The notes below the pieces were generated by a model, which was given only the letters and a program-made list of their open reading frames with translations, was not told the DNA's origin and made no database searches. From positions 28,166-92,165 of IMG/VR virus record IMGVR_UViG_3300022853_001508: DNA of 64,000 bases. One strand, given 5' to 3'. A program made the position numbers and the translations under genes. Below, in pieces: positions 1 through 64,000 of the stretch (its first letter is position 1; each line of letters starts with the position of its first letter). The DNA is from a virus.

Positions 1-347
1 TTGAGATACCATACATGAATACTTCGACATTCGTCGCTGGTAGAGCCGTATGGCAAACAATGGAGGTTTCATTCATTGACGTGATTGGTCCCTCTACGAC
101 TCAAAAATTGATGGAGTGGGTACGACTTCACTTTGAATCAGCTACGGGACGTGGCGGATACGCAGTTGGATACAAAAAGAACCTTGTACTGAAAGGGGTA
201 GACGGACCTGGAGTTGAAATTCAAAAATGGACCCTTATCGGATGCCAAATAGTAGACGCAAGCTTTGGAGATTACGATTATAGTTCTGATGATTTGATTA
301 TGCCTACCCTGACCCTCCAACCAGACAGGTGTATTCTCAGTAATTAA
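1..347 (+). CDS. Tail tube protein (T4 gp19-like), C-terminal part
   Basis: The reading frame is already open at base 3 and continues through the first ATG at 15, so the gene begins before the window. The visible 115 residues resemble the C-terminal half of T4 gp19, the protein that stacks in hexameric rings inside the contractile sheath. The shared pattern is a strand entering an amphipathic segment (TTQKLMEWVRLHF), then a KGVDGPGVEIQKWTL stretch and a closing strand ending PTLTLQPDRCIL. It stops just before a strong hairpin terminator. The sheath gene lies nearby but on the other strand, unlike T4 where the two are adjacent and codirectional. The assignment is from family pattern only; a related tube-like virion protein is the main alternative. 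Confidence 0.6.
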   Translation, partial: EIPYMNTSTFVAGRAVWQTMEVSFIDVIGPSTTQKLMEWVRLHFESATGRGGYAVGYKKNLVLKGVDGPGVEIQKWTLIGCQIVDASFGDYDYSSDDLIMPTLTLQPDRCILSN

Positions 348-363
348 GAAATTCACAACAAAA

Positions 364-398
364 CACACAAAAACCCTCACAGTAGGGTTTTTTGTGTG
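364..398. terminator. Bidirectional hairpin terminator
   Basis: A long near-perfect stem pairs CACACAAAAACCCT with AGGGTTTTTTGTGTG around the loop CACAGT. The A- and T-rich arms give a U-tract in both directions. It separates the tail tube gene from the next unit. Confidence 0.75.
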
Positions 399-405
399 AT
401 ATATT

Positions 406-807
406 ATGGCTGGAGTTATAAAGATATACCGACGATTCAGAGTACTCACGTTTTCAAACAGTGGGGGTACAAACATCGAGTCATATACAGTTATAAACCC
501 AGCATCTCTTACTGCTGATGTATACAACGCATCGACTGGTGATTCCCTTGTGGAATCAGGAGCAACAATAACAAATCAAGAAGTAGGATTCTATTTCGCA
601 GACCTCGACGAGATTCTCTATAACACAGATGATAATTACGAGATTTATTGGAGAGTTAAGTACACTGCTGATTCCCCAGTAAAGTTACAGTATACCCGAT
701 TCAAGTTTAAGATGTCTCCGACAGTGGGACGAGAAATAGAAGTAGAAATGCTTAACAACAAACCACTAGATTTTACAGTAGTTAGTAACCAATTCACAAC
801 GTCATAA
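406..807 (+). CDS. Hypothetical virion-type beta-rich protein
   Basis: This 133-residue protein is not recognised by family. Alternating hydrophobic strands, few charged clusters and no signal peptide suggest a small all-beta structural protein such as a tail or baseplate accessory. Its stop codon overlaps the ATG of the next gene (TAATG), so the two are probably co-translated. It follows the terminator after the tube gene by only a few bases, so its promoter must overlap the hairpin or transcription must read through. The structural role is inferred from neighbours and composition alone. Confidence 0.5.
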   Translation: MAGVIKIYRRFRVLTFSNSGGTNIESYTVINPASLTADVYNASTGDSLVESGATITNQEVGFYFADLDEILYNTDDNYEIYWRVKYTADSPVKLQYTRFKFKMSPTVGREIEVEMLNNKPLDFTVVSNQFTTS

Positions 808-1166
808 TGCCTTTAAGTCAAAGAGATTTCATCATCAAGCAAAACGATACTCTGCCAGTGTTGCGAATTTGTGTGTTTGATTACTCCAATCTCACGACTA
901 GGATACCATTCAACATGACTGGGGCTACCGCTGTTACATTTTCAATGGTGGATAGACATGGGAATTACAAAGTAGCTGGAGCCGCTGGCTCGCTACAATC
1001 TATATCAGGCGGAACAATCCAATACAATTGGGCGGCTGTGGATACAAACGAAGCTGGTAAATACAGAGGAGAATTTCAGCTTTATTACAACGGTGGAAAT
1101 AGATTATCCATTCCTCAGCAAGGATACATCAACATCGAAATACCGCCAGACATCATTCCAAATTAA
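807..1166 (+). CDS. Hypothetical beta-sandwich virion protein (BppU-N-like pattern)
   Basis: The 119-residue protein opens with FIIKQNDTLPVLRI and contains TAVTFSMVD and an EAGKYRGEFQLYY strand. This layout is typical of the small beta-sandwich domain found at the N-terminus of phage baseplate or fibre proteins of the BppU-N kind. It is coupled to the previous gene by a one-base overlap of stop and start. Its 3' end overlaps the convergent gene at 1153-1482 by 14 bases. The function is inferred from fold-like pattern and position; no catalytic motif is visible. Confidence 0.5.
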   Translation: MPLSQRDFIIKQNDTLPVLRICVFDYSNLTTRIPFNMTGATAVTFSMVDRHGNYKVAGAAGSLQSISGGTIQYNWAAVDTNEAGKYRGEFQLYYNGGNRLSIPQQGYINIEIPPDIIPN

Positions 1167-1482
1167 GATACGTCTTAATATAATCTGAGTTGAATATAAA
1201 ATGAGTCGCCACACTCCTAAGCCCGTCAACTTTTTTATAAAACCCAAAACTTATTTGAGTTTTTTTTCGGTCCTCTTCAAAAAAGCTGAGACGAATACTT
1301 GGAAGATATTCATTGCTGTCAATTCCTAGCCCTTCCGAAAGAGTTTTTTGAGAATTTAGTATAAGATTTTCTACATTATCTCCACCTTTATCAAGCAATG
1401 TATTATATGCCAAAATATTTATAGACACGACAAAAACTGAATTCCTTAGGGTTTCTAAATCTATTTTTCTATGCCACTTCAT
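1153..1482 (-). CDS. Hypothetical protein, last gene of an early minus-strand unit
   Basis: The 109-residue product is not recognised. It is a mixed alpha/beta soluble protein with no membrane segment or clear motif. The start overlaps the end of the upstream gene (1469-2362) by 14 bases and the 3' end overlaps a convergent virion-type gene. It is therefore the third member of a compact three-gene unit running from the early-type promoter at 2948-2976. That promoter class suggests a role early in infection rather than in the virion. Confidence 0.5.
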   Translation of the reverse strand: MKWHRKIDLETLRNSVFVVSINILAYNTLLDKGGDNVENLILNSQKTLSEGLGIDSNEYLPSIRLSFFEEDRKKTQISFGFYKKVDGLRSVATHFIFNSDYIKTYLNLE

Positions 1483-2362
1483 CCTGCTTGACTATAGGCC
1501 CTTTTCCTTTTATCCACATCCTCAACTCCTCAACAGTAAACCAGCCATAATTAACAATTCTTTGTTCAGTTGGATTCAGCCAAAAAATGACGCTGAATTT
1601 GGTTTTATGTTTTTCCATATCCTCCTTATTCAGTTTTTTTGGAGATAAAGCAAACCAACTCTTACCAGCTTTCTTCAAACGCTTTTCAATCATTGTGAGT
1701 CGCGCATATTCTAACATGTTGATGTGGTTCAGGTCTGCTTGAGCCATTTCCTTAACATCATCTTCTGAATAAGCTCTAAAATCCAAGATATATAATCCCG
1801 CTCCTGCAAATGGGTTTAAACTACCTCCTAATCCTACAAGTAAATTTTTTGATTTAATCACATCCTTTAGGGCGTCAAAAATATCTTCATTGGTAAACAC
1901 TGCTCTGAGATTGTTTTCATCCCACTCAGACCAAAGAAACCCTTCTGGTGGCTCTTCTCTTTCTAGTTCATAATAAGAAAGCATATTACATCGCCCTTCC
2001 CTTAAAGCACTTTCTTGGTCATCAGCATAAATCGATATGCCTTTTGTTTCGAGAAAAAAAGCAATTTTCTTTTTGTATCCATTTTTTTTCTCGTGACTTA
2101 TTTGAGTCCCTTTTCGATGCCAATAATCAAACTTACCCAACACAATGTTTTCGTAGTTGTGAACCATCCTGGTTTCTGCCCCTAAAACACTTTTAGTGAC
2201 AATACCCAGGGTTTTATTATAAACCCTGTCGTTTTGCTCTAGTTTTCTTCGAATGCCCTTTATTCCCCATTCATGTTCGGAGCAATGGTCATATCCAAGG
2301 CATAAGCCTTGTATTTTACTATCTTCGCCAATCACTGTGACTTCACTATATGCTTTTCTCAT
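1469..2362 (-). CDS. Hypothetical protein, 297 aa
   Basis: No known family is recognised. The protein is soluble, rich in aromatic and charged residues, and has a glycine-rich hydrophobic stretch near the middle (LLVGLGGSLNPFAGAGLYIL) that is too polar at its flanks for a convincing membrane segment. The ATG overlaps the end of the upstream gene by four bases, indicating coupled translation in the early three-gene unit. No catalytic signature can be named. Confidence 0.55.
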   Translation of the reverse strand: MRKAYSEVTVIGEDSKIQGLCLGYDHCSEHEWGIKGIRRKLEQNDRVYNKTLGIVTKSVLGAETRMVHNYENIVLGKFDYWHRKGTQISHEKKNGYKKKIAFFLETKGISIYADDQESALREGRCNMLSYYELEREEPPEGFLWSEWDENNLRAVFTNEDIFDALKDVIKSKNLLVGLGGSLNPFAGAGLYILDFRAYSEDDVKEMAQADLNHINMLEYARLTMIEKRLKKAGKSWFALSPKKLNKEDMEKHKTKFSVIFWLNPTEQRIVNYGWFTVEELRMWIKGKGPIVKQDEVA

Positions 2363-2940
2363 TTTCTGTGTCTAAAAGATTTCTTTTTATCGAACCCTGC
2401 GTTCAATAATTTTGTGGCATCATCTCGTGTGTCGGTGGTGTCGGGTTCGTTGCGAGCACTCATCCAACTATAAATTTCTTGAAACATCTCTTCTGCAGGA
2501 ATATAACCAGCGAAATTCACAACCTCAAGTTTTGGCCAATTCTTAGTATCTTGACTACTATAGCCCGTAACCCAAACAACAGCACAATTTTCTCTCGCGT
2601 TAAGGTCAGTTGGAGCTGGTTTGGGGTCAATTCGGTCTTTCCGTTTTAAACCAGCATCAAAATAAAGCATTTTCAACCCATCATCCAGCCAACTTTTTGA
2701 ACGCATTTTTCCGAAAGGAATAGCACTGTCTCCCCAGTGAATTACACCTTTATGGTCAATAAGCCCTGAGTGAAGCATTCCGCACACAGCTACTTGAGCC
2801 ACGCTGAATTCGCCTTCTCGCGTTGGGTTTGAAACAAAAGGCACAAAGCCTTTGGTTCGGTCGATTGTGACTTTTTCATCTATCCCGTAATGGTCTACAA
2901 GATAATCATAATAGTCTTTATACTTGCTAATAATTTTCAT
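2359..2940 (-). CDS. Hypothetical early protein, 193 aa
   Basis: The start is placed at the ATG giving MKIISKYKDYYDYL rather than six codons upstream, because the upstream ATG (2958) lies inside the promoter spacer at 2948-2976. The product is soluble with aromatic-rich N-terminal sequence and a GMLHSGLIDHKG segment; no family is assigned. It is the first gene of a three-gene minus-strand unit. The -10-like box ends only seven bases before this ATG, so the mRNA may be leaderless or nearly so. Confidence 0.6.
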   Translation of the reverse strand: MKIISKYKDYYDYLVDHYGIDEKVTIDRTKGFVPFVSNPTREGEFSVAQVAVCGMLHSGLIDHKGVIHWGDSAIPFGKMRSKSWLDDGLKMLYFDAGLKRKDRIDPKPAPTDLNARENCAVVWVTGYSSQDTKNWPKLEVVNFAGYIPAEEMFQEIYSWMSARNEPDTTDTRDDATKLLNAGFDKKKSFRHRK

Positions 2941-2947
2941 GTTACCA

Positions 2948-2976
2948 TATATACGCAAGATTGAGAGTTTGGTTTC
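2948..2976 (-). promoter_or_regulatory. Early-type promoter, minus strand
   Basis: On the minus strand GAAAC is followed by exactly 16 bases and then CGTATATA. The same architecture recurs at 2979, 15084, 18093 and 28870. It points at the gene starting at 2940 and is divergent from the next promoter. Confidence 0.6.
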
Positions 2977-2978
2977 AT

Positions 2979-3007
2979 GTAACTCTTATTTGTTTTCCCC
3001 GTATATT
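2979..3007 (+). promoter_or_regulatory. Early-type promoter, plus strand
   Basis: GTAAC, 16 bases, then CGTATATT. The -10-like box ends five bases before the ATG at 3013. The spacer begins with the same CTTATT found in the 15084 copy. Confidence 0.65.
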
Positions 3008-3012
3008 AAAGC

Positions 3013-3561
3013 ATGTATCCAATATCTAGAGAAACCGTTAAATCAATCGCCTCCATTGTACCTGGCGTATTCGACTCTCTTGCGTCAAATCGCAAGAGGA
3101 TACCGAAAGATGTTACAATATCCACAATCGCCTCCATACTGTCTGAGCATGGATATAAAGGCGAAGCATTAGAGCTCGCGAAAAAAAGAATGGAAGATAG
3201 TTTCAAAATACCTTTTGGAGAAGCAAAGTCGTACCCCAAAGATAGGCTTGCAGATGAAGTCCATCACATTCTTAATTTTCTCCACCTAGCTCCTTTTATG
3301 AAAACATTTGTGTTTGTGGACAATCTGACTGAAGACATCACCTATAGAGAGATTGAAGTCAACACCACGCTGACTTCGGAGGAGATACAAGATATCTTGC
3401 CGACCAAAGTTACTCAGGAAAAATTTGAGAGGATTTTGAAAGACTCACCATACCAGTTTTCACTTCGTTGGTACAAAACTCTTTTTACCCCAATGAGTAG
3501 ACTGGCTCAGTTCGAAAAGATATATGCAAATATAGCGGAAAAAAATCTCAACACAGATTAG
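3013..3561 (+). CDS. Hypothetical early protein, 182 aa
   Basis: A soluble, largely helical protein with no recognised family. Its ATG lies five bases after a CGTATATT box, so either the transcript is leaderless or the true start is the next in-frame methionine (MEDSF), which would remove about a third of the protein; the continuous, protein-like N-terminal sequence favours the first ATG. It stands alone between a divergent promoter pair and the terminator of the convergent sheath gene. Early expression is inferred from the promoter class. Confidence 0.55.
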   Translation: MYPISRETVKSIASIVPGVFDSLASNRKRIPKDVTISTIASILSEHGYKGEALELAKKRMEDSFKIPFGEAKSYPKDRLADEVHHILNFLHLAPFMKTFVFVDNLTEDITYREIEVNTTLTSEEIQDILPTKVTQEKFERILKDSPYQFSLRWYKTLFTPMSRLAQFEKIYANIAEKNLNTD

Positions 3562-3577
3562 GGAAAAGCTGCACGCA

Positions 3578-3608
3578 CAAAAAAAGGGCTCACCGTGATG
3601 GCAAGCCC
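3578..3608 (-). terminator. Terminator of the tail sheath transcript
   Basis: On the minus strand GGGCT pairs with AGCCC with further CC/GG pairing inside, followed by seven T. It lies just beyond the stop of the sheath gene. Confidence 0.75.
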
Positions 3609-3651
3609 CTGTATATTATGTAATCTTAAGTGGATTATTACAAGTTAGTTA

Positions 3652-6048
3652 TCAAAAATCCTCAAATCGGGCCCCAGTCGGAAGGACTTGGAATATTAAG
3701 TCTATGAACTCTACCGCTCTTGTTGGCTTGATTTGAATCTTACCAATTAACATGTTTCTATCGACTGTGTCTGACGTATTGTTAGAATCATCCATTGTGA
3801 CTTTAAAAGCTGAGATACCTCTTTGATTTTGTATTTGAAGCAAAATCGGCTCAACTTTCGCTAAGAACTGGTCTCTTACTGTCTGGTCGTTTTGTTCAAA
3901 CAACAGTGTAAGTGATGCAGCTGCTACAAGCCTCTGAACTCTCAACATCAGCCTTCTTACATTGATTCTGTCAAGTGCAGACTCTCTAACTTGCAATGTT
4001 TTCTGGCCTTGAATTTGAACTCCACTCTGAGTAAATGTCGCGATTGGGTTGATTCTACCTGCATATAGAGTATCACGCTGAGACTTTGTAAGCTTAACGT
4101 CTGCTCTGATAACGTTTCCTGGCATAACACCCCTAATCTGACCTGCTGGTGCAAACCATGATTGATATTTGTTATCAGTAAAGGCCATTGCACGTACTAC
4201 AGCGTATGTCGGAGACATGTATACGTAACGTCCAGTGTTGATGTCTTCAACTTGAATCCAAGGCCAGTATGTAGCTGCATATGAGCTATCAATTCCAGTT
4301 GATTCTAAGTTAGAAACAGCGGTTTCAGGGTCTCCTTTCACTGTGTCTACAGTAAGTCTTGGTGCGTCAATAACGTAGAGCAAATCAACTCTATCTTCAA
4401 CAAGGTTAAGCGCATACTTAACAAGTGTTTCGTTATTAGAATAATCAATTCCTGGTGTGGTAATCAAGTTGATATCAACAGCTTCTGACGACTCCATCGT
4501 GTCAATTGCTGTTTTAAATGCGGACACATTGCTTGTATAAGCATCTGTGAATTCAGAGTACAATGAACTTGAATCAAAAGTTAAGTACTTGTTAAATCCA
4601 TCAAAACCACCATAAGGAAGAACTGTAAATTTCAATTTAGCTCTGTCAACAACTGTTGAGTTTGTCTTTGTGTATGCTGAAAGCGCTGCTTTGTCTCCAG
4701 AAGAATAAAGCGCAGCAGGAGCTGTGCTCTCCATGTGGAATCCAAGAGTAGTAGTTTTGCTTGTTGCTGTTCCTCCTGGGTATTGAAAAATATCATGTTC
4801 AACGTTTTGAGCAGCATTTTTTACAGAAACCTGAGAAGCTGTAATAGATGTGTATCCTAATTCAGATACACCCATATATGTTTTAGAAACTGTGTCATCA
4901 GAAAGATAACTGGTTTTGAAGTATATATTTGGTGCAACTGTAGTTGAGCCAGAAGCCATACTTCTCAACGAGTACCCCTTAAACCCTGCTGGAAGAGCAT
5001 CGCCTGGATAGCTCTCTGCAAGTTCTAATTTGATAAACATAGACCTAGATGGGTAATTTCCGTCCTGCGTTCCAACTATTTTCCCACAATACCTACTTGA
5101 AGCAGGATTCATAGATAGCCTTGAGAACCGTTCCAACACACTAAAGCTATTAGCATCACTGTCTTCGTATTTCCTAATAATTAGGTCAAACAAACTATTT
5201 GTTGTGTCGAGGTTAGCAACTGAAACTTTAACTTCTCTGTTTGACGAGTTACCATCTGAGATAGTGTGAACCTTAAATAAATTATGAACATCTCCACCAA
5301 TTACCTCAGATACAATCCAAGGAGTTACAGCGTGAGTGTAGTCGCTTGCGTAATCTGTCCACGCAGAAGTTGAGTTATAAATAAGCTCTGGGTGGATTCC
5401 ATATATTTCTGCTCTAGCCTTTGCCTCTCTAATAAAGTGAGGATAGATAGATTCAACATAAAAATCATAAGCACCAACTGCAACCTCAGGAGATTTTCCA
5501 AGAAGTTTAGCGATGTAGTCATTTTTAGTCTCATCTAAAGATACAGTAATACTTGAGTTTGTTAGAGCTGTAAGTGGCCCAGTTGTCGCAGAAAGAGTAA
5601 ATGAAGCCGACGTTGAACCAGAGGTAGTGTTACCTATTATAATGTCTGTTTGCGTGTCATAAAATGCTACGCCAGCGTTTGACTTCTTTGAACGCAAAAC
5701 CGCTAGCGTTGTTCCTGATTTACTCCCAGAAGTGCCATTACTGAAATCAGCTGTAATAATCCAAGCTGGACCATTTGTGAACCCACCTTCACCGAGAACT
5801 CTTGTCACGGTAAGGTCATTGGACTGGCTTAAGAATGCATTGGCAACATAGGTGGAAGGATATTTAAAATCCGTTGCACCATATCTCAAAAGGAATTCAT
5901 CTCCGCCATTAACACGAATCGCTTCGCCTGCGGGACCCTTTGGAGTCTTGCCAACAATTCCAAGTCTGGTCAGACCAATTCTAGAAGCAAATGCTGTAAA
6001 GTCTTGTTCTCTTGTGTAAACTCCAGGTGATACGAAAATTGTTGCCAT
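3652..6048 (-). CDS. Contractile tail sheath protein (T4 gp18-like)
   Basis: The 798-residue protein begins ATIFVSPGVYTREQDFTAF, the typical start of myovirus sheath subunits, and ends with the conserved C-terminal domain (INPIATFTQSGVQIQGQKTL, INVRRLMLRVQ, then VLPTGARFEDF). Subunits form the outer helical cylinder that contracts during injection. It is longer than T4 gp18 (659 aa); the extra sequence lies in the middle, where surface-exposed insertion domains sit in this family. It follows the neck and tail-completion genes in the same order as T4 gp13-gp18. A late-type box about 190 bases upstream (6226-6240) would give a long leader. Confidence 0.93.
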   Translation of the reverse strand: MATIFVSPGVYTREQDFTAFASRIGLTRLGIVGKTPKGPAGEAIRVNGGDEFLLRYGATDFKYPSTYVANAFLSQSNDLTVTRVLGEGGFTNGPAWIITADFSNGTSGSKSGTTLAVLRSKKSNAGVAFYDTQTDIIIGNTTSGSTSASFTLSATTGPLTALTNSSITVSLDETKNDYIAKLLGKSPEVAVGAYDFYVESIYPHFIREAKARAEIYGIHPELIYNSTSAWTDYASDYTHAVTPWIVSEVIGGDVHNLFKVHTISDGNSSNREVKVSVANLDTTNSLFDLIIRKYEDSDANSFSVLERFSRLSMNPASSRYCGKIVGTQDGNYPSRSMFIKLELAESYPGDALPAGFKGYSLRSMASGSTTVAPNIYFKTSYLSDDTVSKTYMGVSELGYTSITASQVSVKNAAQNVEHDIFQYPGGTATSKTTTLGFHMESTAPAALYSSGDKAALSAYTKTNSTVVDRAKLKFTVLPYGGFDGFNKYLTFDSSSLYSEFTDAYTSNVSAFKTAIDTMESSEAVDINLITTPGIDYSNNETLVKYALNLVEDRVDLLYVIDAPRLTVDTVKGDPETAVSNLESTGIDSSYAATYWPWIQVEDINTGRYVYMSPTYAVVRAMAFTDNKYQSWFAPAGQIRGVMPGNVIRADVKLTKSQRDTLYAGRINPIATFTQSGVQIQGQKTLQVRESALDRINVRRLMLRVQRLVAAASLTLLFEQNDQTVRDQFLAKVEPILLQIQNQRGISAFKVTMDDSNNTSDTVDRNMLIGKIQIKPTRAVEFIDLIFQVLPTGARFEDF

Positions 6049-6225
6049 TTTTTATAGTTTGTCGTGTTGTATTTTTTTGTCGTTTTCCTTATCTTCCAGC
6101 GTTTGTTACGAAAACAAAAGCGCATACTTCACGCTGATATTTTATTAGTGCCATTATAGTTATAAGTGTAAACTCTTTATGCTATTGAGCTACTTTCACT
6201 CTTACTTTAGTGATTGTATTGCCCT

Positions 6226-6240
6226 GTGTTGTATAAATAG
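6226..6240 (-). promoter_or_regulatory. Late-type promoter candidate in the 294-base gap before the sheath gene
   Basis: CTATTTATAC on the minus strand matches the core of the late motif, though the GAAAC extension is imperfect. The gap 6049-6342 otherwise shows no convincing gene; it probably holds the sheath mRNA leader. Confidence 0.4.
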
Positions 6241-6342
6241 TCAGAGAATTTAGTTGTGAGCTCCTAAAGGGGTAAGAATTGTAACTTTCAGCAACCATCT
6301 GCATGGTATTAAAAACCACACATTTTAACTTGTTGTTCGTTT

Positions 6343-6633
6343 TTAAGCTTCAATCTCCCAAGTCCCATTAGTTTGTCTTCCGACTTCTTTTAATGAATTA
6401 ACCACGTGATTGTTAGCTAGCCCTGGAGTAGTAACCTCTATAAAATTAGATTCTGCTGTACCAGTACCAGAAGTGGTCCTATTCACAATGTATTGGCGAG
6501 ATAAAACCTGGTCCGCATGCGTTAAATTAGGAAGTGTTCGCTTTTCATATGCAGCAAATTTTTCTTTTTGAGTCGTATTGCTCCATTTGTACATAAAAAT
6601 AGCAGCTGTAGACCTGTTGTTGGTGATTTTCAT
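6343..6633 (-). CDS. Hypothetical small virion protein
   Basis: A 96-residue protein not recognised by family, with no signal or membrane segment. It lies between the gp15-like fusion protein and the sheath gene, a place occupied by gp16/gp17 in T4, but it resembles neither terminase subunit. A perfect late-type promoter (CTATTTATAGGAAAC) ends ten bases before its ATG, which argues for a virion or assembly role. That role is inferred from promoter and position. Confidence 0.6.
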   Translation of the reverse strand: MKITNNRSTAAIFMYKWSNTTQKEKFAAYEKRTLPNLTHADQVLSRQYIVNRTTSGTGTAESNFIEVTTPGLANNHVVNSLKEVGRQTNGTWEIEA

Positions 6634-6643
6634 TTCTAATTAA

Positions 6644-6658
6644 GTTTCCTATAAATAG
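6644..6658 (-). promoter_or_regulatory. Late-type promoter
   Basis: CTATTTATAGGAAAC on the minus strand, an exact match to the consensus CTATTTA-N3-GAAAC, ten bases before the ATG at 6633. Confidence 0.65.
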
Positions 6659-6683
6659 GACAGAAAAGCACCAAGACTTTATA

Positions 6684-9476
6684 TTAATAATGAGTTCTTA
6701 TACCGAAAATATTAGTAATTCTGTGACCAAACCCAGAGCCACCCGCTTTTGTTTGGTCTATAGTTAATTCAGGAGCCGAACTGTCAAACCCAAACATAGC
6801 TTCTGTCGCATTTTCGCTTTCACCTAAAAGGCAATACATTCTGTTATCGCTTCTTTCCCCATTAAAGAATTCTCCAGCCCAATCATATAAACCCGCCGTT
6901 AGAAAAGCGCCCATAGGACCTATGGTCATCTCATTAACGCTGTAAGGTCTCCAGTTTGAAAATCCTGAATAAGAAAAGACTTTTAAATAATCAATCCAAC
7001 TTTCCCAACTGGCCCCGTCTGATGTTGTTGTATTCATGTTAAAAGCGCTTCCGCTAGTTATGTAATTTAAATACATGCCTACACCTGTAAAATGGTCAAT
7101 AACATAGTTATTTATTGCTCCCGTGTAATTATGACCATTAAAATCAACATGCGCCCACAAGCTAGAGGCGCTTGAATCACTTTTGTTTCCAAGACTATCT
7201 GTGAATCTAAACTTGTTGCCAAAAAAATTATTGTTTGACAAATAAGTCGGAGCAATAAGGTCAGTGCCATCTCCTATAGTTCCATGATAAGTTTCTCTAA
7301 CGTCACTCTCGGTAGCAGTGTAACTTAGAGCAGCAGCAACAACTGTGCTAGCGGTAACTGCATTGAAATCATACGAACCATTTTTAGCATGCCACTCCGT
7401 ATCGCCTGTTCGATAAACGGTCCCATCTATAAAAGGAGAGGGTCTTTGATAAATTATTTGAGTCCCACTCCCGCCTCCTGAAAAATTAGTATGAACTTGG
7501 TTATTATAGGCAAAAGTTGTCCCTGATTGGCCATCAGAATTTATAATGGAAAATTGAGGGATTTGTATTTGTCCGTTTAAAGGGTAAATGCTTGGCATGA
7601 AAGCTAAAGTTCCACCAGTAGAGTTCCTATAAACTACATCTCCAATCGTATAAGCAGAAACTGCTGGCCACGTATCTACTGTTCCACCAGAAGAATTTAA
7701 AATGCTTATGTCTGATAATGGATAAGTCCCAAAACTAGTATACCCAGTTACAAAGCTGCTATTTGAGTTTTCTACTGTAACTATTCCTGAAAAATTTGTA
7801 TAAACAGTTCCAGACAAAACCGTATTAGCAGACATCCCTGAAGAGTCGATTATGTCAATATTAGGGGCAGTCATTTCTAAATCATAATAGATGGGCAAAA
7901 ATGACAAAGACGCTCCATCGCTATTAATCCATGATATATCATCTAAGAAAAAGCTGGAACCTCCACCAGAAATTGAGAATATCTGTTTAGGTCTGTTATT
8001 TGAAATTTTTAAATCTGAGACAACATATGCAAAGCTATCACCAGGACCAAGCGTAGTATCGAGTTTTAAAACTCCAGCAGAGTTTGATACAACACCTGTA
8101 GCAGCTGCTACGGTAAACACTCCGTTTGGAGCCAAGTTCGCAAGAGTTCCTCCTGAAAAATTAAATACTACACCCGCAGACAAACTTCTAGTCTGACCCT
8201 GTTCGGCGTCATTAAAAACTGTTCCACCAGTGTGATTAAGAACTGTAACAGCCTCTAACGGGTATGAACTCGAAGGCCCTAGTGTTGCTACTGTTCCGCC
8301 TGATGACCATAAAATATTAACAGCTTCCACTGTAAATCTTCCACTCGGCGCCAAGCTCGCAAGAGTTCCTCCTGAGTAATCGAAAACAGTAGAATCAGGA
8401 GCAAGGAACGCGCCTTGTGCCGTTACTGTCCCAACTGTTCCACCAGTGGAATTAAATATTGTTGAATCTGTAATTGTTCCGCTTAGCCCGCCAGAAATTA
8501 AAGCTAGTGTACCACCTGTAGAATCTAATACAGTCGCATTAGCGCCTGCAGGCACAACATAAATTTCCCCTGGAGCCAGCGTTGCAAGAGTAGTCCCAGA
8601 CACATTTAATACAGTCGATGCTGAGATTATGTAGCTCTGACCAGCTGCGACGGAAGATAATAAGAAATTATTGTAACTGTACACATTAACTGGGTCGCAG
8701 CTATTTCTAAATGGTCTAGCTGAGCTTTGACCGCCAAAAGTTTTTGCTACCCCCTGATTCTCAGAGCCGTCCTCACACATTTTAACGACAACCTTATTGA
8801 TTGTGGTCTTTTTTTCGTGGTCAGATGGGTCAAAAAGTTTTCCATGCACCACAAGTGGAGCAGAAATCTGAAATACTCTTTCATCATCAATGCTTGATAC
8901 CTGATTGTCTTCTGATGGTTCTCCTAGGATTGAACGAATCTGATGACCATTAATATTCATATATCCTTGCCCATCTGAGAAGCCATCTCTGAGAATTTCT
9001 TGATAGAAAACGTTTACGTCTACCATGTAAGAGGTGACAAGTCGAATTTCATAGTCACAATCTACCCAAGTAGCTTGTCTAACCATATACTTGTCGTACC
9101 CCATTAAGGTTCCATCAAAAGTCCTAGGTCTTGTGAACCCAAATTTTTTCATCCATGGAATAGTTCTTCTGTTGGGTGATGTACCCTGCTTAATTCCTTT
9201 TCTAGATACTGCTATAAACGGTCTTTGAATTTCTTCTCCGTTTTCATTAGTCAAGCTTTCCCAGTAATTCTTTCGCTGAGCAAACAACTCTTGATTAAGC
9301 CAAATAATAGGGACGCGACGTTGACGACCACTCTGGTCCATCATCGTGATGTTGAGACCTTCAAAAAAGTTTTTTACACCAAGGTCAATATCCTCTAACT
9401 CAATTTTCTGAGGCAGGAAGTTATGGTTCTCGTGCTGACTATCTAAGTTGTCTCCAATATTGTCCAGAATTGACAT
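6684..9476 (-). CDS. gp15-like tail-completion domain fused to a GGT-repeat stalk and lectin-like head
   Basis: The 930-residue protein has three parts. Residues ~1-240 resemble T4 gp15/gp3 tail terminators: a QRRVPIIW strand, the DCDYEIRLVTSYMVDVNVFY segment, and a closing FQISAPLVVHGKLFDP strand. Residues ~260-660 carry degenerate repeats of about 28-34 aa with the core (V/I)xNxSGGTLAxLAPxxxYxV, likely a beta-rich stalk. Residues ~745-930 resemble a DUF1566/C-type-lectin-like domain (SNWRPYSVNEM, RMYCLLGES, and GHRITNIFGIRTHY at the end), a fold used for receptor binding. Its place between neck and sheath genes fits gp15. The fusion is unusual because gp15 normally carries no such tail. Domain calls are pattern-based. 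Confidence 0.65.
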   Translation of the reverse strand: MSILDNIGDNLDSQHENHNFLPQKIELEDIDLGVKNFFEGLNITMMDQSGRQRRVPIIWLNQELFAQRKNYWESLTNENGEEIQRPFIAVSRKGIKQGTSPNRRTIPWMKKFGFTRPRTFDGTLMGYDKYMVRQATWVDCDYEIRLVTSYMVDVNVFYQEILRDGFSDGQGYMNINGHQIRSILGEPSEDNQVSSIDDERVFQISAPLVVHGKLFDPSDHEKKTTINKVVVKMCEDGSENQGVAKTFGGQSSARPFRNSCDPVNVYSYNNFLLSSVAAGQSYIISASTVLNVSGTTLATLAPGEIYVVPAGANATVLDSTGGTLALISGGLSGTITDSTIFNSTGGTVGTVTAQGAFLAPDSTVFDYSGGTLASLAPSGRFTVEAVNILWSSGGTVATLGPSSSYPLEAVTVLNHTGGTVFNDAEQGQTRSLSAGVVFNFSGGTLANLAPNGVFTVAAATGVVSNSAGVLKLDTTLGPGDSFAYVVSDLKISNNRPKQIFSISGGGSSFFLDDISWINSDGASLSFLPIYYDLEMTAPNIDIIDSSGMSANTVLSGTVYTNFSGIVTVENSNSSFVTGYTSFGTYPLSDISILNSSGGTVDTWPAVSAYTIGDVVYRNSTGGTLAFMPSIYPLNGQIQIPQFSIINSDGQSGTTFAYNNQVHTNFSGGGSGTQIIYQRPSPFIDGTVYRTGDTEWHAKNGSYDFNAVTASTVVAAALSYTATESDVRETYHGTIGDGTDLIAPTYLSNNNFFGNKFRFTDSLGNKSDSSASSLWAHVDFNGHNYTGAINNYVIDHFTGVGMYLNYITSGSAFNMNTTTSDGASWESWIDYLKVFSYSGFSNWRPYSVNEMTIGPMGAFLTAGLYDWAGEFFNGERSDNRMYCLLGESENATEAMFGFDSSAPELTIDQTKAGGSGFGHRITNIFGIRTHY

Positions 9477-9485
9477 CTACAAAGT

Positions 9486-9500
9486 GTTTCTTGTAAATAG
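9486..9500 (-). promoter_or_regulatory. Late-type promoter
   Basis: CTATTTACAAGAAAC on the minus strand, a full consensus match nine bases before the ATG at 9476. Confidence 0.65.
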
Positions 9501-9567
9501 GTTGCGAAAAGAAAGCGGATGTGCGTTATAACTCAAAAAAAAGGATTATATATTGAATCAATATTAA

Positions 9568-9927
9568 TTATTTGTAAGAGTCTTTCTTCTGAAACCCTTC
9601 GGCAATCATTAAGTCAGTATAACTGCTTCCGTCTTCCATAAACACCTCGGCTACGTATCGATACTTCCCTTTTTTTGCAGACCTCAACACTACTTTTTTT
9701 CCTTCCAGCAATTCTTTAGCTCTAGCCTTAGCTGCTTCACCATGAGCTTCTTCCGCCTCTGTTTTAGGTCTCCAGGTTTCAGGAGTGTCAAAATAAGCTT
9801 CGTCATCTTTGATTCTAAACCTGATTCTGTTTGTTGTGTTAAACCCTAAATCAACCAAGCAGTCAATCGTGTCTCCGTCTACTACGTTTTCAACCGTAGC
9901 GTTGTATATGTATTCTGGCACCTTCAT
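9568..9927 (-). CDS. Staphylococcal-nuclease-like endonuclease (SNase/TNase fold)
   Basis: The 119-residue protein shows the thermonuclease layout: VVDGDTIDCLVDLG with the metal-binding aspartate, an R-x-R-I strand leading to FDTPE with the catalytic glutamate, and GKYRYVAEVF carrying the second arginine. Family members are Ca2+-dependent phosphodiesterases that cut DNA and RNA. It lacks a signal peptide, so it acts in the cytoplasm or is packaged. The start overlaps the stop of the upstream neck-like gene by one base. The loop before DTPE is longer than in the staphylococcal enzyme, so activity is likely but not certain. Confidence 0.8.
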   Translation of the reverse strand: MKVPEYIYNATVENVVDGDTIDCLVDLGFNTTNRIRFRIKDDEAYFDTPETWRPKTEAEEAHGEAAKARAKELLEGKKVVLRSAKKGKYRYVAEVFMEDGSSYTDLMIAEGFQKKDSYK

Positions 9928-10496
9928 TATCTAGCGTTAAATTGGTCTTCATCGACTTCTTTTGCTTTTATGGTGATGTAGAATCTTCTATCACCAGCCC
10001 AAGAGTTTTGGTTGTTTATTTGAGCGTACCCATCCTCATGAATTTTGAAAAACTGACCTTTAAATTCCAGGTAGTCCCCCACTTTTAAATCCATAACGAC
10101 ATCTTGGTCATTCTCTAGAACAACTAAACCAAGTTCTTGTAAGTGTTCAAGGTATAAATGAGCTTCCATTGTGGCATGACCACGTTTAATTGGTCCCCCA
10201 TCAATATGCATCGTTGTATCCTCGGATTGAGTATTTATCCGTCCGAACACCTCAACAGACTCTTTATAAACTTTATGTTTGGTTTCACCATAAAGAGGGT
10301 GAACAGAGGTTTGCTGCAGGTCTATCCTGTAGAGCAAGAAACTCTCCTGCAACCATCCCTCTGTGATTTCGCGACCTAAAGAAGAAAACAACTCTGCCTC
10401 TTCCTTTCCAAAAAACATTCTTACACCTTTCTGGGTAGAATTATGGTCCTCTACTTCTTGAGGTTTTCTTCCAATATCGTTTAAATCGTCGCTCAT
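9927..10496 (-). CDS. Putative neck/head-closure protein (gp14 position)
   Basis: The 189-residue protein is not matched confidently to a family. The middle (VHPLYGETKHKVY, VEVFGRINTQ) and the GDYLEFKGQFFKIHEDGY strand pair look like the beta-barrel core of head-tail connector proteins. The gene sits between a gp13-like gene and the gp15-like gene, exactly where gp14 lies in T4. It overlaps the HNH gene upstream by four bases and the SNase gene downstream by one. The neck role is inferred from this order. Confidence 0.45.
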   Translation of the reverse strand: MSDDLNDIGRKPQEVEDHNSTQKGVRMFFGKEEAELFSSLGREITEGWLQESFLLYRIDLQQTSVHPLYGETKHKVYKESVEVFGRINTQSEDTTMHIDGGPIKRGHATMEAHLYLEHLQELGLVVLENDQDVVMDLKVGDYLEFKGQFFKIHEDGYAQINNQNSWAGDRRFYITIKAKEVDEDQFNAR

Positions 10497-10927
10497 TTCT
10501 TATTATAGTTTTCCTTTGTTTTCTTTTTATGACACACAGTGCACAGGGTTTGAAAGTTATCTAGTGTGCATCCGCCACCACCATGTCTAACCTCAATGAT
10601 ATGGTCTGCTTGCCACACATCAGCTGGCTCGTTACATTCGGCGCAAACGTCCTTGTCTCGTTTCTGTATTTCCTCTCGGATAACCTTAGTGTCACCTTTG
10701 ATTATCTTAAACTCTTTAACGACCTTGTTTGTACATTTTGTGCTTGCCCACCGTTTCTGTCTCCCTGATAGCTCTTGTCCGCATCCGCAGTCACAAAAAC
10801 CGTCTTTTTTTGCAGGGTACAAATGATGAACTCGAAGCTGAGTCTGATAGCGTTTGAATTTATCAATCTCTACTATTTCTTTACTCTTCCTGCTCGCCCT
10901 CCTGCGGCCCTTCTTTCTTTTTGCCAT
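10493..10927 (-). CDS. HNH endonuclease (probably a homing endonuclease)
   Basis: A basic N-terminus (start chosen at MAKRKKGRRR; the longer form to 10969 adds 14 residues) precedes a zinc-ribbon-like CDCGCGQ and a C-terminal HNH domain: CAECNE, then WQADHIIEVRHGGGG, then LDNFQTLCTVCHKKK. The DHI histidine, asparagine and HKKK histidine complete the HNH triad, with CxxC pairs binding structural zinc. It is inserted between neck genes, a common site for free-standing homing endonucleases that spread by cutting gene variants that lack them. It overlaps its downstream neighbour by four bases. Confidence 0.85.
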   Translation of the reverse strand: MAKRKKGRRRASRKSKEIVEIDKFKRYQTQLRVHHLYPAKKDGFCDCGCGQELSGRQKRWASTKCTNKVVKEFKIIKGDTKVIREEIQKRDKDVCAECNEPADVWQADHIIEVRHGGGGCTLDNFQTLCTVCHKKKTKENYNKK

Positions 10928-10996
10928 TAACTTTTTCCTTCTCTGATGCTTTAAGGATACTATCCGCAATCCACCTGCTGTATTCCCCTGGCTCCA

Positions 10997-12175
10997 TTAG
11001 TATATCCAGATATCAAGCGGTCCGAAACTTTGAGATTTGTTGAGATTTTCTTGAATCGATGCCCTGTCTTCCATAATCTTTCGGAAGGAGAGTCTTTCGA
11101 GTTCATCCTCTAGTTTTTTATATAACCTATCCATCTCACGATTGGATATGTCAAGCAGTGTATTTGAGTTTAATCGGAGCTCCGCGTCTGGGATAGGCAA
11201 TTGTCCGTCAAACTTTCCTCGAATCATTGGCCCAAGTGTTCTTGCGGCCAAAGCGAACGTATAATCCAGAACCCACTTCTTTGACTTGTCGTTTAATTGG
11301 TCATAATTTAGATTATGGAATCCTGCATCAGCAAAAGAACTAACAAGCCCGTTTCCTTGTTCAGTGCTTGTCGATGCAGTGTAACCAGGGTTTGCTGAAG
11401 TTCCAGAATATTCTGGGTTTCCATTTCCTGAAGTCCTATCGTAGTATCTATAGTAACATGTTCCTGGTGTTCCAGCACCACCTCCAATACCAACACTAGA
11501 CCCAGCGGTCGATGTGTTTCTTGGAATTGGATATAGTCGTACTCGTTTTGTTCCATCTGGCCCTGGGTGTATACTGTACGAGTATTCGTGCCCACGAACC
11601 CTGTTCCTCATTTCCGCAGCCTGCGCAGTCATGATAGTGTCAAACACAGGCATTACGTGATACATTGAATGTCCAGCGAAAGATGCGCCGAATTCTGAAA
11701 ATGCAATATTAGTATTAGCGAACGGGTCAAGACCAAACAAATTGATAAACGACGGAGTAAACCAAAGAATCTCGATAACTTCTCGATTCGCTTGTATAAG
11801 GTAGTCTTGAGTTCCCCCAGTAAGCTCTATAACCCCTGTTTTAAGCTCTCTATTTCCATTAGCACCTAATCCAATCTGTTCACCAATAGAAGATGCCCAA
11901 GAGCGTTCAAAATACTGCGTGTTTGCTACATATTTTAATGTCAAATCAATTTCACTAGGTACACCTAAAATTTCAGCAAGCTGATTTTGAAGAAACCAGT
12001 CTGCAACGTGTACAGAATATTCTTCAATACTATGACATACCATCGCTTCAAATTGCTCATCACGAAGTTCAACCTTAACAACAGGCGCACCCAGCAACAT
12101 CTTAATCCTGTTGTATATTCTACTCTTTTCTGATGATGTGACCCCTGTTAGGCAGCCGATTATTGATGCGCTCAT
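10997..12175 (-). CDS. Neck/adaptor virion protein (gp13-like)
   Basis: The 392-residue protein starts with a helical domain RIKMLLGAPVVKVELRDEQF followed by a helix (MVCHSIEEYSVHVADW). This 'LGAP-x-VELxDEQ...AIEEY' pattern is typical of T4-like neck proteins that close the portal. The middle part has glycine/serine-rich linkers and tyrosine-rich strands, and the C-terminus is helical. Gene order (this, gp14-like, gp15-like, sheath) supports gp13. An adaptor or another structural protein with the same opening domain is the alternative. Confidence 0.6.
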   Translation of the reverse strand: MSASIIGCLTGVTSSEKSRIYNRIKMLLGAPVVKVELRDEQFEAMVCHSIEEYSVHVADWFLQNQLAEILGVPSEIDLTLKYVANTQYFERSWASSIGEQIGLGANGNRELKTGVIELTGGTQDYLIQANREVIEILWFTPSFINLFGLDPFANTNIAFSEFGASFAGHSMYHVMPVFDTIMTAQAAEMRNRVRGHEYSYSIHPGPDGTKRVRLYPIPRNTSTAGSSVGIGGGAGTPGTCYYRYYDRTSGNGNPEYSGTSANPGYTASTSTEQGNGLVSSFADAGFHNLNYDQLNDKSKKWVLDYTFALAARTLGPMIRGKFDGQLPIPDAELRLNSNTLLDISNREMDRLYKKLEDELERLSFRKIMEDRASIQENLNKSQSFGPLDIWIY

Positions 12176-12185
12176 TTGTTTTTTA

Positions 12186-12464
12186 TTATCCTAGTAATCT
12201 ATTTCCTCTATTTGCTAGTGCCCTAAAGCCAACAAAAGCTCCTGAACCAACATTAACACTGCTACATAGAACATTCACATACTGTCCAGCAGCTAAAGTC
12301 ACAGTTAAATTTCCTCCTCCGAGTGCTACAATTGTTACAGCGCCCCCTGATGTGCAGTATACTTGGTGCACAGTAGATGCGGAGACGCCATCTCCGCAGA
12401 TGTGCTTCCCATTTGCCCCTGAAGCAAAAGGGACTATTGTGTAATTTGCGTTGTGTTGTGCCAT
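12186..12464 (-). CDS. Small hypothetical virion protein
   Basis: A 92-residue glycine-, valine- and threonine-rich protein with strand-rich composition (GGAVTIVALGGGNLTVTLAAG) and no long charged segment, as in capsid decoration or head-fibre-base proteins. Its late-type promoter lies ten bases upstream and the gp13-like gene follows ten bases downstream. The decoration role is only an inference from size, composition and company. Confidence 0.55.
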   Translation of the reverse strand: MAQHNANYTIVPFASGANGKHICGDGVSASTVHQVYCTSGGAVTIVALGGGNLTVTLAAGQYVNVLCSSVNVGSGAFVGFRALANRGNRLLG

Positions 12465-12473
12465 TTTATAAGT

Positions 12474-12488
12474 CTTTCTATTAAATAG
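12474..12488 (-). promoter_or_regulatory. Late-type promoter
   Basis: CTATTTAATAGAAAG on the minus strand, one mismatch from the consensus, heading the neck-to-sheath gene block. It is preceded by TTTTCAAC, as at other late sites. Confidence 0.65.
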
Positions 12489-12540
12489 GTTGAAAATAAG
12501 CTTCTACAGAGGGTTTGCGTTAGCAAAACCTGACCTATTT

Positions 12541-13188
12541 ATGGACATGGTGCATTTCGAGAGAAAAGATTTTAATAATAAATCTAAGCGGGAAAAAAAG
12601 GATTTTATAGACAATCTCCTAGAAAAGGGCATTCGTTTGAATAAAGACGAAACTGTTGCAGCTACGAAAGCGCAAAAAAAGTGCTATATTAATGTTTTAA
12701 TTGCACAAATAAAAGAGCTTGAACGCCACGAAATTGAAGCTGCTACTCATTCTCAAATGGAGAAATACATCGAAAAAAAGCGGTGGGTATCTATAGCTGA
12801 GTTCGGTCAATTGCCTTTCAACCTAAAAAAACTGTATATTGATGTGGTTTTGTCAAAAAAAACAGGACTTTCTGATGCTGAGTTTGATGCAGCTCCTCAT
12901 AAATTAAAAAAATACTATTGCAATAAAACGCTAGAACTTGGGCGTGAAATGGGTCCTAAAATGTTTTCTTTCTTATCTAAAAAAGACCAATGTACATACA
13001 TTGATATGACTTTAGCTGACGGAAGAAAGTTAACAATAGAGTATGAGATTTTTATGAAAGTCCCAGCAAAGCTTCATTACAAGAAGGCCGTGCAGGCTCA
13101 TCCTTTTATTTGGGAAACCCAAATTAGAAATCAAATTAGAAAAATACTATTGGAGGCTGGTAAAAAAAATACCCTTGCTGGAAGCTAG
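12541..13188 (+). CDS. Helical-repeat protein of unknown function
   Basis: About 215 residues from the ATG at 12541; the frame is open further up to a TTG at 12490, so the start is uncertain. It contains roughly five copies of a ~36-residue unit with a recognisable core LKKxYIDxxLxxG followed by LxxxEFxxAP. Such units suggest an alpha-solenoid used for binding protein or nucleic acid. It is lysine-rich, with no membrane segment. It is divergent from the neck block and precedes a small membrane protein. No family name can be given. Confidence 0.6.
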   Translation: MDMVHFERKDFNNKSKREKKDFIDNLLEKGIRLNKDETVAATKAQKKCYINVLIAQIKELERHEIEAATHSQMEKYIEKKRWVSIAEFGQLPFNLKKLYIDVVLSKKTGLSDAEFDAAPHKLKKYYCNKTLELGREMGPKMFSFLSKKDQCTYIDMTLADGRKLTIEYEIFMKVPAKLHYKKAVQAHPFIWETQIRNQIRKILLEAGKKNTLAGS

Positions 13189-13269
13189 CAAAAATATTAC
13201 TGAGTTGCTAAGAAATGTAATGTAAGTTATTCCAACATTGGAAATGATTATAATTGTAAAATAAAAAAT

Positions 13270-13650
13270 ATGGAAAAAGCAACATATATACTGAACCAAG
13301 ACGATACAAATGCAATCCAGGAGGCAGTTGAAACTTATGTATATGACAGTCCGTGGCAAAAAACAGTACTCAAAGTTTACAAAAAAACCCTAGCAAAAAA
13401 CTGGGTCAAAGCAGTTTTTATTTTGATTTGGCTAATTGACAGCATTCTTTATATGAGCGGTAAATCTGGAGGGTGGGGATTATGGGTTTCTATAACTTAT
13501 TTTGTGAGCCTATTTTTTGCTCTACTAGTAAGTCATTTAGTTCAAGGCTTTAGATGGAGAGCTGCTTATAGAGATTTTAAAAGAAACACTGAAATTTTTC
13601 ACATTCCCTTAATAGACTTCAGAATCATGGGTCGTCGCTTTATAAAGTGA
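13270..13650 (+). CDS. Small two-helix inner-membrane protein
   Basis: The 126-residue protein has two clear membrane segments, around residues 45-65 (AVFILIWLIDSILYMSG) and 72-95 (LWVSITYFVSLFFALLVSHL), flanked by positively charged cytoplasmic ends. No signal peptide or enzymatic motif is seen. The upstream region holds an inverted repeat TTCCAACATTGGAA at 13230-13243 that could bind a regulator. Holin-like or superinfection-exclusion functions are possible for a small phage membrane protein, but nothing in the sequence decides this. Confidence 0.6.
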   Translation: MEKATYILNQDDTNAIQEAVETYVYDSPWQKTVLKVYKKTLAKNWVKAVFILIWLIDSILYMSGKSGGWGLWVSITYFVSLFFALLVSHLVQGFRWRAAYRDFKRNTEIFHIPLIDFRIMGRRFIK

Positions 13651-13730
13651 AACTTTATATGGTTAAAATCGTAATAATTCTGCGTATTGTAATATTTTAT
13701 CTATATACTTGCAACTGACTTCAAAAGACA

Positions 13731-13808
13731 ATGACAACATTTTCTCTAAATAACAATTTTAATAACATCGCCAATCGGCTGATGAATAAGGTTGTTATGT
13801 CCAATTAA
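13731..13808 (+). CDS. Possible 25-residue peptide
   Basis: A short frame starts MTTFSLNNNFNNIANRLMNK and stops 22 bases before a strong terminator. A degenerate early-type promoter (GAAAC, 16 bases, CGTAATAATT) lies at 13649-13679. The fit between promoter, peptide and terminator suggests a small independent transcript, either a peptide or a small RNA of about 150 bases. Confidence 0.3.
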   Translation: MTTFSLNNNFNNIANRLMNKVVMSN

Positions 13809-13830
13809 GGGATAGAAAAACATCGATATT

Positions 13831-13858
13831 CAAAAGCCGCTACTAAGCGGTTTTTTTT
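13831..13858 (+). terminator. Rho-independent terminator
   Basis: CCGCT and AGCGG form a five-pair stem around ACTA, followed by eight T. It isolates the asparaginyl-tRNA synthetase gene from the preceding genes. Confidence 0.8.
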
Positions 13859-13885
13859 GTGCCCAAACTTTTTTAAAATAAACAA

Positions 13886-15082
13886 ATGAAAACAAGACAA
13901 GGATGGATTCGTTCCGTGCGTAAATCCAAAGCATTAACATTCTTAGCCGTCACGGACGGGCAAGAGGAATTTCAAGTAACAATAAAACACTCAGACTGCG
14001 AAGTCTCCCTAGGGTTATCTGCTGGAGCGTCTATTCAAATGCAGGGTGAAGATGGGAGAACCCCCAGGGGAGATTATGAATTCAAAGCAACTTCAATTGA
14101 GGTTCTTGGCGAGTCTGGAGAAGATTACCCAGTTCAGCCTAAATTTCACTCTTCAAGCTTTCTTAGAACGATTCCTCAGACACGAGGGCGAGACCGACGC
14201 ATGTGCGCTATTATGCACGCACGAAGCGAAACAAGCTTTGCATTACACTCGTTTATGCATGAGGAGTCAGTATCTCAATATCACACACCGATTATGACCA
14301 GCTCAGATTGTGAGGGTGCTGGAGAACAGTTTTCAGCCGAATCAGAATGGCTCAAACGACATTTAACGGTTTCGGGTCAGCTTCATGGAGAAGTTGGTAT
14401 GATGGCGTTGGGGAAAATCTACACTTTTGGTCCATGTTTTCGAGCTGAAAAATCATCAACCAGAAAGCATTTGTCTGAGTTCTGGATGATTGAACCTGAG
14501 CTGGCTCATTATGACTTAGAGCAAATAATGGATTTTGCCGAGTCTATGCTGAGAATGACAATTGCCAAAGTGGCTGTTTCACTTGGTAAAAGTGGCCATC
14601 AAAAAGAGTTGGGAGTAACCTTGGAATCACTTAAATCTGAGGTTGGTGCCAGGTATTCTCGAATAACATATCAAGAAGTATGTGATGAGTTTGGTTTGTC
14701 ATATGGAGAAGATGTAGGAACTGAACTAGAGCGTGAAATAGTTGCGCACCACAAAGGCCCTGTGTTTATCACTCACTGGCCACAGGACCTCAAACCATTT
14801 TATATGAAGAGAGAAGGTGGAAAGGCAATTTGTTTTGACCTGGTGTTCCCAGAAGTTGGAGAGTTGATTGGAGGCTCTGTTCGAGAAGAGGACCACGATA
14901 CGCTAAAAACTCAAATGGAAGAAGCTGGCGTGGATTCAAAATCTATGCAATGGTATCTAGACACTCGTAAATGGGGGACGGTTCCACATGCTGGGTTCGG
15001 AATGGGATTTGAGCGCCTGGTTATGTTCTTGACGAAAGCGGAGAAGATTCACGATGTGATTCCTTTTCCCGTTAGTTACTAA
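13886..15082 (+). CDS. asnS: Asparaginyl-tRNA synthetase
   Basis: The 398-residue protein has an N-terminal OB-fold anticodon-binding domain (RQGWIRSVRKSKALTFLAVT) and a class II catalytic core. Diagnostic AsnRS sequences are TSSDCEGAGEQFSAE, motif 2 TFGPCFRAEKSSTRKHLSEF, EPELAHYDL, and motif 3 GFGMGFERLVMF. The enzyme joins asparagine to tRNA-Asn using ATP. It is shorter than bacterial AsnRS (about 430-470 aa) but keeps all three class II motifs, so it is probably active. Full synthetases are rare in phages. It sits directly before the early tandem array and may maintain charging late in infection or under host tRNA attack; that role is inference. Confidence 0.92.
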   Translation: MKTRQGWIRSVRKSKALTFLAVTDGQEEFQVTIKHSDCEVSLGLSAGASIQMQGEDGRTPRGDYEFKATSIEVLGESGEDYPVQPKFHSSSFLRTIPQTRGRDRRMCAIMHARSETSFALHSFMHEESVSQYHTPIMTSSDCEGAGEQFSAESEWLKRHLTVSGQLHGEVGMMALGKIYTFGPCFRAEKSSTRKHLSEFWMIEPELAHYDLEQIMDFAESMLRMTIAKVAVSLGKSGHQKELGVTLESLKSEVGARYSRITYQEVCDEFGLSYGEDVGTELEREIVAHHKGPVFITHWPQDLKPFYMKREGGKAICFDLVFPEVGELIGGSVREEDHDTLKTQMEEAGVDSKSMQWYLDTRKWGTVPHAGFGMGFERLVMFLTKAEKIHDVIPFPVSY

Positions 15083-15083
15083 T

Positions 15084-15112
15084 GTAACCCTTATTGAAAA
15101 TTAACGTATATT
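15084..15112 (+). promoter_or_regulatory. Early-type promoter of the tandem array
   Basis: GTAAC, 16 bases, CGTATATT, starting at the stop codon of asnS and ending 56 bases before the first array gene. The spacer shares CTTATT with the 2979 promoter. No terminator is seen until after 18569. Confidence 0.65.
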
Positions 15113-15168
15113 TTTTCATAAACACAGCGATGTTTGGATTGGACCAATACAATAATACTTAAATTGGT

Positions 15169-15429
15169 ATGAAACTGAAAACGGCACAAACAGATGCATG
15201 CAAAAAGCAATTGCTTCGTCGTGGGTTCAAAGACGATAAGTACAGCTCGCAGGTTTTGCGTCTTGGTGGAGACAAGCCAGGTGAAGTGGTTTATGATGCG
15301 TGGTTCCCTAATGATGGATACCCCAGTGATTGGTCTGTTGAAATCGACAAAGGGACTGCTGGCCCCAAAAACAGCATCGGTTGGTATGATTGGGATTGGA
15401 CCAACACAATAAAACTTAGATTGGTATGA
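15169..15429 (+). CDS. Array protein 1
   Basis: First of the paralogues, 86 aa. Layout shared by the family: basic start (MKLKTAQ), a helix around DACKKQLLRRGF, a strand LRLGGDKPGEV, an aromatic strand YDAWFPNDGY, a strand VEIDKGT, and a closing TNTIKLRLV. No known domain is recognised. This copy has SVEI where most have FVRI. It has the normal promoter-proximal position and the only start not overlapping a preceding array gene. Confidence 0.85.
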   Translation: MKLKTAQTDACKKQLLRRGFKDDKYSSQVLRLGGDKPGEVVYDAWFPNDGYPSDWSVEIDKGTAGPKNSIGWYDWDWTNTIKLRLV

Positions 15430-15668
15430 GACTGAAAACGGCAAAAGATGCATGCAAAGAACAATTGATTCGTAGTGGGTTTAAAACCAAGTACAGCTCG
15501 CAGTGGTTGAGTCTTGGAGGAGACAAGCCAGGTGAGGTTTATGATGTGTGGTTCCCTCGTGGATACCGTTGGGATTGGTTCGTTCGAATCACCAAAGGGA
15601 CTGTTGTTGGCTACAAAGACAACGGTGATTGGGATTCTTCCAGTACAATAATACTTACATTTGTATGA
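15426..15668 (+). CDS. Array protein 2
   Basis: 80 aa, the shortest intact copy. It lacks the residue before the GY of the aromatic strand and carries a TSSTIILTFV-type end. Its GTVVGYKDNGDWD block is identical in DNA to that of copy 5, three units away, although the flanking parts differ. ATGA overlaps couple it to copies 1 and 3. Confidence 0.85.
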   Translation: MRLKTAKDACKEQLIRSGFKTKYSSQWLSLGGDKPGEVYDVWFPRGYRWDWFVRITKGTVVGYKDNGDWDSSSTIILTFV

Positions 15669-15940
15669 GACTAAAAACAGAAAAAACAAATGCAAAAGAT
15701 GCAACAGATGCATGCAAAGAGGCACTGATTCGTGGTGGGTGTGAAACCATGACGAACAGCACAGAGGGGCTGCATCTTGGAGGAGACAAGCCAGGCGAGG
15801 TTTATGATGTGTGGTTCTATTGTGATGGACACCTTGAGGGTGAATTTGTTCGAATTTACAAAGGGACCGCTGCCTCCAAAACCAGCATTGGCTTTGTTTT
15901 TTGGGATAGGACCAACAAAATAATACTTAGATTGGTATGA
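15665..15940 (+). CDS. Array protein 3
   Basis: 91 aa from the ATG that overlaps the stop of copy 2; a longer frame upstream is only read-through of copy 2's end. The N-terminal linker is extended (TEKTNAKDATDACKE), the RGG motif is followed by Cys, and the middle has YCDGHLEGEFVRIYKGT, a block also found in copy 5. The aromatic WDWT is changed to FWDRT. Confidence 0.83.
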   Translation: MRLKTEKTNAKDATDACKEALIRGGCETMTNSTEGLHLGGDKPGEVYDVWFYCDGHLEGEFVRIYKGTAASKTSIGFVFWDRTNKIILRLV

Positions 15941-16203
15941 AACTGAAAACGGCACAAACAAAAGACGCAACAGACGCATGCAAAGAGGTATTGCTTCGTG
16001 GTGGGTTTGAAAACGTGACGTACAGCGTGCGTCTGTTGCGTCTTGGAGGAGACAAGCCAGGCGAGGTTTGTGAAGCGTTGTTCCCTCCTGATGGATACCG
16101 TTGGGATTTGTTTGTTACAATCCACAAAGGGACCATTTGGCCTGCCCCCAACGGTTTGGGTAATTGGGATTGGACCAACACAATAATACTTAGATTGGTA
16201 TGA
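15937..16203 (+). CDS. Array protein 4
   Basis: 88 aa. It keeps the TKDATDACKE helix start and LRLGGDKPGEV, but has CEALFP in place of YDVWFP and FVTI in place of FVRI. The IHKGTIWPAPNGLGNWDWTN block resembles that of copy 7. Coupled by ATGA overlaps on both sides. Confidence 0.85.
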   Translation: MKLKTAQTKDATDACKEVLLRGGFENVTYSVRLLRLGGDKPGEVCEALFPPDGYRWDLFVTIHKGTIWPAPNGLGNWDWTNTIILRLV

Positions 16204-16469
16204 AACTGAAAACGGCACAAACAAAAGACGCAACAGATGCATGCAAAGAGGCATTGATTCGTGGTGGGTGTGAAACCACGACGTACAGCTCGCAGGCTTT
16301 TGAGTTGCGTCTTGGAGGAGACAAGCCAGGCGAGGTTTATGATTTGTGGTTCCCTAATGATGGATACCTTGAGGGTGAATTTGTTCGAATCTACAAAGGG
16401 ACTGTTGTTGGCTACAAAGACAACGGTGATTGGGATTTTTCCAATAGAATAATCCTAATATTGGTATGA
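16200..16469 (+). CDS. Array protein 5 (mosaic copy)
   Basis: 89 aa. This copy looks assembled from three others: its TTYSSQAFELRLGGDK part matches copy 7, its YLEGEFVRIYKGT part matches copy 3, and its VVGYKDNGDWD part matches copy 2 exactly in DNA. The pattern is best explained by recombination or gene conversion between non-adjacent units. Confidence 0.85.
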   Translation: MKLKTAQTKDATDACKEALIRGGCETTTYSSQAFELRLGGDKPGEVYDLWFPNDGYLEGEFVRIYKGTVVGYKDNGDWDFSNRIILILV

Positions 16470-16717
16470 AACTAAAAACGGCAAAAGATGCATGCCAAGA
16501 GGCACTGATTCGTCGTGGGTTCAAAAAACACAATGGGGACATGTGGCGGTTGCGTCTTGGAAACAAATCAGGTGAGGTTTATGAAGCGTGGTTTCCTGGC
16601 GATGGATACCGTAGGAGCGGATTCGTTCGAATCTACAAGGGGACCGTTGGGGGCTCCAAAACCATCAGCGGGGTTGATTGGGATTGGACCAGTACAATAA
16701 GACTTAGATTGGTATGA
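16466..16717 (+). CDS. Array protein 6
   Basis: 83 aa. A divergent central part (KKHNGDMWRLRLGNKSGEV) replaces the usual GGDKPGEV, while the start, FVRIYKGTV and DWDWTSTIRLRLV end are conserved. A SKTIS segment is shared with copy 10. Coupled on both sides by ATGA. Confidence 0.85.
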   Translation: MKLKTAKDACQEALIRRGFKKHNGDMWRLRLGNKSGEVYEAWFPGDGYRRSGFVRIYKGTVGGSKTISGVDWDWTSTIRLRLV

Positions 16718-16992
16718 AACTGAAAACGACAACAAAAGATGCATGCGATGCAAGCGATGCATGCCAAGAGGCATTGATTCGTGGTGGGTTCGAAGACACG
16801 ACGTACAGCTCGCGGGCTTTTGAGTTGCGTCTTGGAGGAGACAAGCCAGGTGAGGCTTATGATGTGTGGTTCCCTCGCGATGGATACCGTTGGTATTTAT
16901 TTTTTCGAATCCACAAAGGGACCATTGGGCCTGCCTCCAACAGTTCGGTTGATTGGGATTGGACCAGTGAAATAAGGCTTAAATTGATATGA
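16714..16992 (+). CDS. Array protein 7
   Basis: 92 aa, the longest copy. The DAC element has expanded to DACDASDAC through repeats of GATGCATGC in the DNA. The middle YSSRAFELRLGGDK is nearly identical to copy 5. FFRI replaces FVRI. The end reads DWDWTSEIRLKLI. Confidence 0.85.
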   Translation: MKLKTTTKDACDASDACQEALIRGGFEDTTYSSRAFELRLGGDKPGEAYDVWFPRDGYRWYLFFRIHKGTIGPASNSSVDWDWTSEIRLKLI

Positions 16993-17255
16993 GACTGAAA
17001 ACGACAACAGCAAACGCATGCCAAGAGACATTGCTTCGTGGCGGGTTCGAAGACGCGAACAACCCACAGTGTTTGGTTTTGCAACTTGGTGGAGAAAAGC
17101 CAGGTCCAGTGATTTATCAAGTGTGGTTTCCTCACGATGGAGACCGAAGGGATTGGTTCGTTCGAATCCGCAAAGAAACCGTTGCTGGCCCCAAAATCAG
17201 CGATGGTTGGGTTGATTGGGATTGGACCAATGTAATAACACTTATATTGGTATGA
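16989..17255 (+). CDS. Array protein 8
   Basis: 88 aa. A variant with NACQETLLRGGFE, a divergent ANNPQCLVLQLGGEKPGPV centre and KETVAGPKISDG in place of KGT. The aromatic strand (YQVWFPHDG) and the closing WVDWDWTN are conserved. Coupled on both sides by ATGA. Confidence 0.85.
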   Translation: MRLKTTTANACQETLLRGGFEDANNPQCLVLQLGGEKPGPVIYQVWFPHDGDRRDWFVRIRKETVAGPKISDGWVDWDWTNVITLILV

Positions 17256-17515
17256 GACTAAAAACAGCAACAGATGCATGCCAAAAAGCATTGATTCGTG
17301 GTGGGTTCGAAGCCTCGATAAGGCACCTCTGGCGGTTGTGGCTTGGTGAAAAAAAGTCAGGTGAGGCTTATGAAGTGTGGCTCTCTCCTGATGGATACCG
17401 CAGTGATTGGTTCGTTCGAATCCATAAAGGGTCTTTAGTTACGCTTGCCTCTAAAGACCATCGTGGCTTTATTGAATGGGATTCTTCTAATCCTATAACA
17501 CTTATATTTGTATGA
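17252..17515 (+). CDS. Array protein 9
   Basis: 87 aa from the ATG that overlaps the stop of copy 8. The centre is ASIRHLWRLWLGEKKSGEA, and KGSLVTLASKDHRGF replaces the KGTV region. The end is EWDSSNPITLIFV. The variable segments of this copy resemble no other unit closely. Confidence 0.83.
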   Translation: MRLKTATDACQKALIRGGFEASIRHLWRLWLGEKKSGEAYEVWLSPDGYRSDWFVRIHKGSLVTLASKDHRGFIEWDSSNPITLIFV

Positions 17516-17772
17516 GACTGAAAACGGCAAAAACGACATCAACAGAGGCATGCAAAGAACAATTGATTCGTGGTGGGTTTAAAACTATCAGCCCGTGGCA
17601 GTTGCGGCTTCAAAATAAGCCAGGTGAAGTGGTTTATGGAGCGCACTTCCATTCTTATGGATACCTTGGGGATAGATTCGTTCGAATCGACAAAGGGACC
17701 GTTGTTGGCCCCAAAACCATCAGCTTTGTTTCTTGGGATTGGACCAATACAATAATATTTAGTTTGGTATGA
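17512..17772 (+). CDS. Array protein 10
   Basis: 86 aa. It has TEACKEQLIRGGFK, a short centre ending LRLQNKPGEV (the LQN form is shared with copy 11 only), and GAHFHSYGY in place of the usual aromatic strand. The KGTVVGPKTIS block recalls copy 6. Coupled on both sides by ATGA. Confidence 0.85.
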   Translation: MRLKTAKTTSTEACKEQLIRGGFKTISPWQLRLQNKPGEVVYGAHFHSYGYLGDRFVRIDKGTVVGPKTISFVSWDWTNTIIFSLV

Positions 17773-18032
17773 GACTGAAAACAGCACAAACAGATGCATG
17801 TAATGCAAGTGATGCATGCAAAGACGCATTGATTCGTGGTGGGTTTGAACCCACGAAGCGGTACCCATATTTGGTAGCGTTGCGTCTTCAAAACAGGCCA
17901 GGTGAGGTTTATGAAGTGTGGTTTCCTGATGGATTCCCTGGGGATTGGTTCGTTGAAATCCACAAGGGGACCGCTAGGCCTGTCCCCTGGATTGAATGGG
18001 ATTGGACTACAATAAGACTTATATTGGCATGA
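17769..18032 (+). CDS. Array protein 11
   Basis: 87 aa, the last intact copy. It repeats the expanded DACNASDAC element of copy 7 and the LRLQNRPGEV form of copy 10. It ends WIEWDWTTIRLILA. Its stop overlaps the start of the remnant copy. Confidence 0.83.
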   Translation: MRLKTAQTDACNASDACKDALIRGGFEPTKRYPYLVALRLQNRPGEVYEVWFPDGFPGDWFVEIHKGTARPVPWIEWDWTTIRLILA

Positions 18033-18094
18033 GACTAAAGACAACAAAAATTGATATGAGACTAAAAACGACAACACAACAAAATGTAACTTGA
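18029..18094 (+). pseudogene. Array remnant (copy 12)
   Basis: A 21-residue frame holds two successive copies of the array start (MRLKTT and, nine codons on, MRLKTTT) and then stops. The doubled start context shows repeated unequal recombination at this end. The early-type promoter for the next gene begins at its stop codon. Confidence 0.6.
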
Positions 18095-18121
18095 AACTTT
18101 TTCTGGTTTATTGCGTATATT
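18093..18121 (+). promoter_or_regulatory. Early-type promoter
   Basis: GAAAC, 16 bases, CGTATATT, located between the array remnant and the gene at 18168. Confidence 0.6.
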
Positions 18122-18167
18122 GGTTATGCTATTAAAAACAACCCGTTACATATCTAAATACTAGTTT

Positions 18168-18569
18168 ATGATGAAATGGAATCAAAATGATGGAGGTCGA
18201 GTCGAGGCTGGCTTCGAACCCACAGATGGAGCTTGTGTTTATCGAGCTGTAGCTATTGTTACTAAGGAGCCATACCAAAAAGTTCATGATGTTCTGCTTA
18301 AACTAAGCTTGGATGATGACCCCAAGCATGAGGGTAGTGGAGTTCAGTTCCACGTACTCGATAAGTATATGGCTGAGCATGGATGGAAATGGACAAATAT
18401 GCGTCGTCCAGTGCCACCACAGAATGAATTAATGCCAAAAAGAACAATTGCAGCCTTGGCAACAGACCATTTGGTTGCATGTGTTGACGGAGTATTCCAA
18501 GACACGCATGACTTCACAGCTGGAGCAGGAGCAAAAAGACAAATCGAAGGATATTACGAACAGGCTTAA
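18168..18569 (+). CDS. Cysteine-peptidase-like phage protein
   Basis: The 133-residue protein shows the pattern of a common small phage family with a papain-like fold: TDGACVYRAVAIVTKEPYQ with a candidate nucleophilic cysteine at the head of a helix, and near the end DHLVACVDGVFQDTHDF with a candidate catalytic histidine and aspartate. Family members are widespread but of unproven activity. It has its own early-type promoter directly after the tandem array. It ends in a shared terminator with the convergent capsid gene. A role in counter-defence or host takeover is plausible only from the early context. Confidence 0.55.
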   Translation: MMKWNQNDGGRVEAGFEPTDGACVYRAVAIVTKEPYQKVHDVLLKLSLDDDPKHEGSGVQFHVLDKYMAEHGWKWTNMRRPVPPQNELMPKRTIAALATDHLVACVDGVFQDTHDFTAGAGAKRQIEGYYEQA

Positions 18570-18571
18570 GC

Positions 18572-18604
18572 AAAAAAAAGGGCTCCCTTTTGGGAACCCT
18601 TCTT
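18572..18604. terminator. Bidirectional terminator between early and capsid genes
   Basis: GGGCTCCC and GGGAACCC pair around TTTT with one mismatch. A run of A precedes it and TTCTTT follows, so it can end transcripts from both sides (18569 plus, 18642 minus). Confidence 0.75.
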
Positions 18605-18641
18605 TATGGTATTGTTGGTCAAACCAACCAATCTTTGCAGA

Positions 18642-20288
18642 TTAGTAAGTGTTGATATTGTCAACGTATACGACTCCGTAGAAACGGTTGTTAACCATCT
18701 TCTTGGCGTAACGAGTCATGATACCTTTACGAGGTGTAAAGTCGTTCGGGTCATAAATTGTTTGCGTCAATTGAAGAGGGATGTACGGCGCGTAGATATA
18801 ACCTGCTTCCAAGAAGGTGTTACCCTTGTGTCCTAGAAGAACGATTTGTGCTGGCAAATATGGGTCTTTGTAGACAACATATCTGTTAGCCAAGTTACCG
18901 ATTTTCTCAACACCCAAGTTGTACTTTTCAGCTTCTGGTGAAGCAGAACCGTCAACGTGGAAGTATTCGAGGTCATCGAAAATAGCACCTGCCTCTGCAG
19001 AACATACAATCCAGTTAGCACCACCTCTCAATGTCGCCTTGTGAATTTGAGCTGATAGCTCATTTACACGAGTGATGAGAGTTTGATTCCAATCTTTTTG
19101 TGTTCCAAAGAAGTTGGCGTTGTTAGCCAATCCGTTGTAATCCCAACGAGCTTTAAACGGCGCACCGTTAATAAGGTCGATAATGATTTCTCTGTCGATT
19201 TCCGCTGCAACGTGCTCAGAAAGAAGAGCTGTAAGCTCAGCTTCTGCATCAATTGAGTGGTAAGCCTCAAGGTCTTGAGCAAGCTCAGGAGTCCAGTGTG
19301 CTCTCAACTTTCTAGTAACAGTGTTAACTGTAACAGAAGAGAAACGGATTGTGATTTCAGCCATCTCACTTTTCGCCTCTAGGTCGTTGAAGATTTCGTA
19401 AGCTGGAGTGATGGTGAACCTCACGGCTGCGCCGAATTCAGTTCCACCTGAGTTCAAGTTGGCAACTGCGAAGTCAGAACCGTAAACACCTGCTGGACGA
19501 AGGTCAAGGACCACATCAGCATTGTTTCCAGCGTACTGGTCTTCTGTCCAAGTTTGAATTTGGCTAAAGAATGGTACTGAGCCACCAGCTGCTACTACAA
19601 GCGTGTTCGAAGAACCAGCAGAGTAATAGATTTCCGTAGTAGATGAATAACGTAATGTTGCAGACGATTGCTGCTTCGACACGTCGAATCCAGTGTCCAA
19701 TGCAAACGTTATATTAGAAAGACCACCTACAAACGAACTACCTGAAATTATTTGAAACGTACCTGTAACAGTTTCACCCGTTCCAAAGGAAAGGTCAAAC
19801 CCGTGATTGTTGTAAAAACGTTCGTATGCAGTAGTGTCAGCAAAATTAGGCCCTACGTTTTGGTTGGCTGTGTTTTTTGGTGCAGTTTTAGATGCTCCAG
19901 CAACTTCGGCAGTTCTACCGATTTCATTGTTAAATGTATTGTCACTATTGTTAAAGGAAACTCTAGCATCCATGTAGAACAGTAGTCCAGATGGAAGTGC
20001 GAGTGGTTGTACAGATACAAGCTCATTAGCAAGTAGTCGAGAGAATACCCTTCTTACGATAGGGAAAGCAACTGTGTCGAAACGACCAGCTGATGCATCG
20101 AGTGTTACCTCGTTAAGCATCGCCTGTGCTTGATTCTCAAGAAGCTGTGCTACGTTCGATTTCTGTGTACCACGCAAACCTTCCAATAGACCTGAGTCAT
20201 CCCAGTTCTTCACGATAGCTGTGCGTTGTTCAGCAAGGTTCTTGAATGTTGTCATTCCAACCTTACCACTTCTTAGCAATTCGCTCAT
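18642..20288 (-). CDS. Major capsid protein (T4 gp23-like)
   Basis: The 548-residue protein contains the hallmark gp23 segment FDTVAFPIVRRVFSRLLAN followed by LVSVQPLALPSGLLFYMD. The fold is HK97-like and the protein builds the hexamers of the head. The N-terminal ~60 residues (a helical region ending near LLENQAQAMLNE) should be removed by the prohead protease encoded two genes upstream, as in T4 where cleavage follows a short Glu-containing site. Order protease, scaffold, capsid is the T4 order gp21-gp22-gp23. Start at MSELLRSGKV with a typical A/T-rich leader. Confidence 0.93.
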   Translation of the reverse strand: MSELLRSGKVGMTTFKNLAEQRTAIVKNWDDSGLLEGLRGTQKSNVAQLLENQAQAMLNEVTLDASAGRFDTVAFPIVRRVFSRLLANELVSVQPLALPSGLLFYMDARVSFNNSDNTFNNEIGRTAEVAGASKTAPKNTANQNVGPNFADTTAYERFYNNHGFDLSFGTGETVTGTFQIISGSSFVGGLSNITFALDTGFDVSKQQSSATLRYSSTTEIYYSAGSSNTLVVAAGGSVPFFSQIQTWTEDQYAGNNADVVLDLRPAGVYGSDFAVANLNSGGTEFGAAVRFTITPAYEIFNDLEAKSEMAEITIRFSSVTVNTVTRKLRAHWTPELAQDLEAYHSIDAEAELTALLSEHVAAEIDREIIIDLINGAPFKARWDYNGLANNANFFGTQKDWNQTLITRVNELSAQIHKATLRGGANWIVCSAEAGAIFDDLEYFHVDGSASPEAEKYNLGVEKIGNLANRYVVYKDPYLPAQIVLLGHKGNTFLEAGYIYAPYIPLQLTQTIYDPNDFTPRKGIMTRYAKKMVNNRFYGVVYVDNINTY

Positions 20289-20336
20289 TGTGTTGTGTTT
20301 TTGTGTTTATTATTAATTAGTTAATTCGTCAGTCAA

Positions 20337-21722
20337 TTATGATTCGCGACGACTGATTCCTGCGAGTTTTTTCATCCTCTTCATCTCAGCACTTTCATGA
20401 AGAACTACATGCTCAGACTGGTTCTGCGGTCTCGCAGCTCTCGAAGGAGTTGCTGAAATCTCAGACTTGATGTCTTTTACAGTTAGTTTGTTTTCAGAAA
20501 TAATACTGTTGTACAGCTTCTTTGCATCATCAGCGTTAGCTGCTTTATCAAAAGACTCTGCGATTTGAAGTTTCTCTTTCTCGGAGAATCCACCATTTGC
20601 AAACAATTTGTTAGCGTAAGCAAGTTTGGCGTTAAAAGTCTGCATCTCGTTGAATTGACTTCTGAGTTCAACAAACGACTGATGGAATTTCTTAATTTCA
20701 CCTTTCTGTTCGTTGACTTTTGCTTTTAAACTCTCGTTTTCCTTATTAAGCTCAGCGATATTCGCCTCATTATGAGCTGTATTCTTGTTTCCCTTTTGGG
20801 AAGTAGATTCTTTTACTGCGGCTTTGCGGCTTCTGTTTTTAACAGCAACCTCAGGACCTGCACTTGTGCCAGTACTTCTTTGCACTGAATGGCTGTGTCC
20901 CATCATCTTCACTTCGTCGAGTTCATCTTCCTCTTCATCTAAATCAAGAGCGATTTCATATAACTCGTCTTCGTCCTCCATGATATCGTCCATTGTGATA
21001 TCATCGTCATTCGGACCAACTCTGTCTTTCGCACCAAATCTTCCATCCATACCTAGATATTCATCATCTTCGGCATCCATTTCATCAATGATTTCGAAAA
21101 TCTCTTCCATGTCAAACTCTTCTGCCACTGGAGGAGCCATTGCTGCCTCTGGCGCATCGTCTACGATGTCGATTTCTCCACCCGCTGCTGGGTCCGCCCC
21201 TAACTCTCCTCCGCTTTGAGCAATCAAAGCTTTTATTCCGCTAATGATTTGGTCTTCTGGCTGCCCTTCTCCCATTTCTGGCTCTGGCACAGCTTCTGGT
21301 GCTGGTGCTGGTGCTGGTGCTGGTGCCGCCTCAGGAGCCGCCCCCATTTCTGGTGCCAATGGCTCTTGTTCGTCGAGGTAATTCATTTCGTTTTTAATTT
21401 GATATGATTCGGCGTCATCTGAGATTTCAAACATCTCATCTGCGTCTTCTTCTGGTGCTGTTACTGTTTCCAAATCTTCGTCGCTTCCCGCATCTACTGA
21501 TACGTCATCGCCATCGACATTTATTGTTACGGTTACACCTTCACTTACTATTTCTTTGTCCTCTAGAGGAACGTCCTCTTGAATCTCCTCGTTCATAAGC
21601 GAAAGAATTCGTTCTTCTACTTTTTCTTCGAGTTGGTTCATGAGTTCAGCCTTAGCTGTGTCCTTCAAAGATTTGAAGTCCAAGAATGCTTTTTCTAATG
21701 ATGTTTGCTCGTTTTGTGGCAT
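20337..21722 (-). CDS. Prohead core/scaffolding protein (gp22-like)
   Basis: The 461-residue protein is very acidic and low in complexity, with a proline-alanine run near residues 135-150 and a coiled coil around residues 310-375 (IAELNKENESLKAKVNEQKG). Its place between protease and capsid genes is that of T4 gp22, the internal scaffold that is degraded during maturation. It ends EMKRMKKLAGI plus a short basic tail; a similar ending occurs in the acidic protein at 35543-36331. Sequence identity to gp22 cannot be judged by eye because scaffolds diverge fast. Confidence 0.75.
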   Translation of the reverse strand: MPQNEQTSLEKAFLDFKSLKDTAKAELMNQLEEKVEERILSLMNEEIQEDVPLEDKEIVSEGVTVTINVDGDDVSVDAGSDEDLETVTAPEEDADEMFEISDDAESYQIKNEMNYLDEQEPLAPEMGAAPEAAPAPAPAPAPEAVPEPEMGEGQPEDQIISGIKALIAQSGGELGADPAAGGEIDIVDDAPEAAMAPPVAEEFDMEEIFEIIDEMDAEDDEYLGMDGRFGAKDRVGPNDDDITMDDIMEDEDELYEIALDLDEEEDELDEVKMMGHSHSVQRSTGTSAGPEVAVKNRSRKAAVKESTSQKGNKNTAHNEANIAELNKENESLKAKVNEQKGEIKKFHQSFVELRSQFNEMQTFNAKLAYANKLFANGGFSEKEKLQIAESFDKAANADDAKKLYNSIISENKLTVKDIKSEISATPSRAARPQNQSEHVVLHESAEMKRMKKLAGISRRES

Positions 21723-21737
21723 CGTTAATTTGGTTGC

Positions 21738-21752
21738 TTGTGAATAAATAAT
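21738..21752 (-). promoter_or_regulatory. Late-type promoter (degenerate)
   Basis: TTATTTATTCACAAG on the minus strand, about 16 bases before the scaffold ATG. The core matches; the GAAAC part is weak. Confidence 0.4.
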
Positions 21753-21766
21753 TCAGAAAACGTGTT

Positions 21767-23584
21767 TTACGCTGATTGCCAGAAAGATTTCTGAGAAATA
21801 AGTTGTAAACGGTTAAGCTCTCCTATTGATTTAGCTTTTTCTTTAACCCCTTTAAGTGGTCTCATATAACCTTCTTTAAAAAGGTAAGCCCCTGGGGTTG
21901 ATGGGTTTGATACATAATCAAAAGCGATTAGTTCAAAATCATCTTGCACAATGTCTTGTCCACCCTGAGACTTAACACTTCCTACTCCACGAGAAGAAAT
22001 TCCTAATTTGAATCCAGTTTTTAGAAGACCCTTCAACGTGTTGCCTGCATCTGTTTCAGCAATTTGCACTCGGCCCCATAATTCTTTTCCTTCCCACCAC
22101 ATCTCAACAACACGGTGTGAAACATTAGCGAGAGATACAACTGCGGAGTTTCCAGTCCAATGGGATTTACCATTACGCATTACAAAGAAATTTCCGTTTT
22201 TAACTCTGACACAAGCTACTTTATCAAACGGGTTTTGGATTTGAGAGATTTTTAAAAATCTCTCATCCATGTAAATAAAATCTGTAGTGCTAACATTAAG
22301 GATGAATTTAGTTTTACTATTTTTAGCCTCAATCAATCTTGGTTTTAAAATTTCTTCTTTAACCATCTCTACAGCCCCATCTGACATCACCACTTCTTTT
22401 TCAAGAACGACTACATCATTTATATATCTATCTACAGGTTGTTCTTGAGTTATATTTCCGTGGAGCCCTATTTTTAACAGCACCTCACTAAAGTCTTTAA
22501 TCATCTTTTCTGAAGTAGAAAAAATCTTTTTACACACATATCCTTTGTCTTTATGATAAGATGTTTTAGATGTTCCATCTCCCATGTGAAAATTTTCAAA
22601 AAGAATAGTCAGCAATTCTGAATTAGCTGCTTTTATATCTTCTGGAATGTATTTTTCAGAACTATTCCCTAAAGGAAATAGATATTGCTTAAGTCGTGCA
22701 TCGTAAATTTGAAAATCTATTTTCCCATCTCTATAAACACGTTCGTTATACTCTATCCCTAAATCATCAAATATTTTTCTAATTGCCTCAAAATTCTCAG
22801 ACTTCTTCTGTGTAATTTTAACGAGGTTGTGTTTTGCTTTGCTCCCACACACTCCAGCAGAAGTTCCATCAGCTAGATACAAACCTAAAAAAGCAAACCA
22901 CGCTTTTGCATTAACAACAAGGTTTTGAGAATATTTATCCTTAAGCTCATTGCTTATGTGTGGTTTAAACTCTTCGATTCCAGGGATTATATAGGAATCG
23001 TAATTAATTCCATCCCAATTTCCTTTTTTAGGAATTCTCCACTTTCCGCTTCTATACTCAGACAGCTCAGATGCTGTCTTCTCAAAAGATACCCCATCAG
23101 ATGTCTCAAGTATAAATCTATGATTTGGAGTAACCATCAAATCAATTCCTTTACCCTTAAAGTGATACATCTTACCACTATAGGGTTCTAAGATTTTTTT
23201 ATCAATCTTATGAGCCTCAATTTTATTAGTTTCCTGATTTAAAGTATATATAAACTCATCTTCTGCAATATCTATTAGCTTCTTCCAGCCGTTAATGGTT
23301 AAAATGCTAGTGTCTAATGAGTTGCAATCAGGATGGTCAAGTTCACCACCAGCCACGTTTTCCTTTACGAGCTCCATGTACTTATCAGCCTCGCGCTTTA
23401 AAATTTCGTATGGGTAAATTCGACCGTTTTTATTTAACGTATCTGCTATCTGAAGAATTCCAGACATCACGATAGGCTGATATTTTTTTTCAGCCTCTAT
23501 AATCATTTCACGGGTTGGAGCATTAAATGTATAGTACTCGGAAATGATATATTTATCTTGGTAATCGGAAATAAGTCCGCTCAT
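21767..23584 (-). CDS. Prohead protease (T4 gp21-like) interrupted by an intein
   Basis: The precursor has 605 residues: an N-extein of 86 (ending GGELDHPD), a 393-residue intein, and a C-extein of 126. Removal of the intein gives 212 residues, the same length as T4 gp21. The mature serine protease carries the catalytic His in ELDHPD and the catalytic Ser in LGISSRG, and matures the head by cutting capsid and core proteins. The insertion lies two residues after the catalytic histidine, so no activity is expected before splicing. It has a late-type promoter and sits upstream of scaffold and capsid. Confidence 0.9.
   Translation of the reverse strand: MSGLISDYQDKYIISEYYTFNAPTREMIIEAEKKYQPIVMSGILQIADTLNKNGRIYPYEILKREADKYMELVKENVAGGELDHPDCNSLDTSILTINGWKKLIDIAEDEFIYTLNQETNKIEAHKIDKKILEPYSGKMYHFKGKGIDLMVTPNHRFILETSDGVSFEKTASELSEYRSGKWRIPKKGNWDGINYDSYIIPGIEEFKPHISNELKDKYSQNLVVNAKAWFAFLGLYLADGTSAGVCGSKAKHNLVKITQKKSENFEAIRKIFDDLGIEYNERVYRDGKIDFQIYDARLKQYLFPLGNSSEKYIPEDIKAANSELLTILFENFHMGDGTSKTSYHKDKGYVCKKIFSTSEKMIKDFSEVLLKIGLHGNITQEQPVDRYINDVVVLEKEVVMSDGAVEMVKEEILKPRLIEAKNSKTKFILNVSTTDFIYMDERFLKISQIQNPFDKVACVRVKNGNFFVMRNGKSHWTGNSAVVSLANVSHRVVEMWWEGKELWGRVQIAETDAGNTLKGLLKTGFKLGISSRGVGSVKSQGGQDIVQDDFELIAFDYVSNPSTPGAYLFKEGYMRPLKGVKEKAKSIGELNRLQLISQKSFWQSA
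22148..23326 (-). other. Intein with LAGLIDADG endonuclease in the prohead protease
   Basis: Residues 87-479 of the precursor. The first residue is Cys (CNSLDTSILT), the last are HWTGN, and the following extein residue is Ser. This is a class 1 intein with a His-x-x-x-Asn ending. The central part has two LAGLIDADG-like helices, FLGLYLADGT and FENFHMGDGT, so a homing endonuclease that spreads the intein is probably intact. Confidence 0.9.
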
Positions 23585-23594
23585 AGCATTCTGT

Positions 23595-23609
23595 GTTTCC
23601 CATAAATAG
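23595..23609 (-). promoter_or_regulatory. Late-type promoter
   Basis: CTATTTATGGGAAAC on the minus strand, a full match to the consensus and ten bases before the protease ATG; preceded by TTTCCAAT. Confidence 0.65.
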
Positions 23610-23635
23610 ATTGGAAATTCGCAGAATGCAGCCCT

Positions 23636-24157
23636 TTAGACTTGAGATGCGGTTTTGAATATTTGGAAGTCTCCCTCACCTTGGAAGAAAGCTGAGTCGG
23701 CAAACACATTAGCTATGTCTAAGGCAGACTCGTACAACCTTCTGTCTTTCTTAGAATGGAGCGGATAGCTCTCATTTTTGCTGTCGGTGTTTAGTGTGTG
23801 GAGATACAACTCTAGAGAGATGTAATTTCTTTTAGAGTTATAATTCAAGTTATCTGGAATATTCCAAATTGTGATATTGTCTTTTGGCTTTGTAAAATAA
23901 TAATGCTGTTCAAGCTCTTTAGAAGCAGAGCTTTTAAAAGCTCTGTTTATGTTTTTATCAATAAGTCGATGTAACTCTTGATTTGACATGTTGACGTGCT
24001 TTGGTGCTGGTTTCGTCCAAAAACTTACTTGAATATAAACCGTAGTTGGGGCATCACGTTTTTCAGTTGCTCCAATCTTTACTTTTACTTTAGAATTATT
24101 TAATTCCACTGATGGAACTGCTAACTCTCTTGCGGCTCTTTCAATTACTCTGCTCAT
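23636..24157 (-). CDS. Hypothetical head-module protein, 173 aa
   Basis: Not recognised by family. It is a soluble alpha/beta protein with a central hydrophobic strand TTVYIQVSFWTKPAP and a helix MSNQELHRLIDKNINRAF. It lies just upstream of the prohead protease within the head gene block and on the same strand. A role in head assembly is inferred from its place only. Confidence 0.55.
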   Translation of the reverse strand: MSRVIERAARELAVPSVELNNSKVKVKIGATEKRDAPTTVYIQVSFWTKPAPKHVNMSNQELHRLIDKNINRAFKSSASKELEQHYYFTKPKDNITIWNIPDNLNYNSKRNYISLELYLHTLNTDSKNESYPLHSKKDRRLYESALDIANVFADSAFFQGEGDFQIFKTASQV

Positions 24158-24193
24158 TACATAATATAGTAATGAGTTTCTAAAAAATCAAAT

Positions 24194-25021
24194 TTATAAT
24201 TTCTTAAGCGTCTGGTTTAAGTCTGCTACGTGAAAAATGTACTCGTCACTCACTAAAATTTCAGCCCCAACTTCTCGCATAAGCTTTTCTTTAAACGTCT
24301 CAAGCAAAGTGATGTCTTCTCTTAATGTGCACACATCTAGTTTCCTTTGAAGATTTTTTCGAGTTTCCTCTCTAAGTGTTTTTATATAAGTTATTCTCTG
24401 CTCTCCTTCTGCAGTGAGAACCTTAAACAACTGTTGCTCGTCTTCATTTAAGTGAGAAAATCTTTCGTTAAAGTTTGATACAGCATTTTTTGTGATGTAT
24501 TCCCAAGCTTTACCAAGTTTAGGATGAGTTGCTATTTCGTCGCTCTTAGAAGATTCTTCTTTTACTTCTCGTGTAAGATGGGTAATTATTTCACTGTAAG
24601 CATTTGCTTCTGACTCAAAATCGTTGAAAGCAGTGTTTGTGTTAGATTCAATTAGTGTGTTAATTGCCTCATACAAACCTCTTTTGTCTTCGCGTGCTGT
24701 AACAGTTGATTTATCTGGAGCTCCAAGAAGATTTGTTCTAAGCTTTAAATTCTCAGCAGTAATCTTGTGCCACTTAAGGCTTTTAATTAAAGTTAAATTC
24801 TGATTAAGAAACCTCTCAGCAAGACTCTCTTTCTCAAACGGCTTAGCCATCTCAATGTTTTTATAAATAAAATGCTGTCTTTTCAGAGAAGGACTCTTTT
24901 TTACAGTTTCCATAAATCGCATAAGAGTGTCACCCTCGTATCCTCTAGATAGTTCGACAGATGCCTTTTTAGCGATTGATTCCTTTAATACTCCGAAGTT
25001 TAGTGAAGTCATCTTCATCAT
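24194..25021 (-). CDS. Hypothetical helical head-module protein, ~276 aa
   Basis: The frame is open to a TTG at 25048, but the late-type promoter at 25027-25041 overlaps that region, so the ATG at 25021 (MMKMTSLNFGVLKES) is the likely start. The protein is nearly all helical with many Glu/Lys pairs and probable coiled coil near residues 190-250. No domain is recognised. It opens the minus-strand head module that continues to the capsid gene. A core or internal-protein role is possible, not shown. Confidence 0.55.
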   Translation of the reverse strand: MMKMTSLNFGVLKESIAKKASVELSRGYEGDTLMRFMETVKKSPSLKRQHFIYKNIEMAKPFEKESLAERFLNQNLTLIKSLKWHKITAENLKLRTNLLGAPDKSTVTAREDKRGLYEAINTLIESNTNTAFNDFESEANAYSEIITHLTREVKEESSKSDEIATHPKLGKAWEYITKNAVSNFNERFSHLNEDEQQLFKVLTAEGEQRITYIKTLREETRKNLQRKLDVCTLREDITLLETFKEKLMREVGAEILVSDEYIFHVADLNQTLKKL

Positions 25022-25026
25022 TGCGT

Positions 25027-25041
25027 GTTTTTCATAAATAA
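25027..25041 (-). promoter_or_regulatory. Late-type promoter
   Basis: TTATTTATGAAAAAC on the minus strand, two mismatches from the consensus, about six bases before the ATG at 25021. It rules against the TTG start at 25048. Confidence 0.5.
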
Positions 25042-25153
25042 CTGACAAAAGAGAAAAAGAAAACCCATTGAAGCAATAGGGCTGCTTTGTGGATAAAAAT
25101 ATTGATTTTCGTTAGAATTATAACACACAAATTAAACAAAATCAATACATCAC

Positions 25154-27451
25154 ATGGCTAATTATAAACACACTAAATTAAAGGATGGTCGATTTCTTTT
25201 GAGTGAAGAATTCACAACAGACACACCCAGGGACATAAAGCCAACGGCGTCGCCTACTCACCATCTTTTTATAATCGACTGTTCAGGTTCGATGTGGAAT
25301 GAATTATTGGAAATCAGAAAAGACCTATACAACAAAATCTCAACCCTACTAAGAGATACAGATTCGGTCTCAATCATCTGGTTTTCTGGAAAAGGGCAGT
25401 ACGGCGTACTTGTTGAAGACTTCCAGGTCAAAAGCGACACAAGTCTTAAAAACCTTAAAAAACTTATTGATTCACAACTTACTTCACGTGGACTTACAAC
25501 ATTCTGTGAACCACTACAAGAAGCTCAGGCCCTAATTAACAACGATAGAGAGAGAAATTCAGGCAAGCTTTACTCGCTATTCTTTTTGACAGATGGTTAT
25601 GACAACGGATGGAGCGAGAGCCAAATTCTAGAATCAGTAAGTGAAATTGCTCCAAACCTGGCTTCGGCTACGATTGTTGAGTACGGTTACTACTGCAACA
25701 AAGACTTGTTAAACAAGATGGCTACTGAGGTTGGTGGAGCACACATCTTCGCAGAAGACTTCCAAGACTACGAGCCGTACATGGAAAAGCAGTTTACTCA
25801 GAAAATGATGTCAGCGAGAAAGTATGTTACTCTCTCAGAGAACGCCATTGATGGCTTTGCTTACTCGTATGACGACGAAGGAAATGTCATCTCTTACAAA
25901 GTAAACTCTGACAACGAAGTTTTCGTTGACCCAGAATCAATCAGCACTGTATCTTACATGACAAGCTCAGCGCCGCGTACTTCGACGGAAATCGATACCG
26001 TGGACTATAAACTTGCATCAGGAACCCCAGATGCGTACTCTAACATCTTACAACCGATGTACGCTGGTATGATGGCTTACTCAAGAAGTAACGACTTCAA
26101 CACAATCTCTGACATGCTTAGAGTAGTGGGTGACGCATATTTCATTGTAAGAAAAGCAAACACTTTTGGTACTCAGAAAATCAACGAGCTTGAAGCTGAG
26201 TTGATGGCAACGATGCAAGACCCTGAAAAAATGTTCAGGGATGGATATAACCCAGACTTGGAGCCTGCAGAAGATGCTTATTGTGTCATGGACATGATTG
26301 ACGACTTAATGACTTCTGAGGACGCTAAATGGTATCCTTCTCAAATGAAGTACAAGCGCATGTCTAGAAAAACTGAGCGCAAAGACGTTTCAGACACGGA
26401 TAGAGAACAAGTTGACTTACTTCTCTCTGAGAATAAGATTGATGATGCAATGTCTATGTTGCAAAAAATCAAAGACAACAAAATTGGCTTCATCAACGAA
26501 GACAAAGACAAAGGCTTCCCAATTACTTCACTCACGTGGAATAACAAAAGAGCAAACCTTTCTGTTCAAGTGACGTATAAAGGCTACGTAAGTCTTCCAA
26601 CAAACAGTTTTGGTTTACCAGAAAGGTTTGACACGAACATATTTCGTAACTACAACATCATTAAAGACGGAGTGATTCACACATATATCCTTCCAGTATC
26701 ATTGGATTCGGATACATTCGAAAAACTCCAGGACAACGGACTCCTTAAAGATGAAATCTACAACGCTAATTCTGTTTATGACTTAGACTTTTCAAGTCTT
26801 CCAGTTATCAATCAGAAAATGGTTAGAGAAGCATCCGCCGAGGAGTTGTTCAGAAACCATTACGCTCTTACCAAGTTGAAAGCGAGAAACTCAGTATTCA
26901 ACTACTACAAGAAGTGTTACCTAGACGGTGCATCGAAATCATTCGCTGACACTTATGGTGAAGAAGCTACTGCGTGGTTGAAAGAGATTGGAATTAGTTC
27001 TTATGGATTCAACCCTAAAGTAACTTTGACTCCAACAACTGAGGAAGCGATGGTGAATACGATGGAGGTTAAAATCGACAAACTATCTTCTCTTCCTTCC
27101 GCTAAGGGAGTTGTTGAGAAGTTTGAGGCAAGCAAGCCGCTTACTGAGAGAGAAGAAATTCTCGAACCACACATCAAGGAGTTTTCTGAATTCTATAAAA
27201 TGGTTGAATCGATGGATGACACAAAGCGCACAAACATGATTCAAGATTGGATTGACAACAAGTCGGAGTTAATCAGAAAGGAAAAACGTGACCTGGAGAA
27301 CAGTATTTCTAGAACGAAGTTCTTGACTATTGTCGGAAAGAGCTGGTTCACGGATTTGGAGTCGAGAGACGACAAAGAGCTTACGCTTGAGGTGGACAAC
27401 CAGGAGCGCAAGTTTATTCTTGAAGACAAGATGTCTGCAATCAAGATTTAA
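25154..27451 (+). CDS. Large VWA-domain protein
   Basis: The 765-residue protein has a von Willebrand A domain at about residues 30-235. The metal-ion-dependent adhesion site is complete: DCSGSMW, the threonine in LTTFCEP, and LTDGYDNGW. Downstream ~530 residues are soluble alpha/beta sequence without a recognised domain, with long charged helices near the C-terminus. VWA domains bind protein partners through a divalent metal, often in chaperone or assembly complexes. There is no signal peptide, so it acts in the cytoplasm. It stands alone on the plus strand between a minus-strand head module and a terminator. A second VWA protein lies at 54664. Confidence 0.85.
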   Translation: MANYKHTKLKDGRFLLSEEFTTDTPRDIKPTASPTHHLFIIDCSGSMWNELLEIRKDLYNKISTLLRDTDSVSIIWFSGKGQYGVLVEDFQVKSDTSLKNLKKLIDSQLTSRGLTTFCEPLQEAQALINNDRERNSGKLYSLFFLTDGYDNGWSESQILESVSEIAPNLASATIVEYGYYCNKDLLNKMATEVGGAHIFAEDFQDYEPYMEKQFTQKMMSARKYVTLSENAIDGFAYSYDDEGNVISYKVNSDNEVFVDPESISTVSYMTSSAPRTSTEIDTVDYKLASGTPDAYSNILQPMYAGMMAYSRSNDFNTISDMLRVVGDAYFIVRKANTFGTQKINELEAELMATMQDPEKMFRDGYNPDLEPAEDAYCVMDMIDDLMTSEDAKWYPSQMKYKRMSRKTERKDVSDTDREQVDLLLSENKIDDAMSMLQKIKDNKIGFINEDKDKGFPITSLTWNNKRANLSVQVTYKGYVSLPTNSFGLPERFDTNIFRNYNIIKDGVIHTYILPVSLDSDTFEKLQDNGLLKDEIYNANSVYDLDFSSLPVINQKMVREASAEELFRNHYALTKLKARNSVFNYYKKCYLDGASKSFADTYGEEATAWLKEIGISSYGFNPKVTLTPTTEEAMVNTMEVKIDKLSSLPSAKGVVEKFEASKPLTEREEILEPHIKEFSEFYKMVESMDDTKRTNMIQDWIDNKSELIRKEKRDLENSISRTKFLTIVGKSWFTDLESRDDKELTLEVDNQERKFILEDKMSAIKI

Positions 27452-27469
27452 AGTTGAAAAGTTTTAAAA

Positions 27470-27505
27470 TAAAAGGCCTTGCAGAAATGTGAGGCCTTTT
27501 TGTTT
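27470..27505 (+). terminator. Rho-independent terminator
   Basis: AAGGCCT and AGGCCTT pair around a 12-base loop and are followed by T-rich sequence, 20 bases after the VWA stop. Confidence 0.75.
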
Positions 27506-27510
27506 TTCGC

Positions 27511-27518
27511 TATATTTG
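27511..27518 (+). promoter_or_regulatory. Host-type -7 box
   Basis: TATATTTG fits the Bacteroidetes TAnnTTTG element, 18 bases before the ATG at 27537; no convincing -33 TTTG is seen at N19. Confidence 0.35.
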
Positions 27519-27536
27519 AAAATTAATATTATAAAA

Positions 27537-27851
27537 ATGGACGCAACGAAGCATGCAGAACAAATTCTAGAGATTCTTGAGATAGCTGGAAAAAAAGGGA
27601 AGGATAAGACGAAAGTTTTAAATATGTGCCTGAACAATTTCTTCGACCACGTCTCAGGAGAGTTGTTTGAGCAGAAAACGTTCGAAGCTCCAGATGTATT
27701 TTACAGACAACTAGAGGAAAATACCGTAAGCATGCTTGATGCTGGCGACGCTGACGATAAGCAAGAGTTTATGAAATCCGTTTCGGCCCTGAGAGTGCTT
27801 TTGAATAAGCCAGCGCCGAGGGAAGAGTCTATTGAGGAAGAACTTCAGTAA
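27537..27851 (+). CDS. Hypothetical helical protein, 104 aa
   Basis: Start chosen at MDATKHAEQILEIL; the frame is open 16 codons further up but that part overlaps the terminator and promoter. The product is acidic and all-helical with no known domain. It follows the VWA gene but is separated by a terminator. Its 3' end overlaps the C-terminal fragment of the split S24/S26-like gene on the other strand by about 23 bases. Confidence 0.55.
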   Translation: MDATKHAEQILEILEIAGKKGKDKTKVLNMCLNNFFDHVSGELFEQKTFEAPDVFYRQLEENTVSMLDAGDADDKQEFMKSVSALRVLLNKPAPREESIEEELQ

Positions 27852-27951
27852 CCTTTCCGTATACTTGTCGAGTCCACCCGTTTGTACCGCCTTTATTATT
27901 TCCAATCAAACAACCTTTTTGCGGGTCTAAAGCTTTGACCAGGTTAGGTTT
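27829..27951 (-). pseudogene. C-terminal fragment of an S24/S26-like-fold protein
   Basis: A minus-strand frame without a start reads LVKALDPQKGCLIGNN, then GGTNGWTRQVYGKVTEV and stops. This is the usual ending of the small phage S24/S26-like (LexA-peptidase-fold) proteins, and it continues the N-terminal part at 29149-29382 (ending YTN before unrelated sequence). The two halves are separated by about 1.2 kb carrying a GIY-YIG endonuclease. Whether splicing restores the gene is unknown. Confidence 0.55.
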
Positions 27952-28780
27952 TCTTTTTATAATACTTTTTATAAAAAACTTTAAAATGCTTACTGTCTTC
28001 TAATTTATAATTTAAGCAATCGTTCAAATTATCAAAAGTCACTAATTTTCTTTGATTTGTTTTTAGCTTTTCTAAGGCATGCTTTTTATCTCCAAGTGTT
28101 TCGAAAATTAGTTTATTTTTATTGTCATAAAAAAACCAATATCGAGCACTGGGGTGAATGTCCATTATTTTTGGCCGTCTCCCTTTCATGGCGTCACTTC
28201 TTTTTTTATTACTTTCTTCACTATGTTTTCTTCCAGTGTGAAATCCGCTAATGCTTTTTCTTGATTTAATCCCTTTTTCTGTTTGAAAATACTTCTTTAG
28301 CGTATTACTAATTTTACCCTTACATTCATTGGATACTTTTCTCCCTTTTAATGCTTTGCCTACCTTTTTACCTACTTCCTCAGCTGTTATATTGACGTAT
28401 TTTCTTTTTTTTCCTTTTCTAATTTTAGAAAAAAGAGCCTTTAGCTCTTTCGCTTTCTTCTCTCCATAGTATTCTTCATAAGTTTTACCTTTTTTACCCT
28501 CAACAAGAACTAATTTACCACCAGTTCCGCCTTCAGATATATTGTATCCAATTTCCTTGTCAGTCGCTTTATAAAATTTAATCCAATATATTTCCTGCTT
28601 ATTTAAACACTTTCTGTCGGAACAAACCTCTAGCACTTCCTTTTTAAAATTATCTTTTCCATATTTCTTAATCGCTTTATGAAGAAGTAACCCCGACCCT
28701 AAATATTTAGGATTGTCATTTGAGTCTTGCCCTATGTAGATTTTTTTATTTATTACGTTCGTTGTTTTGTAGATTATCAT
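27944..28780 (-). CDS. GIY-YIG homing endonuclease with NUMOD3-type repeats
   Basis: The 278-residue protein begins with the GIY-YIG nuclease domain (IIYKTTNVINKKIYIGQDS, then YLGSGLLLHKAIKKYG and the catalytic Glu in NKQEIYWI). The C-terminal part has several HSEESNKKRSDAMKG-type DNA-binding motifs typical of phage homing endonucleases. Its last codons overlap the resumed S24/S26-like coding sequence. A late-type box lies nine bases upstream. It is part of the inserted segment that splits the S24/S26-like gene. Confidence 0.9.
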   Translation of the reverse strand: MIIYKTTNVINKKIYIGQDSNDNPKYLGSGLLLHKAIKKYGKDNFKKEVLEVCSDRKCLNKQEIYWIKFYKATDKEIGYNISEGGTGGKLVLVEGKKGKTYEEYYGEKKAKELKALFSKIRKGKKRKYVNITAEEVGKKVGKALKGRKVSNECKGKISNTLKKYFQTEKGIKSRKSISGFHTGRKHSEESNKKRSDAMKGRRPKIMDIHPSARYWFFYDNKNKLIFETLGDKKHALEKLKTNQRKLVTFDNLNDCLNYKLEDSKHFKVFYKKYYKKKT

Positions 28781-28788
28781 GCATGTAT

Positions 28789-28803
28789 TTTACCTATAAA
28801 TAA
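28789..28803 (-). promoter_or_regulatory. Late-type promoter before the homing endonuclease
   Basis: TTATTTATAGGTAAA on the minus strand, close to the late consensus. Late expression of homing endonucleases is also known in T4. Confidence 0.45.
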
Positions 28804-28869
28804 GTAAAAATAACATGTAGTCGTCCTCGTACTTCACAGTGAACAGTGCTGTAAATTTTTACACTCGTA

Positions 28870-28898
28870 GAAACTTTTTTCTAATAACCACGTATATT
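28870..28898 (+). promoter_or_regulatory. Early-type promoter inside the inserted segment
   Basis: GAAAC, 16 bases, CGTATATT, eleven bases before the ATG at 28910. Confidence 0.6.
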
Positions 28899-28909
28899 AA
28901 AATAAAATC

Positions 28910-29005
28910 ATGAAAACATTAATATTTACAATTTTAACAGTACTGCTCTTTATAGGGTGCGAGCTTCTGGTTGAGATTATCGGATACCCTGGAGGAAGTT
29001 GGTGA
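28910..29005 (+). CDS. Small lipoprotein-like peptide
   Basis: A 31-residue frame starts MKTLIFTILTVLLFIGC, a short lipoprotein signal with a lipobox-like FIGC, and stops soon after (GYPGGSW). The next frame (28953-29103, EVGERNSDKLKVGI... to SMDYIEEGF) is open right across the stop, so the gene may be a ~60-residue lipoprotein with a frameshift, or two overlapping peptides. Small phage lipoproteins often block superinfection at the outer membrane. That function is inferred from type only. Confidence 0.4.
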   Translation: MKTLIFTILTVLLFIGCELLVEIIGYPGGSW

Positions 29006-29101
29006 AAGAAATTCAGATAAGTTGAAAGTTGGAATTTCTATAAACAGAGAATATCTAAGTGAGATATACGATAGTATGGACTATATCGAAGAAGGTTTTT
29101 A

Positions 29102-29194
29102 ATGAAACTCATAAGCCAAAAAAATAGAGAGAGCTTAGAGTACAGCTTTCATCGATGGAAGAAGGGCGGCGCACAAGAAGAGGGGAGAGTGTGA
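29102..29194 (+). CDS. Possible 30-residue basic peptide
   Basis: MKLISQKNRESLEYSFHRWK and ten more residues, with its ATG overlapping the stop of the preceding frame (TAATG). It runs antisense into the end of the S24/S26-like 5' part, close to the edge of the inserted segment. Weak on its own; the coupling to the early-type transcript is the only support. Confidence 0.25.
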   Translation: MKLISQKNRESLEYSFHRWKKGGAQEEGRV

Positions 29195-29382
29195 TAATTT
29201 GTGTAAAGCCCTCCTCTTACTTTGCAATAGACAATGTCGCCTACTTTTGCATTACTTAGTTCTAATGGAGCCAGGACGTGTTCTTGGTTTGAATGAATCA
29301 AAGGAACCATTGAGCTCCCTCGTTCTTTTGTGGTAAACGTTTCACCGTTCTCCAGCCTTTCTATTTTATAGTTTCTTCTCAC
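29149..29382 (-). pseudogene. S24/S26-like-fold protein, N-terminal part (gene split)
   Basis: The first ~62 residues match the small phage S24/S26-like family: KIERLENGETFTTKERGSSM, then VPLIHSNQEH and VGDIVYCKVRGGLYTN, with Ser in the GSSM position where LexA-type peptidases carry the nucleophile. After YTN the sequence turns into an unrelated 15-residue tail (YHTLPSSCAPPFFHR). The natural continuation is found 1.2 kb away at 27829-27951. The protein is therefore truncated unless the intervening DNA is removed from the RNA. Confidence 0.6.
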
Positions 29383-29439
29383 TAATCATTTTATTTTCTT
29401 ATCTAAGCTGTATCTTTGTTCTCATGTAGTTATACCTAA

Positions 29440-30729
29440 CTATACGATGATTTTGTCTTTTTGTTTCATTCCCTCGTAAACTTGCTCGTAGAAACTTGCT
29501 CTGATTCCATTAATTCTATCGATGGAATATTCATCCATCACCCAGTCGTGAAGATTGTCTGCAAGCTCCTGTCGGTACCCAGGGTCATCGACAACCTGCT
29601 TAATGGCGTTATACCACCCCTTTTTGTTGTTCTTAACCAAAATACCCGTCTCGCCGTCTTTAATAGTCTTAGAATAGATTCCGAAATCTTGCGCGATTAG
29701 CGCTTTTCTTTTAACACCCGCTTCAATAACTTTCAACTCAGATTTTACTTTGTTGAAAATGTGAGGTCGCTTAACTATTTTTGCCTTCTGGCCCTGACCT
29801 ACTTGTTGAGTGTAATGGTCTACTAGAGGAGCTAAACAAACATCACAATGGTCGTAATGGGTTGCATATGTTTTCAAAGGTAAAGTCCAGCGTCTCAAAT
29901 ATGGTTTTTCATCCATGTTTGGATACTTTTCATTTTTAATTTTATACAGCCAGTTAAAATACTCCTTGTCCTCTTTTAGAAGCTGGTAGTCTGCTGTAAA
30001 TATTCTTTCGAATTGCATCCAAATCGTCTCGTGTGGTTGGATAGGTCTTTCGTGCCTGTTCCCATTGTCGTCGATGCTGGTCAGATTACCTCTGGTATCA
30101 AATCCACACATTACAATCTGTGTCTTATCCTTCAGCTCTTGGTCCTTATTAAGCATCTCCATTGAGTCACGCAGAAGAAACAAGTCATGTAAGTGAGATG
30201 ACCCACCAATCCAAGCAACTCTTGTACGGTCAGTAGGGTTTGGAACCGCTTCACTCCTCCACATCTTAGCTTCGGGGTTTACAGCGTTCGGAATCACAAC
30301 CACATTTTTATTGACCTCTTTGATTTTTTCTGCAAAAATCTCTGTGGTCGTAGTGACCCAATCAACAAGTTTCAAATTGTTCTCTATATGCTTGTCAATT
30401 TTTTCAGCTTTCACCAAATCATAAAGAGGGTGAGTTGGAGGCGGACTCCAGAAGTCGTCAATATCCATCACCAGCACAGTCCCTTTGGATTGAAGCTCCG
30501 CGAATAGTTTCTCAGATGCTTCAAATGGCCCAAGCTGTCTGTGGAAATGAATTATATCAAATGATGACAGGTAGTTTATATTGGTAAAATCAGGAGTGAC
30601 ATCAATCTTAATTTGGAGCTCCTCTTTGTGGGATTTCCTAAGTTGCTGAGCCATCCAGATTGAGCGAAAATGCCCGACGCCTTGCACATCTGACGGGCAA
30701 ACTAGCAATTTAATTCTTTTATTCTCCAT
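29440..30729 (-). CDS. GT-B glycosyltransferase (GT4-like)
   Basis: The 429-residue protein shows the GT-B layout: an N-terminal Rossmann half (LLVCPSDVQGVGHFRSIWMA, DIIHFHRQLG), a middle WVTTTTEIFAEKIKE with VVVIPNAVNP, and a C-terminal donor half with RVAWIGGSSHLHDL and SKTIKDGETGILVKN. It should transfer a sugar from a nucleotide donor. It is the only glycosyltransferase on the minus strand here and has no sugar-pathway neighbours. Its ATG lies inside the last codons of the upstream endonuclease remnant. Confidence 0.85.
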   Translation of the reverse strand: MENKRIKLLVCPSDVQGVGHFRSIWMAQQLRKSHKEELQIKIDVTPDFTNINYLSSFDIIHFHRQLGPFEASEKLFAELQSKGTVLVMDIDDFWSPPPTHPLYDLVKAEKIDKHIENNLKLVDWVTTTTEIFAEKIKEVNKNVVVIPNAVNPEAKMWRSEAVPNPTDRTRVAWIGGSSHLHDLFLLRDSMEMLNKDQELKDKTQIVMCGFDTRGNLTSIDDNGNRHERPIQPHETIWMQFERIFTADYQLLKEDKEYFNWLYKIKNEKYPNMDEKPYLRRWTLPLKTYATHYDHCDVCLAPLVDHYTQQVGQGQKAKIVKRPHIFNKVKSELKVIEAGVKRKALIAQDFGIYSKTIKDGETGILVKNNKKGWYNAIKQVVDDPGYRQELADNLHDWVMDEYSIDRINGIRASFYEQVYEGMKQKDKIIV

Positions 30730-31108
30730 ATGATATCAGTGATTCTATTATTTTATTTTTATCTGCATTATATTCAGATTCCCAAATAGTAAGGTGATTG
30801 AATCCAGACTTAATTGCAAGCTTTTTCTTATTATCATCAGCTTTCCAAAGTTCTTTAGCTGTTTTGTTTTTATGAGGATGAATAAAACTAGGTAAATATT
30901 TTAAAGGATTACAATGCCAATAGTCTCCATTATATTCTATAAGAAGATTTTTATCAGGGATGTATATGTCGAACTTGAATGATTCTAACGAAAACTGAGA
31001 TTCAGATTTTATGCTTTTTTCTCTGAGTCTATTTACTATCTCTCTTTCAGCTTTTGATACTGGAGCACATTTTAGCCTTCCTTCTTTTTGACCTTGAATT
31101 GCATTTTT
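30719..31108 (-). pseudogene. Truncated Vsr/I-Bth0305I-like homing endonuclease
   Basis: An open frame of about 129 codons has no usable start codon and is preceded directly by TAA. It reads AIQGQKEGRLKCAPVSKAER, then FKFDIYIPDKNLLIEYNGDY followed by WH, then KKLAIKSGFNHLTIWESEY. The D...IEYNGDYWH core is that of the Vsr-like (EDxHD) homing endonucleases. The N-terminus is missing exactly where the IS200/IS605-like element begins. It is probably dead, although its catalytic half is well preserved. Confidence 0.7.
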
Positions 31109-31188
31109 ACATTACGGAGCGTAAAGCCCACTCATCACGTAGTGTGGGTGGGATGTAAGCGACCTTATCTTAATTATTTTAAATAAAT

Positions 31189-31219
31189 TTTGTTATTTCT
31201 TTAAACTTTTGTATTTTTG
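31189..31219 (+). promoter_or_regulatory. Bacteroidetes-type promoter inside the element
   Basis: TTTG, exactly 19 bases, TATTTTTG: a perfect match to the Bacteroidetes sigma consensus TTTG-N19-TAnnTTTG, reading toward the right end. Confidence 0.6.
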
Positions 31220-31225
31220 TACATT

Positions 31226-31338
31226 AAGAAATATTTTGTCAGGAACTGACAGAAAAAATCAAGGTAAGTTGCCAACACTAGTTGGAGCGTTGACCCTTGA
31301 AGCCCATCCCATCGCCTCTGGCGTGGGTGGGTAGTTCA
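31226..31338 (+). ncRNA. Structured RNA, possibly omega-RNA-like
   Basis: Downstream of the promoter come three successive stem-loops: GTCAG-GAA-CTGAC (31238-31250), CCAAC-ACTA-GTTGG (31272-31285), and a 12-pair stem with two bulged T (31302-31331). There is no open reading frame. TnpB guide RNAs have this arrangement and take their guide from sequence just beyond the right end, here TTAGAGTAATCTTGAAC, the 3' end of the neighbouring gene. Confidence 0.45.
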
Positions 31339-31611
31339 CTTAGAGTAATCTTGAACTCGCTTCTGAGCGTACTCAGAATCCGACATCTTCATTACCTCTC
31401 CGATAACGATGTTGTCTACATTTTCAAATTCTTCAATTGCCACGTAGCCTCTCTTGGCTTGGGCATCAAGCATTGTAGTCATTCTTTTTTGTGAAAGAAT
31501 AAATTCGTCTTTCTTTAAGAATACTCCTGGAGATTTATTCGATGCGATAGCAACGGTGAACTTAATCTTGTCTAATCTTCCTGTGTTAGTTATTTTCCAA
31601 ACTGTTTCCAT
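31336..31611 (-). CDS. Hypothetical protein, 91 aa
   Basis: A small soluble protein (TVWKITNTGRLDKIKFTVAI..., ending YAQKRVQDYSK) with no recognised family. Its last stop codon overlaps the right end of the IS200/IS605-like element, so the element may have replaced the original end by a few bases. It follows the acidic protein at 31652 on the same strand and may share its late-type promoter. Confidence 0.55.
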   Translation of the reverse strand: METVWKITNTGRLDKIKFTVAIASNKSPGVFLKKDEFILSQKRMTTMLDAQAKRGYVAIEEFENVDNIVIGEVMKMSDSEYAQKRVQDYSK

Positions 31612-31651
31612 GTTTTTATTTTATAATTAATAGTCAATTATCCTCTTAATA

Positions 31652-32743
31652 TCAAGGTTGACGATATGCTGTCTTTTCATTCTCATTAAAAACGACGTAT
31701 CTTTTATCTTTAAATAAATACGTCGCATACTCTGACGACTGACCTAAATACTCCACACGATTATCATTTTCGCCCAGAAGTCTATTTTGAATGGCCTCTG
31801 GTGTTTCAACTTTTTTAAACGTATTAATAACGTTCTCTTTCGTCTGTCTCTCATATACTGGCTGAGCAGCTGGAGCAGTTGGTACTTCGGTAGGCACAGT
31901 CGGCTCTTGCGCAACACCTAGTCCATCTTTTAAAATGTCTTTCATTACCTTTAGCAAAACAGCCTCCAAATCGACAGATGACTCAATAGATTTTCTGAGG
32001 TCGATTTCTGTTGAAGGCTCATCTATATGAGGAGTGCTAGGTGTAGCATAAGGATTTTCTTGATACGAAGGCTTTATCACTTCTGGAGCTTCTTTGTCGT
32101 CTGTAAACAGTGCAGTGCCACTTCGGTAATCGTACTTAACAATCCCTATTTGTTCAAACTTAGCGGCGTACACTTTAACATCAGTCTTACCCTCCTGCAT
32201 CCAAAAGTCGTGAATAGTCTTCAAAGACTCTGGGTCATCCATTGTTCTAAATGGTTTGTTAGCTAACCCTTCGCCACTTACTGCTGCAACATCATTATAG
32301 TCAAACACAATTATCTCACCTGGCTCCTGGTTTTGTAATGGCTTGGGAACTTGTGCAGTATTTGCACGAACAGGAGTGTAAGGAACATTTGACACAGCCT
32401 CTCCAGCTGTCATCCCTATATCTTCCTGCTCAACGTCTTGCCCTGGTACAGCATTTGAGTCAATAAAATCATCTTCATAAGGAAACTGATTTGGACCACC
32501 TTGCACAGGCGGTCTAGTATCCGTTTCTTGAAGCCCATCTTCCTCTTCCTGAACTTCCTCTTGAAGCTCTTCTTGCGGTACGTCTTCAAATACAGACTTC
32601 TCAAGCTGCTGTTTGTACATGTGCTTAACTTTTTCTTGAATAGCAAGCACAACCTCCTCCCCAAAGATTCCGTCAAGACCTTCCTCTCTTATGGTGGTAA
32701 CAATCTTGTGTTTAAGTTCTTCGTTGCTAATTTTTTCAGACAT
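31652..32743 (-). CDS. Hypothetical acidic virion-type protein, 363 aa
   Basis: The N-terminal ~50 residues are helical, followed by a Glu/Gln-rich segment, a proline-rich linker region, and a folded C-terminal part ending LFKDKRYVVFNENEKTAYRQ. No family is recognised. A full late-type promoter (CTATTTAGAAGAAAC) nine bases upstream suggests a virion or assembly role. Its acidic, disordered composition resembles internal head or core proteins, which is inference. Confidence 0.55.
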   Translation of the reverse strand: MSEKISNEELKHKIVTTIREEGLDGIFGEEVVLAIQEKVKHMYKQQLEKSVFEDVPQEELQEEVQEEEDGLQETDTRPPVQGGPNQFPYEDDFIDSNAVPGQDVEQEDIGMTAGEAVSNVPYTPVRANTAQVPKPLQNQEPGEIIVFDYNDVAAVSGEGLANKPFRTMDDPESLKTIHDFWMQEGKTDVKVYAAKFEQIGIVKYDYRSGTALFTDDKEAPEVIKPSYQENPYATPSTPHIDEPSTEIDLRKSIESSVDLEAVLLKVMKDILKDGLGVAQEPTVPTEVPTAPAAQPVYERQTKENVINTFKKVETPEAIQNRLLGENDNRVEYLGQSSEYATYLFKDKRYVVFNENEKTAYRQP

Positions 32744-32752
32744 CTATAAAAC

Positions 32753-32767
32753 GTTTCTTCTAAATAG
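32753..32767 (-). promoter_or_regulatory. Late-type promoter
   Basis: CTATTTAGAAGAAAC on the minus strand, a full consensus match, preceded by TTCCAAG. Confidence 0.65.
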
Positions 32768-32838
32768 CTTGGAATAATCCATTGATATTGAGAAGAGGGT
32801 TGATTACTCTTGATACACATGCCTGATAATAATGTTAA

Positions 32839-34698
32839 ATGAATAAAAACAGAAAAGTACAACGCCAAAAAACATCTCGTGAGATACAAAGCGACTTGGA
32901 AAAAATGGGCTTAGAGAGAGATAAGGAAGCTCAGATGGATAGGCTTAATGCAATATCTCATTTTCAAATCAACAAAGATATTAAGCACAAAAACGCTAAG
33001 CAAAAGCTTCTGTGCAAAACTATCATGGAAAATGAAATCACATTTGTTGCTGGAGCTGCTGGGACAGGTAAGGCGCAACCACTAACTGAGCCTATATTAA
33101 CGCCTGGCGGTTTTGTGGAAATCGGAAGCATTCGTCCTGGAGATAAAGTAATTTCGGTTGATGGAACACCTGTAAATGTCAACTCTATTCATCCACAAGG
33201 AGAAAAAGATGTCTATAAGGTGTCTTTTTCTGATGGAACGCATACACTATGCTGTGGTGAGCATTTATGGGAAACACAAACAGAAGCTGATAGAAATAAT
33301 AGAAAAAAAAGGAATGGGGTTGCAATAAGAGAGCCGCTGTCAGGAGCAGTAAAAACTACTTTTGAAATAAAAGAGAGCTTACTGACTAACCGAGGCAGGA
33401 AAAACCACTCAATCCCCATCTGCAATCCTATACAGTTTGCAAATAAAGAACTAATAATTAACCCTTATCTAATGGGCTGTTTAATAGGCGACGGGTGCTA
33501 CAGCCAACATTTTGTCTCGTTTAGCTCTGCGGACGAAGAAATTATTTGTGAGTTTAAGCAAAGCCTCCCTCACCCTGTTAAGATAAGTAAAAAACCTGGA
33601 GATAATTATGATTATTACATAACAACTAAGACAAGGTCAAATAAGGCGAATAATTTACTCCTCTTTGAGATGAGGGATTTAGGTTTAATGGGTCAAAAAT
33701 CTCATGAGAAAATAATTCCTGATAAATATCTCTACTCTTCTGTTGAAGATAGGGTGGAGTTACTAAGGGGTTTAATGGATACAGATGGGCATATCCCTAA
33801 AAATGGCTCTTCTATTGAATATTACACCACGTCGCAAATTTTAGCTAGTCAAGTCATGGAGCTAATTAGAAGCCTTGGTGGTATTTCTTCAATTAGAACT
33901 AAAAAACCCTTTTTTACAGATAAATTTGGAGAAAAAAAGCAAGGAAAGATATGCTATGTTGTCACTGTTTTATTTGAAACGCTTAACCCTTTTAAGTTAT
34001 CAAGAAAAGCAGGACTATTTTCTGATAAAAAAAGAATGAAAATAAAATATATTACTGGTGTCGAAAAACAAGGAGAAGAAGAGTGTGTTTGTATTCACAT
34101 AGACCACCCAAGACATTTATATGTGACAAGAGATTATAATGTTACTCACAACACCTTACTTAGTTTAAAAACTGCTTTAGAATTACTGAAAATTGACAAC
34201 GAATATAGCCAGATTATACTCACAAAACCAATTGTAGAAGCTGGCGAATCAATAGGGTTCTTACCTGGAGACATAGACTCAAAAATAGACCCCTATATGG
34301 ACTCATTTTTGGGAAATTTTAAAAAACTTGTAGGCTCAACAAAGACAAAGGACTTCATTCAGAATGACGTTGTTAAATATGTTCCTCTTGCATATCTTCG
34401 TGGTGAAACGTTTGAAAATTCAGTAGCAATAATTGATGAAGCGCAGAATACAACAGTAGCTGGGTTAAAGCTTTGGATTTCTCGTAAAGGAGAAAGTTCA
34501 AAGCTTATAATTATCGGAGACACAGACCAAACAGACCTTTATCTAAGAAATGGTCAGCGCTCAGGATTAGACGATGCTTTTAATAGGTTTCAAGGCCTTC
34601 CAAAAATTGGTTTTATACAATTCACAGAAGATGAAATCGTTCGCTCAGGTATTCTAATAGATGTTATGAAGAGGTATAAACTTGAATTAAAAAGCTAA
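32839..34698 (+). CDS. PhoH-like ATPase interrupted by an intein
   Basis: The 619-residue precursor contains a PhoH-family P-loop ATPase split at the Walker A motif: FVAGAAGTGK (residues 69-78) and TLLSLKTALELL (from 439). Walker B is VAIIDEAQN, followed by IIIGDTDQTDL. The mature protein would be 259 residues, normal for phage PhoH proteins, which are linked to RNA metabolism but poorly understood. ATP binding is impossible until the intein is removed. It is transcribed away from the late gene at 31652 and is followed by late-type small genes. Confidence 0.9.
   Translation: MNKNRKVQRQKTSREIQSDLEKMGLERDKEAQMDRLNAISHFQINKDIKHKNAKQKLLCKTIMENEITFVAGAAGTGKAQPLTEPILTPGGFVEIGSIRPGDKVISVDGTPVNVNSIHPQGEKDVYKVSFSDGTHTLCCGEHLWETQTEADRNNRKKRNGVAIREPLSGAVKTTFEIKESLLTNRGRKNHSIPICNPIQFANKELIINPYLMGCLIGDGCYSQHFVSFSSADEEIICEFKQSLPHPVKISKKPGDNYDYYITTKTRSNKANNLLLFEMRDLGLMGQKSHEKIIPDKYLYSSVEDRVELLRGLMDTDGHIPKNGSSIEYYTTSQILASQVMELIRSLGGISSIRTKKPFFTDKFGEKKQGKICYVVTVLFETLNPFKLSRKAGLFSDKKRMKIKYITGVEKQGEEECVCIHIDHPRHLYVTRDYNVTHNTLLSLKTALELLKIDNEYSQIILTKPIVEAGESIGFLPGDIDSKIDPYMDSFLGNFKKLVGSTKTKDFIQNDVVKYVPLAYLRGETFENSVAIIDEAQNTTVAGLKLWISRKGESSKLIIIGDTDQTDLYLRNGQRSGLDDAFNRFQGLPKIGFIQFTEDEIVRSGILIDVMKRYKLELKS
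33073..34152 (+). other. Class-3-type intein with LAGLIDADG endonuclease in PhoH
   Basis: Residues 79-438. The first residue is Ala (AQPLTEPILTPGGFVEIG), not Cys or Ser. The WCT set that marks class 3 inteins is present: Trp in GEHLWETQ, Cys in ECVCIHIDHP, and Thr in the final VTHN. The +1 extein residue is Thr. LAGLIDADG helices LMGCLIGDGC and LRGLMDTDGH indicate a homing endonuclease. Confidence 0.85.
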
Positions 34699-34762
34699 CT
34701 CCGCCCCAGCAAGCACAGAAGTAGAGACTAACGGGTATAAGGTAATGTTTGTGAAAATCAGC

Positions 34763-34777
34763 CTATTTACATGAAAA
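34763..34777 (+). promoter_or_regulatory. Late-type promoter, plus strand
   Basis: CTATTTACATGAAAA, one mismatch from the consensus, six bases before the ATG at 34784. Confidence 0.55.
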
Positions 34778-34783
34778 CACAAC

Positions 34784-34996
34784 ATGAACATTTTAGGTGC
34801 ATATGGTTTTGCTGGACAACAGCAACCAGAAAAAGCTGAGAAGGCAAAAACACTTCATGACGGATTAATGAGTCAAGAAGACAGAGTGATGGAACAGAAG
34901 GAGAAATCATTTGGAATGGCCCATTCCGTAACAGAGTTACAAGAGAAGAAAAATTACAAAATTCAAACCCTTGACGGGAGAGAACTATTAACATAA
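34784..34996 (+). CDS. Small late protein ending DGRELLT
   Basis: A 70-residue charged protein with no family match. The N-terminus is glycine/alanine-rich (MNILGAYGFAGQQQ) and the rest is helical. It ends KIQTLDGRELLT. The neighbouring 49-residue protein ends KIITDDGKELLT, so the two share a C-terminal motif. The late-type promoter suggests an assembly or virion function. Confidence 0.6.
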   Translation: MNILGAYGFAGQQQPEKAEKAKTLHDGLMSQEDRVMEQKEKSFGMAHSVTELQEKKNYKIQTLDGRELLT

Positions 34997-35002
34997 ACAA
35001 TC

Positions 35003-35152
35003 ATGAGCGACAAGAAAGACCTTATAAATCCAGAAGAAATTGAGTCTGGTTCTCTAAAGAAGATAACCAAAAAGGTAAAACGAAACAACGACATCGTCGA
35101 AAGAAGTGATGAAAAAATTATCACTGATGATGGAAAAGAGCTGTTGACCTAA
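35003..35152 (+). CDS. Small late protein ending DGKELLT
   Basis: A 49-residue lysine- and glutamate-rich protein (MSDKKDLINPEEIESGSLKK...) six bases after the previous gene and just before a strong terminator. Its C-terminal IITDDGKELLT mirrors that of the preceding protein while the rest differs. A shared binding tag for the same partner is a reasonable reading; the partner is unknown. Confidence 0.55.
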   Translation: MSDKKDLINPEEIESGSLKKITKKVKRNNDIVERSDEKIITDDGKELLT

Positions 35153-35167
35153 GTTAATTTGTTCAAA

Positions 35168-35204
35168 CAAAAAAAGGCAACCCGTAAAGGTTGCCTTTTT
35201 TTTG
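35168..35204. terminator. Bidirectional terminator
   Basis: GGCAACC and GGTTGCC pair around CGTAAA, flanked by A-run and T-run, between convergent genes ending at 35152 and 35223. Confidence 0.8.
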
Positions 35205-35222
35205 TTTCCATGTAAGAGAGTT

Positions 35223-35534
35223 CTATCCTGCCGCTGCTGCTCCATAGTCAACTGCGTCAATTGCCTCTCCCCTGCTTGCATCAAGCGTCTGAATCATCAA
35301 CTGCTCCTTCCTAGCGTATAAAGGAATAAGCTTTTCGAGTTCCGAGATTCTACGATTTAAAGCCTCACTGTGTGCAGGTTGGTCCTCAGTATTCATATCC
35401 TTATCAGCCTTTTCAAGCGCACGCTCATGAGCGTCTATAAGAATATCAATTTCGCTTATCTTAGAGTCGAAATTAGCAGAAATAGCCTGCTCTTGTAGAC
35501 TCTCTCTCAGTATATCCCGAAACTGTTTTTTCAT
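35223..35534 (-). CDS. Hypothetical coiled-coil protein, 103 aa
   Basis: The protein is almost entirely helical with heptad-like spacing (NRRISELEKLIPLYARKEQ) and ends in an alanine-rich tail. It starts about eight bases after the preceding acidic protein on the minus strand. No domain is recognised. Its position behind a prohead-core-like gene suggests an assembly role. Confidence 0.55.
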   Translation of the reverse strand: MKKQFRDILRESLQEQAISANFDSKISEIDILIDAHERALEKADKDMNTEDQPAHSEALNRRISELEKLIPLYARKEQLMIQTLDASRGEAIDAVDYGAAAAG

Positions 35535-35542
35535 GGTTATTA

Positions 35543-36331
35543 TTAAATAAGATTTGCGAGTTTTCGCATTCTTTGAAGCTCTTCGTTGATAACCCTACTT
35601 CCTTTTGGATTAAGTCTAGAACCTCTGCCTTTACCAGCTCCCTCGTAGAGTTTGTCTGCCTCAGCGTTCTTGTTATCAACTTTACTCATGTTATCATTAA
35701 CGGTGTCTTCTTTTGCAGCGTTAACCACAGTTTCTCCGTCTTGTTCGTCGATTGTGTCTTCGTCATCTTCATCAGAAACAATATCTTCCTCAGAAAAAGA
35801 ATCATCGCCTCCTGCGACTGGTATTTGTGACTGCTCGTCAACTTCAAGCTCTTCTTCGTCTCCACCCATGTCAACTTCAAGCTCTTCTTCGTCTCCACCC
35901 ATGTCTTCCATGTCTTCCATGCCTGCATCAACAGGTGTTTCATTTCCGTCAACTAGTGCGTCAAGCTTTCTACCGAGGTCGCGAAGCATGCTTTCGATTT
36001 CTCCACATTCTTCTTCACCCATTTCTGCACCCATCTCTGTGTCCATCTCTGTGTCCATCTCTTCATCGTCAAGGTCCATCTCTTTCAAGTGAGTCCCTTT
36101 CTTTTCGAATTTTTGAACTGGAAGACCTTTCATAAAATAGGCATCTCCTTTATCTTTGTGACCAGAAACCTCAACCTCACTAAGCCCGTAAGACTCTTTT
36201 AGCTGCTTAATCTCTTTTTGGATAGCTTCCTTTTTTGCCTTAAGCGATACTACCTTCTTAAGGTTTGCATACTCTTCAGCAATCAACTGATTAAGCTCTG
36301 TTTTTGTTAATTTTGCAATTACTTTTTTCAT
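35543..36331 (-). CDS. Acidic prohead-core-like protein
   Basis: 262 residues. The N-terminal ~60 are helical, the middle is extremely acidic with internal repeats (EMDT/EMG units, then two copies of MGGDEEELEVD), and the C-terminus ends INEELQRMRKLANLI. The last motif resembles the end of the scaffold at 20337 (EMKRMKKLAGI). Low-complexity acidic proteins of this kind fill the prohead core and are cleaved by the prohead protease. It is inferred to be a core protein; direct gp67/gp68 homology cannot be judged. Confidence 0.55.
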   Translation of the reverse strand: MKKVIAKLTKTELNQLIAEEYANLKKVVSLKAKKEAIQKEIKQLKESYGLSEVEVSGHKDKGDAYFMKGLPVQKFEKKGTHLKEMDLDDEEMDTEMDTEMGAEMGEEECGEIESMLRDLGRKLDALVDGNETPVDAGMEDMEDMGGDEEELEVDMGGDEEELEVDEQSQIPVAGGDDSFSEEDIVSDEDDEDTIDEQDGETVVNAAKEDTVNDNMSKVDNKNAEADKLYEGAGKGRGSRLNPKGSRVINEELQRMRKLANLI

Positions 36332-36355
36332 GATTGTGTTATCGGGATTGATTAC

Positions 36356-36739
36356 TTAGTTTTTTTCTGCTTTCTCCGCTTTTACTGCTTTGTTGGATTC
36401 ATCCAACTGAGCCTGCAGTTCATCAAGCTTAGCTCTTAGCCTTGTATTCTCTTCTTGGGTTGACTCATCTATTGCGTCAGCCTCAGCAAACTCAGCTGCC
36501 AACCTGGCAACGTGTGAAATGTTTTGGAAGTCGTTTACGAACCCAGTTTTTGAAGTATGAACTCGGTCGTTAGGGTTTCCTTCAAAACCGAAGGTCCCTA
36601 CCATGCCACGCTCATCGAGCTGTTGAATCTCTTCATTCAAAGCTTGCAGCTGAGTGTAGATTTCTCTTTTTCTCTTGATTACCTTTGCTTCTGCAAGGAT
36701 AGCTTCCTGTACAAGCGTCGGACTTAATTTCTTAGACAT
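36356..36739 (-). CDS. Hypothetical coiled-coil late protein, 127 aa
   Basis: Helical N-terminus (PTLVQEAILAEAKVIKRKRE), a short glycine-containing linker with FGFEGNPNDR, and a C-terminal coiled coil (ENTRLRAKLDELQAQLDES). No family match. Two late-type boxes lie upstream (36751-36765 and 36825-36839). It heads the minus-strand run of three genes that includes the acidic core-like protein. Confidence 0.55.
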   Translation of the reverse strand: MSKKLSPTLVQEAILAEAKVIKRKREIYTQLQALNEEIQQLDERGMVGTFGFEGNPNDRVHTSKTGFVNDFQNISHVARLAAEFAEADAIDESTQEENTRLRAKLDELQAQLDESNKAVKAEKAEKN

Positions 36740-36750
36740 CGAAGTGTGTG

Positions 36751-36765
36751 TTTTGTAATAAATAT
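36751..36765 (-). promoter_or_regulatory. Late-type promoter
   Basis: TATTTATTACAAAAC-type match on the minus strand, 12 bases before the ATG at 36739. A second, CTATTTACTTACACA, lies at 36825-36839. Confidence 0.45.
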
Positions 36766-36959
36766 TAAGAAAAAGTTGATTTTGCTTCTCTTTCCACCCA
36801 GCTTAGAGGTATATAAACTCTGGCTGTGTAAGTAAATAGCTGGGAAAAGTGGAATAGAGGTTTTTTAGTTGACGCGGATTGAGGCATAGAAAAAGAATTT
36901 TGTTACTTTAGCATTATAATCTTATTTACGATTACAACACTTACAACAACACAAACAAA

Positions 36960-37280
36960 ATGGCAGAAGTAGCAAATGCAGATACCGCAGAATTCAAACA
37001 AACAATCCAAGAAAACACCCTCGTTCTTGTAGATTTTTATGCAGACTGGTGTGGGCCTTGTAGAGCCCTTAGTCCAGTACTTGATGAAGTTGCTGATAAA
37101 TATGATAGCATTCGCATTGTTAAAATTAATGTGGACGAAAACTCTGAGCTCGCAAAAGAGTACAAAGTTAGAAGTATTCCTCAGATGTTCTTAATCAAAG
37201 AAGGAGAGAGCGTAGCTTCTCTTATAGGCATGCAGACAGTAAAAGCGTTAAGTGACAAAATCGACGAGCACATTTCCTAA
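36960..37280 (+). CDS. Thioredoxin
   Basis: The 106-residue protein is a standard thioredoxin: VLVDFYADWCGPCRALSP with the redox-active CGPC, the KINVDENSELAKEYKV segment, and the cis-proline in RSIPQMFLIKEG. It reduces disulfides in the cytoplasm, probably for ribonucleotide reductase or other phage enzymes. The A-rich leader (ACAACACAAACAAA) is typical for this genome. A small hairpin (TTGCC/GGCAA, 37288-37302) separates it from the glycosyltransferase operon. Confidence 0.95.
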   Translation: MAEVANADTAEFKQTIQENTLVLVDFYADWCGPCRALSPVLDEVADKYDSIRIVKINVDENSELAKEYKVRSIPQMFLIKEGESVASLIGMQTVKALSDKIDEHIS

Positions 37281-37312
37281 GTTTTTATTGCCAGCCAGGC
37301 AAGCAGAAAACA

Positions 37313-38125
37313 ATGTTGAAATTTATTGCCCTCTCAGAGGACTCCGCGTTTAATACACGCCTCTTTCTCCAGAGCTTAAAGGAGAACGTAATTGGAGACT
37401 ACTCCACTACAATAATATACAAAGCTTCTACATCGGATTATTCCTTGATGTACGAGCTAATATTTCGTGAATACAAAAGCGAAAAACTAGACTTTGTAAA
37501 AGTAGACAGTTACAAAGATGCTTTTCTGAAAGACATCAACGAGCGAACAGACCAAGACTATGTTTGTCTTTGCACAACAGAAGATGTGTTCTATCGCGCT
37601 TTTGTTATTCCAGACTTAGACAAAACTTTTTCAGATGAAGAGGTCTTATCTATTCACACAAGACTTGGTGAGAACATTAAGAAAAACTCATCTTTAGGAG
37701 CTGAAAACATTTTTAAGCCAGAAGGCAAGTCGGGGAAGCTTCTTAAATATGACTGGACAGTCCATTATGTTGATTTCAATGAACCTTTTTCCATCGCTGG
37801 AAGTATCTACCGTAAAAAGGAAATCGCCAAAATAATCAAAGCAATTCCGTTTACAACACGAGAGGACCTTCAGGAAGGGTTTCAAATGTTCGGCAATTAT
37901 CATCGACATAAATCTCTGTGTCCAAAAAAAAGCGTTTTGTTCACACAGAAGCCAGACCAAAACGAAAAAACTTCCTTTCTCACAAAAATGCTCACTAATA
38001 TTCAGCTAATGAAAGGAGAACGTCACAAGCTTCATTTTTTCGATATTTCAAAAACGGAAGAGATTCATAAAGATATAGGCATACTTCGATTGCTCACAGG
38101 TAAAAAAGACGCAGCTGTAGAATGA
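37313..38125 (+). CDS. Putative GT-A-fold glycosyltransferase
   Basis: 270 residues. The start FIALSEDSAFNTRLFLQSLK matches the first strand and helix of GT-A enzymes, and YVCLCTTEDVFYRAF lies where the donor-site acidic motif is expected. A clean DxD is not visible, so activity is uncertain. It is the first gene of a long plus-strand sugar operon and overlaps the next gene by four bases. Confidence 0.5.
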   Translation: MLKFIALSEDSAFNTRLFLQSLKENVIGDYSTTIIYKASTSDYSLMYELIFREYKSEKLDFVKVDSYKDAFLKDINERTDQDYVCLCTTEDVFYRAFVIPDLDKTFSDEEVLSIHTRLGENIKKNSSLGAENIFKPEGKSGKLLKYDWTVHYVDFNEPFSIAGSIYRKKEIAKIIKAIPFTTREDLQEGFQMFGNYHRHKSLCPKKSVLFTQKPDQNEKTSFLTKMLTNIQLMKGERHKLHFFDISKTEEIHKDIGILRLLTGKKDAAVE

Positions 38126-38814
38126 GTTGGAAAGACGCACATATCTTATTTAAGTTTCCTGCGCGAGAGCGCAAAGGCAAACTTTTCGAGAAACTCGACC
38201 AGTACTACGGTCTAATGGTGGACAAAAAAAATTTCACATTCCTTATTTCGATTGACCACGACGATGAAATATTAAACACCCCTGAGGTGTTAGAGAGATT
38301 ATCGGAGTACAAGAATCTAAACGCAGTTGTGGGAGAATCCAAAGGGAAAATATTCGCTTGCAACAGAGACATCCAAGAGCACGAAGAACCTTGGAATATC
38401 GTGGTGCTGGTGTCGGATGATATGATGCCAAAGATTCAAGGATATGACATGCATATTCGAAAAGGTTTCAAAAAACATTTCCCAGACTTTGATGGCGTGC
38501 TCCATTTTAACGACGGACACCAGGGAGATAAACTGAACACACTTTGCATACTCGGAAAAAAATACTATAATAGGTTCGGGTACATATACCACCCATCTTA
38601 CGTATCGCTTTATTGTGATAACGAATTCATGGAAGTATCCAGGGCTCTAAATAAAGTTCACTACTCACCAATGGTCATTATTGAGCACCAGCATTGGGCG
38701 TGGGGATTTGGGAAAATGGACGGTCTTTACCAGAAAAACGAAGGTCCTATTCATGTTGATAAGACAACTTTTGAAGATAGAAAGAATAAAAGGTTCGCTC
38801 TAAAACAAACATAA
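38122..38814 (+). CDS. GT2-like glycosyltransferase
   Basis: 230 residues with a GT-A layout: LFKFPARERKGKLFEKLD, FTFLISIDHDDEIL, the VVLVSDDMMPKIQGYD acidic motif for metal and nucleotide sugar, and a C-terminal HQHWAWG segment. Likely adds a sugar to a glycan on the virion or host surface. Overlaps the preceding gene by four bases and is separated from the next by two. Confidence 0.8.
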   Translation: MSWKDAHILFKFPARERKGKLFEKLDQYYGLMVDKKNFTFLISIDHDDEILNTPEVLERLSEYKNLNAVVGESKGKIFACNRDIQEHEEPWNIVVLVSDDMMPKIQGYDMHIRKGFKKHFPDFDGVLHFNDGHQGDKLNTLCILGKKYYNRFGYIYHPSYVSLYCDNEFMEVSRALNKVHYSPMVIIEHQHWAWGFGKMDGLYQKNEGPIHVDKTTFEDRKNKRFALKQT

Positions 38815-38816
38815 TA

Positions 38817-39263
38817 ATGAAAGTAAGTAATTCAATCGTAAATCTAACTCGGTTGAAATCTGTAAAGACATTTGCAGATTTCCAAGTTTGGATTAAAGGA
38901 GTAAAAAACAACTCAGGGGAGTTCGATTATGTACAGCTAAGACGGTTCGACCAAATTAATCATAGCATTTTAGAAACAGCGGTAAGGCTGAAAAGCAAAG
39001 AGTACAACTTAGAAATTATGCCTGTTTTCCCAGATACTATGATGGATTTAATCGTCGACACCATAGCGGACCCAAACGCTAGATTTTTTATTCCCGTGAT
39101 TGGAATTAGAATGATATGCAGAAACAGAATAAGCAAACACGACATCGTCAATATCGAATTAATCAAGCGAGACCCAAACTCGTCTGAGCTAGACTTAATG
39201 AGAAGTGAGCTTAAAACCGTTTCGGAAGATTTTAAATCAAACATAAAAAGACAGCTCAGATGA
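38817..39263 (+). CDS. Hypothetical protein in the sugar operon, 148 aa
   Basis: Not recognised. A soluble alpha/beta protein with a hydrophobic strand FFIPVIGIRMICRNRIS and a helical C-terminus. It is tightly packed between glycosyltransferase genes, overlapping the next by four bases. It may be an acceptor-binding or virion protein coexpressed with the enzymes; nothing in the sequence decides. Confidence 0.5.
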   Translation: MKVSNSIVNLTRLKSVKTFADFQVWIKGVKNNSGEFDYVQLRRFDQINHSILETAVRLKSKEYNLEIMPVFPDTMMDLIVDTIADPNARFFIPVIGIRMICRNRISKHDIVNIELIKRDPNSSELDLMRSELKTVSEDFKSNIKRQLR

Positions 39264-39907
39264 AAATCTACACATTCTATAGCGAGTCCCACAGAGAGCT
39301 CTACGAAAATTATTTTCTGGAGTCATTCAATCGATTGGGTTTGGATAAAGACTTTGAGTTAGACGTTACAGTTGTGGGTCAAAAAGGAAACGGAGATTTC
39401 GGAACAAAAGGTTTCAACGACACAATGGTTGATAAAGTCGATATTTTGATTCGGGCCGCAGAAGAAAATTCAGACCAACCATTTGTTTTTGCCGATTGTG
39501 ACATTCAGTTCTTTGATAATTTCCACGATGACATACTGACGTATATAGATGACAAGACTGATATGGTTGCTCAATCTGATAACGGAACAATATGCGCTGG
39601 ACTTTTCATCGGAAGAGGAACAAAGGTTATGAAGAAATTCTTAAAACACATCCACAAGGTTACTCCTGACTTTGCAAACGACCAAGTAGCCATGAACGTC
39701 CACAAGGGTAGAGTGCGGTATAAATTGCTTCCCCAGGATAAATATTTTACAATCGCCTCAGTTAACGGAGCGAAAGTTTGGAATGGAGAAAAAAACTTTA
39801 TCCTACCAAGAAACATAATGGCGCATCACGCAAACTTCACTGTTGGAGTAGAGAAGAAAGCAGAGATGTTTGAGTATGTAAAGCAACAAATGAAAACATA
39901 TGCCTAA
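39260..39907 (+). CDS. GT77-like nucleotide-sugar transferase
   Basis: 215 residues with the GT-A pattern of the nucleotide-diphospho-sugar transferase (GT77-like) group: an initial KIYTFYSESH strand, PFVFADCDIQFF with a DxD-type metal site, TICAGLFIGRG, and the ANDQVAMN motif, then HHANF near the end. Overlaps the FkbM gene by eight bases. Confidence 0.75.
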   Translation: MKIYTFYSESHRELYENYFLESFNRLGLDKDFELDVTVVGQKGNGDFGTKGFNDTMVDKVDILIRAAEENSDQPFVFADCDIQFFDNFHDDILTYIDDKTDMVAQSDNGTICAGLFIGRGTKVMKKFLKHIHKVTPDFANDQVAMNVHKGRVRYKLLPQDKYFTIASVNGAKVWNGEKNFILPRNIMAHHANFTVGVEKKAEMFEYVKQQMKTYA

Positions 39908-40406
39908 TATAAGACACTTTGGAACCGATTACGGCGGTTGGACCGTAGATTTAGACCACATTAAAGACGGCGATTTTATAATCGATGCTGGCCTAGGAGA
40001 AGACATTACTTTCCCCTTAGAGCTCCAAGAACATCGAAAAATACAAATAGTCGGAGTGGACCCAACTGAAAAAAGCATTAATCATGTTAATGAGTTAAAT
40101 CCAAAAAACTTCGAACTACTAGAAAAGGCTGTGGCCCCACACGGAGTGAAAGAGATAGTGATGCATAAAAATACAAACCCCGACTGGGTTAGTGAGAGCG
40201 CTCTTCCAAATCACGCTAGCGTTGGGGGAGAAACTTATACGGCTAAATGTGTTTCATTCAAAGAACTTAGAGAACGTTATAGCAATATTTCCGTCATCAA
40301 AATGGATATAGAGGGTTCTGAATATGAGTGTCTTCAAGAGTGTGTAGGAATTAAGCAAATATGCGTAGAGTTTCACCATTTTTGTTTGGATGATAAATCT
40401 CAATAG
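39900..40406 (+). CDS. FkbM-family methyltransferase, main frame
   Basis: 168 residues with an FkbM-type SAM-binding domain: DGDFIIDAGLGEDI, VGVDPTEKSINHV, SVIKMDIEGSEYECL and QICVEFHHFCLDD. FkbM enzymes O-methylate sugars in polysaccharides and glycoproteins. The frame stops at DKSQ just before the usual C-terminal segment, which is found in the -1 frame (40394-40501). Either a frameshift truncates the protein or the ribosome shifts here. Confidence 0.8.
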   Translation: MPNIRHFGTDYGGWTVDLDHIKDGDFIIDAGLGEDITFPLELQEHRKIQIVGVDPTEKSINHVNELNPKNFELLEKAVAPHGVKEIVMHKNTNPDWVSESALPNHASVGGETYTAKCVSFKELRERYSNISVIKMDIEGSEYECLQECVGIKQICVEFHHFCLDDKSQ

Positions 40407-40501
40407 ATACCGAAAAAATGATTGAGATGATGAAGGAAAATGACTACGTCATTTTGAAAACAAACCCTAAACGAACAGAGATTACATTTATTCAACTATG
40501 A
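40394..40501 (+). pseudogene. C-terminal part of the FkbM methyltransferase in the -1 frame
   Basis: Reads SIDTEKMIEMMKENDYVILK then a segment ending EITFIQL, the normal FkbM ending. Its TGA overlaps the next ATG (ATGA at 40498), the same coupling used throughout the operon. This suggests the full-length frame was recently intact. Confidence 0.6.
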
Positions 40502-41298
40502 AAGTAGTAGAACACAATTATGGCAAAGACCCATACATTCCGACAGAAGAAACAATGTTTCAAAAGCTGAAGGAATCCACTATTAGTGATGACTGGGTTC
40601 TTCACATGCTGCCATTGGCTCACATGATAAATAACATTGGTGCCCCAGCAACGCAGAGCGTCATAGACTCTTTGGACCCGAAGGAGAAAAAAATACTTGT
40701 GTGTCAGCATATTCTTGTGAATCAACTGCAAGTAGACAACAACAGCGTCATGTGTAGCCCACATGCCACTGACAGCAATAATGTAATATCTATTCCGCAT
40801 TTCCCTGTTAATGTCTCTGAGCAGCCTTGCGGTCGCACGAAACTGTTTGGATTCCTAGGTTCGACCACAACCCATCACACTAGGAAGGGAATAGTAAAGT
40901 TGTTTCCTGACCAATGTACTGACAGTGGAGTCCACTGGGGTCTAGATGTAAACTTGGGAGAGGAGTTCTCAAAAAATTACACAAACGCATTGGCTAGCTG
41001 TGAGTTTGCTCTTTGTCCGAGAGGAACAGGGATAAGCTCGGTTAGAATGTTTGAGGCGATGGCTATGGGCACAATACCTGTTATCATAGCAGATGGATAC
41101 AGACCACCTTTACACGAAGACATTGATTGGGCCCTAATCTCGGTTACTATCCCAGAGAAAAAGATAAAGACCATTTCAAAAGTATTAGAAGAGTTCTCTT
41201 TGAGCGACATAAATACCATGCGTGTTGCGATGAAAGATGTTTACGACAACTACTTGAGCCCAGAGAATTTTCATAAATCAATAGAGTTATCATTATGA
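40498..41298 (+). CDS. Exostosin-like (GT47-type) glycosyltransferase
   Basis: 266 residues. The C-terminal half holds the exostosin signature: CEFALCPRGTGISSVRMFEA followed by MAMGTIPVIIADGYRPPLHE. GT47 enzymes are inverting GT-B transferases. The N-terminal half is shorter than in bacterial homologues. Coupled by ATGA to the FkbM C-terminal frame and overlapping the next gene by four bases. A related enzyme is at 42143. Confidence 0.8.
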   Translation: MKVVEHNYGKDPYIPTEETMFQKLKESTISDDWVLHMLPLAHMINNIGAPATQSVIDSLDPKEKKILVCQHILVNQLQVDNNSVMCSPHATDSNNVISIPHFPVNVSEQPCGRTKLFGFLGSTTTHHTRKGIVKLFPDQCTDSGVHWGLDVNLGEEFSKNYTNALASCEFALCPRGTGISSVRMFEAMAMGTIPVIIADGYRPPLHEDIDWALISVTIPEKKIKTISKVLEEFSLSDINTMRVAMKDVYDNYLSPENFHKSIELSL

Positions 41299-42146
41299 AC
41301 CTACCAATAGTTTTTATCCATTTTGGAGCAGCCTGGTATTTGGAGCCTGTCTTGAAGCAAGCGAGGAAATTTCATGACACAGTCTATTTGATTACGGACC
41401 AAAAAGTTAAGTACGAAGGAATTGAAGTGGTCCAATCGGAAGATTACTTAGAAGGAGTTCAGGAATTCACAGACACATACACGCACATGTCAACCAACTC
41501 AGCCTGGGTTGAACACATTTGCATTGTAAGGTGGAAAATGATGCTGAACCTTTTAAAAGAAAAAGGGCACATAGCAGCAGTTTATTTGGATTCAGATGTT
41601 TTGATTTTCAAAAACCTAAACGAGAATATTACTGCCAGAATTCGTCACAACTCAATAGGGATGAGCGTGCCAACTCACCAGCCAGAATATCGCTGGAGTT
41701 GCTCCGCGCACACGTCCTACATGACGGTTACAGAGTTAGAGAAGCTTTGGGTGTTTATGAAGGCTCAGTATGTAGAAAAATCTGCTCGAAAACGTCTCAA
41801 ACGCAAGCAAGCACATCACATCAAAAATAAACAGCCAGGCGGAATTTGCGACATGACTCTATTGTATTTGTATGCTCAAGAAAACGAAGTCGAATGCATG
41901 ACATCCGTTTTTGAAGGCTCCACTTTTGACCACAACATCAACGCGGCAGAGAACCAAGAGCGAGTTGAGTACGAAATGGTTGAACAAGACATAGGGTTAG
42001 GTAGAAAGATTTTTGTTAAAAAATTCAAAATGATTGACGGTATGCCCGTGATTAAAAACATAATTACTGGAGAGAATGTCGTTTTTAACACTCTTCACTT
42101 CCAGTCAGCTGGAGGAGCTAAGGAGTTAATACGAAAACTGGTATGA
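41295..42146 (+). CDS. GT-A-fold glycosyltransferase
   Basis: 283 residues. VYLITDQKVKYEGIEVV and AAVYLDSDVLIFKNLNE with a DSD metal motif indicate a GT-A sugar transferase related to the GT77-like group; a GGICDMTLLYLY segment fits the catalytic D-Q/M motif. It overlaps both neighbours by four bases. Substrate cannot be told. Confidence 0.75.
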   Translation: MNLPIVFIHFGAAWYLEPVLKQARKFHDTVYLITDQKVKYEGIEVVQSEDYLEGVQEFTDTYTHMSTNSAWVEHICIVRWKMMLNLLKEKGHIAAVYLDSDVLIFKNLNENITARIRHNSIGMSVPTHQPEYRWSCSAHTSYMTVTELEKLWVFMKAQYVEKSARKRLKRKQAHHIKNKQPGGICDMTLLYLYAQENEVECMTSVFEGSTFDHNINAAENQERVEYEMVEQDIGLGRKIFVKKFKMIDGMPVIKNIITGENVVFNTLHFQSAGGAKELIRKLV

Positions 42147-43090
42147 CCAAAATATACTACAACAAAAAAGCTTTCAAAGGAAAAGATGGAGGGATGACCG
42201 AGACCATCTTCTGTATGCCTTTTGAGGATACATCAAACTGGCCCCAGGAGCCACTTCACAACGACAGATTCTCAAGAGTAATGTCCAGCGGGGACTCCAT
42301 CATTCAATACGCATCTTTGAAGGATTGTGACTATGCAGTCCTTCCTTATAAATATGAAGACACCCTTCAGACCAAAGAGTTAATCAAAGAAGCAAACGAC
42401 GCAGGGAAGAAGATAATTGTGATTTACAACGATGACGATGAAAACCCAATAAATGTTAGGCCAGAACAAGGTTATGTGTTTCGAACATCATTCAACACCA
42501 GAGACCGAAAAGAGAATGAATATGCATTTCCAGCGTTCACAGGAGATTTTTACGACCAATCGAAGATAATCGATAACCCAAATAAACAGTTGTCTGTTGG
42601 ATTCTGTGGCCAAGCGTTTATCCCCGTGAGAAGAAAAGCTATACAAAAACTCAGAAAACAAACCATTCTAGAAACAGATTTCATTCTGAGAAAAGGATTC
42701 TGGGCACCAGAGCTCCCCAAGGGTCAGGCCCGAAGAGAATTCATAGACAATCTTCGAAACAACGTGTTTATTCTCTGTGCAAGAGGCGCAGGAAACTTCT
42801 CCTATAGACTCTACGAAACAATGATGATGGGCCGAATTCCTTTAATAATAGATTCCGACCAAATATTACCATTCGAAGACCAAATCAATTACAAGGACTG
42901 CGCCATCATTATACCAGAAAGCGAGCTACCAAACATTGCTGAGCATATCGATGCTTGGATGGAACGAAATAGATTCGTAATTACAAAATTACAAACATAT
43001 AATAGACAATTGTGGGAAAAATATTTGGCTCCCTGGGGATGGTTGTCTAACTTTATTTTAGAATTAGAATGCCAAACAGCCGACGTATAA
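42143..43090 (+). CDS. Exostosin-like (GT47-type) glycosyltransferase
   Basis: 315 residues with the exostosin C-terminal signature FILCARGAGNFSYRLYETMM followed by MGRIPLIIDSDQILPFE. It is a paralogue in type, not a close copy, of the enzyme at 40498. The N-terminal half carries a Rossmann-like KKIIVIYNDDDENPINV. Its stop overlaps the next small gene. Confidence 0.8.
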   Translation: MTKIYYNKKAFKGKDGGMTETIFCMPFEDTSNWPQEPLHNDRFSRVMSSGDSIIQYASLKDCDYAVLPYKYEDTLQTKELIKEANDAGKKIIVIYNDDDENPINVRPEQGYVFRTSFNTRDRKENEYAFPAFTGDFYDQSKIIDNPNKQLSVGFCGQAFIPVRRKAIQKLRKQTILETDFILRKGFWAPELPKGQARREFIDNLRNNVFILCARGAGNFSYRLYETMMMGRIPLIIDSDQILPFEDQINYKDCAIIIPESELPNIAEHIDAWMERNRFVITKLQTYNRQLWEKYLAPWGWLSNFILELECQTADV

Positions 43091-43257
43091 TGACAACGAA
43101 AGTAGTAAAAAGGAAAAATAAGTCGAACATCATTACATCAGACGCCAAATCTTCTCCTTTAGAAAATTCTATCCAAGCATTTTTTAGAATGACAAAAGAA
43201 GACATGGATAAACAACATCATCTAACGAAAACAACATTAAAAATTCTAGAACAATGA
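43090..43257 (+). CDS. Small hypothetical protein, 55 aa
   Basis: Start placed at MTTKVVKRKNK, whose ATG overlaps the preceding stop (TAATG). The product has a basic start and a helical end. No function can be assigned; it links the glycosyltransferases to the aminotransferase by four-base overlaps. Confidence 0.45.
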   Translation: MTTKVVKRKNKSNIITSDAKSSPLENSIQAFFRMTKEDMDKQHHLTKTTLKILEQ

Positions 43258-44414
43258 GCAAAGGAAAAGTACGAAAACAAGTTAAAGTTGATTTCAATAA
43301 CTTAGGAGCGCAGTGGGATGCAATTAAAGATGTGGTTCAACCAAAGTTGGATGCATTTTTTCAAAAAGGCTACTACATCGGCGGAGGCGAAGTGGAGGCT
43401 TTTGAAGAAGCGTTTGCAGAGTATACCAGTACAAACTATGCTATCGGGTGCTCTAATGGCACAGACGGCCTTAAATTAGCTCTTCAAGCACTTGAGCTCA
43501 AAGGTCGGACTCAAGTGATAATGCCAGCAAATGGATATATTGCTGATATCTACTCTGTTAAATATCAACACGGAGATTTTGATATAGAGCTTATTGACCA
43601 TGATGATTATTTTCAAATAGACACAAAACTTTTAGAAACCCACCTAGAAAACCGTCGAAAAGATTTTGACAACATTGTTTTATTGCCCGTCCACCTATAT
43701 GGACACGTATCTGATATGAAAGAAGTTTCGCGCATTGCATCAAAGTTTAAATGTTATGTGATTGAAGATGCATCTCAAGCTCATGGAGCTCGAACAAGCG
43801 AAGGGAAAATGGTTGGACAATATGGAGACCTTTGTGTATATAGTTGCTACCCTGGAAAGAATTTAGGAGCCATAGGAGACGCTGGAGTTATTACTACTAA
43901 TATCGAGGAGTATCGAACAAGGCTTCTTGCTCTCAGAAATTTAGGTAGTATAAAAAAATATGAACATATTGTTGATGGATGGAATAATAGGATGGACAGT
44001 ATCCAAGCTATTTTTTTAAAAGAGAAATTAACTCACTTAGACCAGTGGAATTCTCAACGCCGCTCTATCGCTGCTCTTTACAGTGAAAAACTTAAAGATG
44101 TCAAGCAGATAAAACTACCTATCGAAGCTGAATATTCAGAAGAACAAGTGTTTCACATCTATTGCTTGAGAGTTGAAAACAGAGAAGAACTCCAAAAACA
44201 CTTAATAGAAAATGGCGTTCACACAGTAATCCATTACCCAATTTCCATTCAAAGCAGCGTCTGCAATAAAGGGTTGGTTTTTGGGTATGAAAACAATAAC
44301 ACTGAGAAAAACTCAAAATCTATACTAAGCCTCCCAATGCACCCTTTTATGAACGAAGAGCAAGTTGAGTTTGTTGTCAACATTATTAAAGATTTTTACG
44401 CAGATAACGGTTAA
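43254..44414 (+). CDS. DegT/DnrJ/EryC1/StrS-family sugar aminotransferase
   Basis: 386 residues, full length for the family. It shows GYYIGGGEVEAFEEAFAEY, GCSNGTDGLKLAL for phosphate binding, VIEDASQAHGA, and the PLP lysine in YSCYPGKNLGAIGDAG. These enzymes transfer an amino group from glutamate to a keto-sugar nucleotide. In this operon the product could be an amino sugar precursor for nonulosonic acids or the FdtA-type deoxysugar path. Confidence 0.92.
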   Translation: MSKGKVRKQVKVDFNNLGAQWDAIKDVVQPKLDAFFQKGYYIGGGEVEAFEEAFAEYTSTNYAIGCSNGTDGLKLALQALELKGRTQVIMPANGYIADIYSVKYQHGDFDIELIDHDDYFQIDTKLLETHLENRRKDFDNIVLLPVHLYGHVSDMKEVSRIASKFKCYVIEDASQAHGARTSEGKMVGQYGDLCVYSCYPGKNLGAIGDAGVITTNIEEYRTRLLALRNLGSIKKYEHIVDGWNNRMDSIQAIFLKEKLTHLDQWNSQRRSIAALYSEKLKDVKQIKLPIEAEYSEEQVFHIYCLRVENREELQKHLIENGVHTVIHYPISIQSSVCNKGLVFGYENNNTEKNSKSILSLPMHPFMNEEQVEFVVNIIKDFYADNG

Positions 44415-44489
44415 TAAAGTGTTTTACATACGAGAGCGCAAAAAATTATAAATACAGAAATAGACTTACAATAAAAAAATAATACAACA

Positions 44490-44795
44490 ATGGATGTTTA
44501 TGTAGATATAGATGAGACTCTGATGAAAACAGAAGGTATGGATTACGAAGGAGCTACGTCTATATCAGAAAATATCAATAAAATCAACGTACTATTTGAC
44601 CAAGGCCACACCATCACTGTGTGGACAGCGCGTGGAGCAAAGACAGGGATAGATTGGAGAGACTTGACGGAGAAACAGCTTGACGAAGCAGGTCTTAAAT
44701 ATCATTATTTAAGATTGGACAAGCCTCCTTTTGATGTTTTTATTGATGATAAAGCTATTAATGCTAGGTCTTGGGAAAATGGTGAATGGATATGA
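44490..44795 (+). CDS. HAD-type phosphatase-like protein of capsule genes
   Basis: 101 residues. VDIDETLMKTEG holds the nucleophilic Asp pair, ITVWTARG the second HAD motif (Thr), and FDVFIDDKAINA the closing acidic motif. Such short HAD proteins occur in capsule and LPS clusters and probably remove phosphate from a sugar. Preceded by a 75-base gap with a TATAAATA sequence at 44447. Confidence 0.8.
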   Translation: MDVYVDIDETLMKTEGMDYEGATSISENINKINVLFDQGHTITVWTARGAKTGIDWRDLTEKQLDEAGLKYHYLRLDKPPFDVFIDDKAINARSWENGEWI

Positions 44796-44810
44796 AAATG
44801 GACCAATCCT

Positions 44811-45032
44811 AAAGTTTACTCACACACGAATGTCGCAATCGTAGGCAGCAGTTCAAATGTAAATAAATTTGATGTCGGATATCTCAATAGAGGCTGTGCT
44901 CGCATCCCTGAAAATAATAAAATTTCCACTGTTGGAATTATGATGGTTTATGCTTGCGTAGAGCCTGGAATAGTACTAAGCCTTTACGGGTTCAGCGTAA
45001 ATGAAGGAGCTGTAATCACGCATTACCTTTAA
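44811..45032 (+). pseudogene. Sialyltransferase-like (GT29-type) remnant
   Basis: A 73-codon frame without start reads HTNVAIVGSSSNVNKFDVGY, then, after what looks like an internal deletion, STVGIMMVYACVEPG and LYGFSVNEGAVITHYL. The VAIVGSS opening, the ST-G-MM helix and the LYGF...THYL ending are the sialyl-motif order of GT29 enzymes. About two thirds of the protein is missing. It sits beside NeuB- and NeuA-like genes, which gives it meaning. Confidence 0.5.
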
Positions 45033-45142
45033 GATAGAGACCTAAACGAGTCTTGTCACAGCTGCAATAGAGAACGAGAATTCCTATTATACTTGAAAAA
45101 GTCAGGAAAAGTAAATATATTATACTGACAACAACTGTTAAA

Positions 45143-46123
45143 ATGGAAAAAAAGCAACATAAAGAAATATTTTCAACACCTATATTCCCAATCCCACCAG
45201 CATTTACTGACACCTATTTGGGAGATGATGGAGCGAAACACGGAAACGAGCTCGATTTACCCCAAATTGGGTTATATGTTCAGCACCTCGCCTCTAAACA
45301 AGCTAAAATTGTAATGACGACAGCGGGAACATCTGCATACAATCTTTTAGGGTTCTCAGAGATATTGCAGTTCAATCGCATTGTGGTTGAGAATTTTCCT
45401 GGCAAAGTGGTCGTTGGAGTCCCTGCGTATGACACCAGAACTGCAAAGAAGTTTGTAGAGGAGTTTGAAAGAATTGCAGCAGACCACTTGGACAAGGTTT
45501 ATTACATGTGGCTTTATCCAGAGAGGTATTACGACGATGCCATAGTTATGGACTATTTCTTTGAGCTAACTGACCACGCTCAAAGACCTTGCTTGTTTGA
45601 CGGGAAACCGATGAAGCATGCAAAACATGGTTACTCAGTAGATTTTGAAGCCAACTTGATTAACGAAATAGCTTCTCACCCGAACATCATTGGGATGAAA
45701 GAGGAAAGTTCTCACATGGCGAAAGCTACTCAAGTAATTGAAGATGTTAAAACAGAAGAGTTTGCGATAATATTAGCAGAAGGCTCTATGAGCAGGTTTG
45801 AAATGCAACATGATAATGGAGCATGCTCATTCTTAACTGGTATAGGAAGCCTTTTTCCAGAATATGCTATAAACTACTTAGACCTTAAACAGCAAGGTTT
45901 ATCAACTCGTTACTACCTAGCTCGCGAGGCTGAGGGCTTTGAAGCTCTTATGAATATAGGATGGCACTTAGGCTTTAGGACGGCGCTGCAAGAAATGGGA
46001 CTACAAGCACCTTGTACTCGCGCACCATTCCCGCTGGCAACAACAGAGCAGCGCAAAAAAGTGAAGCAAATAGTAGAAAAACTCGCATCAAAGCTTAGTT
46101 TAAAAAAAACGAATCATGTCTGA
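45143..46123 (+). CDS. DapA/NanA-family aldolase
   Basis: 326 residues of the dihydrodipicolinate synthase/N-acetylneuraminate lyase family, TIM-barrel class I aldolases. Visible are IVMTTAGTSAYN (phosphate-loop equivalent), VVVGVPAYDTRTAKKF, a WLYPERYY tyrosine region, and the Schiff-base lysine in NIIGMKEESS. Alongside NeuB and NeuA, a sialic-acid-lyase-like or related keto-acid reaction is likely; it could also act on another keto acid. It follows the GT29-like remnant. Confidence 0.82.
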   Translation: MEKKQHKEIFSTPIFPIPPAFTDTYLGDDGAKHGNELDLPQIGLYVQHLASKQAKIVMTTAGTSAYNLLGFSEILQFNRIVVENFPGKVVVGVPAYDTRTAKKFVEEFERIAADHLDKVYYMWLYPERYYDDAIVMDYFFELTDHAQRPCLFDGKPMKHAKHGYSVDFEANLINEIASHPNIIGMKEESSHMAKATQVIEDVKTEEFAIILAEGSMSRFEMQHDNGACSFLTGIGSLFPEYAINYLDLKQQGLSTRYYLAREAEGFEALMNIGWHLGFRTALQEMGLQAPCTRAPFPLATTEQRKKVKQIVEKLASKLSLKKTNHV

Positions 46124-46844
46124 TTTAATTTTACAAAAAAATGCAACGATTATATGCGGGTCAAAGCATTATAAAAAATCATTAAACTGTATTGTTGACT
46201 CTTTTGAAGAAATAGTTAGAAATAACATGTTAATGAATAATGTTGGATATGGAACAAGGGAATCTAGTGTTCAAGTGCTGAACTGTCATGTGTATAAGCA
46301 TTATCTAGATAAAGACTTCTCTGTGTATGATTCAATCGTAAATAAAGAGGTGATAGATTCTTTTAAAGAATACATTCATGAAACAAAAAGCAGTTTTGTA
46401 ACATATCCTTCCAATAATACAAGTTTTATGCGACAGATAATAACTAAAAATAAAATACCGATAAAAATAGACTTTGAACTCAGGTGCGGATTTTCATATA
46501 TAACTCAATCTATAAATTGCGGTGTAAAGCCTTTTATAATAGGGTTTTCTATAAAAACAGAAGAAAATGAAAACCACCAAATCAATAAATTATCCATCAA
46601 CAAAACAATGCACAATGCTAATGTAGAAATTTCATTAATCAAATACTTACATGATAAAGATTTGATTGATGCAACTTTCTGCAGTATAATCGACACTGAG
46701 AAAATGAAGCTTGACTGCTCCTTGATTCGCCCTAAAGAAGAGTCTTTAAAATTATTAACCAACTTGTACAATGAAGTTACACTTTCTGGAATGGCATATG
46801 CCATTCCAGAAAGTGATTGGAGTGAAAAAATAAAATATGAATAA
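46116..46844 (+). CDS. Hypothetical protein containing a 36-bp palindrome
   Basis: 242 residues, not recognised; the sequence is alpha/beta and AT-rich in codon choice compared with the first half of the operon. Near its 3' end the DNA forms a perfect 36-bp palindrome encoding LSGMAYAIPES. It overlaps the aldolase gene by eight bases and the epimerase gene by eight. It probably belongs to the sugar pathway by position. Confidence 0.55.
   Translation: MSDLILQKNATIICGSKHYKKSLNCIVDSFEEIVRNNMLMNNVGYGTRESSVQVLNCHVYKHYLDKDFSVYDSIVNKEVIDSFKEYIHETKSSFVTYPSNNTSFMRQIITKNKIPIKIDFELRCGFSYITQSINCGVKPFIIGFSIKTEENENHQINKLSINKTMHNANVEISLIKYLHDKDLIDATFCSIIDTEKMKLDCSLIRPKEESLKLLTNLYNEVTLSGMAYAIPESDWSEKIKYE
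46780..46815. repeat. Perfect 36-bp palindrome inside a coding sequence
   Basis: Two 18-base arms meet at CAT|ATG with no loop and no mismatch (left arm starts CACTTTCTGG, right arm ends CCAGAAAGTG). The pairing stops at the next base. It ends 21 bases before the ATG of the epimerase gene. Confidence 0.9.
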
Positions 46845-47760
46845 AAAAATCCTTATAATTGGTTCAGGTTTTTTATCAAGACATGTTAGTGATGTTTTTT
46901 CAAACTCAAAAAACGAAGTGTTTGTACTGTATCATAACCATGATTTGCCTAAATTTAAATGCAGGCAAGAGAAGGTTTCAAAAAACATTTATGACTATGC
47001 GCTGGAATTTCAGCCTAATTACATTCTTTTTGCCAAGGGAAATTCATTAGTAAAAGACAACAACACGATTAATCAGTCAATTAAAGAAAATGTCACTCCC
47101 ATAGCTGTTGCCTTGGAGCAATTATATGAAAATTTAAAGAACCTAAAGTCTCTTGAGAAAATAATAATCATTGGCTCAGCAGCAGAATATGCGAAAGGTT
47201 CAGAAGCGTTAAAAGAAGAAAGTTCTTTATACCCTTCCTCTATATACGGGCTAAGTAAAGTGTTTCTATACAACACTTCTATGTATTACTATAGCAAAGG
47301 GCTTCCGATTGTTTATGTACGACAGTTTAATGCTATAGGGCCTTGGCAGAGAAAGTCTTTTGTGCTATCTGCATTTGCTTCAAGGTTGATTGAAATAGAA
47401 AGAGGAGCTGAGGCTGTTTTAAACGTTGGAGACCTCTCCTGTCAAAGGGATTTTATTGATGGTAGAGACGCAGCTAGGGCGTATAAACTAATTTTTGAGA
47501 AAGGAAACACAGGAGAGGTTTATAACATTGGTTCTGGAAATATTACACGAATACAGCATTTACTAGACACAGCTATAAAAGAATCTGGCGTAACAACAGC
47601 GGTAAAGATAGTTAATCGTCAGACAATCAATGAAAGAAATAAGTTAAACAACATTCTTCTTTCAGATAATAGAAAAATAATAGAGTTAGGTTTTAAATTT
47701 AGATACACTCTAGTAGAAACTATAAAAGACACATTAAAATTCTGGAGAAACAATGTATAG
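46837..47760 (+). CDS. NAD-dependent epimerase/dehydratase (extended SDR)
   Basis: 307 residues. The N-terminal Rossmann motif is ILIIGSGFLSRH, the catalytic pair is YGLSK (Tyr-x-x-x-Lys), with IIIGSAAEYAKG before it and QRDFIDGRDAARA typical of sugar-nucleotide reductases and epimerases. It likely reduces or epimerises a keto-sugar nucleotide. Overlaps the previous gene and NeuB by eight bases each. Confidence 0.88.
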   Translation: MNKKILIIGSGFLSRHVSDVFSNSKNEVFVLYHNHDLPKFKCRQEKVSKNIYDYALEFQPNYILFAKGNSLVKDNNTINQSIKENVTPIAVALEQLYENLKNLKSLEKIIIIGSAAEYAKGSEALKEESSLYPSSIYGLSKVFLYNTSMYYYSKGLPIVYVRQFNAIGPWQRKSFVLSAFASRLIEIERGAEAVLNVGDLSCQRDFIDGRDAARAYKLIFEKGNTGEVYNIGSGNITRIQHLLDTAIKESGVTTAVKIVNRQTINERNKLNNILLSDNRKIIELGFKFRYTLVETIKDTLKFWRNNV

Positions 47761-49651
47761 AACCAATAAAATAGATAATATACTTGAGGGTAAATCAGAC
47801 TCAACTTACATTATATGTGAAATAGGGATAAATCACAATGGGGACATTTCTCAAGCTATAAAACTAATACACGCTGCAAAAGATTCTGGAGTTGATGCAG
47901 TAAAGTTTCAAAAAAGAGATTTACCAAGCATATACAGCTCAGATGTGCTTGAGGACTCAAACAACTCTGAATGGAGCTTTGACTACCTAATTCCGCTTTT
48001 AAAAGAAACTGAGTTGTCAAAAAGTGACTATTTACAAATTAGAAAACTGTGTGATGAGCTAGAGCTTGACCTTATCATAACCCCTTTTGATGAAAATTCA
48101 GTTGTTTTTTGTGCAGACATAGGTGTTACTGCTTTTAAAATATCATCAGCGGATATGACAAATATTCCATTAATAGAAAAGTGTGCTACTTATAATTTAC
48201 CTGTTATTATATCAACAGGAATGTGGAGCGAAGAAGACATTTCTACATGTGCAACTATTTTTTCAGATAAAAAGATAAAATACATACTTCTTCATACTCA
48301 ATCTACATATCCATCACCATATGAATCTTTGAATTTAGGATTTATACAGAAATTGAAAAAATACTCCAAAGTTGTAGGGTTCTCTGGTCATGAAAGAGGA
48401 ATTTTTATTCCTATCGCAGCGGTTAGCTTGGGGTGCAGAATAATAGAAAAACATATAACTTTTGACACTTTAAGCAAAGGCCCTGACCACAAGGCATCAA
48501 TGCTTCCAGAAGAGTGGAAGACTATGGTTCACAATATTCGAATGCTTGAGTTGTCAATAGGAAATAAGAAAGAGGTAAACCAAGCTGAAACCCTGAACAA
48601 AGAATTGTTTGCCAAATCAGCCGTAGCAAAAACAGAATTACTACCAGGACATGTTCTCACAAAAGAAGATGTTGTGTTTAAATCCCCAGGAAAAGGAATA
48701 TTCCCTCATGAGATAAAAAGCTATTATGGGAAAGTGTTGAACAACTCTGTAAATAAAGAGCAATATATAACGAAGTATAATTTTGAAGATATAATAGAGG
48801 TAGCAGATTGGGAGAATTTCGAATATTCAAATAATTGGGGTTTTAAATGTAGATTTCACGACTTTGAGACATATGATACATTACCTGCTCCAGTTGTCGA
48901 ATTCCACTGTTCTCAAAACGATTTAGACATTGATTTCAAACCTGAAATAACCCCTAATCCTCATCAGCTAATAGTTCATGCTCCAGAAATATTTGACAGA
49001 GAGCTATTTGACATTTGTTCTAACGATTTAGATAAAGTAAAACGGTCGCAAGATATTCTGCATAAAACAATAAGCAAGACACTGCTTTTACATAAGCACT
49101 TTCCATCTACAAAGCCTAGAATTGTCGTCCACTTAGGCGGTATGTCGTTAAACATTCGCAAGATGGATGATACGACCGAGATGATGGAAAATGCTATAAA
49201 AAACTTCAGAGAGTTTGATGTATACAAAGATGTTGTAGATATTATGCCTGAAAACTTACCATCAAGACCCTGGTACTTAGGAGGAGAATGGTACCAGCAT
49301 GGATTTGCGTCAGCAGAAGATATGCGAATGTTCTGCGACCACTACAATCTTGGTATGACATATGATGTTTGCCATGCTCAACTTTATTGCGCAGAGCATG
49401 GTAAAGACTTGATTGAATACACAAAAACTGTAATGCCTATTGCTAAGCATTTGCACATATCAGATGCTCTCGGAATTAACGGAGAAGGTGTGCAAATAGG
49501 CCTTGGGGACATCAACTTTCCTCTTCTAATTAAGGAGATGGAAGGTTTTAACTTTTCTTGGGTGACAGAAATATGGAGTGGACACCTCCATAAAAGCGCT
49601 GGAGCATATAAAGCTTTGAAACTATTACACGAATATAAAAACATTTTATAA
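47753..49651 (+). CDS. NeuB-like nonulosonate synthase fused to a sugar-isomerase-like TIM barrel
   Basis: 632 residues. Residues ~18-280 are a NeuB barrel: ICEIGINHNGD, VKFQKRD, FKISSADMTNIPLIE, ISTGMW, GFSGHERG and EKHITFDT...GPDHKASM. Residues ~285-345 form the SAF (antifreeze-like) domain, SAVAKTELLPGHVLTKEDV to KSPGKGI. Residues ~350-632 add a second barrel (HLGGMSLNIRKMDD, MTYDVCHAQLY, HLHISDALG) of the xylose-isomerase/AP-endonuclease-2 type. NeuB condenses an amino sugar with phosphoenolpyruvate. The C-terminal barrel may supply or modify the substrate, as an inference. Confidence 0.9.
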   Translation: MYRTNKIDNILEGKSDSTYIICEIGINHNGDISQAIKLIHAAKDSGVDAVKFQKRDLPSIYSSDVLEDSNNSEWSFDYLIPLLKETELSKSDYLQIRKLCDELELDLIITPFDENSVVFCADIGVTAFKISSADMTNIPLIEKCATYNLPVIISTGMWSEEDISTCATIFSDKKIKYILLHTQSTYPSPYESLNLGFIQKLKKYSKVVGFSGHERGIFIPIAAVSLGCRIIEKHITFDTLSKGPDHKASMLPEEWKTMVHNIRMLELSIGNKKEVNQAETLNKELFAKSAVAKTELLPGHVLTKEDVVFKSPGKGIFPHEIKSYYGKVLNNSVNKEQYITKYNFEDIIEVADWENFEYSNNWGFKCRFHDFETYDTLPAPVVEFHCSQNDLDIDFKPEITPNPHQLIVHAPEIFDRELFDICSNDLDKVKRSQDILHKTISKTLLLHKHFPSTKPRIVVHLGGMSLNIRKMDDTTEMMENAIKNFREFDVYKDVVDIMPENLPSRPWYLGGEWYQHGFASAEDMRMFCDHYNLGMTYDVCHAQLYCAEHGKDLIEYTKTVMPIAKHLHISDALGINGEGVQIGLGDINFPLLIKEMEGFNFSWVTEIWSGHLHKSAGAYKALKLLHEYKNIL

Positions 49652-49655
49652 TTAT

Positions 49656-50351
49656 ATGGAACAAATACAAGCTATAGATTTTTCTATTCAAAACTCTCAT
49701 GACGTTTTTTTACAAGCGCTTAATAATGATGGTATAGTAATAATTAAAAACCTATTCACAAGCGAGGTTGTTGACGATATTGCATCAGAATTCGACAGGA
49801 TTTTTATCGAACACAAGAATCTTATAGATGTTTTAGATAAAGAAGACTGCTCTAAGGACGAACGTATTTTTCATGCACAAAAACTTTCTCCTTTTATAAA
49901 AGACAACTATGCTGACCATGCTCTTTTAAATAAATTAAGCAACTCTTATACAAGCAGGGCTGGTAATTTAAAAAAAACATTGATAAATCAATTAAAATTT
50001 AAAAAAGGAGTCACTAACAGTAGCGGAGGAGGGTGGCACAGAGACAACCATGATTGCCAGTTTAAATCTATCATGTACCTTACTGATGTTGACGAGTCTC
50101 AAGGAAATTTTCAATGGATTACTAATTCTTCTAAACGACACATAGGATACCCCACTCCTAGAACTGCATCTTATAATACTAGATATGCAGACGATGTTGT
50201 AGATAGTATAGTTGAAACAAATAAATCTTGTGAGCTTGTTAACATAACAGGGCCTAAAGGAACTGTTATATTAGCGGATACCACTTATATTCATAGGGGG
50301 AAAGTAATTGAAGCAGATGAAAGAAAAGCTATTACACAATATTATTTTTAA
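49656..50351 (+). CDS. PhyH-like Fe(II)/2-oxoglutarate dioxygenase
   Basis: 231 residues of the phytanoyl-CoA dioxygenase family. The iron ligands are the H-x-D in GGGWHRDNHD and the distal histidine in TYIHRGKV; the 2-oxoglutarate-binding arginine is probably in that same segment or ADERKA. Such enzymes hydroxylate small substrates, and in capsule clusters act on sugars or lipids. It lies between NeuB and NeuA, separated by four and three bases. Confidence 0.8.
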   Translation: MEQIQAIDFSIQNSHDVFLQALNNDGIVIIKNLFTSEVVDDIASEFDRIFIEHKNLIDVLDKEDCSKDERIFHAQKLSPFIKDNYADHALLNKLSNSYTSRAGNLKKTLINQLKFKKGVTNSSGGGWHRDNHDCQFKSIMYLTDVDESQGNFQWITNSSKRHIGYPTPRTASYNTRYADDVVDSIVETNKSCELVNITGPKGTVILADTTYIHRGKVIEADERKAITQYYF

Positions 50352-50354
50352 TTT

Positions 50355-51008
50355 ATGAATATTTACGCATTTATACCAGCACGTTCAGGGAGTAAGAGTA
50401 TACCACAAAAAAACATAAAGCTCATAAATGGTAAACCTCTATTACAATGGTCTATTGACACAGCAAATAAGTCTACCTTGGTAAATAGTGTAATCGTAGC
50501 AACAGATTTGGATGATATATTCCAGAAATGTAAAGGCGCTGAAATGTTTTCTAGGTCAAAAGAATCTTCTACTGATGAAGCTTCTAGTGAAATCGTGCTT
50601 ATTGAATTTGCTAAAACCATACAACCAGAAGATGTTATAGTTTTTATACAAGCTACATCTCCGCTTGTGGATGTAGAAGAATTGGATACAGGAATTAAGC
50701 AAGTGCTAAACGAAGGCTATGATTCATCTTTAAGTGTCGTTAGGCAAAAAAGATTTATATGGAACGAAGACGGGACGCCTACATATAATATTCATAAGCG
50801 CCCTAGAAGACAAGAGTGGGATGGGTTTTTAGTTGAAAATGGAGCTTTTTATATCTCAAGAGCAAAAGGTGTAATCGAAAATTCATGCAGGCTTTACGGA
50901 AAAGTTGGTATGGTAGAGTGTTCGCCAGAAACTTATTTAGAAATAGATGAACCAGAAGATTGGTTTATGATAGAAACTTTAATACAACAAAAAAAACAAA
51001 ATGACTGA
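50355..51008 (+). CDS. NeuA-like CMP-nonulosonate cytidylyltransferase
   Basis: 217 residues. The start YAFIPARSGSKSIPQKNIK is the CTP-binding signature of acylneuraminate cytidylyltransferases; VIVFIQATSPLVDVEELD, NGAFYISRAK and the closing EIDEPEDW complete the family pattern. It activates a nonulosonic acid as its CMP sugar for a sialyltransferase-type enzyme. The gene overlaps the following methyltransferase by eight bases. Confidence 0.9.
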   Translation: MNIYAFIPARSGSKSIPQKNIKLINGKPLLQWSIDTANKSTLVNSVIVATDLDDIFQKCKGAEMFSRSKESSTDEASSEIVLIEFAKTIQPEDVIVFIQATSPLVDVEELDTGIKQVLNEGYDSSLSVVRQKRFIWNEDGTPTYNIHKRPRRQEWDGFLVENGAFYISRAKGVIENSCRLYGKVGMVECSPETYLEIDEPEDWFMIETLIQQKKQND

Positions 51009-51636
51009 CTTATTCAAGCATGAGCAAGATAAATACAACTCTATTCACCAATACACAGGGCTTCATGAAAGCCAAACAGGGTATGGTAGACAGCTAAATC
51101 TTCTTTTAAACGACTCAGATAAATTTCATAAAATATGGCAGGAAGAATACAGTAAGGGAGCTAGTATCCTGGAGGTAGGATTAGGTAGTGGTGAAATAGT
51201 TAAACACCTACACAAAGAAGGGGTGAAGTATGCTGGTATAGATATCTCTGACTGGGTTGTAAAAGAACTTAAAAAAGAAGGTATAAATGCATTTCACATG
51301 AGCTGTCATAAAATAGATATGGAAAATGATTCCTATGACATTGTGCAGCATTTAGATGGAATGGAACATGTTCCAGTTAAATGGGAGCTAGAAACACTTA
51401 AGGAAGAACTTAGAGTAACTAGTAAATGGGTATTTCATGCCAACGCAATGGGGACAGCTCATTTAGATGGTATATCAAGGCAGAACGGATTTGATAATGT
51501 TCATATAAACATAAAAACAGAGTCAGAGTGGAAAGATTTTTATGAATCTAACAAATCTTTAGGTTATGAAATTTTTCACAAAGAAAACAAAAACAACACT
51601 TTTAAGGTGGTTTTAAAAAAGAATGAAACAACATAA
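51001..51636 (+). CDS. SAM-dependent methyltransferase
   Basis: 211 residues, class I methyltransferase: ASILEVGLGSGEIVKHLHKE is motif I, AGIDISDWVV the ribose-binding acidic end, and YDIVQHLDGMEHV motif IV. Probably methylates a sugar of the operon's glycan. It overlaps NeuA and is 13 bases from the next methyltransferase. Confidence 0.82.
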   Translation: MTDLFKHEQDKYNSIHQYTGLHESQTGYGRQLNLLLNDSDKFHKIWQEEYSKGASILEVGLGSGEIVKHLHKEGVKYAGIDISDWVVKELKKEGINAFHMSCHKIDMENDSYDIVQHLDGMEHVPVKWELETLKEELRVTSKWVFHANAMGTAHLDGISRQNGFDNVHINIKTESEWKDFYESNKSLGYEIFHKENKNNTFKVVLKKNETT

Positions 51637-51649
51637 ATAAAAAACAGTA

Positions 51650-52273
51650 ATGAATATTAACACAGATATAACAAAAGACTCATGGAATCCTTCAGATAAG
51701 ATTGCTAAAGACTACTTACATTATTACTCTAAAGAAATGAAGATAGAGTTGAGCAAATATATGAAGAGTGTGTCTGACTCTCCGTCGGTAATAGATATCG
51801 GCTGTGGAAACGCTCAAATATACCCGATTTTAAAATCTCAAAACCAAGACATAAAATATTTAGGAGTAGACAATTCAGAGACGCTGGTAAACGCAGCTAA
51901 GGAAGTTGTAAAAGGTGATGGAGAAATAGTTAAATCTGACATTTTTGACTTTATGAACTCGAATAAAGAAAAATACGACTTCGCTGTATTGTCTCATATG
52001 ATTGAATGCATTGAAAGCCCTGATATGATTATGGACAAAGCGTCGAAGGCAGCAACTTACGTAGCTATTCACTGGTATGACACTCCGAAGTATGAGCACG
52101 ACATTGTTACTATTGGTAAAAATCCACACTCAAAAAGCGAGTTTAAACCATATATTAGAAGAAAAATGGGAAAAAACTACTGGGAATACATAGTTCAAAG
52201 ATACAATTTATCTTTAGTTCACAAAGCTCAGGCTGGTGAAAATAACGTTTTAGAAATATATACAAAAAAATAA
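51650..52273 (+). CDS. SAM-dependent methyltransferase
   Basis: 207 residues, class I fold: SVIDIGCGNAQIYPIL (motif I), YLGVDNSETLVNAA, and YDFAVLSHMIECIESP. It is a different subtype from its neighbour, with an IHWYDTPKYEHD segment late in the protein. Likely part of the same sugar pathway. Confidence 0.82.
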   Translation: MNINTDITKDSWNPSDKIAKDYLHYYSKEMKIELSKYMKSVSDSPSVIDIGCGNAQIYPILKSQNQDIKYLGVDNSETLVNAAKEVVKGDGEIVKSDIFDFMNSNKEKYDFAVLSHMIECIESPDMIMDKASKAATYVAIHWYDTPKYEHDIVTIGKNPHSKSEFKPYIRRKMGKNYWEYIVQRYNLSLVHKAQAGENNVLEIYTKK

Positions 52274-53340
52274 TGGCTTGCATTCTAAAAACACCAGACG
52301 AATCAAAAGGAGTGATTTCCTTTACTTCCAATGAAGTCCGTCTCCAAATAAACAATAAAACACTTGACCACATTATTGCTGAACAGCATAAATGGATTTA
52401 TCTGATACATCACAATTGGCAACCTTGTAGTCACAACTCTTTTTTTGATGCCAGCCTTTGCAATCCAGGAGATTTAGTGGGGGGAGGGTCTTGTTTAGAT
52501 ATGGACTGCTGTAATTTTTCTCCAGAAATCTACCGCCCTGGAGATAGCACAAAAGACATTGATGTTTTATATATAACACGAGCAGTTGGGTTCAAGCGTT
52601 TACAAGTGTTTTTTAACACTTGTAAAGAATTACTCAGATTGAAGCCTGATATTAAAATAATGTTAATTTGCTCAATCCCAGAGGAAGGAGCTTCTCCTGA
52701 AAACCCTAAAGAAGAATATTTAAAGCAATTCACACGAGAAGAGAGAAGAAATTTTGTAGCGCTTTTTTTTGATTATGATTACCCATTTACATTGGATAAG
52801 TATTATTTAGCTCATTTTTACAAGTCTTCAAAAGTTTTCATTCACGCTGCAAAAGGAGAACGGCATTCGAGACTATGCAGCTACGCATGGGCAAGTGGCA
52901 TACCCGTAGTAGGTCATCCTGATTTAGCTACATTTCTGCCGAACAAATTTAATAATGAGCCTTTTTTTTATCGTGTCCAACATGATAAATATTATGCTGA
53001 ACAAACTCTGAAAGCGCTGAATCAACTAGAATCTTCTCCCATGCCTCATGATGATATCAAAAACCATGTTAGCGAAGAACATTCTATTGATACACTCGTG
53101 AAGCGAATACAAAACTTACCAAGAGCTTCTGGTGAAGAATTTAATACAAAGAGCTTTTATCATAAAAACTTAGACTTTAGAATGGGTAGACATTGTGAGA
53201 TTTCCCTAGGAGATAATAGTCTAGCTATTACTATTCCAGATTTAATGGATAGAGCAATAAAGTATCAATCAGAAATATCGAAGTCCGCACCAGATTTTGA
53301 ATTAGAATTAACAAACTATAATAATGAAATCAACAATTGA
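52273..53340 (+). CDS. GT-B glycosyltransferase (GT4-like)
   Basis: 355 residues. The donor half is visible: DVLYITRAVGFKRLQVFF, IKIMLICSIPEEG, the YKSSKVFIHAAKGERHSRLC segment, and YAWASGIPVVGHPDLATFL. The N-terminal half has an unusual cysteine-rich stretch (SCLDMDCCNF). It overlaps the methyltransferase stop by one base and the next gene by 17. It may complete the nonulosonate-containing glycan. Confidence 0.72.
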   Translation: MACILKTPDESKGVISFTSNEVRLQINNKTLDHIIAEQHKWIYLIHHNWQPCSHNSFFDASLCNPGDLVGGGSCLDMDCCNFSPEIYRPGDSTKDIDVLYITRAVGFKRLQVFFNTCKELLRLKPDIKIMLICSIPEEGASPENPKEEYLKQFTREERRNFVALFFDYDYPFTLDKYYLAHFYKSSKVFIHAAKGERHSRLCSYAWASGIPVVGHPDLATFLPNKFNNEPFFYRVQHDKYYAEQTLKALNQLESSPMPHDDIKNHVSEEHSIDTLVKRIQNLPRASGEEFNTKSFYHKNLDFRMGRHCEISLGDNSLAITIPDLMDRAIKYQSEISKSAPDFELELTNYNNEINN

Positions 53341-53746
53341 AGATGTTTTAGAGATACAGCTAAAAACCTTTAAAGACGAGCTTGGCAATTTAGTTCCTAT
53401 AGAGTCAGGACTTGATAGTGTTTTTTTAATTAAAAGAACATTTTACGTTTACAATGTACCAATCAACACAACAAGAGGAAAGCATGCTCATTATAATACA
53501 AATCAATTATTAATTTGTATTTCAGGACGTGTAGAAGTAAATTGTTTTGACGGAACCACATGGAAAAAGTGTTTATTGAATAAACCAAATTCAGCATTAC
53601 TAATCCCTAAAGGGCTGTGGGCAGAAGAAAAATATAAAGAAGACAAAAGCGTCTTACTTGTTCTTTGTGATACTAATTACGAAAAAAGTGACTACATCGC
53701 TTCTTTAAAAGAGTTCGAAAAGATGAAATCTAAGAATGAGATATAG
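53324..53746 (+). CDS. FdtA/WxcM-like sugar 3,4-ketoisomerase
   Basis: 140 residues, a cupin: VFLIKRTFYVYNVPINTTRG then KHAHYNTNQLLICISGRVEV, with the conserved R-G-x-H-A-H motif, and LIPKGLWAEE. The family isomerises dTDP-4-keto-6-deoxyhexoses on the way to 3-amino sugars, which fits the DegT-type aminotransferase in the same operon. Confidence 0.85.
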   Translation: MKSTIEDVLEIQLKTFKDELGNLVPIESGLDSVFLIKRTFYVYNVPINTTRGKHAHYNTNQLLICISGRVEVNCFDGTTWKKCLLNKPNSALLIPKGLWAEEKYKEDKSVLLVLCDTNYEKSDYIASLKEFEKMKSKNEI

Positions 53747-53781
53747 TGTCATCGGACAATAGGACTATTAATTTTAAACAA

Positions 53782-54573
53782 ATGAAAACAGTAGCAATAA
53801 ACATAGACGGGACAATTCGAGACTTCATTTCTAAGTTCGATTTCATATACCGCAAGAAATTCATTCACAACGCAAGCGAAGTAGATGGAAATATTCCAAC
53901 CCACACAGATGTTGCATCAGGAAATATAGATGAAAGCACTTTTCAGCTGAAAGAGGAATTCTCAGAAGAAGAAATGGACGCACTAGCTGCAATGATTGAA
54001 GAAAAAGAAAACGAACTCCTTTCTCTCCCAGTGGACACGGACGATTTAACAAATCACTATCGATTCGAACCAAAGAAGTTAAAAGTTATCTCGTTTGATG
54101 ACAACAAAGGTGACGATGAACCAATTCGCTTAACCTCTATGGAGGTGCTAGACAAATTTATCTACGAAGACTACCCATTTCAGATATTCGGCAGGGCAGA
54201 CCAGTACAAAGATGCAATGGAGACTGTCAATAAAATCCAAGCTTTCGGTCGGGACAAAGGGCTCTACAAAACCATTTTGGTTTCAACATGTAAACAAGGA
54301 GCAATCCCAGCAACATTCGCCTTCCTAAGCACTCACCACTGCCGAGTGCAAAGCATCCATTTTGTCGACAGCAATGAAGAGAAGTGGGACCTGTGTGACA
54401 TCTTGATAGATGACACCCCAGAAGCCATCCACTCAAAGCCAATGGGTAAAGAATTGATAAAAATTGAAAGACCTTGGAACAAGTGGGACAAGACACCGAT
54501 TTCATTCGAATCCCTTGCAGCTCTAAACAAAAATGGTGCTCTAAAAAACATTGTGTTGAAAGAAAAAATATAA
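53782..54573 (+). CDS. HAD-like phosphatase (deoxynucleotidase-type)
   Basis: About 263 residues from MKTVAINIDGTIRDF; a GTG at 53746 overlapping the previous stop (TAGTG) would add 12. The DGTIRD motif is close to the HAD nucleophile loop but with Asn-Ile-Asp. A long acidic insertion (~residues 25-110) separates it from ILVSTCKQG and the closing DILIDDTPEAIHS. The layout resembles phage 5'(3')-deoxynucleotidase-like proteins. Substrate unknown. Confidence 0.7.
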   Translation: MKTVAINIDGTIRDFISKFDFIYRKKFIHNASEVDGNIPTHTDVASGNIDESTFQLKEEFSEEEMDALAAMIEEKENELLSLPVDTDDLTNHYRFEPKKLKVISFDDNKGDDEPIRLTSMEVLDKFIYEDYPFQIFGRADQYKDAMETVNKIQAFGRDKGLYKTILVSTCKQGAIPATFAFLSTHHCRVQSIHFVDSNEEKWDLCDILIDDTPEAIHSKPMGKELIKIERPWNKWDKTPISFESLAALNKNGALKNIVLKEKI

Positions 54574-54592
54574 TGTGAATAAATTATTATAC

Positions 54593-54617
54593 TTCCCAGC
54601 TTGGGAATTATTTTTTT
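54593..54617 (+). terminator. Short hairpin terminator ending the sugar operon
   Basis: TTCCCA and TGGGAA pair around GCT, followed by TTATTTTTTT. Confidence 0.6.
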
Positions 54618-54632
54618 ATCTACTTATATTTG
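54601..54632 (+). promoter_or_regulatory. Bacteroidetes-type promoter
   Basis: TTG, 21 bases, TATATTTG: near-consensus host promoter overlapping the terminator, 31 bases before the ATG at 54664. Confidence 0.45.
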
Positions 54633-54663
54633 CACTGGAACAATAACACAGCAAAACATCAAC

Positions 54664-55497
54664 ATGACAAAAAAGAAAAAGGACTCGAAAGAGGCTAAGG
54701 CCACAAAGAAAGTCACAACGACGACGACGACGATAGTTGAGGAAACTATTGTTGAAAAAACACCAGGGAATACTTACTACGCATTTGTAGTCGACCGTTC
54801 TTATTCGATGAATCCAATCAAAAAAGAAACCATTGACAATTTCAATGAGCAAATTGGGACATTAAGAGCTTTGCAGGAAGACTCTCCTGAGGAGAAGTAC
54901 TTCATTACTCTCTGCTTGTTCGACCATGAAATCATAACCATTTACAAAGACAAGCCTCTCGATGAGATTGAGCTTTTAGACGAAGAAACATATGTCCCAA
55001 GAGGCTCAACAGCTTTGCATGATGCAATTGGAATCACTGTCACAAGTTTAAAAGAAAGACAGATGAAAGAGCTAAAGAAAGAGGAAAACGAAGCTTTGAT
55101 TATGATTTTAACAGATGGACATGAAAACGCCTCTGCTGAATGGAAAGGAAGCGATGTTGCAGACCTTATCAAGGAAGTTGACAAAAAAGACAACTGGACC
55201 ATTTCTTTCATTGGAGCCAGCAAAGATTCAGCTTTAAACGCCGCCGACACTCTTGGGATTCAGAATACATCATTCGTTGACACATCAAGCGCTCAAGCAT
55301 ACACAGAGTCCTCAAGAGGGATTTCAAATGCGCTTTACTCTCGTGGGTACGCGAAGAAAAAAGGTGTCAGCTTGAAGTCTGATTTATTTGCATCAACCGT
55401 TACTGTGGATGGTCAAATGTCAGAATCACTTAACATGACCGCACTGGACCAGTTGATTGATGACGAGAAAGAGAAAAACGACAAGAGGAAAAAGTAA
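54664..55497 (+). CDS. VWA-domain protein, 277 aa
   Basis: Start at MTKKKKDSKEAKATKK; the frame is open upstream to a TTG inside the terminator, which is not a plausible start. After a lysine/threonine-rich leader the VWA domain begins: FVVDRSYSMNP (DxSxS), PRGSTALHDAI, and IMILTDGHENAS complete the metal site. It ends in a charged helix. It is the second VWA protein of the window and is coupled to a small membrane protein by overlapping stop and start. Confidence 0.85.
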   Translation: MTKKKKDSKEAKATKKVTTTTTTIVEETIVEKTPGNTYYAFVVDRSYSMNPIKKETIDNFNEQIGTLRALQEDSPEEKYFITLCLFDHEIITIYKDKPLDEIELLDEETYVPRGSTALHDAIGITVTSLKERQMKELKKEENEALIMILTDGHENASAEWKGSDVADLIKEVDKKDNWTISFIGASKDSALNAADTLGIQNTSFVDTSSAQAYTESSRGISNALYSRGYAKKKGVSLKSDLFASTVTVDGQMSESLNMTALDQLIDDEKEKNDKRKK

Positions 55498-55706
55498 TGA
55501 GAAATCCCTTCACACATCACCCTAGCGAGAACAAAATGTCTTACTTAAAACATTTGTTATTTGCACTTGGGACCGCCTCAGCTGGCGGGTGGATTTGGGG
55601 GGTTTCAATCGTTCACGCTTTTTTTCCGTTTATGTTTAAAACAGCAGCCTCTAAAGAGATTGAGTCCTTGCATAAAACTATGACTTCAAAACACGGCAAG
55701 CAATAG
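55497..55706 (+). CDS. Small membrane protein coupled to the VWA gene
   Basis: 69 residues, with one likely membrane segment (HLLFALGTASAGGWIWGVSIVH is the core region; MSYLKHLL at 55536 is an alternative start). Stop-start overlap with the VWA gene suggests a pair, perhaps anchoring it to the membrane. No family match. Confidence 0.5.
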   Translation: MRNPFTHHPSENKMSYLKHLLFALGTASAGGWIWGVSIVHAFFPFMFKTAASKEIESLHKTMTSKHGKQ

Positions 55707-55716
55707 ACACAGTATC

Positions 55717-55753
55717 AAAAAAAAAGAGAGCCCGTAAGAGCTCTCTTTTTTTT
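55717..55753. terminator. Bidirectional terminator
   Basis: AGAGAGC and GCTCTCT pair, flanked by nine A and eight T, between convergent genes ending at 55706 and 55773. Confidence 0.8.
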
Positions 55754-55772
55754 GCATTGATGTAATTTTCTA

Positions 55773-56387
55773 TTATTCTCCGTACAGATTATTCATTAGC
55801 CTTCTTGAGAATGGCTCGTACAGATGTTCTCCGTATGAATCTTTAATTATTTTCGCAACTGCGTCTGCAAGAGTCTCGTAACTCATGCTTGAATCAATAG
55901 CCCCTATTGCGGCTTCTATAGCTTGAGATAGTTCAATAAATCCAGACTTACTTTCTTCCTGGATGTCACGCAATTCGAATTCATTTTGCCAAGTGCTATT
56001 GTATTCTTCAACTTTTCTTAAAAGCTCAATACAACCTTTCTCGTTGTTGATAACGCCGTAGTCATTTACAATTTCATTCCAAGCCCCAGGCACGATACCT
56101 GAAGTTTTTCTTCCACCAATTTTACGGTTAGCATCAGAATACCCTTGGTGTTGGTCCCATAAGTGTGGAAACATCTCGTATACTCTAGGGAGTTTTGTTG
56201 TGACTGATTCCAAAACAGCTTGCACCGCTGAATTCTTTTCGTCTGGAGAATCAAATTTACCTGGTACGGCAAACAATTGGTTGAAGTCAAATTTCATTAC
56301 CTGTTGACGTATTTCTGAAATTTTTTGCTTGTGTTCAATAAAAAGTGTAGCCTTTTTATCTAGAAGTTTTTGTATTCCCCGCGCCAT
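55773..56387 (-). CDS. Downstream part of a frameshift-linked protein, hypothetical
   Basis: 204 residues from the first ATG, but the frame is open for 37 further codons up to a run of ten A, with protein-like sequence (VEESYVLGSSNISNAYANEI) directly continuing. This suggests the true product starts by frameshifting from the upstream gene. The protein is soluble and helical with aromatic patches (YEMFPHLWDQHQGYSD). No family is recognised. Confidence 0.6.
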   Translation of the reverse strand: MARGIQKLLDKKATLFIEHKQKISEIRQQVMKFDFNQLFAVPGKFDSPDEKNSAVQAVLESVTTKLPRVYEMFPHLWDQHQGYSDANRKIGGRKTSGIVPGAWNEIVNDYGVINNEKGCIELLRKVEEYNSTWQNEFELRDIQEESKSGFIELSQAIEAAIGAIDSSMSYETLADAVAKIIKDSYGEHLYEPFSRRLMNNLYGE

Positions 56388-56494
56388 TTCGTCCAGGTCT
56401 TTTGCGATAGAAATAATCTCGTTAGCATACGCATTGCTAATATTTGAGCTACCTAAAACATAAGATTCTTCGACTTTGTTTTTATAGACTTTTC

Positions 56495-57025
56495 TTACTT
56501 TTTTTTTTGGGATTCATCGATATAACGCTGAGCATTTGCGATAGCACGCCCTGGAACATACTCTTTCCCTGTCAGCTGTTGATATTCAGCACCAATCTTA
56601 TTCAACGCCATTCGATACTTTTTTATTGTATCATTAATAGACCTTCCTCTTGCAGCTAAATCCATCACCTTCTCGTTGTTTGCCCCTTGCTGCTTGTCTA
56701 CAGTTTTTCTTTGCTTGTTAATTGCAGAAGCACGCTGACCTGTCTGATACTGCTGTTTAACATCTGAAGCTGCTTGACCAATCGCTTTACCAGCGCTACC
56801 CATAGCAGATTTTGCTTTTTTTGCACCCCACTTACCAATAGCTCCTAAACCTCCTAAGAGCTCGTTTAGCTCTTCATCAGTAATTTCTTCACCGCTTTCA
56901 AATCGCTCAATTAAAGAGTCAACATCTTTTAAGTGCTGTTCCATCTCATCGATTCGACCATTAGCTGAAACATGCTCTTGAACGAGCTTTGCCAGACCTG
57001 TGTTGTTTAGTTTATTTGATTTCAC
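56495..57025 (-). CDS. Upstream part of a frameshift-linked protein, hypothetical
   Basis: 176 residues: a helical acidic N-terminus (LVQEHVSANGRIDEMEQHLK), a glycine/alanine-rich middle (GGLGAIGKWGAKKAKSAMGS), and a helical end finishing SQKKK at a run of ten A. The frame -1 to it is closed just upstream of the run and open after it for over 240 codons. A late-type box lies about 33 bases upstream. Probably a virion protein made in short and long forms. Confidence 0.6.
   Translation of the reverse strand: MKSNKLNNTGLAKLVQEHVSANGRIDEMEQHLKDVDSLIERFESGEEITDEELNELLGGLGAIGKWGAKKAKSAMGSAGKAIGQAASDVKQQYQTGQRASAINKQRKTVDKQQGANNEKVMDLAARGRSINDTIKKYRMALNKIGAEYQQLTGKEYVPGRAIANAQRYIDESQKKK
56499..56511 (-). 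other. A10 slippery sequence (candidate -1 frameshift site)
   Basis: CCC followed by ten A on the minus strand. The overlap between the upstream frame's TAA (56495) and the downstream frame's first stop (TGA at 56514-56516) is only this run. Confidence 0.65.
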
Positions 57026-57057
57026 GAAATATTTTTTAAGATGCTGTACTTAAAGCG

Positions 57058-57072
57058 CATGCAAATAAATAG
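57058..57072 (-). promoter_or_regulatory. Late-type promoter (core only)
   Basis: CTATTTATTTGCATG on the minus strand; core matches, extension does not. Confidence 0.4.
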
Positions 57073-57156
57073 GGCATAAAATCATTTTTTTTAAGTTGTG
57101 CCTTTAATTTTAGGGTCTTATTCAACTACATTTTTCTAAACGAATTAATCACAACG

Positions 57157-58371
57157 ATGGAAAAAGCAGTAGAACAAGAAAAAGTGGTGGAAAAAATCGA
57201 ACCTACAAAAGGAGAGGTTATCGATGGACTCATCTCTAAATTAGAGAAAAATGAGTTCAACATCCATTTTTATTGTCCAGCAATGAATCAGCCTTCTGGC
57301 GGAATCGGAGTTCTTTTAAGAGTCGCCGCAGCTTACAAAAAACAAGGGTTCAATGTCAAGGTTTGGTATGAACCAAGCATGAACAGAGAGGCATCAATGC
57401 AAGCTTCTCAGCAAGCAAAAGAAGAAGTGGAAGTATTTGACATATTCAACCCAAACTGGGTTGACTTTGACATCTCAGGCATCGAGTTCTTCCCATTGAA
57501 AGAGTCTAAAGACGGAAAAATAATTTGCACAGACGGAAAGGTGAAACAAACTTTCTCACTTCAATTAGCTACTGAGGACTTTATGTTTATCCCAGAGGGC
57601 TTTCCAAATGTAATGGAGAGAACAATAAACGCACCGTGTAAGAGAATCATTCTAGCCCAGAGCTGGTTGTATGTTTTAGCTGGAATGAAGAACGGTCAGA
57701 TGTGGCAAAATTTCGGAATCAATGATGTAGTTTCTGTATCCGATTGCATTAGTCAATATATAGGAGCTATTATGCCAGGGATTCAAATCAAATCTCTTAA
57801 GCAAGGAATCAATCGTGACATTTTTTATAAGCCTGAAAAGCTCAGCGACAAAATGCCTTTGATTGGGTATCAAAGAGGTCGCGGCCCAGAGTCAGAAATG
57901 AAAATGCACACAATCATTAAAATGTTCTATGCTGCCAATCCTCATATGCGTTGGTTCCGATTCATGGAAATGAGCGGAATGAGCCGAAATGAATTCGCAG
58001 AAAGACTGAGAGATTGTGCATTTGTTTTATATACAGATGACATTGCTGGATTCGGTACGCTTCCACTTGAAGCTATGGCTTGCGGAACCCACGTAATTGG
58101 ATTCGATGCACCAGGAGGACGAGAATATGCTACTGATAAAAACGGATTCTGGTCTCAAAATGGGAATCTATTTGGGTTAGCAGAGCTTTTGGGAATAGCT
58201 GCGGATAAATGGGTTAGTGGACAAATAGATTTGGAAACTAGCCTTCAAGCTGAGTATGAAAAAACGCTTGATAAATACACCGTAGAAGGTGAAGAAAAAA
58301 GAGTCCTTGAGATTATAGAAGAATACAAAAACGAAAGAATCGATGAATTTAACAGAGCAAAAGAAGCATAA
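57157..58371 (+). CDS. GT-B glycosyltransferase (GT4-like)
   Basis: 404 residues. NIHFYCPAMNQPSGGIGVLL opens the acceptor half; RIILAQSWLYVLAGMKNGQ and SVSDCISQYIG sit in the middle; the donor half has FVLYTDDIAGFGTLPLEAMA followed by CGTHVIGFDAPGG, the E-x-x-A-x-G core of GT4 enzymes. It overlaps the next gene by 29 bases. It is separate from the main sugar operon. Confidence 0.85.
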   Translation: MEKAVEQEKVVEKIEPTKGEVIDGLISKLEKNEFNIHFYCPAMNQPSGGIGVLLRVAAAYKKQGFNVKVWYEPSMNREASMQASQQAKEEVEVFDIFNPNWVDFDISGIEFFPLKESKDGKIICTDGKVKQTFSLQLATEDFMFIPEGFPNVMERTINAPCKRIILAQSWLYVLAGMKNGQMWQNFGINDVVSVSDCISQYIGAIMPGIQIKSLKQGINRDIFYKPEKLSDKMPLIGYQRGRGPESEMKMHTIIKMFYAANPHMRWFRFMEMSGMSRNEFAERLRDCAFVLYTDDIAGFGTLPLEAMACGTHVIGFDAPGGREYATDKNGFWSQNGNLFGLAELLGIAADKWVSGQIDLETSLQAEYEKTLDKYTVEGEEKRVLEIIEEYKNERIDEFNRAKEA

Positions 58372-59287
58372 CACGCTAATTGCAGCGTATTTCAGAGAAC
58401 TGCCTATGGTGGAGTCTCTTCATGAGTTTATTTACTCGTTAGCAATGCAACGTGAGCCCGTTGATGTGCTTTTGATGCACGGGGGCCTAAGCCAAAAGGA
58501 GCTAGATGTGCTTCAAAGCGTAATTGATAAACCGACTATCCAACAGACAAAAGAAGACCCTAAAAAACCAGGTGAATTAATAAGAGAGCCAGTATCGTCT
58601 GTGTTTCCATTGGAATACACAATTCACTTAGTGGATGTAACCAATTTTGCAGAGGCTTTTAACTTAGGATTTCAAAGCGCAGTCGAAAGCGGGTATGAGT
58701 TTTTCTCAATCGCGGAGCCAGAAGACGTATACAGCACGTCCTGGATACACACAGCTAAGATATATGCATCGGAGAATCCAGAAGTTGGAATTTTCACTCC
58801 AGTAATTCGAAACGTAGTTCATGGAGCATTCCAAGGGTACTATAACGAAGCTTGTTGGGCAGAAGGAATGGCTGAGGTAGCTGGTAAATATGACCAAAAT
58901 CTTCTTCTGAAATTCAACTGCCTATCCCCTCTTGGCGCTTTATACAAAGTCTCGTCTATGACCGAAGAAGAGGATGCGATTGAAGAAAGAGACGATGTTC
59001 TATATCCAATGAAGTCAAACATTAAATTAGTATCGCCTTACGAATTTTTCTTGAGGATGGCTTATAACGACATTTTGATAATGAACGTTCCAAGGCTGGG
59101 TTACGAGCAGAGAATTCTAAGAAGAGACTCTTACAGCCACACTAGTTGCAAACTTCCTCAAAATCTGGTCCAGATTCCTATAGACAAAGGTGGCATGCCT
59201 CAGAAAGAAGCTGAGTTCTGGCACAAAACAGCAACTGATGCTTATTTCGTAGAGGATGATGAACAAATTGAATATATCGAAGCATAA
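58343..59287 (+). CDS. GT2-like glycosyltransferase-fold protein
   Basis: 314 residues. Strands and helices resemble GT-A enzymes (LIAAYFRELPMVESLHEFIY; FNLGFQSAVESGYEFFSIAE), but the usual DxD is replaced by EPED, so it may be inactive or use another metal site. It is coupled to the GT4-like gene before it and shares a base with the sigma gene after it. Confidence 0.6.
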   Translation: MNLTEQKKHNTLIAAYFRELPMVESLHEFIYSLAMQREPVDVLLMHGGLSQKELDVLQSVIDKPTIQQTKEDPKKPGELIREPVSSVFPLEYTIHLVDVTNFAEAFNLGFQSAVESGYEFFSIAEPEDVYSTSWIHTAKIYASENPEVGIFTPVIRNVVHGAFQGYYNEACWAEGMAEVAGKYDQNLLLKFNCLSPLGALYKVSSMTEEEDAIEERDDVLYPMKSNIKLVSPYEFFLRMAYNDILIMNVPRLGYEQRILRRDSYSHTSCKLPQNLVQIPIDKGGMPQKEAEFWHKTATDAYFVEDDEQIEYIEA

Positions 59288-60153
59288 TGGAAACAATTAG
59301 TCCATCCGAAACAGGCACCACGGCGGATAATGGTATTGAGAAAAAGAAGAGCAAAGTGTACTGGACACAAGGCACTGAACACGCTGTTAAAGTTTTTTTA
59401 AACCTTGACACAGTCTACCTTGAAAGAAAACTCGATAAATATCTTATCGAGCGTGGGGAATTAGACGAAACAATTGATGACGGTTATGTAGCTGAATTAG
59501 AGTATAGAATCACAGGTGCGTACTCCCCAGAAACCCAAGCAAGGAAAGAGCGAATCTTTAGAGATGATATAGAAAAGCCACTTTACCGACTGGTAGAGAA
59601 CATCATCTTCACTTACAAGCTATTTAGTCACGATGTAGACGTGAAGACACTTCAGAAACTGTGTGTCACCCACCTTTATCTTAAATTTGCAAATTTTGAC
59701 CCTGATAATGGCGCCAAGTCTTTTTCTTACTATGGAACAGTAGCTAAACACTACCTTCAAAACAGAAAAAAAGATTTAGATGATTTAAAATCTGTAAACC
59801 TCTCTTGGGAAGACCATAAAGACGAGACCGAAAGGCAAGAAAGTTTTGAAATGGACGCTGATGTGGAACAGGATGAAACATTTGAATTTTTCGAATATGT
59901 TCACAGCATGATGGAAAATGAGCTCAACAAAAAGAACATTCCTCCAAATGACGTAAAGGTGATAAACGCAATTCTGAAAGTGATGGAGAATCAAGATGCT
60001 TACGAAGAAGGAAAGTATGCTAAACAATCTATTAGACATGCAATACTTGATGAGACAAAGTTAGAGTCTAGAGAGGTTACTTATTCACTTTCAAGAATCA
60101 AAGGCATCTACGACACAAAAAAGACAGAGTACCTACGAAAGAAAAACGAGTAA
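59287..60153 (+). CDS. Late sigma factor (T4 gp55-like)
   Basis: 288 residues. The segment YLKFANFDPDNGAKSFSYYG followed by TVAKHYLQNRKKD is the region-2-like core shared by gp55-type late sigma factors. Flanking regions are acidic and helical; the protein is longer than T4 gp55 (185 aa). In T4, gp55 directs host RNA polymerase to short TATAAATA late promoters. Here the matching element is likely CTATTTA-N3-GAAAC. The following 124-residue acidic gene is in a position where a coactivator could be encoded. Confidence 0.78.
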   Translation: METISPSETGTTADNGIEKKKSKVYWTQGTEHAVKVFLNLDTVYLERKLDKYLIERGELDETIDDGYVAELEYRITGAYSPETQARKERIFRDDIEKPLYRLVENIIFTYKLFSHDVDVKTLQKLCVTHLYLKFANFDPDNGAKSFSYYGTVAKHYLQNRKKDLDDLKSVNLSWEDHKDETERQESFEMDADVEQDETFEFFEYVHSMMENELNKKNIPPNDVKVINAILKVMENQDAYEEGKYAKQSIRHAILDETKLESREVTYSLSRIKGIYDTKKTEYLRKKNE

Positions 60154-60528
60154 ATGGAACTAGACTTAAAAAAGCTCACATTTATAACACTTGCTCAATC
60201 GCTATTTAAGAATGAGCTAACAGGAATAACGAAAGACAATTGCATTAAGTTCTATCATTACCTAATGGATGGATTAGAGTCGAAGTCTCAAGTTCTTCTT
60301 CAGGAGGATGATGAAGATTTTTTAGTGTGCGACGCTATTGTAAGTGTTTTAGAATCATTCCCAGAAATGGACCAACAACAAACGGCTGACATGATTAAAT
60401 ATGATACTTTTGTTGTAGAGTACTTGCGAGACAAAACCATGATGTCAGAGGATGAGGTAAAAAGCGCATTAGAGTCTGTTAGAGCTGACGCAATTTTAAG
60501 AATGGGCTTATTTTTGAACATACCATAA
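60154..60528 (+). CDS. Hypothetical acidic helical protein after the late sigma gene
   Basis: 124 residues, acidic and all-helical (LQEDDEDFLVCDAIVSVLES), starting directly at the sigma stop (TAAATG). No family match. Size and acidity recall T4 gp33, the late-transcription coactivator of 112 residues, but this is a guess from position and composition. Confidence 0.5.
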   Translation: MELDLKKLTFITLAQSLFKNELTGITKDNCIKFYHYLMDGLESKSQVLLQEDDEDFLVCDAIVSVLESFPEMDQQQTADMIKYDTFVVEYLRDKTMMSEDEVKSALESVRADAILRMGLFLNIP

Positions 60529-60540
60529 AAATTCCAAGCT

Positions 60541-60555
60541 CTATTTATAACAAAA
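60541..60555 (+). promoter_or_regulatory. Late-type promoter, plus strand
   Basis: CTATTTATAACAAAA, preceded by TTCCAAGCT as at several minus-strand sites, six bases before the ATG at 60562. Confidence 0.55.
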
Positions 60556-60561
60556 GAAGCT

Positions 60562-60984
60562 ATGGACGCAACAGATAACCCTAAAGCTACAAGTGAAAAG
60601 AAGATTGAAATGACCGCAGACGGCCATGCAGAACTTCTTAATAAAGTGGCTCAATTTAAAGTTGAAGAGCGAGATATGGCCCTAGATAGATATCGTAGGG
60701 TTGATGCTGACATGCAGACTAAAGAAGAAGTGTTCACGATGAGTAAGTCAGCTTTAGGATATCTTCAAGCCGCCTCTAACGCATCTAACACTCTGAATGA
60801 CATCGTTAAAGAAATGGGTAAGATTATTCATAAGACAGACCAACCAACAATTATAAACAACACAGTTATGTCTGACGAAGAAAAACGATTCATGGCTGAG
60901 AGGATGCAGAATATTGTTAAGGACCGTAGGGAAAAAAGAAGAAATAATGGCAATGATAGTGGTGCTGATGAAAATGAAGAATAA
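60562..60984 (+). CDS. Hypothetical late protein, 140 aa
   Basis: A helical protein with a charged C-terminus (MQNIVKDRREKRRNNGNDSG). No domain recognised. It opens the plus-strand late unit that continues to the baseplate hub protein and shares a base with the next gene. A terminase-small-subunit-like or assembly role is possible but unsupported. Confidence 0.5.
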   Translation: MDATDNPKATSEKKIEMTADGHAELLNKVAQFKVEERDMALDRYRRVDADMQTKEEVFTMSKSALGYLQAASNASNTLNDIVKEMGKIIHKTDQPTIINNTVMSDEEKRFMAERMQNIVKDRREKRRNNGNDSGADENEE

Positions 60985-62282
60985 TGCCACTAAACATCCC
61001 AAAATCAAATCCGCTTACATCCACACAAAGTGAATTAACAGCCAAAATAGGTTCTATGAAGAGCCTTTTGGAGTTGCCTTTTTTGGAGTTTAAAAACATT
61101 CCAAAACTGGACCAGGTTTCCACTTTCGATTATTTATTGAGGATACTTGAGTCGATGGGAATCAGCCCAGAGGTTATATTCCAACAATTTTTCTCTCGTG
61201 TACTTGATGAAGCTGGAACTTTCCTAGAGGAAACAATCGTAGAAGGACTGGCTACTCAAGTTATGTACGCGGGCGTTCAAATGCCTGGAGGAACATTTAA
61301 CCTTGCCGAGTCAGACCCCGCAAGTAGGGACGCAATTGCAAAAGGGAACGCATCTGCTATAAATCAAAAAATGGATGAGGCTGGATTAACAAACTTCCTG
61401 CAGACAGCAAAGCAGAAAATAGTAAAAGACCTCACTCTAGCGGTTTTCGGGCCCAAAGAAGGGCCAGCAGCAGAATATCTAAACCCCAATGCGGATGAAA
61501 GAAATCGAATCATCGAAAACGCAGTTTGTGCAGTCGATGCGTATTCGCTTTCAAACAACGGCTTTATCCGCGATGAAGATGTTGAGTACAATAGGATAGC
61601 TTTGGCCAGGCAGCTGGAGAAAGGAGAAGTCATCCTAGAAATATCCTGTCAAAAAGTAAAAATCACTCTTCCAGAGGACCCTTCGTGGATATTTGAAGGC
61701 GGAGGAATCCAAACGCTATCTAGCAACCCCACAACCCCAGCTCAAAGCATTGAGATACTTGCAACTTATGTAGAAAGCACTGCACAGCAAATAAATAACC
61801 AGCAGAACGCAAAATCTGGTGGAAAGACTTTTATGCAGATTTTTTTGGAGAAGTTTATTTCGAACATCACCAACCTGGTACAGCCATTTATTGGGCCACT
61901 GCTGGGTTCTATTCAGTTAGACTTCCCAGAAGATTATAACCCCAGTGTGGATGACTTGGTCACCAACACGTGTGAGATTATGAATGAATCATCTCCCAAC
62001 CCAAACAAAAAAGCATTCGGGGAAAGCTTGGCTAACCAGCTGTACAAGCTACTCGTGAATATGATTTTAATTATCGCTATACGAGAATTTAAGAAATTAG
62101 CAAAAAACTACTTCGCAAGAATTTATAGAGAAAGAGGAAAGCGAAAACTTGACAAAATCAAAGCCCGCTTTGCTTTAACGGCAGAAGCAGAAAACACCAT
62201 TGAGGACGCCAAGAAAGCCGTAGCGTATGCTAAGGCAGCCGCATCCCTTGCGCCAATACTTGCAGGACAAACACCGATTTAA
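60984..62282 (+). CDS. Hypothetical baseplate-module protein, 432 aa
   Basis: Not recognised by family. A long helical protein with hydrophobic patches (NITNLVQPFIGPLLGSIQLD; LYKLLVNMILIIAIREF) and a basic-then-alanine-rich C-terminus (YAKAAASLAPILAG). It lies two genes before an OB-fold baseplate protein. A hub or tape-measure-associated role is inferred from this. Confidence 0.5.
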   Translation: MPLNIPKSNPLTSTQSELTAKIGSMKSLLELPFLEFKNIPKLDQVSTFDYLLRILESMGISPEVIFQQFFSRVLDEAGTFLEETIVEGLATQVMYAGVQMPGGTFNLAESDPASRDAIAKGNASAINQKMDEAGLTNFLQTAKQKIVKDLTLAVFGPKEGPAAEYLNPNADERNRIIENAVCAVDAYSLSNNGFIRDEDVEYNRIALARQLEKGEVILEISCQKVKITLPEDPSWIFEGGGIQTLSSNPTTPAQSIEILATYVESTAQQINNQQNAKSGGKTFMQIFLEKFISNITNLVQPFIGPLLGSIQLDFPEDYNPSVDDLVTNTCEIMNESSPNPNKKAFGESLANQLYKLLVNMILIIAIREFKKLAKNYFARIYRERGKRKLDKIKARFALTAEAENTIEDAKKAVAYAKAAASLAPILAGQTPI

Positions 62283-62283
62283 T

Positions 62284-62700
62284 ATGTCACTATTTCAACA
62301 AGACCCAAGTTTAAATTTGTCCGAGGAAATCGCGACATTTTTCCTATATATGCTAGAAGAGGACAGGCTTCCTGTTCCAAGGCTCTCTTTGCCTCAAATC
62401 ATTTTTGCAAAAAGCAGAGCTGGCATGTCGTCTGAGCTTTTGGCCTCATCTATGATTTCTAGATTCGGAGAAATCGGTATCCCAACAGGCACTATAGAAG
62501 ATGGTACGAATAATGTCATGGAAGCGTTTGTAAAAGCATTCTCTGAGGAGATTGTTGACCACATACAAAGCCAATGCCGAATAGATTTAGCTGTGGATAC
62601 AGGAATTAAAGTGCAAGCATCTGGAGGAAACGCTGGTGGTCCAGTTACCGCCATCGGAGCCTCTATTGCACCTCACACAGGAATTGGAGTACCACGATGA
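62284..62700 (+). CDS. Hypothetical baseplate-module protein, 138 aa
   Basis: Start at MSLFQQDPSL, one base after the previous stop; the longer frame upstream reads through the preceding gene. It has a helical N-terminus and a glycine-rich C-terminus (ASGGNAGGPVTAIGASI). Its stop overlaps the next ATG. No family match; structural by company. Confidence 0.5.
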   Translation: MSLFQQDPSLNLSEEIATFFLYMLEEDRLPVPRLSLPQIIFAKSRAGMSSELLASSMISRFGEIGIPTGTIEDGTNNVMEAFVKAFSEEIVDHIQSQCRIDLAVDTGIKVQASGGNAGGPVTAIGASIAPHTGIGVPR

Positions 62701-62900
62701 AACAAGATACGCTTAAAGATTTACAAATACTTGGGAAGGAGCACGGAAAACTCAAGTCGACCATCATAGAGATGTGTGAACAACTAGATTCCGAAGAGGA
62801 CTTAAAACAAAAAGAAGTTATAAAAATAGCAATAGAAACCTCAAGAATGAAATTAGATGACATCGAACATAAATACAAACAGCTACTAGATAAGTTTTAA
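62697..62900 (+). CDS. Small coiled-coil protein, 67 aa
   Basis: All-helical with heptad spacing (KLKSTIIEMCEQLDSEEDLK). Four-base overlap with the gene before and two bases from the hub gene. Function unknown. Confidence 0.5.
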   Translation: MKQDTLKDLQILGKEHGKLKSTIIEMCEQLDSEEDLKQKEVIKIAIETSRMKLDDIEHKYKQLLDKF

Positions 62901-62902
62901 AA

Positions 62903-63868
62903 ATGCCAGGAATAGACGATTACGCAAAAAGCTTACAACAGGATAATGGACAAAGGTTTGACCAGGCAAAAACAAACTTGTCAAGCATGAAAAACCTTTA
63001 CCCTGCAATTGTTGTAAATGAAGAAGACCCGACCGAACAAGGTCGCTTGGTTGCGCGTATCGTTGCTTTAGATGAAAAAGGAGAAATTACTGGCGGAAGA
63101 GATAGAAATATTTCTAACGAAAAACTACAGTATGCCATTCCTCTAATGCCTGGCTTTATTCACATGAGGCCTATTCCTGGGGAAATGGTTATACTGTTAA
63201 TGGAAAACCCATCAGAAATAACAGCTCCAAGGTATTGGATTGGACCAGTAATTACTTCTCAACTTAAATTCAACTTTCAATCCTATAGAGACGCAATTAG
63301 AGTATTTGATAAATCTAGCTTCAACCCTAACCAGACTCTTCTTTCTAGGAGTGAACCGTCTCTAGTTCTCCCTGAAAGAAGCGATGTCGCGCTACAAGGT
63401 CGAGATGACACTCACGTTATACTAAGGCCTAAAGAAATATTTATTGCTGCTGGTCTTTTCAGCCCAGGAACAATAAAAGCGAACATTGAACACCCTTCTT
63501 ATTTAAGGTTAAAACAAATAGTGAACACTGGAGATAATGCTGAAATATCACGATACAGCGCTGGAGAACTAACTTCCACTGTTGTAAACATATACTCACC
63601 AAGAGGAAAGTTTAGAGAGAAAAGTTTAGAAAAATTTGAAATAAATGACGACCTAAAAGAGTTGGGCGAGTTAGCAAGCAGGCTTCACCCATTAGTGTTC
63701 GGTGATGAACTTATAAAACTCTTAGACTTGATGATTAGGATTCTTTTAACACATGTACACACTCCTCAGGCGCCACTCGCACCGAACTCAAATTCAAAAA
63801 AACTACTGAATTATACAGTTGAGGGCGAGCTTCAAAAACTTATTTCGAAGCACATCAGAGTCAATTAA
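62903..63868 (+). CDS. OB-fold baseplate hub protein (gp5/gpV-like N-terminal domain)
   Basis: 321 residues. Residues ~30-115 form the gp5/gpV OB-fold: NLYPAIVVNEEDPTEQGRLV, then a loop, YAIPLMPGFIHMRPIPGEMV and RYWIGPVITS. In contractile tails this domain sits on the hub above the spike. No lysozyme domain is present, unlike T4 gp5. The C-terminal third has helical and strand segments and the phrase THVHTPQAPLAP, typical of the linker after OB-fold domains. A spike must be encoded elsewhere. Confidence 0.75.
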   Translation: MPGIDDYAKSLQQDNGQRFDQAKTNLSSMKNLYPAIVVNEEDPTEQGRLVARIVALDEKGEITGGRDRNISNEKLQYAIPLMPGFIHMRPIPGEMVILLMENPSEITAPRYWIGPVITSQLKFNFQSYRDAIRVFDKSSFNPNQTLLSRSEPSLVLPERSDVALQGRDDTHVILRPKEIFIAAGLFSPGTIKANIEHPSYLRLKQIVNTGDNAEISRYSAGELTSTVVNIYSPRGKFREKSLEKFEINDDLKELGELASRLHPLVFGDELIKLLDLMIRILLTHVHTPQAPLAPNSNSKKLLNYTVEGELQKLISKHIRVN

Positions 63869-63959
63869 ATTAAAGATTTCTTGCGAATTCGATATTATAA
63901 TTGTAATATAGCTTATAATCGCACGTTTTGAAAACGGTGCACAAACAACGCTAGGCCTG

Positions 63960-63974
63960 TTATTTATTAGAGCA
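63960..63974 (+). promoter_or_regulatory. Late-type promoter candidate
   Basis: TTATTTATTAGAGCA, core match only, 16 bases before the ATG at 63991. The rest of the gap 63869-63990 shows nothing further. Confidence 0.35.
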
Positions 63975-63990
63975 CCAATAGTTCTACTAA

Positions 63991-64000
63991 ATGGCTGATA
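63991..64000 (+). CDS. Start of a gene cut by the window end
   Basis: ATGGCTGATA follows a late-type box and an A-rich leader (CTACTAA). Only three codons (M-A-D) are visible. Confidence 0.4.

Follow-up and report, generated by a model that had tools for sequence, protein, structure and literature searches.

A 229-bp segment on the plus strand of a virus record, positions 31111-31339 of the 64,000-nucleotide stretch analyzed here (the window, positions 28166-92165 of the 92,165-base record), is by its sequence a non-autonomous element of the IS200/IS605 family (IS1341-type, TnpB-only branch), i.e., a palindrome-associated transposable element (PATE). In the reading that we prefer, with a probability of about 0.7, this PATE has been retained as a guide RNA that is transcribed from its own promoter, acts in trans and would lead a foreign TnpB to the empty site, TTTAC followed by TTAGAGTAATCTTGAA. 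The element was found as a single copy within the record. Its parts are given below with the evidence for each.

31106-31110, plus strand: TTTAC target motif, the presumptive TAM, at the left edge (read directly)
31111-31339, plus strand: PATE of IS200/IS605 type (both halves align to tnpB-bearing elements of ~1.3 kb)
31127-31152, plus strand: left-end subterminal hairpin CCCACTCATCACGTAGTGTGGGTGGG (fold of the element; conserved in the relatives L072, L030, and L079)
31189-31192, plus strand: -33 box TTTG of the former tnpB promoter (pattern match; same position upstream of tnpB in most aligned relatives)
31212-31219, plus strand: -7 box TATTTTTG, of the form TAnnTTTG (pattern match; homologous box in relatives)
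31222-31224, plus strand: deletion junction within a CAT common to both sides (comparison with L072; ~1.08 kb lost)
31224-31339, plus strand: predicted omegaRNA scaffold of ~116 nt (fold, pairs, and model; start placed from the promoter)
31237-31251, plus strand: stem-loop 1, TGTCA-GGAAC-TGACA (compensated stem changes across relatives, loop kept)
31259-31300, plus strand: stem-loop 2, 17 pairs of which 8 show compensatory changes (pair count)
31302-31332, plus strand: stem-loop 3, the right-end hairpin (pair count; right-end pattern scan)

The first-pass annotation of this DNA had proposed that the segment is an IS200/IS605 element of the non-autonomous kind that retains a TnpB omegaRNA, and this identification held: intact tnpB-bearing relatives share the ends, the promoter and the RNA, the RNA covaries, and the edges are TTTAY. 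Of the bounds claimed, the left one was found at 31111, two bases inside the 31109 given earlier. Both terminal hairpins and the TTTAC left edge were recovered as described, and so was the right end resembling those of IS200/IS605 (...GGGTAGTTCAC), which stops at 31339. The ends are homologous to those of dozens of IS605-type elements, and the subterminal hairpins of the left end (LE) and right end (RE) to those of known IS200/IS605 members. TTTAC or TTTAT was present 5' of the left end in all nine miniature elements examined as well as in the tnpB-bearing relatives; with this fixed short target, TTTAY at every left edge read, insertion is 3' of the motif and apparently occurs without duplication. 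The absence of a transposase or TnpB, noted earlier for the neighborhood, extends to the entire 92-kb record (itself a fragment), in which neither TnpA nor TnpB was found. As neither tnpA nor tnpB is present, the element is a non-autonomous derivative and not an autonomous IS. It is short, transposase-free, bounded by IS605-type palindromes and derived by loss of the core, in agreement with the definition of a PATE (PMC3119063).

Relatives were identified by a right-end pattern scan of IMG/VR, which gave 72 stretches. Many of these were ~1.3-kb elements whose left end and RNA/right end match those of the window element, and which also carry a TAnnTTTG promoter and a TnpB gene. The TnpB of the intact relatives is 389-393 amino acids long and is carried by other viral contigs and by one Bacteroidales genome. 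It matches the Pfam families HTH_OrfB_IS605, OrfB_IS605, and TNB, residues D185, E264, and D346 are invariant, and it is similar to the PDB chains of ISDra2 TnpB (8h1j, 8bf8; phmmer 1.5e-64); by these matches it is a normal member of the TnpB family. One relative, L037, also carries TnpA. The autonomous TnpB-only elements L072, L030, L004, L069, L062, L056, L017, and L079 resemble the window element in ends, promoter, RNA and TTTAY motif, but are ~1.3 kb long with tnpB present whereas the window element has 229 bp and no tnpB.

The closest comparison was with L072. On the left, as far as slightly beyond the promoter, L072 is 90% identical to the window element, and on the right, from the RNA start, 94%; between the two matching parts it carries a 393-amino acid TnpB where the window has none. 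After the promoter L072 reads TTTGTACAT/ATTTATAA, and before the RNA ...TTTTGCAT/TAAGAAAT; the window junction reads TTTGTACATTAAGAAAT. Since the left and right sides meet in the common CAT and L072 holds TnpB between them, the window element is an internal deletion of ~1.08 kb. This comparison shows that a single such event removed tnpB but spared its promoter, along with the left end and the complete omegaRNA/right end. A Bacteroidota-type promoter is thereby found only a few bases 5' of the omegaRNA.

An internal promoter of host type had also been claimed. It is present, and it is the promoter of tnpB in the intact relatives: the string TTTG-N19-TATTTTTG spans 31189-31219, the -7 box reads TATATTTG in L072, L004, L017, L062, and others, and TAnnTTTG is the consensus for the Bacteroidota -7 box (PMC7366714). 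The string by itself occurs at chance density in the AT-rich window, with three matches against 1.5 expected (18 of 100 shuffles reached three), and as stand-alone evidence it was rejected. The support for the promoter is its homology to the tnpB promoter.

The three stem-loops described downstream of the promoter were found between 31237 and 31332, and the proposed omegaRNA design is borne out by the homologous elements with TnpB, by the fold and by the covarying stems. The RNA part folds at -43.6 kcal/mol compared to -26.9 kcal/mol for shuffled sequences (z -4.6; reached by 0 of 200 shuffles), and scores 142 bits with model R1, in which the window sequence is itself included. Covariation was assessed in an alignment of 19 relatives with a shuffle test (n = 500). 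Stems 2 and 3 together comprise 30 pairs, which were 98.4% paired over these relatives; changes on both sides were present in 9 pairs and 25 cells. The shuffles averaged 4.6 doubly changed cells, and 0 of 500 reached any of the three values. When the partner column was slid by one to three positions the pairing pattern of stems 2 and 3 was lost. Stem 1 occurs as TGTCA/TGACA, TATCT/GGATA, GAGTA/TACTC, and GTCTG/CAGAC, while its loop is retained as GGAAC or GGGAC. This covariation is found although the same stretch in intact elements doubles as coding sequence for the TnpB C-terminus. In the window copy 35 of 35 modelled pairs are intact. It differs from the L077 RNA at six positions, none of them in pairs, and from the L072 RNA also at six, two of them in pairs. 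A conserved scaffold that ends exactly at the RE and has covarying stems fits a TnpB omegaRNA. The suggested Rfam/Infernal check was not informative, as no family reached the gathering threshold for the window, the locus or three related elements; Rfam coverage of such RNAs appears to be lacking, which makes this weak evidence, and the question was decided by homology to real elements instead.

Miniature elements without tnpB were found in other viral contigs, with an LE-RE distance of ~210-270 nt. For the short class, the end of the -7 box and the end of the RE were 120 (window), 122, 122, 123, 123, 123, 126, and 127 nt apart, and promoter and RNA were always retained. A dedicated scan for the AACTCTGG-type RNA revealed a -7-like box 2-8 nt upstream at all 10 distinct sites, and no tnpB-bearing version of this RNA was seen in that scan. 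The AACTCTGG-type miniatures (L165, L167, L170, L178, L176, and L040) have the LE hairpin, a promoter resembling TTTG-N19/20-TAnnTTTG and the omegaRNA/RE in the arrangement of the window element, but they belong to a different RNA subfamily and are multi-copy at many sites. The record G010 (IMGVR_UViG_3300025839_000011) contains at least three miniature copies with differing flanks together with TnpB and TnpA genes. Since overall identity to the AACTCTGG type is no more than 66-71% for the window element, compared to 90-94% to its tnpB-bearing relative, the two promoter-RNA fusions appear to have arisen separately.

G010, a 93-kb phage record, is unusually rich in IS605 elements, with 12 matches to the omegaRNA model, four to TnpB and three to Y1 transposases. 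In a longer miniature class (L177, L045, and L047, all on the minus strand) ~100 extra nt are located between promoter and RNA. The extra stretch starts with a boxA-like GTTCTTTGA followed by a sequence of the form TGGTT-hairpin-AAAACC, and might serve a guide RNA that is not translated as an antitermination leader; across all loci (2.7 Mb) there are 56 copies of GTTCTTTGA on the two strands.

These comparisons bear on whether the window element could be a dead remnant of a recent internal deletion, which kept promoter and RNA by chance and left the RNA idle without a compatible TnpB. The element is known at one site, where the other miniature lineage is found at several, and the only related records are three sister contigs that all carry it in identical form, i.e., four near-identical records in total. 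With one site and four such records, selection for function after the deletion is inseparable from recent origin. A dead remnant would also agree with the lack of TnpB and TnpA in the record and with the two of six differences from L072 that fall in pairs, so that few mutations have tested the fold. Moreover, functionless remnants do persist: in the related phage G031 a decayed relative has lost the -7 box and the left end to a deletion. The same copy demonstrates that promoter retention is not automatic. The breakpoints in the window element preserve exactly the promoter and a complete RNA, and the same arrangement with near-equal spacing arose in an unrelated, multi-copy, mobile miniature lineage. 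We therefore consider chance preservation somewhat unlikely.

A miniature could alternatively be driven purely by mobility, with the ends kept for TnpA, and promoter and RNA kept only because they overlap the ends. In IS200/IS605 elements the RE hairpin and the guide-adjacent motifs serve as TnpA substrates too, which favors this explanation. So does the existence of PATEs that consist of fused ends only (PMC3119063; PMC7290912). TnpA requires the subterminal hairpins, however, not the promoter or RNA stems 1 and 2. The pairing of these two stems is conserved across families, and short miniatures always keep promoter and RNA. Mobility as the sole cause is accordingly judged unlikely, and maintenance as a guide RNA is preferred.

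The features at the insertion site are as follows.

30731-31105, minus strand: homing-endonuclease-like gene remnant without a start codon, on the other side of the insertion (translation)
31336-31611, minus strand: phage ORF of 91 amino acids with the element at its 3' edge (ORF list and sequence)
31340-31355, plus strand: predicted guide TTAGAGTAATCTTGAA, in the flank beyond the right end (placed as in known TnpB guides; PMC8612924)

The element provides the TGA stop codon of the 91-amino acid ORF, and with the flanks joined this codon would read TAA. With a stop codon at the same position whether or not the element is there, the gene is unharmed. The ORF had no homologue among phages and none in Pfam. 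The remnant on the other side matches Pfam MTES_1575 at 31.1 bits, below the cut-off of 38.2, and has DNA similarity to homing endonucleases of Pseudomonas phages. The empty-site alleles suggested as a check in relatives were not found: a search by neighbor proteins gave only the three sister records, all of them occupied, and the joined flanks of nine miniature elements had no joined match in 33 records.

An RNA with a stand-alone promoter in a phage could also be a domesticated guide, which the phage would turn on its competitors or on a gene of the host and which would not serve retention of the element. There is precedent in TldR, where TnpB relatives and their guides have been repurposed by phages (PMC13418256). 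The TAM plus guide had no exact match in IMG/VR, and in the window and the first 20 kb of the record there was only one site, with three mismatches and a broken TAM; as with any insertion, the guide is just the adjacent sequence. A domesticated guide is thus highly unlikely. That the segment is a group I intron, or another structured RNA acting in cis, is hardly credible. Such a reading would be in line with the adjoining homing-endonuclease remnant and a weak Rfam match to Intron_gpI (RF00028; 18.1 bits, E 0.045), but this match was rejected against a gathering score of 50 bits, the flanking ORF is not split, and IS605 homology gives a full account of the segment.

For the preferred reading, a retained trans-acting guide, we infer expression, TnpB loading and cleavage alike. 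The fused promoter would allow a Bacteroidota RNA polymerase to make a short non-coding guide RNA, comprising the ~116-nt scaffold and 16-20 nt from the flanking phage sequence. The RNA would be bound by a TnpB acting in trans and supplied by another element, be it in the host, in a co-infecting phage or in a stretch of this phage that was not sampled. The earlier suggestion that the guide is directed at the phage's own flank is in accord with what would be predicted for a TnpB. From TnpB biology, the complex would be expected to cut copies of the locus lacking the element, in which TTTAC is directly 5' of the guide, with the element then put back by repair; the occupied site, where TTCAC precedes the guide, would be spared. 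Movement of the element would require TnpA in trans.

The phage is a T4-like myovirus by its head and tail-sheath genes, and its host is probably a member of the Bacteroidota. The sister contig IMGVR_UViG_3300005933_000005 extends ~33 kb beyond the window's record and starts inside a second omegaRNA (L160:1-119) of another subfamily; a TnpB gene may be located beside it, just outside the assembly. The closest cellular TnpB, 80% identical, is that of L079 in a Bacteroidales genome. There it is part of an entire element that shares ends, promoter and RNA with the others, and this speaks for Bacteroidota as hosts of the family. The exact omegaRNA core pattern gave no match in 84,980 GTDB genomes. 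Among 396 genomes of the phylum of L079, both halves of the whole-element DNA were found only in L079's own full element, and of 60 relatives of the L079 genome searched with model R1 the L079 genome alone matched. As the genome searches gave only L079, the family appears to be carried by viruses, and chromosomal copies to be rare. A plasmid search gave matches at chance level only.

PATEs of Haloquadratum and Halanaerobium are short, transposase-free elements with IS605-type subterminal palindromes and a deleted core (PMC3119063; PMC7290912), and in these respects they are like the window element. In the Halanaerobium case the final 58 nt of tnpB and the entire right end are retained as well. 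The passages describing these PATEs speak of fused ends and of no RNA or promoter, whereas the window element has a promoter fused precisely to a complete, covarying omegaRNA, and is found in a phage. The reRNA of ISDra2 TnpB is derived from the tnpB 3' end and the RE, has a guide of ~16 nt from the flank, and uses a TAM that equals the insertion target (PMC8612924); processing of TnpB mRNA has also been described (PMC10278001). In ISDra2 the RNA comes from the tnpB transcript and TnpB acts in cis, whereas in the window element tnpB is gone and the RNA has its own promoter; the TAM is TTGAT in ISDra2 and TTTAY in the family studied here. TldR systems have a phage-borne, TnpB-related guide RNA in common with the window element (PMC13418256). 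However, TldR is a TnpB-related RNA-guided transcription factor, and no nuclease-dead TnpB-like gene was found next to the element. A literature search of incomplete coverage returned nothing on stand-alone TnpB guide elements. Stand-alone omegaRNAs have been mentioned for IscB/TnpB systems.

If the element is active, the guide RNA would be the product that it preserves and TnpB a shared resource exploited by parasites, and drive between phages would need only ~230 bp. Earlier descriptions of non-autonomous IS605 elements are of fused ends that lack a gene product, while here a compact guide-RNA unit has apparently been kept and independently rebuilt. It is possible, at somewhat less than even odds, that Bacteroidota phages carry a class of elements made up of ends, promoter and omegaRNA that evolved more than once, are selfish through the guide only, exploit any compatible TnpB in the cell for the conversion of empty alleles and thereby spread from phage to phage in mixed infections. 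The TnpB retention model could be tested with this very small natural element, and such elements would be a source of naturally short, promoter-driven omegaRNAs.

Two other genes in the window carry inserts. The PhoH-like gene at 32839-34698 has an in-frame, intein-like LAGLIDADG insert, and the prohead protease gene (Peptidase_S77) at 21767-23584 is split by intein-splicing and LAGLIDADG domains, which probably constitute an intein.
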